From the IMG/VR virus record IMGVR_UViG_3300043313_002408, positions 1-21,528 of that record: a DNA stretch of 21,528 bases; one strand, given 5' to 3'. Under the pieces are notes generated by a model. The model did not search any database. It saw only the letters and a program-made list of their open reading frames with translations, and was not told where the DNA came from. The stretch is from a virus. Positions 1 through 21,528 of this stretch are shown one piece after another (the stretch's first letter is position 1; every line of letters begins with the position of its first letter). Position numbers and translations under genes: made by a program.

Positions 1-520
1 CGACGTCGAAGGCCATCGGCATCGGCGTCGGGGCGATCGGCTGGCCGGTCGCGTAGTCGAACCCGGGCAGCCCCTGGTTCGGGTAGTTGCCGCCACCCGG
101 TCCCCACGGCGAATCGGGGAGCCCACCGGGCAGCCCCTGGCCGGGACGGCCACCGCCACCGGGAAGTCCTTGGCCGGGCCGGTTGCCGGGCCCCCACGGG
201 GAGTCGGGCAGGCCACCGGGCAGACCCTGGTCGGGGCGTCCGAACCACGGCAGATCCTGATCCGGTCGACCGCCCTGGCCGGGGAGTCCCTGACCGGGAC
301 GGCCACCGCCGCCGGGCAGACCCTGTCCGGGGTGTCCGTAGCCGGGGAGTCCTTGGTCCGGTCGTCCGTAGCCCGGCAGCCCCTGGTCCGGGCGTCCGCC
401 GAAGTACGGGGGCAGGCCCTGATCGGGACGCCCACCCTGACCCGGCAGCGAGTTGTCCGGGAAGCCCGGCCACGCCCAGTCGTCGACCCACGCACGCACT
501 GTCACGTATTGGAAGCTCAT
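1..520 (-). CDS. Pro/Gly-rich GLPG-repeat protein, partial (runs off left edge)
   Basis: The gene starts at ATG 520 behind an excellent Shine-Dalgarno (CAAAGGAGACAG) and stays open to base 1, so at least 173 residues are present and the C-terminus is missing. After a short unique start (MSFQYVTVRAWVDDWAW) the protein is about ten imperfect copies of a unit close to RPDQGLPGYG, with variants HPGQGLPGGGG, RPDQDLPWFG and two longer copies carrying GLPDSPWGPG. It has no Cys and no membrane helix. Such repeats should be extended and disordered or collagen-like, as in some phage fibre or decoration proteins, but no function can be assigned. It is the last gene of the leftward block visible here. 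Reading frame and start are certain; the role is unknown. Confidence 0.85.
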   Translation of the reverse strand, partial: MSFQYVTVRAWVDDWAWPGFPDNSLPGQGGRPDQGLPPYFGGRPDQGLPGYGRPDQGLPGYGHPGQGLPGGGGRPGQGLPGQGGRPDQDLPWFGRPDQGLPGGLPDSPWGPGNRPGQGLPGGGGRPGQGLPGGLPDSPWGPGGGNYPNQGLPGFDYATGQPIAPTPMPMAFDV

Positions 521-586
521 CTGTCTCCTTTGGTTGGGATTGCTGAGAGGGGGGCTGGCGCACCGTAGTCCGGACAGGCGGCGGGA

Positions 587-865
587 TCAGTCGTCGCCGA
601 GCAGGTCATCGGTCGGGATCAGAGCGAGCACACCAGCGAGCGCCGCGGCGACCCCGGACACGGCGGCGAACACGAGGGCGAGCATGCTCATGTTCGCCAC
701 GAACGTCACCGAGCCGAGCCAGTGGCGGCTCGCAGCCATCCACCAGATGACGCACGAGGCGATGAGCATGAGCATGTTGACGACGATCGCGGTGATCGCC
801 ACCGGCAGAGCGAGGCGGCGGATCAGGGCGACCATCGACTGCGAGTGTGGCCTGGTGCGCGGCAC
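587..865 (-). CDS. Small two-helix membrane protein
   Basis: A 92-residue protein with two hydrophobic stretches, around residues 17-42 (LALPVAITAIVVNMLMLIAS) and 52-84 (VTFVANMSMLALVFAAVSGV and following), ending in an acidic tail (PTDDLLGDD). It would be an inner-membrane hairpin protein. The GTG start directly abuts the upstream stop (TGA then GTG), which suggests translational coupling because no good ribosome site is visible. An internal ATG at residue 11 (position 835) is an alternative start and would keep both helices. Small two-helix proteins in phage genomes can be holins, but there is no lysin beside it in the window, so holin is only one possibility. Confidence 0.7.
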   Translation of the reverse strand: MPRTRPHSQSMVALIRRLALPVAITAIVVNMLMLIASCVIWWMAASRHWLGSVTFVANMSMLALVFAAVSGVAAALAGVLALIPTDDLLGDD

Positions 866-1066
866 TCACAGGGGATGCTCGATGCGCCAAGTGGCGAGTT
901 GGTCTTCAGGCACGTAGATCTCGGCAGGGGTGTCGTCGAGCCACTCGATGTCGCCGGTCGGCACAAGGTGGAATCGCCTGCCGTTCATCCACACTCCGTC
1001 GGGGATGCGGGTCACCTCGGCGATGTGATCGGCGACCCCGTCGACGCGCTTGATGGCGACGATCAT
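866..1066 (-). CDS. Small conserved phage protein, unknown function
   Basis: A 66-residue protein beginning MIVAIKRVDGVADHIAE and containing WMNGRRFHLVPTGDIEWLDDTP. ATG 1066 overlaps the stop of the upstream gene by 4 bp (ATGA), so this start is preferred over longer readings whose N-terminus is an arginine-rich out-of-frame shadow of the neighbour. The composition (beta-prone, Trp-containing, acidic end) suggests a small beta-fold domain. It sits in a run of four coupled small genes. Function unknown. Confidence 0.75.
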   Translation of the reverse strand: MIVAIKRVDGVADHIAEVTRIPDGVWMNGRRFHLVPTGDIEWLDDTPAEIYVPEDQLATWRIEHPL

Positions 1067-1284
1067 TCGTCGAGCCAGACGATGCGGGTCTGGCCGCCGT
1101 GGCCGTGGACGTGCTCGACGGATTCGATGCCCCGCTCGTAGTGCACGACCGATGACGGCCACTGGCTGACCCAGTGGAGGACGGCCACGTCGTCGGAGAA
1201 CAGGATGCCCTCGGCGACGATGCCAGTTCCAGACACGCCGGTGACATCCACATCCCGATGAAGCTCAAACCTTCTGGCGGTCAC
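1063..1284 (-). CDS. GVSGTGIVAEG-family small protein
   Basis: A 73-residue protein: MTARRFELHRDVDVTGVSGT, then GIVAEGILFSDDVAVLHWVS, then a C-terminal GIESVEHVHGHGGQTRI and WLDE. I recognise this pattern (RD-D-TGVSGTG-VAEG, a W-S-WPSS-V segment, IESVE-HGH-G-TRI) from many short actinobacterial and actinophage proteins of unknown function. The GTG start at 1284 overlaps the upstream stop (GTGA). Both flanks are coupled by 4-bp overlaps. Probably a small cytoplasmic beta protein; no catalytic motif is visible. Confidence 0.8.
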   Translation of the reverse strand: MTARRFELHRDVDVTGVSGTGIVAEGILFSDDVAVLHWVSQWPSSVVHYERGIESVEHVHGHGGQTRIVWLDE

Positions 1285-1460
1285 GGTGCCTGCCGATACG
1301 TGACGGGCCGGTCGTACTCGGCGGCGAGTCCGAGGGCGTTGCGGTAGTTGATGCACGACTGGCGGCAGGGGATCAGCGTCAGCGTGTTGGTTCCGTCGAT
1401 GACGGCGCAGTGCAGGATGCAGCCGCACGGCAGGACGGTGTCGGGCGGGATGTCGCTCAT
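1281..1460 (-). CDS. 59-aa Cys-containing small protein
   Basis: ATG 1460 overlaps the upstream stop (ATGA) and its own stop overlaps the next GTG (GTGA), so it fits exactly between two coupled genes. The 59 residues carry CGC, then C at residue 18 and C-x3-C (PCRQSC), then a C-terminal stretch NALGLAAEYDRPVTYRQAP. The spacing of five Cys suggests metal binding or a disulfide cluster, but it matches no family I can name. Confidence 0.75.
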   Translation of the reverse strand: MSDIPPDTVLPCGCILHCAVIDGTNTLTLIPCRQSCINYRNALGLAAEYDRPVTYRQAP

Positions 1461-1651
1461 CCGATCCCCGTCGTCGCGTCGACCAGTTGGCGGAGCTGCT
1501 CTTTGGTGATGAGCAGCGTGACCGTCGCGGTGGCGGGCTGATCGAGGCCGAACTGCACTTCGATCTCCGACCAGTTCTCGTCGGGCAGGCCGAGGATCTC
1601 GGTGACCCGCCAGGCGGTGTTCGGTTCGCGCTTGAGGAAGACGGCGCTCAC
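1457..1651 (-). CDS. Small hypothetical protein in coupled cluster
   Basis: A 64-residue protein starting at GTG 1651, overlapping the stop of the glycosyltransferase gene (GTGA). The sequence MSAVFLKREPNTAWRVTEIL leads into WSEIEVQFGLDQPATATVTL and ITKEQLRQLVDATTGIG, alternating predicted beta strands with a final helix. A longer reading from 1714 would only add an out-of-frame copy of the glycosyltransferase C-terminus. Function unknown; its position suggests co-translation with the glycosyltransferase. Confidence 0.75.
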   Translation of the reverse strand: MSAVFLKREPNTAWRVTEILGLPDENWSEIEVQFGLDQPATATVTLLITKEQLRQLVDATTGIG

Positions 1652-2598
1652 TGCGTCACCGTGCTCAGCGCGGCGGAGATCATCTCGCGCAGGTCGTCGA
1701 ACGCTCCGCCCCACGCGTCAGGACTCGTTGTGTACACGGTCTGGTCGGTGCGCCGTTCGGCTTCCATGAACATCGTCACGGCGCGTTCGCTGTCGCCTGC
1801 CTTGAGCGCCAGGCGGGCCAGGTCGACCCACGGCTCGCGTCGTTCGGGGGCTTCGCCGACCGCCTTCCACAGCCACCGCTCGGGGATGTAGTCGATCGCC
1901 GCGAGGATGCGGTAGGCCTCGCATCTTTCTGCGCCCCATCCGTCGGGCAATGCAAGGAATCGGGACATCGCTTCCCTACAACCGTCCCAGTCGCCCGAGT
2001 ACCAAAGTTCCCTTGCGTAGTAGAAGGCCATCCGGTGGTCGCCGGGGTACTCCACCGTCGCCGCGCCGAGGACCATCAAGTTGGACAAGTGGTGGCTGCG
2101 CCGCTCCGGGGGTGAGCTGTGCTCGACGATCAGGCCGGGCAAGTCACGCGCCGCCGCCGGGCCGAGGAGGATCTCGTGGGTCGGATACTTCCAGCGGAAC
2201 CCGCCGAAACGGTGGAGGTCGTCGCGCGTGATCTGGCTCCAAATGCCGCCGTTGTTGTGCACCCGGTAGCGATACCGCGGCACGTCAGGGTGGTAGGCGT
2301 CGTCGATCATCGCCCGCCACCCGTCGGGCAGTCGCTCGTCGGCGTCGAGCCGCAGATACAGGTCGGAGGGGAACAGCCCGTTGGCCAGCTGCAGCGCGGT
2401 GTTGCGCGCATCGTCGAAGCGGAACGGATCGGGTCGCGTCAGCATGTGCTCGATGCCGTGGACATGGAGCTCGTCATGGGTGCCGTCGAAGCTGCCGGTG
2501 TCCAACACGAAGCGGTGGTCGGCGTCACCGGTCGTCTCCGCCCACTCGGCGATGTTGGCCTCTTCGTCCTTGAAGATGGCATACACGCAGACCCTCAC
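1648..2598 (-). CDS. GT2-like glycosyltransferase with TPR-like C-terminus
   Basis: A 316-residue protein. The N-terminal GT-A domain begins MRVCVYAIFKDEEANIAEW and has the nucleotide-sugar motifs of family 2 glycosyltransferases: DTGSFDGT (33-40), RFDDARNTAL (60-69) and the metal-binding LRLDADE (82-88). The last ~100 residues contain helical repeats of TPR type (for example WVDLARLALKAGDSERAVTM). The GTG start at 2598 overlaps the stop of the HNH gene (GTGA), with GGGAAGGAAC just upstream; the in-frame extension to 2943 is an arginine-rich shadow and is rejected. Family knowledge: such enzymes transfer a sugar from a nucleotide donor to protein, glycan or modified DNA bases. The acceptor is unknown; virion glycosylation or glycosylation of hydroxymethylated DNA are both possible. 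Confidence 0.85.
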   Translation of the reverse strand: MRVCVYAIFKDEEANIAEWAETTGDADHRFVLDTGSFDGTHDELHVHGIEHMLTRPDPFRFDDARNTALQLANGLFPSDLYLRLDADERLPDGWRAMIDDAYHPDVPRYRYRVHNNGGIWSQITRDDLHRFGGFRWKYPTHEILLGPAAARDLPGLIVEHSSPPERRSHHLSNLMVLGAATVEYPGDHRMAFYYARELWYSGDWDGCREAMSRFLALPDGWGAERCEAYRILAAIDYIPERWLWKAVGEAPERREPWVDLARLALKAGDSERAVTMFMEAERRTDQTVYTTSPDAWGGAFDDLREMISAALSTVTQ

Positions 2599-3059
2599 AG
2601 CCACCACCAGTTCCTTCCCTTGACGACGTGATTGACCGTGGCCGGGAGGACGCCAAGCTCGCGGGCGATCACGGTCTGCTTGTCTCCGGCTGCGACTCGA
2701 CGGCGAATCATGTGGACGTCTTCCTCGGTGAGCTTGTGACGGACGTTGCGCTCGCCCCGAGGCGAGGTGCCGTGGGCAACCCTTCGGGCATGGTTGGGCT
2801 TCGGTGGTTCCCAGACAAGATGGCGCGGGTTGACGCACAAGGCGTTGCCGCAGGTGTGGCTCGCCTCCATGCCCGGAGGCCGCGGTCCGTTGCGCTCGAC
2901 ACAGGCGACGATGTGGGCGTAGGTCGTACGCCCGTTCCACCACACCGAGGCGTAGCCGGTGCTATTGGCGTACGGCCAGACGATGCACTCACGCGTCCTC
3001 GATCCCAGTGCATCCCGAAGGAACCCGGCGGCCTCTCCGTTGGGTGTCTTGTAGCCCAC
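2595..3059 (-). CDS. HNH endonuclease, terminase side
   Basis: A protein of about 154 residues with the HNH core EASHTCGNALCVNPRHL (H, Cys pair, then N-P-RH) followed by N-H-A-RR, and a C-terminal helix-turn-helix-like segment (KLTEEDVHMIRRRVAAGDKQ then TVIARELGVLPATVNHV). This is the layout of free-standing phage HNH homing-type nucleases: nuclease domain plus DNA-binding tail. The start is uncertain. A perfect -10 hexamer TATAAT lies at 3066-3071 and the GTG at 3059 begins 6 nt later, which would give a leaderless message; an in-frame GTG at 3077 is the alternative (160 aa). It shares the CPPG/RPPG-x-E-x-xH and CxNPRHLxW signatures with the HNH gene at 9057. Its place beside the terminase could also mean a packaging role, as for HNH proteins of cos phages. 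Confidence 0.85.
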   Translation of the reverse strand: MGYKTPNGEAAGFLRDALGSRTRECIVWPYANSTGYASVWWNGRTTYAHIVACVERNGPRPPGMEASHTCGNALCVNPRHLVWEPPKPNHARRVAHGTSPRGERNVRHKLTEEDVHMIRRRVAAGDKQTVIARELGVLPATVNHVVKGRNWWWL

Positions 3060-3065
3060 GCATGC

Positions 3066-3071
3066 ATTATA
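3066..3071 (-). promoter_or_regulatory. -10 element TATAAT, probably for leaderless HNH message
   Basis: The minus strand reads TATAAT followed by six bases and GTG. Spacing of 6-7 bp from a -10 box to the first base of a GTG or ATG is the hallmark of leaderless transcripts, which are common in actinobacteria. No recognisable -35 is seen at 16-18 bp. It gives the HNH gene a promoter independent of the terminase transcript. Confidence 0.5.
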
Positions 3072-3104
3072 CCGCACGCATAACGATCGCGTAGATCGTC
3101 AGCC

Positions 3105-3299
3105 TCACTTGGGCCCCTTCCCCGTGCCGTTGACCGCCTGGACGATGACGATGTGGTGGAAGTCGGCGGCGCAGCGCGACGCCGCGTCGGGGTCCATTCC
3201 GTCGTCGATCAGTTGTTGGCGATAGCCCAGCGTCGCCGCGCGGATCGGGGCCATGAACTCGTTGACCTTGTGCATCGCTTCGGTCAGTGGGTCACTCAT
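3105..3299 (-). CDS. Small helical protein downstream of terminase
   Basis: A 64-residue protein, MSDPLTEAMHKVNEFMAPIR followed by GYRQQLIDDGMDPDAASRCA and FHHIVIVQAVNG. ATG 3299 overlaps the terminase stop by 3 nt (ATGA arrangement); an upstream in-frame GTG at 3308 is less likely. The GYRQQLIDDG-x-x-x-xA segment is familiar from short proteins encoded immediately after terminase or in tail modules of actinophages, always without known function. Mostly alpha-helical by appearance. Confidence 0.75.
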   Translation of the reverse strand: MSDPLTEAMHKVNEFMAPIRAATLGYRQQLIDDGMDPDAASRCAADFHHIVIVQAVNGTGKGPK

Positions 3300-4726
3300 C
3301 GCGGCCACCCCGGCAGTCGTGGGTTCATCGGGTTCATCGGTCGTTGTCCTCCGAGGTGGCGGCGCGGCTGCTCAGGAACGCGTCGGAGTGAGCGGGGCAC
3401 GGCCACATCGGCTGCGGCGTTGCGCCCGAACAGGGCAGTGAAGCAGTGGACCAGCGCATCGACACGGTCGGGCGAGTCGCGGTCCTCGTAGGGCTGCCAC
3501 TCGGTCATCTGCTCCTCGAGATCGGGGAGCTTGCCGATGTGGTGCATCTTCGACTGCTCATACAGCCCGACGATCGGCTCGGCGCGCAGGGCCTTGCCGC
3601 GCCGCGAGCGGACCTCGATGACCCGCTTGGTGATCCCCGCCGAGCGCAGCGTCTGCTTGACCATGTCGCCGCCGTAGTTGGTCTCGACGACGATCGCATC
3701 GGCGTCGAACTCGTCGCACGCCGCGTCCACCGCCCGGGCCCACGCCAGCGGGCTCATCTTCCCGGAGCGGTCGGCCAGCACGTAGCCGTGGTCGATCACC
3801 GCGTCGATCCCACCGACGATGATCCCGGTCTCGTCGGACTTCTTGTTGGCCGTGCCCGCCGGGTCGACGCCGACCAGCACCCGGGTCAGCGTCAGCGGTG
3901 CTTCGGCCAGGCGGTGCGGTTCGATCAGCTCCCAGTTCCACAGCGCGCCCTCGACGTCTTCGAGGATCTCGCCATACAGCTCCTGACGCCCGAGGCGGGT
4001 GCCTTGGTAGCGGCGCAGAATGCGCTCGGCAAAGGACGGGGCGAGGTTCTCGATGTTGTCGTAGGTGCTCGCCCGGGCCAGGCGGGTGTCGGGCTCCTTG
4101 ATCAGCTCCTTGAGCCACGGACGGGGCTTGGGGGTGGACGTCGCCACGACCCGCGGCCGACGCCCGATGCGCAAGCCGAACATCAAGTTGTCCCACACGT
4201 CTTGGATCAAGGCGAAGTGGGCTGGCTCGTCGACCCACGCGTAGCCGTGCTCGGGACCACGCAGCCGGTCGGGCTCCTCGGCGGAGAAGACGTGCGCCTG
4301 AGCGCCGTTGGGCCACGTCAGGCGACGCTTGGAGGGTTCGTAGTTCGGGCGCATCCCCGGCGGAGCGATGGTCATCAGCCCGGATTCGCCTTCGATCATG
4401 ATGTCCCGGGCGTCAGGGCCGGTGGCCGCGACCAGGGCCAGGCGGTTGGTCACCTCGGTCATCCGGTGGGTGTACTCCGCCCCGGTGCGGGTCTTGCCCG
4501 ACCCACGCCCGGACAGCAGCAGCCACGTCACCCAGTCGTCGTCGGGCGGTGGGTGCTGGTCGGCGCGGGCGTGGTTCCACAGCCAGTCGTCGTGGGGCTT
4601 GCCGTTGCACCCGGCCTTGGGGCAGTAGAACGGCCGCCAGGTGTCGGTCTGGCGCTGGCGAAGCAGCTCCAGGGCCTTCTCCTGCGCTGCCGGGGTCCAG
4701 CGCTTGTAGGCGTCGATGTCGGTCAT
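3296..4726 (-). CDS. terL: Terminase large subunit (packaging ATPase and nuclease)
   Basis: A 476-residue protein, typical length for the family. The ATPase domain has Walker A SGRGSGKT (72-79), a Walker B region YAWVDE (162-167, D166 and E167) and the ATP-coupling stretch VVATSTPKP (193-201). The nuclease domain has the acidic triad of RNase H fold: D288 in VLVGVDPAG, E349 in AIVVETNYGGD, and D423 in SPDRVDALVH. The N-terminus carries a CPKAGC pair and WLWNHARADQ, which I associate with actinophage terminases. ATG 4726 overlaps the upstream stop (ATGA). It would dock on the portal (not in this window) to pump DNA into the prohead and cut the concatemer. Downstream lies a 64-aa gene rather than a portal, with an HNH gene and a glycosyltransferase next. 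Confidence 0.95.
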   Translation of the reverse strand: MTDIDAYKRWTPAAQEKALELLRQRQTDTWRPFYCPKAGCNGKPHDDWLWNHARADQHPPPDDDWVTWLLLSGRGSGKTRTGAEYTHRMTEVTNRLALVAATGPDARDIMIEGESGLMTIAPPGMRPNYEPSKRRLTWPNGAQAHVFSAEEPDRLRGPEHGYAWVDEPAHFALIQDVWDNLMFGLRIGRRPRVVATSTPKPRPWLKELIKEPDTRLARASTYDNIENLAPSFAERILRRYQGTRLGRQELYGEILEDVEGALWNWELIEPHRLAEAPLTLTRVLVGVDPAGTANKKSDETGIIVGGIDAVIDHGYVLADRSGKMSPLAWARAVDAACDEFDADAIVVETNYGGDMVKQTLRSAGITKRVIEVRSRRGKALRAEPIVGLYEQSKMHHIGKLPDLEEQMTEWQPYEDRDSPDRVDALVHCFTALFGRNAAADVAVPRSLRRVPEQPRRHLGGQRPMNPMNPRLPGWPR

Positions 4727-5055
4727 CGCGGCCCGACCAGTCCGGGGCCCGACAGCGTGGGGATGTCGTCGCGCTCGATGCCGTCGCAGGCCACCAGCGC
4801 GGTGGCCACCGCGGCCTTGACGTAGCCCTGCACGGACATCCCCCGGGCCTCGGCGCGACGGCGCAGCACGGACATCTCCGCCGGAGGGATGGGGAACGAG
4901 ATGTATCCCCACTTCGGGGCGGAGGCGATGGCCACGCTGCGCGCCACGCCCAACGCCCGCTTGCGCCACAGCCTGTCGCGCGGGGTGGTGTCCAACACCG
5001 CCAGGCGGGTCCGCACCCACGCGGCGATGGCCTCGTCGTCGACCGGGAGGCTCAC
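4723..5055 (-). CDS. RHH-type DNA-binding protein (coupled to terL)
   Basis: A 110-residue protein starting at GTG 5055, overlapping the previous stop (GTGA) and in turn overlapping terL (ATGA). Residues ~50-92 (YISFPIPPAEMSVLRRRAEA then RGMSVQGYVKAAVATALVAC) have the strand-helix-helix pattern of ribbon-helix-helix proteins: one alternating polar/hydrophobic strand, then two helices with a GMSVQGYV turn. The N-terminal half (EAIAAWVRTRLAVLDTTPRD) is helical. It may help DNA recognition in packaging or regulate the block; this is inference from fold and position. Confidence 0.75.
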   Translation of the reverse strand: MSLPVDDEAIAAWVRTRLAVLDTTPRDRLWRKRALGVARSVAIASAPKWGYISFPIPPAEMSVLRRRAEARGMSVQGYVKAAVATALVACDGIERDDIPTLSGPGLVGPR

Positions 5056-5537
5056 GACGCCTGCGCCTCGATGACCCCGGCAACCGGGGCTTCCATCGCC
5101 CGCAGGTCGACCGTGCCGACGGAGATGACGCTGGCCACCCAGGTGTCGATCTCGCTGACGGTCGGGTTGTGCACGATGACTTCCGTCGGGGCGTCCAGTC
5201 CATACAGGCGCACGTAGCGGTCGATCAGCTCGCGGGCCACCTTGACGGCCGGGAGGTGCTCGCCGTCGTCGGGGTTGGTCGCCTTGCCCCACACCGAGCG
5301 CAACAGCCGCTCGATGCGCGCCCCGGCTTCCGAGCGCATCCGGTCGCGGCCCGCCAGGTCGTCCCAGGCCCGAGCCTCCAGCGCGGTTTCGACGTGCTCA
5401 CGGGCGATCGCCGCGGAGGTCAGCCCCAGCGCATCGGCGATCTCGTCGTAGCCCGCCCCGGCCAGGCGCAGGGCCAGCGCAGCAGCCCCGGCACGGGGCA
5501 CCCGCGGCCGCTCGTCGGGGTTCTGACGCTCAGTCAT
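5052..5537 (-). CDS. HTH protein, candidate small terminase subunit
   Basis: A 161-residue protein. Residues ~22-58 form a helix-turn-helix of the type LAGAGYDEIADALGLTSAAI, followed by a helical stretch (ARIERLLRSVWGKATNPDDG), KVARELIDRYVRLYGLDAPT and a C-terminal tail. HTH plus central helices ending in IDRYVRLYGLDAPTE is a layout I know from small-terminase-like and HTH proteins just upstream of terL in actinophages. Family knowledge: TerS binds the packaging site and recruits TerL. It lies two genes upstream of terL, separated by a coupled RHH gene. ATG 5537 overlaps the upstream stop by 8 nt. The TerS assignment is plausible, not proven. Confidence 0.7.
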   Translation of the reverse strand: MTERQNPDERPRVPRAGAAALALRLAGAGYDEIADALGLTSAAIAREHVETALEARAWDDLAGRDRMRSEAGARIERLLRSVWGKATNPDDGEHLPAVKVARELIDRYVRLYGLDAPTEVIVHNPTVSEIDTWVASVISVGTVDLRAMEAPVAGVIEAQAS

Positions 5538-5850
5538 CGAACTCACGCACCCGCACCGCTGGCGACAGGCTCCCGGGGTTGCCGTGTCCGGACTCGGCAT
5601 GGGCTCGGGCCAACCCGAAGGTGTCCGCCTTGGCGTCTGTCTTGGCGGGCAGCCGCAGCGGGTCGGTCTCCAGGCTCTTGGGATGGAGCACCTCGTTGGA
5701 CTTGCCGGTCAGCTCCTTGGCCACGCACCAGCCGACGTAGTCGCTCATCGACCATCCCCGCCTGCGCGCCCGGGAGGCGACCTCGCGATATTCGTCGTAG
5801 GGCAGCCGCACGGTCATCTGGATGCGGTTGCCACGGTGCTGCATGGCCAT
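5530..5850 (-). CDS. RHH-type DNA-binding protein
   Basis: A 106-residue protein. Residues ~10-45 (IQMTVRLPYDEYREVASRAR then RRGWSMSDYVGWCVAKEL) match the ribbon-helix-helix pattern very well: strand QMTVRLP, helix DEYREVASRARRRG, turn, helix SMSDYVGWCVAKEL. The rest (EVLHPKSLETDPLRLPAKTD and beyond) is Pro-rich and likely flexible. ATG 5850 lies 14 nt after the previous stop; the second Met (5844) is an equally possible start. Probably a dimeric DNA binder acting as regulator or packaging accessory. Confidence 0.75.
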   Translation of the reverse strand: MAMQHRGNRIQMTVRLPYDEYREVASRARRRGWSMSDYVGWCVAKELTGKSNEVLHPKSLETDPLRLPAKTDAKADTFGLARAHAESGHGNPGSLSPAVRVREFDD

Positions 5851-5864
5851 TGACGCATCATGAC

Positions 5865-6251
5865 TCAGCGAGCCAGTCGCCAGACGCCATCCGTGCCGCG
5901 GACCGCGGCGCAGTCCAAGCATCGACGCATCCCCCCGTTGATCGGGGCCCACTTGGGATGAGCGCAGTTGCCCAGCCCGGGCGCAGCCGACGGAGCAGGC
6001 TCGTCGGCGCGCAGGACGTCGATCAGCTTGTCCCCGACCTCCTGGCGACGCTGCTGAATCGAACGTATGTTCGACTCACGTCCCATCCCAGGGAACGTCT
6101 GCTGGGCATCGCGCCACACCATCTCTTCGATCACGCTCGCTCTCGTCTGTCCCGGGGCCCGCAGCTCGTCGATGTGCGCCCAGGCATCCGGCGACAGCCG
6201 AACGGTGGCCTGCACAGCCTTCTTCGCGGGGTCCTTGAGTGGCCGAGCCAT
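5865..6251 (-). CDS. RHH regulator with C-terminal Cys/His motif; likely autoregulated
   Basis: A 128-residue protein: MARPLKDPAKKAVQATVRLS then PDAWAHIDELRAPGQTRASV give a ribbon-helix-helix domain in residues ~12-50, then a helical middle (SNIRSIQQRRQEVGDKLIDV), then C-x-H ... C-x-x-C (NCAHPKWAPINGGMRRCLDC), which could bind zinc. The start ATG 6251 is close behind a -10-like TAACGT with only 5 nt between, so a leaderless or very short-leader message is likely. The palindrome CGATTCGCGAATCG sits in the spacer upstream of that -10 and again 34 bp further upstream, which suggests that this protein represses its own promoter. Confidence 0.8.
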   Translation of the reverse strand: MARPLKDPAKKAVQATVRLSPDAWAHIDELRAPGQTRASVIEEMVWRDAQQTFPGMGRESNIRSIQQRRQEVGDKLIDVLRADEPAPSAAPGLGNCAHPKWAPINGGMRRCLDCAAVRGTDGVWRLAR

Positions 6252-6256
6252 GCCCC

Positions 6257-6262
6257 ACGTTA
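6257..6262 (-). promoter_or_regulatory. -10-like TAACGT for the RHH regulator
   Basis: On the minus strand GGGTAACGTGGGGCATG places TAACGT 5 nt before the ATG at 6251. The bases GGTAACG recur at 6285-6279, flanking the first palindrome as a direct repeat. No TTGnnn -35 is seen, so either an activator is needed or the match is weak. Confidence 0.35.
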
Positions 6263-6264
6263 CC

Positions 6265-6278
6265 CGATTCGCGAATCG
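6265..6278. promoter_or_regulatory. Palindromic operator, copy 1
   Basis: CGATTCGCGAATCG is a perfect 14-bp palindrome. It lies immediately upstream of the -10-like box of the RHH gene, inside what would be the -10/-35 spacer. A bound dimer would block transcription of 5865-6251 and the genes downstream, including terL. Confidence 0.6.
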
Positions 6279-6298
6279 CGTTACCAGCCCATCTTGAG

Positions 6299-6312
6299 CG
6301 ATTCGCGAATCG
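6299..6312. promoter_or_regulatory. Palindromic operator, copy 2
   Basis: Second identical copy of CGATTCGCGAATCG, centre-to-centre 34 bp from the first, about three helical turns, so two dimers would lie on nearly the same DNA face. It begins 2 bp after the stop of the 31-aa membrane peptide gene. I noticed no third copy in the window. Confidence 0.6.
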
Positions 6313-6313
6313 C

Positions 6314-6409
6314 TTAATCCCGCCATCCGGGCCACGCGAGGAACAAGGCGAAGACCACGATCAGGGTCCATCCAGCGAAGCTCTGGACGTAGGAGGGGAT
6401 GTAGTTCAC
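6314..6409 (-). CDS. 31-aa single-helix membrane peptide
   Basis: GTG 6409 overlaps the stop of the preceding gene (GTGA) and reads MNYIPSYVQSFAGWTLIVVF then ALFLAWPGWRD before TAA. One hydrophobic helix (about WTLIVVFALFLAW) is framed by aromatic residues and ends in a charged RD, typical of tiny membrane peptides. It fills the gap between the 56-aa gene and the palindromic operators. The exact overlap and hydrophobic pattern support it; the small size lowers certainty. Confidence 0.55.
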   Translation of the reverse strand: MNYIPSYVQSFAGWTLIVVFALFLAWPGWRD

Positions 6410-6576
6410 GCCTTACCTCGGTTCGCCTCGCCACGACGCAGCTCCCGAGCGACCAATGCCGCCACCCAGGCATGCACCGGCACCCCCAGGCTCTGACAGC
6501 GCTGGTAGAGGGCCGCATCCAGCGGTAGCGGCAGGCGAAAGGCGATGGGAGGCCCCTTGGTCTTGAGTCGAGCCAT
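6406..6576 (-). CDS. Short DNA-binding-like protein, first gene of leftward block
   Basis: A 56-residue basic protein, MARLKTKGPPIAFRLPLPLD then ALYQRCQSLGVPVHAWVAAL and VARELRRGEANRGKA. IAFRLPLPLDAALYQRCQSLGV followed by a second helix resembles a compact ribbon-helix-helix. ATG 6576 has no Shine-Dalgarno but lies 7 nt after TAGACT, so it is probably translated from a leaderless message. A longer reading to 6771 would only translate the control region. It may regulate the divergent promoters. Confidence 0.7.
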   Translation of the reverse strand: MARLKTKGPPIAFRLPLPLDAALYQRCQSLGVPVHAWVAALVARELRRGEANRGKA

Positions 6577-6583
6577 GAGAGCG

Positions 6584-6601
6584 AGTCTATGCCGTATACG
6601 G
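6584..6601 (-). promoter_or_regulatory. -10 TAGACT with adjacent palindrome CCGTATACGG
   Basis: On the minus strand the perfect 10-bp palindrome CCGTATACGG (6592-6601) is followed after 2 bp by TAGACT (6584-6589), then 7 nt and ATG 6576. This is the geometry of a leaderless promoter with an operator against the -10. No clear -35 is present. Confidence 0.45.
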
Positions 6602-6692
6602 GATGGGGTTGGGAGCTCCTCGCAGGCATTTCTTGGCTGAGCGACCCTCCGGGTCGGGCCGGAACGTCCGCACCGCACCTCCCCCCTCCCCC

Positions 6693-6720
6693 GGAACAGA
6701 CGCTCCGGAACAGGCGCTCC
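6693..6720. repeat. Tandem 14-bp direct repeat
   Basis: GGAACAGACGCTCC is followed directly by GGAACAGGCGCTCC (13 of 14 identical). It lies about 65 bp upstream of the rightward -35 box. It could be a binding site for a regulator or a small iteron; two copies are too few to call an origin. Confidence 0.5.
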
Positions 6721-6783
6721 CAGACCGCCAGCCAGCGGGAGCGGAGGCTCCCAAATACTCTTACCTGACATTTACCCGCAAGG

Positions 6784-6812
6784 TTGTCAAACGGGGTGCG
6801 ACCGGGTACACT
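6784..6812 (+). promoter_or_regulatory. Sigma70-type promoter of rightward block
   Basis: TTGTCA (6784-6789), exactly 17 bp, TACACT (6807-6812). It is preceded by an ATTTACCCGCAAGG segment similar to the one upstream of the 11304 promoter (ATTTCCCCGGTAGG), and both -10 boxes follow GACCGGG. It drives the gene at 6876 and probably the genes after it. Confidence 0.75.
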
Positions 6813-6843
6813 CTCTCTCGTACCCCGCACCGAGCGGCGCTAC

Positions 6844-6857
6844 CGGCCCCCGGGCCG
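6844..6857 (+). other. Leader hairpin before 6876 gene
   Basis: CGGCC, four-base loop, GGCCG, 9 nt upstream of AAAGGAAC (6866-6873). The same stem sequence with a different loop recurs in the leader of the 12540 gene. Confidence 0.45.
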
Positions 6858-6875
6858 CCAACCCCAAAGGAACCC

Positions 6876-7364
6876 ATGAACATCACCCACCCGTGCGCCG
6901 ATACGCACAAGTCCACCGTCATCCCGGCTGACATCCGGGCCTACGTGGACGGGCTCGCGCCCCTCCCCACCCACGCCTGCCCGGCGCTCCGCAGCCCGTA
7001 CTGGGCCGGGTTCCAGCCCGCGGCCGTCATGCCCGACGGGTGCGTCCCGGCCGGGACCTACACCGACCCCGATACGGACGCCGCCGTGGCCGCCGTCGAG
7101 GGGCTGTACCTGGCGATCGGTCGCCCGGTCACCCGCCACATGATCGCCGTGGCCCTGAACTTCCAGGACTACCGCTACGTGGACGCCATCCGTGACCGGA
7201 TCGCCGCCGCCGTGGAAGCGGCCCAGGACGCCGGTCAGCCGGTCACCCCGCCCTGGACGAGGAAGCCGGGCCAGCGCTCCTTCGCCTATGCCGGTGCCCA
7301 GCCGGTGGTCGCCGACGTGATCGCCGCCCAGGCCGCCGCCCGTGAGGTGGCCAAGGCCAGCTGA
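6876..7364 (+). CDS. Conserved phage protein, paralog A (first gene of rightward block)
   Basis: A 162-residue protein of unknown function. Its middle (VPAGTYTDPDTDAAVAAVEG then LYLAIGRPVTRHMIAVALNF and YVDAIRDRI) is clearly related to the protein encoded at 11405 (IPAGEYTDPT...LLGLYLHLNGKPITRHLVAVAMNF...DVDAVRK), so the two are diverged duplicates. The C-terminus is Ala-rich and helical. ATG 6876 follows AAAGGAAC at the usual short spacing. No membrane segment or catalytic motif is visible. Being first behind the strongest promoter, with a paralog behind a matching promoter, it is probably an abundant early protein. Confidence 0.85.
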   Translation: MNITHPCADTHKSTVIPADIRAYVDGLAPLPTHACPALRSPYWAGFQPAAVMPDGCVPAGTYTDPDTDAAVAAVEGLYLAIGRPVTRHMIAVALNFQDYRYVDAIRDRIAAAVEAAQDAGQPVTPPWTRKPGQRSFAYAGAQPVVADVIAAQAAAREVAKAS

Positions 7365-7370
7365 GGCTGG

Positions 7371-7393
7371 GGGCGGGGGTGCGATCCCCGCCC
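7371..7393 (+). terminator. GC-rich hairpin just after stop of 6876 gene
   Basis: GGGCGGGG, 7-nt loop, CCCCGCCC: a perfect 8-bp stem starting 6 nt after the stop codon. There is no T-run, so it may be a weak or factor-dependent terminator, or an mRNA 3'-end stabiliser, in front of the structured element that follows. Confidence 0.4.
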
Positions 7394-7394
7394 T

Positions 7395-7476
7395 GGCCAG
7401 CCCCATCCGGGGGCACGCCGGGTTCGACACCCGGGCTGGCCACGACCGGTGCATCCCGCATCGGCAGGAAAGGAAC
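7395..7476 (+). ncRNA. Structured intergenic element, copy 1 (tRNA-like minihelix + hairpin + AAAGGAAC)
   Basis: GGCCAGC (7395-7401) pairs perfectly with GCTGGCC (7435-7441). Inside is a T-arm: CCGGG, 7-nt loop TTCGACA, CCCGG (7418-7434). TTCGACA is a canonical tRNA T-loop. A small CCC/GGG hairpin (7402-7411) replaces the D and anticodon arms, so this is not a complete tRNA. ACGA (7442-7445) follows where the discriminator base and CCA end would be, then a 7-bp hairpin (7446-7464, one G-U) and AAAGGAAC (7469-7476). Confidence 0.6.
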
Positions 7477-7479
7477 CCC

Positions 7480-7809
7480 ATGCGCAAGCTCATCATCGGC
7501 GTCGGCCTGCTCGCCGCCGTCACCGCAGGCTCGGCCTGCACCACCCTGCCCATCCGCCAGGCGCTCGCCCCGCGGCCCATGGCCTGCCCGCCAGGCGAGT
7601 ACGTCATCCTCCACGGCCAGGCGGTCGACTGCGACCTGCGCCCGGAAGCGGGCAACACGCTCACCGAGGTGTGGGACGCCAGCACCGAGGGCTCCGACTG
7701 GGGCTCCGACGCCACCCTGGCGCACGCCGACCAGGAGTGCCTGGACTCCGGCGGGACGCCCATCTGGTCCGCTGGCGTGGAGCTGCGCTGCACGCTGATG
7801 GACTTCTGA
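7480..7809 (+). CDS. Secreted or lipoprotein-like small protein
   Basis: A 109-residue protein whose N-terminus MRKLIIGVGLLAAVTAGSAC is a classic export signal: two basic residues, a hydrophobic core and a Cys at position 20. The -3 residue before Cys is Gly rather than Leu, so the lipobox is imperfect; either lipoprotein processing or ordinary signal cleavage is possible. The mature part holds further Cys (ACPPGEY, DCDLRPEAG, ECLDSGG, LRCTLMDF) that may form disulfides outside the cell. Exported phage lipoproteins can act in superinfection exclusion, but no specific evidence for that is present. ATG 7480 follows AAAGGAAC. Confidence 0.8.
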   Translation: MRKLIIGVGLLAAVTAGSACTTLPIRQALAPRPMACPPGEYVILHGQAVDCDLRPEAGNTLTEVWDASTEGSDWGSDATLAHADQECLDSGGTPIWSAGVELRCTLMDF

Positions 7810-7822
7810 GCCTGCGGGCTCC

Positions 7823-7886
7823 GGGCTGGTCGGGGTCGAACCCGGCCAGCCCACGACAGGCCCACCGTGGGCCTGCGGAAAGGAAC
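7823..7886 (+). ncRNA. Structured intergenic element, copy 2
   Basis: Minihelix 7823-7852: GGGCTGG-T-CGGG, loop GTCGAA, CCCG-G-CCAGCCC, i.e. 12 layers with one T-G wobble. ACGA (7853-7856) links to an 8-bp hairpin CAGGCCCA-ccg-TGGGCCTG (7857-7875), then AAAGGAAC (7879-7886), 6 nt before ATG 7893. Fills the whole gap after the lipoprotein gene. Confidence 0.65.
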
Positions 7887-7892
7887 GGAGAC

Positions 7893-8162
7893 ATGAGTCT
7901 CTTCAAGTGGGGGCTGATCGCCACCGGCGTGCCCGTGCGGCCCAGCTCCAAGACCGAGCGCCACCGCAAGGCGGAGCTGGCCGAGCTCGCCGCCCAGACG
8001 GAGGCACTGCGTGAGCAGGCTCGCCTGGTGGCCGAGATCGCTCGGCTGAGCCAGCGTCCGCTGCCTCCGCCCACCGGGCTGCCCCAGGATGCGCCTGCCG
8101 CTCCTGCGCCCAAGCGACGTGGCCTGCGCCAGGCGTACAACGAGGGCAGGTACGGGGCGTGA
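7893..8162 (+). CDS. Small coiled-coil protein
   Basis: An 89-residue protein: a short start (MSLFKWGLIATGVPVRPSSK), then a strongly helical heptad-like region (AELAELAAQTEALREQARLV, AEIARLSQ), then a Pro-rich linker and a basic tail (KRRGLRQAYNEGRYGA). It resembles many small coiled-coil phage proteins and has no enzyme motif. The start is fixed by the upstream AAAGGAAC. Function unknown. Confidence 0.8.
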   Translation: MSLFKWGLIATGVPVRPSSKTERHRKAELAELAAQTEALREQARLVAEIARLSQRPLPPPTGLPQDAPAAPAPKRRGLRQAYNEGRYGA

Positions 8163-8168
8163 CCACGT

Positions 8169-8197
8169 TGTGCTTCCAGGATTCCGCCGGTAGGGTT
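8169..8197 (+). promoter_or_regulatory. Promoter, gaccacgTTGTG subtype, copy 1
   Basis: TTGTGC (8169-8174), 17 bp, TAGGGT (8192-8197). The bases gcgtgaccacgTTGTG are also found at the promoter 9395-9423, including position relative to the previous stop codon. A weak GGGC/GCCC hairpin (8210-8222) lies in the leader before AAAGGAAC (8228-8235). Confidence 0.6.
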
Positions 8198-8237
8198 GTC
8201 AGTGCGAGGGGCACGGAGCCCCAGCCGAAAGGAACCC

Positions 8238-8375
8238 ATGAATGACCGCCCCGATCCCGCCGCCAACTTCCCCGCCTACATGGCGTGGCTGGATGCGGGT
8301 AACCGATGCCCGTTCTGCGAACTGGTCATCCCGTGCGCCCACTGGGATGCGAACGGGGATGAGTACGGCCGCTGA
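8238..8375 (+). CDS. 45-aa zinc-ribbon-like protein
   Basis: ATG 8238 directly follows AAAGGAACCC. The 45 residues contain CPFCELVIPCAH, a C-x2-C-x6-C-x-H arrangement suitable for one zinc ion, followed by an acidic Gly-rich end. It is flanked by its own promoter upstream and a structured intergenic element downstream. Despite its size, the promoter, ribosome site and Cys pattern make it a convincing gene. Possible roles include protein-protein or nucleic-acid binding; no name can be given. Confidence 0.75.
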   Translation: MNDRPDPAANFPAYMAWLDAGNRCPFCELVIPCAHWDANGDEYGR

Positions 8376-8383
8376 TGCGGCCC

Positions 8384-8447
8384 GGATCGGGTGGGTTCGC
8401 CCCCGCCCGATCCACGAGCTCCGGATGGACCGGAGCCAGAAAGGAAC
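8384..8447 (+). ncRNA. Structured intergenic element, copy 3
   Basis: Minihelix 8384-8413: GGATCGGG-T-GGG, loop TTCGCC, CCC-G-CCCGATCC, 12 layers with the T-G wobble. ACGA (8414-8417), hairpin GCTCCGG-atgga-CCGGAGC (8418-8436), AAAGGAAC (8440-8447), ATG 8450. Stem sequences differ from copies 1 and 2 while pairing is maintained. Confidence 0.65.
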
Positions 8448-8449
8448 CT

Positions 8450-8635
8450 ATGAGCTGCGATGGGAGCTGGGGCTCGCCCCGCTTCATCGAGACCGAGACG
8501 GATGATCCGATCGAGGTCCTGCGCTGCAACGGATGCTGGGACCTGATGGTCCTACATCGCTACCGGCGCATCGACGTGCCTGCCGGAGCGAGCGATCGGG
8601 AGATCGTCGCCGCGGTGATCGAGGCCAGGCGATGA
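8450..8635 (+). CDS. Small Cys-containing hypothetical protein
   Basis: A 61-residue protein: MSCDGSWGSPRFIETETDDP then IEVLRCNGCWDLMVLHRYRR and a helical end SDREIVAAVIEARR. RCNGCWDLMV is a C-x2-C motif; with Cys3 it may bind a metal. The start follows AAAGGAACCT. Its end overlaps the next start by 4 bp (ATGA), so the two genes are coupled. Function unknown. Confidence 0.8.
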   Translation: MSCDGSWGSPRFIETETDDPIEVLRCNGCWDLMVLHRYRRIDVPAGASDREIVAAVIEARR

Positions 8636-8820
8636 CCGCGATGGCCTGCGAGCACTGGGACCTGGACGCCGACGTCAAGTGCTCGGCCTGGGCGGTCGTC
8701 CTGGTCGTCGCCTCCGACGACAGCGACACCTGGCGCGGCGGGCTCTGCGAAGAGCATCTGATGGAGTACCAGGCCGACACCGACCTGGAGGTCACGATCG
8801 TCCGGGACTGGCGCTCGTGA
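8632..8820 (+). CDS. Small Cys/His-containing hypothetical protein
   Basis: A 62-residue protein, MTAMACEHWDLDADVKCSAW then AVVLVVASDDSDTWRGGLCE and EHLMEYQADTDLEVTIVRDW. C-x-H, C, and C-x2-H (CEEH) are spaced as in small treble-clef or zinc-binding folds, a pattern repeated in several neighbours here (12540, 11988, 17059). Coupled on both sides: ATGA upstream, GTGA downstream. Confidence 0.8.
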   Translation: MTAMACEHWDLDADVKCSAWAVVLVVASDDSDTWRGGLCEEHLMEYQADTDLEVTIVRDWRS

Positions 8821-8981
8821 CGTTCGAGGCCACGAGATCGTCGGCCATCGCTGCGCTGGAGGCAGCGCAAGCCCAGATGCCCGAAGGCTGGACGCTGGTG
8901 CGCTGCGATGTCAGGCGCCACCGCGACCATCGCCGCTGGACAGCCATCGTGGTCGCCGAGCGAGCCGCCAACAGGCGGTAG
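8817..8981 (+). CDS. Small basic hypothetical protein
   Basis: A 54-residue protein from GTG 8817, overlapping the upstream stop (GTGA). MTFEATRSSAIAALEAAQAQ is a helix, then MPEGWTLVRCDVRRHRDHRR and a strand WTAIVVAERAAN. It has the look of a small alpha-beta domain with a basic loop. It ends just before an inverted repeat (8972-8987) that overlaps its last codons. Function unknown. Confidence 0.7.
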   Translation: MTFEATRSSAIAALEAAQAQMPEGWTLVRCDVRRHRDHRRWTAIVVAERAANRR

Positions 8982-8987
8982 CGCCTG
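8972..8987 (+). terminator. Short inverted repeat at end of 8817 gene
   Basis: CAGGCG-gtag-CGCCTG, 6-bp stem with a GTAG tetraloop, overlapping the stop codon of the 8817 gene and just upstream of the TATAAT of the HNH gene. No T-run follows. It could be a terminator or an operator for the HNH promoter. Confidence 0.35.
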
Positions 8988-8995
8988 GTCACGGA

Positions 8996-9001
8996 TATAA
9001 T
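8996..9001 (+). promoter_or_regulatory. -10 TATAAT for second HNH gene
   Basis: A perfect TATAAT in a very GC-rich context, 55 nt before ATG 9057. No convincing -35 lies 16-18 bp upstream. Together with a non-AAAGGAAC ribosome site it marks the HNH gene as a separate expression unit. Confidence 0.5.
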
Positions 9002-9002
9002 C

Positions 9003-9030
9003 GGGGCGCAGCGTTTGCCCGCTGCGCCCC
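9003..9030 (+). other. 11-bp hairpin in the HNH leader
   Basis: GGGGCGCAGCG, loop TTTGCC, CGCTGCGCCCC: a perfect 11-bp stem. It starts 2 bp after the -10 box, so the stem would form at the extreme 5' end of the HNH mRNA or be split by the start point. There is no T-run. It may stabilise the message or terminate upstream transcripts. Confidence 0.5.
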
Positions 9031-9056
9031 TGTCCCAGCCTGTTGAGGAGGCCGAG

Positions 9057-9389
9057 ATGACGAAGCGTAGAGCCGCGCGCGGCGAGGCGATGGGGTACCT
9101 GCTCGCCGTGCTGACGACGCTGCCGACCGAGTGCACGACTTGGCCGTTCGCCACGAACATGGGGCGAGCGGTCATCGGCGTCGATGGCAGGCCAGTGTTC
9201 GTCCACTCCATCGTGTGCAGCTGGTACCACGGGCCGTGCCCGCCTGGGCTGGAGTGCTGCCACTCCTGCGGCCATGGATACCAGGGCTGCTTCAACCCAC
9301 GCCACCTGCGCTGGGACACGAGGCAGGCTAATGCTGACGATCGAGTGCGCCATCGGATCGAGCGACGACAGGCCAAAGACCAGGCGTGA
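9057..9389 (+). CDS. HNH endonuclease, rightward-block copy
   Basis: A 110-residue protein with the HNH signature ECCHSCGHGYQGCFNPRHLR followed by W-x6-N-ADD and RVRHR. It is related to the HNH protein at 2595 (shared PPG-x-E, H-x-CG, C-x-NPRHLxW) but lacks that protein's C-terminal HTH tail. The start ATG 9057 is preceded by TTGAGGAGG, unlike the AAAGGAAC sites of its neighbours, and it has its own TATAAT box. These are signs of an independently inserted homing-type nuclease, which would cut DNA lacking the insertion. Confidence 0.85.
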   Translation: MTKRRAARGEAMGYLLAVLTTLPTECTTWPFATNMGRAVIGVDGRPVFVHSIVCSWYHGPCPPGLECCHSCGHGYQGCFNPRHLRWDTRQANADDRVRHRIERRQAKDQA

Positions 9390-9394
9390 CCACG

Positions 9395-9423
9395 TTGTGG
9401 CACCAGCATTTACCCGGTAGTAT
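9395..9423 (+). promoter_or_regulatory. Promoter, gaccacgTTGTG subtype, copy 2
   Basis: TTGTGG (9395-9400), 17 bp, TAGTAT (9418-9423). Shares gcgtgaccacgTTGTG and a CCGG before the -10 with the promoter at 8169. It follows the HNH stop immediately. Confidence 0.65.
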
Positions 9424-9432
9424 TTACTTACA

Positions 9433-9450
9433 GAGGCGTGAGTGCGCCTC
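9433..9450 (+). other. Leader hairpin before 9465 gene
   Basis: GAGGCG-tgagtg-CGCCTC, a perfect 6-bp stem placed between the -10 box and AAAGGAAC (9455-9462). Its position matches the leader hairpins at 12510 and 17276, while the sequence differs. Confidence 0.5.
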
Positions 9451-9464
9451 GGCGAAAGGAACCC

Positions 9465-9689
9465 ATGATCGACTACACGATCCGCGTCTACTGCGCCCAG
9501 GTCTGGGCCACTGGCTCCCACCGCGGCAGCTACGTGTGCAGCCTGCAGGTGGCCGAAGAGCCGACCATCCTGGGCGGGATGCGGGCCATCGACCGGGCGG
9601 TCGAGCAGTGCAAGCACCCGCTGTGCGATGTTCACCCGCCGGAGATCGAGCCGAACCCGGTGCTGATGGGCTGGGAGCTGGGCTCATGA
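9465..9689 (+). CDS. Small hypothetical protein with C-terminal Cys pair
   Basis: A 74-residue protein: MIDYTIRVYCAQVWATGSHR, GSYVCSLQVAEEPTILGGMR, AIDRAVEQCKHPLCDVHPPE and a short tail. The CKHPLCDVH segment holds C-x4-C-x2-H. The N-terminal half is strand-rich and the middle helical. Start set by AAAGGAACCC; its end overlaps the next gene (ATGA). Unknown function. Confidence 0.8.
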   Translation: MIDYTIRVYCAQVWATGSHRGSYVCSLQVAEEPTILGGMRAIDRAVEQCKHPLCDVHPPEIEPNPVLMGWELGS

Positions 9690-9853
9690 GGTGCCAATGT
9701 CCCACGGCATCGTGGGATCACGCGGTCGGGATGTGCCTCAACGAGGCCCTCTACACGGTGATGCGGGGCAAGACGGATCCGGTCGAGCTGCACCTGTGCG
9801 GAGGCTGCACGCTGCCGGGCGACAGCTACGACGAGGAGGACGAGTGGAGCTGA
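9686..9853 (+). CDS. 55-aa Cys-rich protein, probable zinc binder
   Basis: Starts at ATG 9686 in an ATGA overlap: MRCQCPTASWDHAVGMCLNE then ALYTVMRGKTDPVELHLCGG and CTLPGDSYDEEDEWS. The order C-x-C ... C ... C-x2-C with an intervening H-x-C suggests a compact zinc-binding fold. The acidic end is typical of several small proteins here. Overlaps the following gene by 10 nt. Confidence 0.75.
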   Translation: MRCQCPTASWDHAVGMCLNEALYTVMRGKTDPVELHLCGGCTLPGDSYDEEDEWS

Positions 9854-10011
9854 GCCTGGACGACACGCAGGCCGAGCTGGTCGTGCGCCTGCTGCGGGTC
9901 TGCGGACCCCTGCTGGAGGCGGACGAGCAGGCCGTGGTGGCCGACGTGGTGGCCACGATCGTGGTCGAGCGGATGACCCGCGGGATGAGGTGGGTGCGCG
10001 TCGACAGCTAA
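9844..10011 (+). CDS. Small helical protein
   Basis: A 55-residue protein from GTG 9844: MELSLDDTQAELVVRLLRVC then GPLLEADEQAVVADVVATIV and VERMTRGMRWVRVDS. Almost entirely helical with regular hydrophobic spacing, suggesting a helical hairpin or dimer. It overlaps the previous gene by 10 nt in another frame. The last gene before a large structured gap. Confidence 0.7.
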   Translation: MELSLDDTQAELVVRLLRVCGPLLEADEQAVVADVVATIVVERMTRGMRWVRVDS

Positions 10012-10012
10012 C

Positions 10013-10029
10013 GGGCGCGCCGCGCGCCC
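10013..10029 (+). terminator. Hairpin after stop of 9844 gene
   Basis: GGGCGCG-ccg-CGCGCCC, 7-bp stem with a CCG loop, beginning 2 nt after the stop. No T-run. The CCG loop is the same as in several of the second hairpins of the structured elements. Confidence 0.4.
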
Positions 10030-10038
10030 AGGAATGAC

Positions 10039-10066
10039 CCTGTGACCCGCCCGGGGCGGTCACAGG
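10039..10066 (+). other. 9-bp inverted repeat
   Basis: CCTGTGACC (10039-10047) pairs with GGTCACAGG (10058-10066) around a GC-rich 10-nt loop. It precedes structured element copy 4 and may be part of the same RNA fold or a terminator. Confidence 0.45.
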
Positions 10067-10068
10067 TA

Positions 10069-10133
10069 GCGCGAGTCGGGCTCGATACCCGACCCGTGCA
10101 CGAGCAGCCCACCGTGGGCTGCCGGAAAGGAAC
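10069..10133 (+). ncRNA. Structured intergenic element, copy 4
   Basis: Outer stem GCGCG/CGTGC (10069-10073 with 10095-10099, one G-T), an A-C mismatch, then GTCGGG-CTCGATA-CCCGAC (10075-10093) with a T-loop-like 7-nt loop: again 12 layers. ACGA (10100-10103), hairpin GCAGCCCA-ccg-TGGGCTGC (10104-10122), AAAGGAAC (10126-10133), GTG 10136. Confidence 0.6.
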
Positions 10134-10135
10134 AA

Positions 10136-10468
10136 GTGAGCAGGATCATCGAGCTCCTCGTGGCCGAGGGGGAGGTGCCCGCCAGCGCGCTGGAGTGGGC
10201 CATCTGCCCGCAGTGCCACGGCGAGGGCTCCTCATCGCTCTACCTGGGTGCGTATACGGGATCGGAGTGGGCCGAGATGGACGAGGACTGGCGCGACGAC
10301 TACATGGCCGGGGCGTTCGACCGGACCTGCGAGACCTGCACCGGAGCGGGCAAGGTCCGCGAGATCCGCGAGAGCTGGCTGGAGAGCCATCCCGAGGTCG
10401 TCGCCCAGATCGACGAGTGGTACGAGGACGAGGCGATGGCCGCGGCCGAGAGGCGGGCAGGTGCCTGA
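10136..10468 (+). CDS. DnaJ-type zinc-finger-like protein
   Basis: A 110-residue protein containing CPQCHGEGSS near residue 24 and CETCTGAGKV near residue 65. Two C-x2-C-x-G-x-G motifs are the repeat unit of the DnaJ central zinc domain, here split by about 35 residues of acidic, Trp/Tyr-rich sequence. One zinc would be bound by the four Cys. The C-terminus is helical and acidic. No J domain is present, so it is not a co-chaperone by itself. GTG start 3 nt after AAAGGAAC. The large MGTDIH protein at 14562 carries a similar CHGTG element. Confidence 0.8.
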   Translation: MSRIIELLVAEGEVPASALEWAICPQCHGEGSSSLYLGAYTGSEWAEMDEDWRDDYMAGAFDRTCETCTGAGKVREIRESWLESHPEVVAQIDEWYEDEAMAAAERRAGA

Positions 10469-11283
10469 TGACCGCCATCGACTTCGACGAGGCCGACCTC
10501 GCTGAGGGACGGCTGCTCGTCACCACCCTGGACGGATCCCAGTGGGCGCTCGGCGACCTGGCGATCCGTGTGGCCGGGCCAGGGGCGCAGACCCATGCCC
10601 ACGATGGCTCGACGGCCAAGCTGAGCTTCTTCGCCGATGCCATCGGCATCCACCACGAGCAGCTTGCTCGCTACCGCAGCGTGGCGTCGGCCTGGCCACC
10701 CGACACGAGGGTGCCCGGCGCATCGTGGACGCTGCATCGAACGCTGGCTCCGTTGCCCGCTGACGACCGCAGGACGATCCTGGTGGAGTTCATCGCCGCC
10801 TGCGAGCTGGGCGGCACCAGGCCCACCAGGGACCGGCTGCTGAGCAAGCTGCGGTCCAAGCCGATCCTGCCCGACGACGAGCCGTCGACGGTGCCCTCCC
10901 AGGTGGCCTGCGCCACGGAGACGCCGCCGGAGACGGTCAAGGTCGAGCCACAGCCGCGCGAACCGGAGCCCGAGCCCGATCCGGGCGACTACATCGGCAT
11001 CGATGCGCCGGAGTGGATGACGACCGAGCTGGCTCGCATCCGGATCAACAACGACAAGCCGCAGACCAGCACGCGAGTCGCGCTGACGGTCAACGAGGCG
11101 ATGGGCCAGTTCCACGAGTTGGAGGCCAAGGTCGCCGCGCTGAACGAGTACCGCAGGTCGCTGCTGTTCGCCATCGTCTCCCAACGACCGGCGTGGTGGC
11201 CTGCGCTGGAGCCCAAGCTGGCGGTGATGGACGCCGAGGAGCAGTGGCTGCTCGACGAGCTTGACGCCGCAGGAAATGAGTAG
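10468..11283 (+). CDS. HTH DNA-binding protein (ParB/DUF6192-like N-terminus)
   Basis: A 271-residue protein. Residues ~20-90 (WALGDLAIRVAGPGAQTHAH, KLSFFADAIGIHHEQLARYR, SVASAWPPDTRVPGASWTLH) follow a pattern known from Streptomyces DUF6192-like and ParB-like proteins: a module in which helix FFADAIGI-HHEQLARYRSVA is a helix-turn-helix, followed by a WP-x-x-R and SW-x-xH segment. A Pro/Glu-rich linker (~150-180) leads to a helical C-terminal domain (TRVALTVNEAMGQFHELEAK, then WWPALEPKLAVMDAEEQWLL). It is the largest early protein before 11405 and a good candidate regulator of the repeated promoters. Coupled to the 10136 gene (TGATG). Confidence 0.8.
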   Translation: MTAIDFDEADLAEGRLLVTTLDGSQWALGDLAIRVAGPGAQTHAHDGSTAKLSFFADAIGIHHEQLARYRSVASAWPPDTRVPGASWTLHRTLAPLPADDRRTILVEFIAACELGGTRPTRDRLLSKLRSKPILPDDEPSTVPSQVACATETPPETVKVEPQPREPEPEPDPGDYIGIDAPEWMTTELARIRINNDKPQTSTRVALTVNEAMGQFHELEAKVAALNEYRRSLLFAIVSQRPAWWPALEPKLAVMDAEEQWLLDELDAAGNE

Positions 11284-11303
11284 CTGGTATTTCCCCGGTA
11301 GGG

Positions 11304-11332
11304 TTGTAATCAAGCCTCTGACCGGGTAAGCT
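11304..11332 (+). promoter_or_regulatory. Promoter of paralog B
   Basis: TTGTAA (11304-11309), 17 bp, TAAGCT (11327-11332), preceded by ATTTCCCCGGTAGG and with GACCGGG before the -10, both shared with the promoter at 6784. An alternative -10 TAGGGT lies at 11298-11303 just upstream. Confidence 0.7.
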
Positions 11333-11337
11333 AGTAG

Positions 11338-11379
11338 TGCCGGTGGCAGTGGGCCTCCGGTACGGCGGAACGATCCGCC
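11338..11379 (+). other. Double leader hairpin before 11405 gene
   Basis: First hairpin 11338-11362: CCGG-t-GGC, loop, GCC-t-CCGG. Second 11364-11379: GGCGGA-acga-TCCGCC, a perfect 6-bp stem. They lie between the -10 box and AAAGGAAC (11392-11399). Confidence 0.5.
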
Positions 11380-11404
11380 CCAAACCCAAGCAAAGGAACA
11401 CCCA

Positions 11405-11917
11405 ATGAAGATCAAGCACCCGTATGCCGGGTCGGCCAAGTGGCTGACCGTGGACGGCGAGCTGCTGGCCTACGTGGCCGGTCTGCCCGAGTTGCCGACC
11501 ACGAAGTACGACGAGCGCCAGGAGCGCTACTGGCAGGACCAGGGCCTGCAGCCGGAAGGCGTCGACAAGTCGGGCCTGATCCCGGCCGGTGAGTACACCG
11601 ACCCGACCAAGCCCGAGGTCAAGGACGCCCTGCTGGGGCTGTACCTGCACCTCAACGGCAAGCCCATCACCCGCCACCTGGTGGCGGTGGCGATGAACTT
11701 CCGCTGCTACGCCGACGTGGACGCCGTCCGCAAGACGTTCACCGACGAGGACTTCAAGCTCGTCACCCGCGGCGGGATCGGCAAGCGCGTCCGCGCGATC
11801 GTCGACACCCCGGCCGAGCCGGTCAGCGAGGAGCCCACCGTCGAGGTGCCCGCTCCCAAGACCCGGGGCAAGAAGGCGGCGGACAAGCTCGCCGAGCAGC
11901 ACCCGGTTGCCTCCTGA
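11405..11917 (+). CDS. Conserved phage protein, paralog B
   Basis: A 170-residue protein related to the 6876 product. The shared core is IPAGEYTDPT, then LLGLYLHLNGKPITRHLVAV and AMNFRCYADVDAVRK. The N-terminus (MKIKHPYAGSAKWLTVDGEL) also parallels MNITHPCA and a D-V-A-Y-V-GL segment. The C-terminal tail is acidic and Lys-rich and differs. It has its own matched promoter and a double-hairpin leader, so it is probably strongly expressed. No catalytic residues recognised. Confidence 0.85.
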   Translation: MKIKHPYAGSAKWLTVDGELLAYVAGLPELPTTKYDERQERYWQDQGLQPEGVDKSGLIPAGEYTDPTKPEVKDALLGLYLHLNGKPITRHLVAVAMNFRCYADVDAVRKTFTDEDFKLVTRGGIGKRVRAIVDTPAEPVSEEPTVEVPAPKTRGKKAADKLAEQHPVAS

Positions 11918-11923
11918 GGGGCC

Positions 11924-11985
11924 GGGCCCGCAGGTGTCGAAGCCTGCGGGCCCACTCCCGCCACCGTGGCGGGGATGAAAGGAAC
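11924..11985 (+). ncRNA. Structured intergenic element, copy 5
   Basis: Minihelix 11924-11953: GGGCCCGCAGG-T, loop GTCGAA, G-CCTGCGGGCCC, 12 layers counting the T-G wobble next to the loop. The linker here is ACT rather than ACGA, then CCCGCCA-ccg-TGGCGGG (11957-11973) and AAAGGAAC (11978-11985) before ATG 11988. Confidence 0.65.
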
Positions 11986-11987
11986 AG

Positions 11988-12218
11988 ATGAACGAGCCGA
12001 TCGAGTGCATCGAGGGCCCGGACGGATGCGTGGGGACGGTCGAGTTCCGACCTGCCCCACCGCACGGGGAGCGCAGCTTCGCCCGCTGCGAGGCGCACCA
12101 GGAGGCGCGCTGGGCTCGCTACGAGGACTCCGAGTCCGTCGAGCGATGGGCTGACATGGCCACCCCGCCGGACTGGTTCGACCCTGCCGACGCAGGCGAG
12201 TCATGGGATGGCGAGTGA
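11988..12218 (+). CDS. CIEGPDGC-family small protein
   Basis: A 76-residue protein: MNEPIECIEGPDGCVGTVEF, then RSFARCEAHQEARWARYEDS and PPDWFDPADAGESWDGE. The pattern CIEGPDGC-G-VE-R, SF-RC-H, and C-terminal P-DFDP-AGE-W is one I recognise from many actinobacterial and actinophage proteins of unknown function; three Cys plus His (C, C, C-x2-H) should form a zinc site. Start set by AAAGGAACAG. Ends in a GTGA overlap. Confidence 0.85.
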   Translation: MNEPIECIEGPDGCVGTVEFRPAPPHGERSFARCEAHQEARWARYEDSESVERWADMATPPDWFDPADAGESWDGE

Positions 12219-12391
12219 GTGCCTTCCCTGCGCTGGCTCCGTGCTCGGCCTGCGGGGCACGGTGGCCGGTGCCGATCTTCGACAACCGAGGTCGGTGCCC
12301 GCAGTGCGGGCTGGACGACGAGGAGGCCAATGGATGGGCGAGCGGTGCTGGATCTGCGAGGAGCACGAGCCCGACGGCGGACTGCGGATGA
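12215..12391 (+). CDS. Double C-x2-C zinc-ribbon protein
   Basis: A 58-residue reading from GTG 12215 (GTGA overlap): MSAFPALAPCSACGARWPVP then IFDNRGRCPQCGLDDEEANG and a Ser-rich tail. CSAC and CPQC are separated by 16 residues, the classic four-Cys zinc ribbon. The last ~19 residues overlap the next gene in another frame and look like non-conserved run-on. An ATG at 12203 is an alternative start. Confidence 0.65.
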   Translation: MSAFPALAPCSACGARWPVPIFDNRGRCPQCGLDDEEANGWASGAGSARSTSPTADCG

Positions 12392-12495
12392 CCGAGGCCG
12401 GTGACCTGATCTGCCGCTGGGTCATTCCCTGCGCCAGACGGATCGCCGAGCGCCACAACCCGCCAAGTAGCGGGCCAGGAATTGACCCGGTATAA
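12334..12495 (+). CDS. Small Cys-rich protein overlapping zinc ribbon
   Basis: A 53-residue reading: MGERCWICEEHEPDGGLRMT then EAGDLICRWVIPCARRIAER and a short tail. CWIC, then C and C (LICRWVIPC) with EEH give a zinc-like set. The start is supported by AGGAGG 7 nt before ATG 12334. It overlaps the upstream zinc-ribbon gene by 58 bp in a different frame, which is unusual. Its stop lies inside the TATAAT box of the next promoter. Confidence 0.65.
   Translation: MGERCWICEEHEPDGGLRMTEAGDLICRWVIPCARRIAERHNPPSSGPGIDPV
12459..12474 (+). promoter_or_regulatory. Inverted repeat CCCGC-caagta-GCGGG at promoter, copy 1
   Basis: A 5-bp inverted repeat with a CAAGTA loop, placed so that TAGCGG (12468-12473) sits exactly 17 bp before the -10. 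The same CCGCCAAGTAGCGG occurs at 17231. Either a regulator site over the -35 position or a small mRNA hairpin. Confidence 0.5.
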
Positions 12496-12496
12496 T
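12468..12496 (+). promoter_or_regulatory. Promoter with TAGCGG at -35 position and TATAAT -10
   Basis: TATAAT at 12491-12496 is consensus, whereas the hexamer 17 bp upstream is TAGCGG, not TTGACA-like. The same arrangement exists at 17239-17267. An activator may replace -35 contacts. Confidence 0.55.
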
Positions 12497-12509
12497 TGAC
12501 ATACGCAAG

Positions 12510-12523
12510 CGGCCGAGTGGCCG
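12510..12523 (+). other. Leader hairpin before 12540 gene
   Basis: CGGCC-gagt-GGCCG, a 5-bp stem with tetraloop, 3 nt before AAAGGAAC (12527-12534). Confidence 0.45.
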
Positions 12524-12539
12524 ACGAAAGGAACCAGAG

Positions 12540-12737
12540 ATGGCGATCAAGAAGGGGCACGAGACCCCTGTGTCCAAGTTGCCGGGTTGCGACCTGTGCG
12601 ACGAACCGGCCTACGCCGATGCCCAGATCCCGGGCCACGGCTCGTGGGCCAACGTGTGCAAGGAGCACTTCAACAGCTACGGCTGCGTCACCGGCATCGG
12701 CCGGGGCCAGGTGTACGTCGTGCAGGTGCCCAAATGA
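12540..12737 (+). CDS. Small Cys/His zinc-binding-like protein
   Basis: A 65-residue protein: MAIKKGHETPVSKLPGCDLC then DEPAYADAQIPGHGSWANVC, KEHFNSYGCVTGIGRGQVYV. C-x2-C (CDLC) with C-x2-H (CKEH) is the arrangement seen in several small proteins in this block; such CxxC...CxxH domains bind one zinc. Start set by AAAGGAACCAGAG. The end overlaps the next gene (ATGA). Confidence 0.85.
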   Translation: MAIKKGHETPVSKLPGCDLCDEPAYADAQIPGHGSWANVCKEHFNSYGCVTGIGRGQVYVVQVPK

Positions 12738-12949
12738 GGGCGATGCCGGATGACCAGGTGCGTCGGCTGACCGCCGACGTGCAGCTCCTCCAGGCCCAGG
12801 TGACCGGCGTCAATGCGTCGGTCCTGGTCTTCGCCGAGGATCTCAAGACGCTGACCGGCCTGATGGTCGAGCTGGCCGAGCAGACCAAGTTGCTTGGCCG
12901 ACACGTCAACGAGCTGGCTGGACGACTGGCCGAGGAGGCCAACCGATGA
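12734..12949 (+). CDS. Coiled-coil small protein
   Basis: A 71-residue protein, MRAMPDDQVRRLTADVQLLQ then AQVTGVNASVLVFAEDLKTL, TGLMVELAEQTKLLGRHVNE. Hydrophobic residues recur with heptad spacing over nearly the full length, so a coiled-coil oligomer is expected. Coupled to both neighbours by ATGA overlaps. Confidence 0.8.
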   Translation: MRAMPDDQVRRLTADVQLLQAQVTGVNASVLVFAEDLKTLTGLMVELAEQTKLLGRHVNELAGRLAEEANR

Positions 12950-13113
12950 GCGACGAGCGCAAGGTCTTCGTGGCCACCTTGCCGCCCGGCTTCGCCACCT
13001 ACGACGGCAGCCAGGTGATGATCGAGCAGTTCGGTGATGGTCCGCTGACCGTCGCCTTCCGCACCGGTCCGCACGATGTGTGGGGACCGCCGATCGACTG
13101 CGAGGCCCGCTGA
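12946..13113 (+). CDS. Small beta-rich hypothetical protein
   Basis: A 55-residue protein: MSDERKVFVATLPPGFATYD then GSQVMIEQFGDGPLTVAFRT and GPHDVWGPPIDCEAR. ATG 12946 overlaps the upstream stop (ATGA) and has GAGGAGG six nt upstream. Alternating strand pattern suggests a small beta barrel. Its stop overlaps the next ATG by one base. Unknown function. Confidence 0.75.
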   Translation: MSDERKVFVATLPPGFATYDGSQVMIEQFGDGPLTVAFRTGPHDVWGPPIDCEAR

Positions 13114-13637
13114 TGGACGAGGGGCTCGAAGACGAGATGTACGAGGAGTACGAGCGAGCCGAAGCCGAAGCTGCCCGCAAGGCGCAGCAGGGCGAGCTGC
13201 TGGCGGTCGAAGTCGACGGCACGACCCGGATGGTGCGGTGCGCCTACGGAGGCATCCGTGACGGGCTGAACGGGGCCACGCTGAGCTTCCTGCGTGGGAC
13301 CAACGGGGCCGGGCTGTACATCGACGACAACGGGATGATCACCGGACAGGTGCTGAACATCCCCGCGTCGCTGATGTTCGGGCATCCGCTGTACGGACCC
13401 GTGGTGCTGACCGCGGCCGAGCCGGACGAGTTCGGCAACACCCTGCCATCGTCGCCCGAGGCCGTGGACACGCTGCGCCACCTGGCGCTGGCCTGGCGGC
13501 ATGTGGTGATCAATGCCGCCTCGGTCGGACAGGACGTGTACGTCACGGCCGATGCCGACACCGTGCCCGAGCCACGGGTGGTGGCGCTGAGCGACGACGA
13601 GTTCGCCAAGTGGATGGAGACGGGAGAGCTGCCTTGA
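13113..13637 (+). CDS. DUF3846-like protein with acidic N-terminal helix
   Basis: A 174-residue protein. An acidic helix (EDEMYEEYERAEAEAARKAQ) precedes a domain with GGIRDGLNGATLSFLRGTNG, AGLYIDDNGMITGQVLNIPA and HPLYGPVVLTAAEPDEFGNT. This resembles the DUF3846 pattern (small residues then LY--D-G---G---N--A------GPVVL-), found in phages and plasmids with unknown function. The C-terminal part (LRHLALAWRHVVINAASVGQ and beyond) looks like a separate small domain. Starts in a TGATG overlap. Confidence 0.7.
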   Translation: MDEGLEDEMYEEYERAEAEAARKAQQGELLAVEVDGTTRMVRCAYGGIRDGLNGATLSFLRGTNGAGLYIDDNGMITGQVLNIPASLMFGHPLYGPVVLTAAEPDEFGNTLPSSPEAVDTLRHLALAWRHVVINAASVGQDVYVTADADTVPEPRVVALSDDEFAKWMETGELP

Positions 13638-13900
13638 GCGATAAGCCCCTGCCCGGGACGAAGGCAGCGATCGCCCTCGGATGCCGGTGTCGCCGCCTGC
13701 GCGGCAGCTGGGAGTACGACTGGTCGTTCTGCGACATGCACGCTCCGCCCACCCCCACCGGCCCGGGGATCTGCGAGCACGGTGAGCGCGCCCGGACCTG
13801 CGCCGAGTGCGCCGAGCGACGGGCGACCAACGATGCGTTCCTGGAGGACATGCGTGGGCTGCGGTACCGCGCCGAGAACGACTTCGGAGCGGACCTGTGA
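13634..13900 (+). CDS. Cys/His-rich zinc-binding-like protein
   Basis: An 88-residue protein starting at TTG 13634 in a TTGA overlap, with GGGAG 7 nt upstream; GTG 13610 is the alternative. GCRCRRLRGSWEYDWSFCDM-H (C-x-C ... C-x2-H) and CEHGERARTCAECAERR (C-x-H ... C-x2-C) form two sets of ligands, enough for two zinc ions. Ends with a helical acidic tail. Unknown role, possibly nucleic-acid or protein contacts. Confidence 0.75.
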   Translation: MSDKPLPGTKAAIALGCRCRRLRGSWEYDWSFCDMHAPPTPTGPGICEHGERARTCAECAERRATNDAFLEDMRGLRYRAENDFGADL

Positions 13901-14130
13901 CCGTGCACATCGTGCTCGTGGAGGATGACGAACCGATCGAGCTGCCTGACACCAACGACATGCTCGTCCTCAACGAGGCCATGCGGCAGTTGCTCGATGC
14001 CTTCCGCGCCGAGGCGCAACGATCGGCCTCGTACGGGGCATGGGGAGCGACCCGCTCCTTGGAGACGGCCTGCTACTACCTGTGGGGAGCGATGGGCTAC
14101 CTCGCCAAGGACGAGGGGCTGATCCCGTGA
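13897..14130 (+). CDS. Small hypothetical protein
   Basis: A 77-residue protein from GTG 13897 (GTGA overlap): MTVHIVLVEDDEPIELPDTN, DMLVLNEAMRQLLDAFRAEA and a helical end (SLETACYYLWGAMGYLAKDE). One strand followed by two helices. No known motif. Coupled to the next gene by a second GTGA overlap. Confidence 0.75.
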   Translation: MTVHIVLVEDDEPIELPDTNDMLVLNEAMRQLLDAFRAEAQRSASYGAWGATRSLETACYYLWGAMGYLAKDEGLIP

Positions 14131-14333
14131 CCACCGAGGACATCCCCGCGGCGCTGTTCGCCCTCGTCTGTGCAGCGCTGTTCACCGTGCTGATGACCAT
14201 CGCTGCCGGACAGATCCTCCAGGTCGTGCGTGACCGCCCGATCGTCCTCAAGGACCGCTGGACGGGCGACTTGCAGATCGCCCGTTCACCGAACCCCAAG
14301 CATCGGCCACGCCGTCATGGCGTTGCCCGGTGA
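14127..14333 (+). CDS. Single-pass membrane protein with basic tail
   Basis: A 68-residue protein: MTTEDIPAALFALVCAALFT then VLMTIAAGQILQVVRDRPIV. Residues ~8-34 form one transmembrane helix and the rest is a basic cytoplasmic tail (KDRWTGDLQIARSPNPKHRP, RRHGVAR). GTG 14127 overlaps the previous stop. Together with the tiny 24-aa peptide that follows it makes a two-gene membrane pair. Confidence 0.7.
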   Translation: MTTEDIPAALFALVCAALFTVLMTIAAGQILQVVRDRPIVLKDRWTGDLQIARSPNPKHRPRRHGVAR

Positions 14334-14404
14334 TCGCGGTCATCGGCGTGCTCGCCTTCCTCTTGCTGCTCTGGCTGGCCCTGGCCTTCGACGAGGGCAT
14401 GTGA
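14330..14404 (+). CDS. 24-aa membrane peptide
   Basis: GTG 14330 overlaps the preceding stop (GTGA), and the peptide MIAVIGVLAFLLLLWLALAF plus DEGM is almost a pure hydrophobic helix. Its stop overlaps the next GTG (GTGA). Removing this gene would leave an unexplained gap in an otherwise gap-free chain. No ribosome site is visible, so it depends on coupling. Confidence 0.5.
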   Translation: MIAVIGVLAFLLLLWLALAFDEGM

Positions 14405-14562
14405 GCGAGCCCGTGATCACCGTGACGATCAGCCTGCCCGCCGATGCGCGGGCCATCGCCCGGCTGCTGACCGCCATCGACCGGGCCTTCCCCGGAGCGA
14501 CCATCCGCAATGGCGACGACTGCTGGGTCGTCGAGATCCCCAACCAACGAAAGGAACACTGA
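14401..14562 (+). CDS. Small alpha-beta hypothetical protein
   Basis: A 53-residue protein: MSEPVITVTISLPADARAIA then RLLTAIDRAFPGATIRNGDD and a strand CWVVEIPNQRKEH. Strand-helix-strand order suggests a ferredoxin-like half. Its last codons encode the AAAGGAAC (14550-14557) used by the next gene, whose ATG overlaps its stop by one base. Confidence 0.7.
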   Translation: MSEPVITVTISLPADARAIARLLTAIDRAFPGATIRNGDDCWVVEIPNQRKEH

Positions 14563-15386
14563 TGGGCACCGACATTCATCTTGCGGCCGAGGTCCGCAAC
14601 GACGAGGGCGAGTGGGAGCTCGTCCCCGGCCCGATCATCGACTGCTGGGCCTGCCACGGCACCGGCATAGAGACACGCTGGAAGCGCGTGCACAGCACCA
14701 CCGAGCAGTGCAACTGGTGCACCAACGATGGCAGCAACCCGGACTTCCCCGACGACGACGGCTCCTACTACCGGCGCAAGTACGTCGGTCCCGGCAAGAC
14801 CCGCGACAGCTGGTACTCCGACCGCAACTACACCGTGTTCGCCATCTTGGGCAACGTGCGTAACGGTCATGGCTTCGCCGGGGTCTACACCCACGATCCG
14901 CTGCCGTTCATCAGCGACTGTCGCGGGGTGCCCGACGACGCCACGCCCGAAGCGCTGGAGCACCTCAGCAACGAGCACTCGGCGACGTGGTGCACCCTGG
15001 CCGAGGTCATGGACTACCCGTGGCATGCGCCGATCCACCGCGGCGGGGTCATCACCATCCAGCAGTACGCGCGCCTGCGCGGCACCGGAGCCGCTCCGAC
15101 CAACTGGTGCGGAGGGATCGACGGACGAGGGATCATGACGCTGACGCCACAAGCGGCCGACATGATCCTCGCCCAGCACCCGCGGGCCCTGAGTGCCGGG
15201 AGCGGACACCCGTCCGGCCCGTTCCGCGACGACAGCGAGCCGATCAACGGCATCCGCTACTACGTCAACTACGAGTGGGACGACACCCTGGCCGACACCA
15301 CCCGAGGCTTCCTCGACCGCATGAAGATGCTGGCGATGGAAGTCGGCGAGCACGACTGCCGCCTGATCTTCGACTTCGACAGCTGA
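14562..15386 (+). CDS. MGTDIH-family protein with zinc-finger insert
   Basis: A 274-residue protein. MGTDIHLAAEVR, YTVFAILGNVRNGHGFAGVY, DCRGVPDDATPEA and NEHSATWCTLAEVMDY are signatures of a family widespread in phages and bacteria (start MGTDIH, W, N-Y-x-x-FAIL-x-x-VRNG, GLP-D, HS-SW-TL-E), with no known function. Between the N-terminal strand and the NYTVFAIL segment lies CWACHGTG ... CNWCTNDG, two C-x2-C motifs of DnaJ zinc-finger style. The conserved N-terminal D-x-H suggests an enzymatic or metal site. Largest protein of the rightward block; start fixed by AAAGGAAC and overlap. Confidence 0.85.
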   Translation: MGTDIHLAAEVRNDEGEWELVPGPIIDCWACHGTGIETRWKRVHSTTEQCNWCTNDGSNPDFPDDDGSYYRRKYVGPGKTRDSWYSDRNYTVFAILGNVRNGHGFAGVYTHDPLPFISDCRGVPDDATPEALEHLSNEHSATWCTLAEVMDYPWHAPIHRGGVITIQQYARLRGTGAAPTNWCGGIDGRGIMTLTPQAADMILAQHPRALSAGSGHPSGPFRDDSEPINGIRYYVNYEWDDTLADTTRGFLDRMKMLAMEVGEHDCRLIFDFDS

Positions 15387-15397
15387 AAGGAACACAG

Positions 15398-15616
15398 ATG
15401 GACGATCAGTTCTTCAACAGGCTGAGCCAGCCGATCCCGGTGCCCGTGGGGACGCGGATCGAGTTGGTCCGTATGGGCAACGACCCGGATCCGATCCCCC
15501 CGGGGAGCCAGGGCACCGTCACCGGAGGCAACGGCGCACAGCTGTACGTCGACTGGGACGGCGGTCGATCGCTGATCCTGATCCCCGGCGAGGACAGATG
15601 GAAGGTGATCCGGTGA
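15398..15616 (+). CDS. DUF4314-like small SH3-fold protein
   Basis: A 72-residue protein. GTRIELVRMGNDPDPIPPGS then QGTVTGGNGAQLYVDWDGGR and SLILIPGEDRWKVIR match the DUF4314 pattern (G-RIELV-M-DP-PIPPGT-GTV--------V-WDNG-SL-LIPG-D---), a short SH3-like beta barrel common in phages and plasmids. Function unknown, likely protein or nucleic-acid contact. AAAGGAACACAG precedes ATG 15398; ends in a GTGA overlap. Confidence 0.85.
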   Translation: MDDQFFNRLSQPIPVPVGTRIELVRMGNDPDPIPPGSQGTVTGGNGAQLYVDWDGGRSLILIPGEDRWKVIR

Positions 15617-16338
15617 CCGCCAAGGTGAAGCTCCCCGACGACATGCCCCGGGCGATGCGCAACCTGCCGCGCAACTCGGCTGGCTACCCGATCCCGTTCT
15701 TCGTCGAGCGCATCGATGGCATCCCTGACTTCCGGGTGATGAGTGGGCGCAACCTCAAGCGAGCGATCGCCGAAGGGCTGTGCTGGCTGTGCGGCGAACC
15801 GCTGCACCGGGCAGCCCGCGGCCAGCGTCTGCTCGGCACGTTCGTGGCCGGGCCGATGTGCCTGGTGAACAAGAACTCGGCTGAGCCGCCGAGCCATGAG
15901 GCGTGCGCCCGGTGGGCGGCGCGGGCCTGTCCGTTCCTGACCAACCCGAACAAGCTGCGCCGCGAGCATGGCGTCGAAGAGCTGGCCGAGAACGTCGCGG
16001 GCTTCTCCATCGACCGCAACCCGGGCGTCACCGCTCTGATCCACTGTGTCTCGTGGCAGCCGTACCGCAGCGAGCACGGCGGCAACGGGGTGCTGTTCTC
16101 GATGGGCCGCATCGATGCGGTCGACTGGATGTGCGAGGGACGCGAGGCCACCCAGGCCGAAGTGTTCGGTTCGATTGACTCGGGGCTGCCCGCGCTGATC
16201 GAGATGGCCGACATGGAAGGGTCAGCAGCACGCCGCGAGCTGGCGATGATGCTCGTCCGGGCGATCGCCTTCATCGGTGACCCCCTGCCGCGCTACGAGA
16301 ACGTGTGGAAGGTGCTCGACGGGGGGTGGGCGGCATGA
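15613..16338 (+). CDS. Conserved CWLCG-containing hypothetical protein
   Basis: A 241-residue protein. The sequence MRNLPRNSAGYPIPFFVERI, DGIPDFRVM, LCWLCGEPL, VAGPMCLVNKNSAEPPSHEA and ARACPFLTNP follows a widely distributed bacterial and phage family (R-LP-D--GYPVPWFV-----PDFRV, CWVCG, IGPMC-VN--SAEPPSH--CA-Y-A--CPFL). The invariant Cys and His probably bind zinc. The C-terminal half ends in helices. Function unknown. GTG 15613 overlaps the previous stop; ATG 15598 would extend it by 5 residues. Confidence 0.85.
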   Translation: MTAKVKLPDDMPRAMRNLPRNSAGYPIPFFVERIDGIPDFRVMSGRNLKRAIAEGLCWLCGEPLHRAARGQRLLGTFVAGPMCLVNKNSAEPPSHEACARWAARACPFLTNPNKLRREHGVEELAENVAGFSIDRNPGVTALIHCVSWQPYRSEHGGNGVLFSMGRIDAVDWMCEGREATQAEVFGSIDSGLPALIEMADMEGSAARRELAMMLVRAIAFIGDPLPRYENVWKVLDGGWAA

Positions 16339-17057
16339 ACCTGGAGGAGCAGGCAGTCAAGGCCGCAGCGGAGATCGACGCAGCGATGCGCCAGGTGCGC
16401 GATGCGGTGCCCAACTCGGATGCCGCATCGTGGAAGGTGACGGTCCCCGAGTACGACGCCCACGGCGTGACGATCGACCGGTTCGAGGTGACCCAGCGGG
16501 AGGCCAACTTCGACAAGCTGCGCGCCGCGATGAACCCGCAACGCAGCGACCGCTCGGTCGACGCCGGGACGTACACCAGGCTGACGGTCGACGGGACGCT
16601 GTGGATGACCGACACCCCGGCCGAGGTCGACGACCTGGGCCGGGTGGACGACCTGATGGCGATGTACCGCGGTGGGACGATGCTGATCGTCGGGCTGGGC
16701 CTCGGGCTGGTGCTCCACCGAGCGATCACTCGCCGCGGAATGGCTCGGATCGACGTGGTCGAGCGGGAGCTGCGGGTCATCGAGGCAGTCGGCCCGCACT
16801 ACCAGGAGCTGGCTGCCGAGCATGGCTGCAAGCTGACCATCCATTGCGCCGACATCCACGACTGGCGTCCCGAGCGTGGCTTGGACTGGACCATCGGGTT
16901 CTTCGACATCTGGGCGCACATCGACATGGACGACCGACCCGAGGTCGAGCGCCTGCGTCGCCGGTTCCGTCCGCGGATGGGTCACTTCGAGGCGTGGGCG
17001 CAAGATGAACGCAATGCCATGGCAGCCCGCATCCGCAGCGGAAGGGGGTTCTACTGA
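16335..17057 (+). CDS. SAM-dependent methyltransferase / spermidine-synthase-like protein
   Basis: A 240-residue protein. Residues ~115-195 contain TMLIVGLGLGLVLHRAITRR (G-x-G-x-G nucleotide loop after a strand), IDVVERELRVIEAVGPHY (acidic residue at the end of strand 2) and LTIHCADIHDWRP (acidic residue after strand 3), then WTIGFFDIWAHID. This is the Rossmann core of class I methyltransferases and spermidine synthases. The N-terminal ~100 residues (TIDRFEVTQREANFDKLRAA, SVDAGTYTRLTVDGTLWMTD) recall the beta domain and metabolite-binding strand seen before the Rossmann core in spermidine-synthase folds. Substrate unknown. ATGA overlap with the previous gene. Confidence 0.7.
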   Translation: MNLEEQAVKAAAEIDAAMRQVRDAVPNSDAASWKVTVPEYDAHGVTIDRFEVTQREANFDKLRAAMNPQRSDRSVDAGTYTRLTVDGTLWMTDTPAEVDDLGRVDDLMAMYRGGTMLIVGLGLGLVLHRAITRRGMARIDVVERELRVIEAVGPHYQELAAEHGCKLTIHCADIHDWRPERGLDWTIGFFDIWAHIDMDDRPEVERLRRRFRPRMGHFEAWAQDERNAMAARIRSGRGFY

Positions 17058-17058
17058 G

Positions 17059-17226
17059 ATGGACGTCGAGGAGATGCTGCGGATCATGGGTGGCGATGAC
17101 CGCCACCCATGCACGGCACCCGGCTGTACGCACATCGTCGAGTTCGACGACGAGCCGTGGTGCTTCATCCACTCGCCCGACAGCGGGTCGTCCGTGCCGG
17201 GCTACAGCTACCGAGCGACGCACTGA
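17059..17226 (+). CDS. 55-aa Cys/His protein
   Basis: MDVEEMLRIMGGDDRHPCTA then PGCTHIVEFDDEPWCFIHSP and a Ser/Gly/Tyr tail. C-x4-C-x-H ... C-x2-H is a compact zinc-binding pattern shared with many actinophage proteins (CTAPGC-H-V-F-DEPWC--H). ATG 17059 lies 1 nt after the previous stop. Last gene before the 17239 promoter. Confidence 0.8.
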   Translation: MDVEEMLRIMGGDDRHPCTAPGCTHIVEFDDEPWCFIHSPDSGSSVPGYSYRATH

Positions 17227-17230
17227 CGAG

Positions 17231-17244
17231 CCGCCAAGTAGCGG
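17231..17244 (+). promoter_or_regulatory. Inverted repeat CCGC-caagta-GCGG at promoter, copy 2
   Basis: The 14 bases CCGCCAAGTAGCGG are identical to those at 12460-12473 and sit at the same distance from a -10 box. It begins 5 nt after the stop codon of the 17059 gene. Confidence 0.5.
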
Positions 17245-17267
17245 GGCGACCTGCCCCCTAGTAAGGT
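17239..17267 (+). promoter_or_regulatory. Promoter with TAGCGG at -35 position and TAAGGT -10
   Basis: TAGCGG (17239-17244), 17 bp, TAAGGT (17262-17267), same geometry as at 12468. It drives the 17314 gene and probably the rest of the block. Confidence 0.5.
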
Positions 17268-17275
17268 TAAAGCTA

Positions 17276-17295
17276 GCGGGGGTATCCTCCCTCGC
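17276..17295 (+). other. Leader hairpin before 17314 gene
   Basis: GCGGGGG-tatcct-CCCTCGC, a 7-bp stem with one G-T pair, 4 nt before AAAGGAAC (17300-17307). Confidence 0.5.
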
Positions 17296-17313
17296 CATGA
17301 AAGGAACCACACA

Positions 17314-17721
17314 GTGGACATGACCAGTCAAGACAACGGGGTTGCCGTCGCCCCCGACAGCCAGGCGACCATCGACCTGGAGGCAGCGAACCGACGAGCC
17401 AACGATGCCAGGACGCGCGCCGAGCGCCTGACCGCCGATCTGCGGATGTTGGCCGATGCGCTGCGCGACGAGGCGATCAGTCGGGGGTGGTGCGGGGAGT
17501 ACGGCACCTTCGTCGACCGGGTCAACAGCCGGATGAGCGAGGAGTGGCTGCAGCACTGCCTGGAGACGTATGAGTTCACCTACCAAGTGCGGATCCGCGT
17601 GGAGGGAAGGGCGGGCACCTCCGAGGAGGTCAACGCCGAGCTGCGCAGCTACCTGGACGACCTGGAGTTCGAGCTGGAAAGCGGCACCGTCGAGGGCATG
17701 ACGGTCCGGCTGATCGGCTGA
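17314..17721 (+). CDS. Hypothetical helical/alpha-beta protein
   Basis: A 135-residue protein. The first half is helical (TIDLEAANRRANDARTRAER, LTADLRMLADALRDEAISRG), then WCGEYGTFVDRVNSRM, then a strand-rich end YQVRIRVEGRAGTSEEVNAE with YLDDLEFELESGTVEG. The segment R-W-CGEYDEFV resembles small actinophage proteins of unknown function. GTG 17314 fits AAAGGAAC spacing better than the in-frame ATG at 17320. Two nt before the next gene. Confidence 0.8.
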   Translation: MDMTSQDNGVAVAPDSQATIDLEAANRRANDARTRAERLTADLRMLADALRDEAISRGWCGEYGTFVDRVNSRMSEEWLQHCLETYEFTYQVRIRVEGRAGTSEEVNAELRSYLDDLEFELESGTVEGMTVRLIG

Positions 17722-17722
17722 G

Positions 17723-18130
17723 ATGAAACCTCCTGCCGGACACATGGGCGTCACCGAGGCGGCGGTCGTCTTGGGCATCAGCCGCCAGCGCATCTACCAG
17801 TTGATGCGTGAGGAGCGGATCCCGTCGAAGAAGATCGGGGCGCGCTACTTCGTGCCGATCACGGCGGTGTCGGCGCGACGCCATGCCGACGAGCTGCTGC
17901 GCTCCGACGAGTGCATCGGCACGCAGGAGGTCGCTGACTTCTTCGGGGTCAACGAGCGCACGGTGCGGGACTGGAACAGCCTCGGACTGCTCGTGGCTGC
18001 CAACATCGGCAACACGCTGTGCTTCCGACCCGCCGACGTGATCGCCTTCGTCCCACCCTCGTCAACGGGTGGGGCGGGGCGACCGCCCGCGCGCCCAGGG
18101 ACACGCTCGCTCCGAGGCAAGCGGTACTGA
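17723..18130 (+). CDS. Tandem helix-turn-helix (excisionase/MerR-like) protein
   Basis: A 135-residue protein with two winged-helix modules of the excisionase/MerR type. The first, residues ~8-48, is MGVTEAAVVLGISRQRIYQL then MREERIPSKKIGARYFVPIT; the second, ~64-105, is IGTQEVADFFGVNERTVRDW then NSLGLLVAANIGNTLCF-RP. The tail is basic and Gly/Pro-rich. Single-module relatives serve as recombination directionality factors or regulators; two modules could bind adjacent half-sites. No integrase is in the window, so a regulatory role is equally likely. Confidence 0.85.
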   Translation: MKPPAGHMGVTEAAVVLGISRQRIYQLMREERIPSKKIGARYFVPITAVSARRHADELLRSDECIGTQEVADFFGVNERTVRDWNSLGLLVAANIGNTLCFRPADVIAFVPPSSTGGAGRPPARPGTRSLRGKRY

Positions 18131-18146
18131 CCAATGAAAGGAACCA

Positions 18147-18485
18147 ATGCCAGCATTCCCGAGAGCACGACCTGACTTCGCCAGATGCCGAAGTCTCCGA
18201 CATGCCTGGACCGTCACCGGCGAGACGGAATCGAATGGCTCCAAGCTGATCGTGTTGCGCTGCGAAGCGTGCGGCACCGTCCGCTACGACCGGTGGAACA
18301 CCCGCACCGGCCAGCGCTGGGGACATCCCAGCTACTCCTGGCCTGACGGGTACCGCGACACCGAGCCGGGCCACGACGCAGATTGGTGGCGGATGACGTT
18401 CGCCGAGCACCTCTACTCGGCGGGCATCCTCACCGACGCACCATCACCCGACACCCGCAAGCGGGGCACCAGGAGGACCGGCTGA
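18147..18485 (+). CDS. CRSLRHAW-family small protein
   Basis: A 112-residue protein: FARCRSLRHAWTVTGETESN, LIVLRCEACGTVRYDRWNTR, GHPSYSWPDGYRDTEPGHDA. The set CRS-RHAW, LRC--CGT-R-D, Y-YPDGY is familiar from actinobacterial and phage proteins. C, H, C-x2-C should bind one zinc as in a small zinc ribbon. The C-terminus is helical and then basic (KRGTRRTG). AAAGGAACCA precedes ATG 18147. Confidence 0.85.
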   Translation: MPAFPRARPDFARCRSLRHAWTVTGETESNGSKLIVLRCEACGTVRYDRWNTRTGQRWGHPSYSWPDGYRDTEPGHDADWWRMTFAEHLYSAGILTDAPSPDTRKRGTRRTG

Positions 18486-18589
18486 TGGAGGACTTCATCT
18501 GCCCCATCTGTGGAGTCGAGCGACCAGACGAGATCCATCTCGACTGGTGCACCTACGACGGACCGGACTTCTTCGACTCCGACGACTGA
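18485..18589 (+). CDS. 34-aa zinc-knuckle-like peptide
   Basis: ATG 18485 shares a base with the previous stop (TGATG): MEDFICPICGVERPDEIHLD then WCTYDGPDFFDSDD. CPIC with a later H-x3-C suggests one zinc. The acidic Asp/Phe-rich end resembles other tiny proteins of this block. It is the last rightward gene. Confidence 0.65.
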   Translation: MEDFICPICGVERPDEIHLDWCTYDGPDFFDSDD

Positions 18590-18597
18590 CCAAGATC

Positions 18598-18687
18598 GGG
18601 TGCGACCCTCGACTCCAGTAGTCCGGGCAGCGGTAGCGCTGCCGAGTCCGGACGAACGAGCCCGGTAAAGCCGGATGGGTCGCACCC
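18598..18687 (+). ncRNA. Three-way-junction structured RNA in convergent gap
   Basis: GGGTGCGACCC (18598-18608) pairs perfectly with GGGTCGCACCC (18677-18687), an 11-bp closing stem. Inside: a long arm with GTCCG/CGGAC (18621-18625 with 18649-18653) and GGCAGCG-gtag-CGCTGCC (18626-18643), and a small arm CCGG-taaag-CCGG (18662-18674). No T-run follows, so it is not a textbook terminator. It matches no riboswitch or ribozyme I can name. The fold could be transcribed from either side. Confidence 0.55.
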
Positions 18688-18700
18688 CCCTCCGGGGTCT

Positions 18701-18742
18701 CGACGGCCCGCTAGCGCCCGCCAGGGTCGCGGCGGGCCGTCG
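18701..18742. terminator. Large hairpin, likely bidirectional terminator
   Basis: CGACGGCCCG (18701-18710) pairs with CGGGCCGTCG (18733-18742), with an inner GCG/CGC pair. It lies between convergent operons, where termination from both sides is needed. High-GC hairpins without T-runs are common terminator candidates in actinobacteria. Confidence 0.5.
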
Positions 18743-18813
18743 TCGCGCCCGGGCTGGTGCGCCGCTCTCCGGGCCGTCCGCCACCGTCAGACCCGCGCCG
18801 CAGGGCCCCGCCG

Positions 18814-19335
18814 CTAGGCGTCACGGCCGATGATCACAGCGAGCTCGCTGGCCACGACCGAGGGGAGCTGGTTGCCGTCGATGCGGATGTGGTGGTGGCG
18901 GGACACGAGGTTCTCCACCTTGGCGAAGCGACCCTTGACCCATGTCCAGTTCTGCGCCTTGTCGTTGCGCGCCAGGGCGCGGTTGCGGGCGACCATGAAC
19001 GGCACGTCGATCCACACCAGCTCGACCGGGCCGACCGAGTGGCAGGCGTTGAGGAAGCCGTCGTAGGCCAGCCGGTCGCCTTCGCCGAGCAGCAGTGGCA
19101 CGGGCTGGGTGCGCACCCAGTCGATGGCCTTCGGGCCGATGCTCATCGACAGCGAGTCAGTGCCGCCCATCTCGACGCGAGCAGAACCGAGCTGGGCCGC
19201 GCCGGAATCGTAGAGCAGGTGGGGAACGGGCTCCTTCTGTGCCACGAGCAGGTGCCAGTCGAGCAGGTCGAGCGCTCCGGCCATCGCCGTCGACTTGCCG
19301 GAGCCGGGACAGCCGACGATGTAGACCGTGCGCAT
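18814..19335 (-). CDS. 5-hydroxymethyl-dU DNA kinase (P-loop)
   Basis: A 173-residue protein with Walker A GCPGSGKS (8-15), then EMGGTDSLSMSIGPKAIDWV (GTDSLSM at 58-64), LLLGEGDRLAYDGFL (GEGDRL 84-89) and WVKGRFAKVENL (132-143). GTD-LSM, EGDRL and W-KGR--KV-NL are the features I associate with phage P-loop kinases that phosphorylate 5-hydroxymethyluracil within DNA, the activation step of thymine hypermodification. ATG 19335 overlaps the upstream stop by one base, so it is co-expressed with the FAD gene. Ends at TAG, the last gene of the operon before the terminator. Confidence 0.85.
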   Translation of the reverse strand: MRTVYIVGCPGSGKSTAMAGALDLLDWHLLVAQKEPVPHLLYDSGAAQLGSARVEMGGTDSLSMSIGPKAIDWVRTQPVPLLLGEGDRLAYDGFLNACHSVGPVELVWIDVPFMVARNRALARNDKAQNWTWVKGRFAKVENLVSRHHHIRIDGNQLPSVVASELAVIIGRDA

Positions 19336-20093
19336 CAGAGCTTGGCTACCAGCTGCCTGGCGCGCGCTGGTGCCAATGAGTAGCCGACCCGACCGAAGCC
19401 GTCCAGGCTCCACAGTCCGTCCTCGAGATGGCGGATCACCCCGGGCTCGGACTCGGGCATCAGCCGCTGGGCGACGATGTGGCGCAGCAGACCTTCGGCC
19501 ACGGGCAGCTTGTCGAGAATCTGCGCCTGGCGCTTGCGGGCCAGTGCCTCGGTCGGGGCGACCGACGACCCCAGGCGGTTCCACACCCCGTCGTGATTGA
19601 CGCTGAACAGCAGCTGGCGCGGTGCGGCCAGGCGGCAGTACATCCCCGGCTCGTCGCCGTGTACCAGCGTCGTCACTCCCCAGGTCCGCTCGCCCGGCGA
19701 TGGTCCGGCCGCGCCGAGGCACAGCACCACCGCGTCGAAGCTGTTCGGTCGCTCGCCCTCCCAGGTCCACGGGGTGTCGGGCTCGACCAGGACGCGGTGT
19801 GGATCGACGGCGAAGAACTCACCTTGGCGGACGGACTCGCCGCTGCGGTCGTAGCGCTCGTAGAGGGCCACGTCGGCGGAGATCGCCCCGAGCTGGCTGT
19901 AGGTGTCCAAGGCGAAGTACGCATCGGTGCGGCCCTGGCCCTTGAACCACTTCGGGCTGACGACGCACAGCGCCGCCTGCGATGCCGGGCGGTGGTCCGG
20001 GGAGGCCATCACGGTCACGTCATGACCCGCTTGGCGGGCGAAGTGGGCGACCATCGAGCCGCCGATGCCCGCGCCGATGACCGCCACCCTCAT
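19335..20093 (-). CDS. FAD-dependent oxidoreductase/lyase of DNA hypermodification
   Basis: A 252-residue protein beginning MRVAVIGAGIGGSMVAHFAR, the dinucleotide-binding fold with G-x-G-x-x-G (7-12), and containing DAVVLCLGAAGPSP and a C-terminal GLWSLDGFGRVGYSLAPARA. The layout is like amino-acid oxidases of the DAAO class but shorter than the usual ~350 residues. Family knowledge: flavin-dependent lyases in thymine-hypermodifying phages act on amino-acid-substituted thymine, for glycine leaving an aminomethyl group. The placement between acetyltransferase and kinase genes supports that role here. ATG 20093 overlaps the upstream stop (ATGA). Confidence 0.8.
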   Translation of the reverse strand: MRVAVIGAGIGGSMVAHFARQAGHDVTVMASPDHRPASQAALCVVSPKWFKGQGRTDAYFALDTYSQLGAISADVALYERYDRSGESVRQGEFFAVDPHRVLVEPDTPWTWEGERPNSFDAVVLCLGAAGPSPGERTWGVTTLVHGDEPGMYCRLAAPRQLLFSVNHDGVWNRLGSSVAPTEALARKRQAQILDKLPVAEGLLRHIVAQRLMPESEPGVIRHLEDGLWSLDGFGRVGYSLAPARARQLVAKL

Positions 20094-20515
20094 GACTTCA
20101 GCGCCAGGTCGAAGATCGTCTCGCCGGAGCGGTTCTGGCGCTTGTCGATCGCCACGAAGCCCAAGTCGGCGTAGAAGTGCAGGCCCTGGGTGTTGCGCGC
20201 GTCGCACACCAGGCGCAGGTGGCGGTAGGGCGATCGCTTGAGCAGGTAAGCGATGAACTCGCGGCCGATGCCCTCGCGCTGGTGATCGGGGTGCACGCCG
20301 ATCTCGTAGATGCTCGTCCACGGCTTCTTGACGAGGTCCGGAGCGACGGCGAAACCGATGATCTCGCCGTCGCTCACCGCCAGTGCAACGGAGCCCTTAC
20401 GGTACAGCTCGTCGAGGTTGCGGATCCCGGAGTAGGTCCGCACGAACTTGCCGCACGCCTTGACCAGCACGTCGACGATCGGCTTGTCGGCAGGCGTGGC
20501 GGTGCGGAACGTCAC
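20090..20515 (-). CDS. GNAT acetyltransferase of DNA hypermodification
   Basis: A 141-residue protein with complete GNAT architecture: MTFRTATPADKPIV (strand 1), ALAVSDGEIIGFAVA, the acetyl-CoA loop IYEIGVHPDHQREGIGREFI (Q-R-x-x-G-x-G at 79-84) and motif B NTQGLHFYADLGF (108-120). GTG 20515 overlaps the stop of the transferase gene (GTGA) and its own stop overlaps the FAD gene (ATGA). In this setting the likely acceptor is the amine of aminomethyl-dU in DNA, giving an N-acetyl derivative. This is inferred from context; sequence alone cannot give GNAT specificity. Confidence 0.85.
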   Translation of the reverse strand: MTFRTATPADKPIVDVLVKACGKFVRTYSGIRNLDELYRKGSVALAVSDGEIIGFAVAPDLVKKPWTSIYEIGVHPDHQREGIGREFIAYLLKRSPYRHLRLVCDARNTQGLHFYADLGFVAIDKRQNRSGETIFDLALKS

Positions 20516-21393
20516 CACCAGTGCAGCGTCCCCTGCTCGACGTACAGCCGGTTCAGCTCCTTGCGTAGCCCGGTCCAGCCGCCGACCTCGCCCAGCCACA
20601 TCGGATCGAAGCTGTCGGCCCGCGCCGCCAGCACCAGCTCCTGCACGGTCCGTGGGCTGTGGCCGAGGTGGGCGAGCATCAGATCAATGTCGTGGCCGAG
20701 GTAGTAGTGGCCGCGCAGCGTGGAGTGCCAGTCGCACAGATGGGTCTCGACCTGCTCGACGGGATGCCCGGTCAACTCCACGAGCGTCTGGGTGTAGCCG
20801 TCGAGGATCCGCACGGTGCCCGGGTCGTGGCCCGCGTAGGTGCTCAGGATGGGGAACAGGTCGACCAGTCCCTGGCGCGGCCCGGTCGACCAGTCGTGCC
20901 CGGCATCGGTCGGGGTCAGCTCCCACCCGGCGACGCTCTGGAGCATCTCCCCGGTCTTGTACGCAGCCCAGCGCCCGTTGCCCCGGATCGTCCGCAGGCG
21001 GTCCTGGAGGATCAGCCAGCGCCGCTGTGGCGAGGGCTCGTCCACCGGCCACAGCGCCTGCTCCCACGAGCCGTAGCGCTTGTGGATCATCCCCAGCGCG
21101 GCGATGTGCTCGGCGAAGCGCGCCAGGGTGCGGTGGCTGCGCCGCTCGGTGCCGGTCGGACGACGCAGTTGGGTGTCGGTCAGCGCCTTGCCTGGACGCC
21201 AGCCGTCCTCCCACGTCCACAGCGCCGAGCCCAAGTCGTAGTAGGCGACGTACAGCAGGATCAGGCTGATGAACTCGTCATCGGTGTCGGTCAGCTTCGG
21301 GCCGAGGCGGGCCAGCACCGGGTACACCGGGTCGATGTCGCCCGAGGCGCTGTGCCAGTGGGCGAACTCCAAGAAGTCAGCCTCGCGCTCCAC
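20512..21393 (-). CDS. Amino-acid:DNA transferase (alpha-glutamyl/putrescinyl-thymine pyrophosphorylase type)
   Basis: A 293-residue protein without common catalytic motifs. GDIDPVYPVL (18-27), an all-helical middle, GNGRWAAYKTGEMLQSVAGW (138-157), LCDWHS (219-224) and GHYYLGHDIDLML (228-240) match my memory of the aGPT-pyrophosphorylase family: early GDIDP, later C-x-(F/W), and Y-x-G-x-DID near the end. These enzymes displace pyrophosphate from pyrophosphorylated 5-hydroxymethyl-dU in DNA with an amino acid or polyamine. The neighbours (hmU kinase, FAD enzyme, GNAT) are the known partners, which strengthens the call. GTG 21393 has GGAGGG upstream. Confidence 0.8.
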   Translation of the reverse strand: MEREADFLEFAHWHSASGDIDPVYPVLARLGPKLTDTDDEFISLILLYVAYYDLGSALWTWEDGWRPGKALTDTQLRRPTGTERRSHRTLARFAEHIAALGMIHKRYGSWEQALWPVDEPSPQRRWLILQDRLRTIRGNGRWAAYKTGEMLQSVAGWELTPTDAGHDWSTGPRQGLVDLFPILSTYAGHDPGTVRILDGYTQTLVELTGHPVEQVETHLCDWHSTLRGHYYLGHDIDLMLAHLGHSPRTVQELVLAARADSFDPMWLGEVGGWTGLRKELNRLYVEQGTLHWW

Positions 21394-21528
21394 GCTTCCG
21401 CCCTCCGGCGCGGTAGTCGGGCGCAGCGCGCAGCTCTTCGTCGTGGGTCGCTTGCAATTGCGCCCGACGCAACTCGTCGGCCGGGTCAGGTGAGCAGGCG
21501 CACATCGCGCTCTTGGCGTAGGTCACCG
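21377..21528 (-). CDS. C-terminal fragment of an upstream gene, unknown
   Basis: An open frame enters from the right edge and ends in TGA at 21377, overlapping the start of the transferase gene by 17 nt, the coupling seen throughout this operon. The 49 visible residues (YAKSAMCACSPDPADELRRA, QLQATHDEELRAAPDYRAGG, RKRGARG) are partly helical, with a basic end. A GTG at 21526 could be the true start. Function unknown; it may be another hypermodification gene or unrelated. Confidence 0.45.
   Translation of the reverse strand, partial: VTYAKSAMCACSPDPADELRRAQLQATHDEELRAAPDYRAGGRKRGARG

Follow-up and report, generated by a model that had tools for sequence, protein, structure and literature searches.

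Two described pathways of thymine hypermodification share enzymes with the locus analysed here. In the gp46-gp51 region of the Pseudomonas phage PaMx11, an amino acid:DNA transferase (ADDT), an N-alpha-glycinylthymidine (N-alpha-GlyT) FAD lyase, a GNAT acetyltransferase and a P-loop kinase are encoded in a single operon, in the order ADDT-FAD-GNAT-kinase, and a thymidylate-synthase-like precursor gene lies two genes downstream of the kinase. As the titles of the PDB entries suggest, the product of this pathway is 5-acetamidomethyl-dU. The 5-NedU pathway of phages M6 and Max includes an ADDT homologue together with radical-SAM and thymidylate-synthase-like genes. A further type of cassette is found in phages of actinobacteria: a TET-transferase-kinase set has been noted in Gordonia phage CaiB (PMC9302106), and in Rhodococcus phage Tonitrus the set has been termed a thymine hypermodification system (PMC11955845). 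The cassettes of CaiB, Tonitrus, Kozie (Microbacterium) and Phelemich (Mycobacterium) are all of the ParB-TET/JBP-ADDT-kinase type, with the order TET-ADDT-FAD-kinase in Phelemich, and none of the four contains a GNAT of the family described below. Mycobacterium phage Reprobate shares the gene order of Phelemich.

The sequence considered here (the window) is an entire IMG/VR record of 21,528 bases, a virus fragment representing an incomplete genome. Four coupled genes on its minus strand (18814–21393) probably constitute a post-replicative thymine hypermodification cassette, a TET-initiated form of the PaMx11 pathway in a likely actinobacterial phage. What is new, judging from the gene families, is the joining of PaMx11-type tailoring to a TET-type entry step. 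Since TET-transferase-kinase sets have already been published for CaiB (PMC9302106) and Tonitrus (PMC11955845), this combination is a variant rather than a new system, and the novelty for actinophages that the initial annotation claimed was over-stated. No earlier report of an acetyltransferase combined with TET was found in the literature searched, the scope of which did not extend to the primary papers on thymidine hypermodification and PaMx11 structures or to the 2013 TET survey.

Cassette layout and tailoring enzymes

The cassette opens with the ADDT gene (20512–21393; 293 aa, aGPT-Pplase2 type; PF18724, E=6.9e-16), which starts with GTG and is preceded at a distance of 7 nt by a Shine-Dalgarno-like GGAGGG (21401–21406, minus strand). 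It is followed on the same strand by genes for a GNAT N-acetyltransferase (20090–20515; 141 aa; PF00583, Acetyltransf_1, E=3e-12), an FAD-dependent lyase/oxidase (19335–20093; 252 aa; DAO, E=2e-7) and a P-loop nucleotide kinase (18814–19335; 173 aa; Ploopntkinase3, PF18751, E=1e-26). All junctions overlap (GTGA for ADDT/GNAT, ATGA for GNAT/FAD and TGATG for FAD/kinase), so that the ADDT and the PF18751 kinase belong to one coupled operon. The four frames are intact and keep their conserved motifs, and when the genes are compared with those of L006 (see below), a relative in which they are arranged alike, codon position 2 is more conserved than position 3. As a set, the four family matches are far beyond chance. 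The initial annotation had thus correctly delineated four coupled genes in the order transferase-GNAT-FAD-kinase, including the lengths of 293 and 173 aa for the first and the last protein, and overlooked a fifth gene end at 21526–21377, whose 49 codons and stop overlap the ADDT start.

Both enzymes that would handle the amino acid resemble their PaMx11 counterparts in fold. An AlphaFold model of the ADDT (pLDDT 94) was compared with 350,542 PDB chains using Foldseek; the top matches were 8z2m (the best, E=1e-5) and 8z2n, representing PaMx11 gp46, the 5-phosphomethyl-dU (5-PmdU) glycinyltransferase, with a TM-score of about 0.6 at about 20% identity. Overall, the ADDT is 20–24% identical to the characterised glycine enzymes, and the homologue from M6/Max is about 24% identical to it. 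The protein is predicted to exchange the phosphate of 5-phosphomethyl-dU for glycine. The flavoenzyme model (pLDDT 93) gave its top fold matches, in the same set of PDB chains, to 8z79 and 8z2o (E=1e-14), the N-alpha-GlyT FAD lyase gp47 of PaMx11, with a TM-score of about 0.77 at about 20% identity, and a sequence search of the PDB retrieved the same two entries (E=7e-6). NCBIfam profiles for glycine oxidase ThiO and for the C-terminal FAD domain of MnmC match it weakly; MnmC is an enzyme that converts carboxymethylaminomethyl-uridine (cmnm5U) into aminomethyl-uridine in tRNA. By analogy, the flavoenzyme is predicted to cut the N-linked glycine back to 5-aminomethyl-dU, an MnmC-like reaction that would here take place on DNA. 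The two proteins share the fold and probably the chemistry of the PaMx11 enzymes, of which they are not close orthologues; at about 20% identity, amino acid specificity is not readable from the sequence.

The GNAT superfamily is huge, which is why family specificity matters for the third enzyme. In a tblastn search of phage sequences with the window GNAT, 15 of the 16 matched records were Pseudomonas phages of the PaMx11/Ab18/Epa5 kind, the remaining one being a Salmonella chromosome record. In the operons of PaMx11 and Ab18 the GNAT gene comes after the FAD gene, whereas in the window it precedes it. The protein is predicted to acetylate the 5-aminomethyl group. The fold search, the PDB sequence search and the phage tblastn therefore agree on a PaMx11-type transferase, flavin lyase and acetyltransferase, and the earlier proposal of a base hypermodification cassette is confirmed to this extent.

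Kinase and entry step

The kinase has an intact Walker A motif (GCPGSGKST). It had been called an hmU DNA kinase, and the two terminal proteins of the cassette had been expected to match the aGPT-Pplase and HMUDK families; the 293-aa protein does match PF18724, and the 173-aa protein is indeed a P-loop nucleotide kinase, but of family PF18751 and not of the characterised HMUDK family (PF18748 with the helical partner PF18723), so that the label went too far. PaMx11, unlike the window, encodes the HMUDK helical protein. In relatives of the window the PF18751 kinase accompanies TET/JBP, and in mycobacteriophages it is found also without ADDT: Adawi encodes it with TET and without ADDT, and Chah encodes it although neither end of its genome shows a TET gene. 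Phosphorylation of 5-hydroxymethyl-dU in DNA is accordingly predicted from the company the gene keeps, not from membership in HMUDK. A PHROG label of terminase small subunit was rejected for this protein, since Pfam identifies it as a nucleotide kinase. Similar labels are found in three mycobacteriophage records (L001, L053 and L054), in which gp2 is annotated as queuine tRNA-ribosyltransferase (by Pfam it is Tet_JBP, with no transglycosylase family) and the kinase that follows it as terminase small subunit or adenylate kinase.

The gene that adjoins the ADDT on the right runs off the record, so that the window holds only its last 49 codons and stop (21377–21526, minus strand), and the catalytic residues lie outside. 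The edge peptide VTYAKSAMCACSPDPADELRRAQLQATHDEELR aligns without gaps over 33 residues with VSYSKTAMCRCAPKRGDEVRRAALAATRAEDNR, the C-terminus of the TET protein of L006, with a score of 94; none of 20,000 shuffles reached this value, the best scoring 62. When compared with a TET profile that included L006, the edge ORF was the best of the 369 ORFs of the window (E=0.001); with L006 left out of the profile its match was weak (E=0.13, 6.4 bits), and 2 of 3,650 scored shuffles were equally good. Global alignment misplaced the peptide within the TET family, and its placement was settled by local alignment and the profile. The identification therefore rests on one close relative and synteny, and the gene seems to encode a TET/JBP-type 2OG-Fe(II) dioxygenase, which would make 5-hydroxymethyl-dU on finished DNA. 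If the record were circular, the other half of the gene could be located at its left end; inspection of the ORFs there led us to reject this idea.

A dUMP hydroxymethylase gene had been predicted nearby, to be sought to the right of the window; the gene that adjoins the cassette on that side is the apparent TET/JBP-type one. The thymidylate-synthase-like family PF00303 was not found in the window, nor in 15 TET-type records, four complete isolate genomes among them, and was present in an M6-like control. In the same way, 13 TET-type records lacked HMUDK_hel (PF18723), which both Pseudomonas controls contained; Tet_JBP showed the reverse distribution, being detected in six TET-type records and in neither of these controls. 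PaMx11 and M6-like phages possess thymidylate-synthase-like genes and lack TET. Thus, 5-hydroxymethyl-dU seemingly enters by one of two mutually exclusive routes, one at the nucleotide level and the other via TET. Radical-SAM genes (PF04055), present in the M6-like control, were found neither in the window nor in its nearest relatives, as had been noted for the part of the sequence then in view; an M6-type product (5-aminoethyl-dU) was rejected for lack of this gene.

Relatives and probable host

IMG/VR searches with single window proteins (kinase, ADDT and GNAT) produced no matches; with an ADDT alignment as the query, 40 loci were collected. A TET-like gene is present in 36 of these and a GNAT in three, each of which also has a flavoenzyme-like gene in the cassette. 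Only one of the three GNATs is of the window's kind, that of the uncultured contig IMGVR_UViG_3300043478_000082 (L006); those of L030 and L040 are distantly similar. L006 has the same genes in the same order, with 45–54% protein identity in every gene, and the synteny extends beyond the cassette to further shared genes downstream on the opposite strand. The TET and ParB genes are complete in L006, giving the order ParB-TET-ADDT-GNAT-FAD-kinase; in the window, the position of ParB would fall beyond the end of the record. A window-type GNAT together with TET was encountered in no isolate of the phage collection searched.

The isolated actinophages resemble the window in their transferases (40–44% identical) and in having a PF18751 kinase; their hosts are actinobacteria, as is probable for the window phage, and their ADDT directly follows TET/JBP, an arrangement that the gene end at the right edge suggests for the window too. 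They differ in that the terminase adjoins the cassette or is near it, whereas it is about 14 kb away in the window (large terminase, 4726–3296, minus strand). Taking into account the hosts of the cassette relatives (Gordonia, Microbacterium, Rhodococcus and Mycobacterium) and the terminase, which is closest to those of Arthrobacter phages (46–48% identity), the host of the window phage is probably an actinobacterium. The window as a whole had no megablast match among 50,697 phage records.

Other variants of the cassette were seen as well. Between the ADDT and flavoenzyme genes of L007 (10900–12158), L016, L019 and L021 there are genes for an Amidoligase_2 (PF12224) and a low-molecular-weight phosphatase-like protein. 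An amidoligase is also present in L044, and similar amidoligases occur in phage Simon and in a Vibrio phage; this suggests that such cassettes represent a different tailoring branch. In Mycobacterium phage LilMcDreamy (L054, 855–4333) TET and ADDT precede a gene for an aspartyl/asparaginyl hydroxylase-like protein (PF05118), possibly another tailoring enzyme; next, in the position of the kinase, comes a gene annotated as terminase small subunit. A scan of bacterial genomes yielded two loci, of which one is in Brevibacterium and the other on a MAG contig of an actinomycete. On the Actinomycetes MAG contig L051 (1389–6480) there are genes for ParB, TET, a second ParB-like ORF, ADDT, an FAD2-like and a kinase-like protein, with a possible weak GNAT-like protein below the cut-off.

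Elsewhere in the window, a minus-strand gene close to the terminase (1648–2607) matches the beta-1,4-glycosyltransferase family phrog_13126 (E=8e-56) and contains TPR-like repeats, and a plus-strand gene (16305–17057) matches the methyltransferase family phrog_15480 (E=2e-30), with weak matches to Pfam methyltransferases. The left end of the record truncates a minus-strand gene (1–520) for a Gly/Pro-rich protein with a 30-bp repeat unit (GRPDQGLPG-like; repeat at 311–398).

Proposed pathway and alternative readings

Sequence and structure comparison shows to which families the enzymes belong and indicates that the edge ORF is the end of a TET gene; from this we infer substrates, order of steps, product and protective role as follows. 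A TET/JBP-type dioxygenase would oxidise thymine in DNA at its methyl group, giving 5-hydroxymethyl-dU, the hydroxymethyl group of which would be phosphorylated by the PF18751 kinase. In place of the phosphate, the ADDT would then attach an amino acid (glycine being the likeliest) through its amine, yielding N-alpha-glycinylthymidine, from which the flavoenzyme would oxidatively remove a two-carbon unit to leave 5-aminomethyl-dU, following the chemistry of MnmC on cmnm5U of tRNA. Acetylation of the amine by the GNAT would give 5-acetamidomethyl-dU, and virion DNA modified in this way may be shielded from host restriction. The product is well supported, though inferred, owing to the PaMx11-type ADDT, flavin lyase and GNAT matches. 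The initial annotation had proposed the same product, N-acetyl-aminomethyl-dU as in PaMx11; its three tailoring enzymes hold good, its hydroxymethylase is not supported and its kinase is not of the HMUDK family.

Two alternative readings concern the entry step and the target base. As in PaMx11, where the same three tailoring enzymes occur with a thymidylate-synthase-like gene two genes past the kinase, a phage dUMP hydroxymethylase encoded elsewhere in the genome might produce 5-hydroxymethyl-dUMP before replication and leave the four genes to act after it. The record is incomplete, so the absence of such a gene there proves little, but a TET/JBP-type gene end adjoins the transferase, and neither PF00303 nor the thymidylate-synthase-linked HMUDK_hel was found in the 15 and 13 TET-type relatives, respectively; we consider this reading improbable. 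A slim chance, no greater, is given to a cytosine target, TET oxidising 5-methylcytosine to 5-hydroxymethylcytosine and the cassette building acetylaminomethyl-cytosine. Some phage TETs act on 5mC, and C5-cytosine methyltransferase hits in four TET-type contigs (two of them over the cut-off) indicate that some TETs of the set may do so. Against this, the ADDT and FAD lyase are closest to thymidine hypermodification enzymes, and C5-methyltransferases (PF00145) are missing from the window and the L006 contig, nor is one encoded by the four complete isolates with ADDT (CaiB, Kozie, Tonitrus and Phelemich) or by two related isolates with the kinase; on these grounds thymine is favoured. Equally faint is the prospect that cytosine methylated by the host or by an unseen phage enzyme is converted via TET into 5-acetamidomethyl-cytosine at sites picked by the ParB-like protein; to our knowledge, this DNA base has not been described.

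The TET-initiated cassette might also have another end product, through a different amino acid, a different amine released by the flavoenzyme or another acyl group transferred by the GNAT. The identity of only 20–24% between the transferase and the characterised glycine enzymes leaves room for this, as do the sister cassettes with other tailoring genes, such as amidoligases, and the acyl choice of the GNAT, which is not readable from sequence. The flavoenzyme, however, is nearest to the glycine-specific lyase gp47 by fold and to glycine oxidase and MnmC by profile, and the GNAT to acetyltransferases of PaMx11-like phages; a different product is thus possible, if rather unlikely. That the genes are decayed, or serve host takeover instead of DNA modification, is scarcely credible in view of the four intact frames with overlapping starts and stops, the preserved motifs and a gene set and order conserved at 45–54% identity in a distant relative.

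If the favoured reading, TET-initiated synthesis of 5-acetamidomethyl-dU, is true, one tailoring line consisting of amino acid transfer, flavin trimming and acetylation is fed by two sources of 5-hydroxymethyl-dU: Pseudomonas phages make it at the nucleotide level, and actinophage-type viruses by having TET/JBP oxidise the DNA. Entry through TET would permit sequence-targeted rather than random replacement of thymine, and the enzymes would be candidates for putting aminomethyl or acetamidomethyl groups on thymine of existing DNA. The modified thymine would serve the phage as a disguise against bacterial DNA-cutting enzymes.
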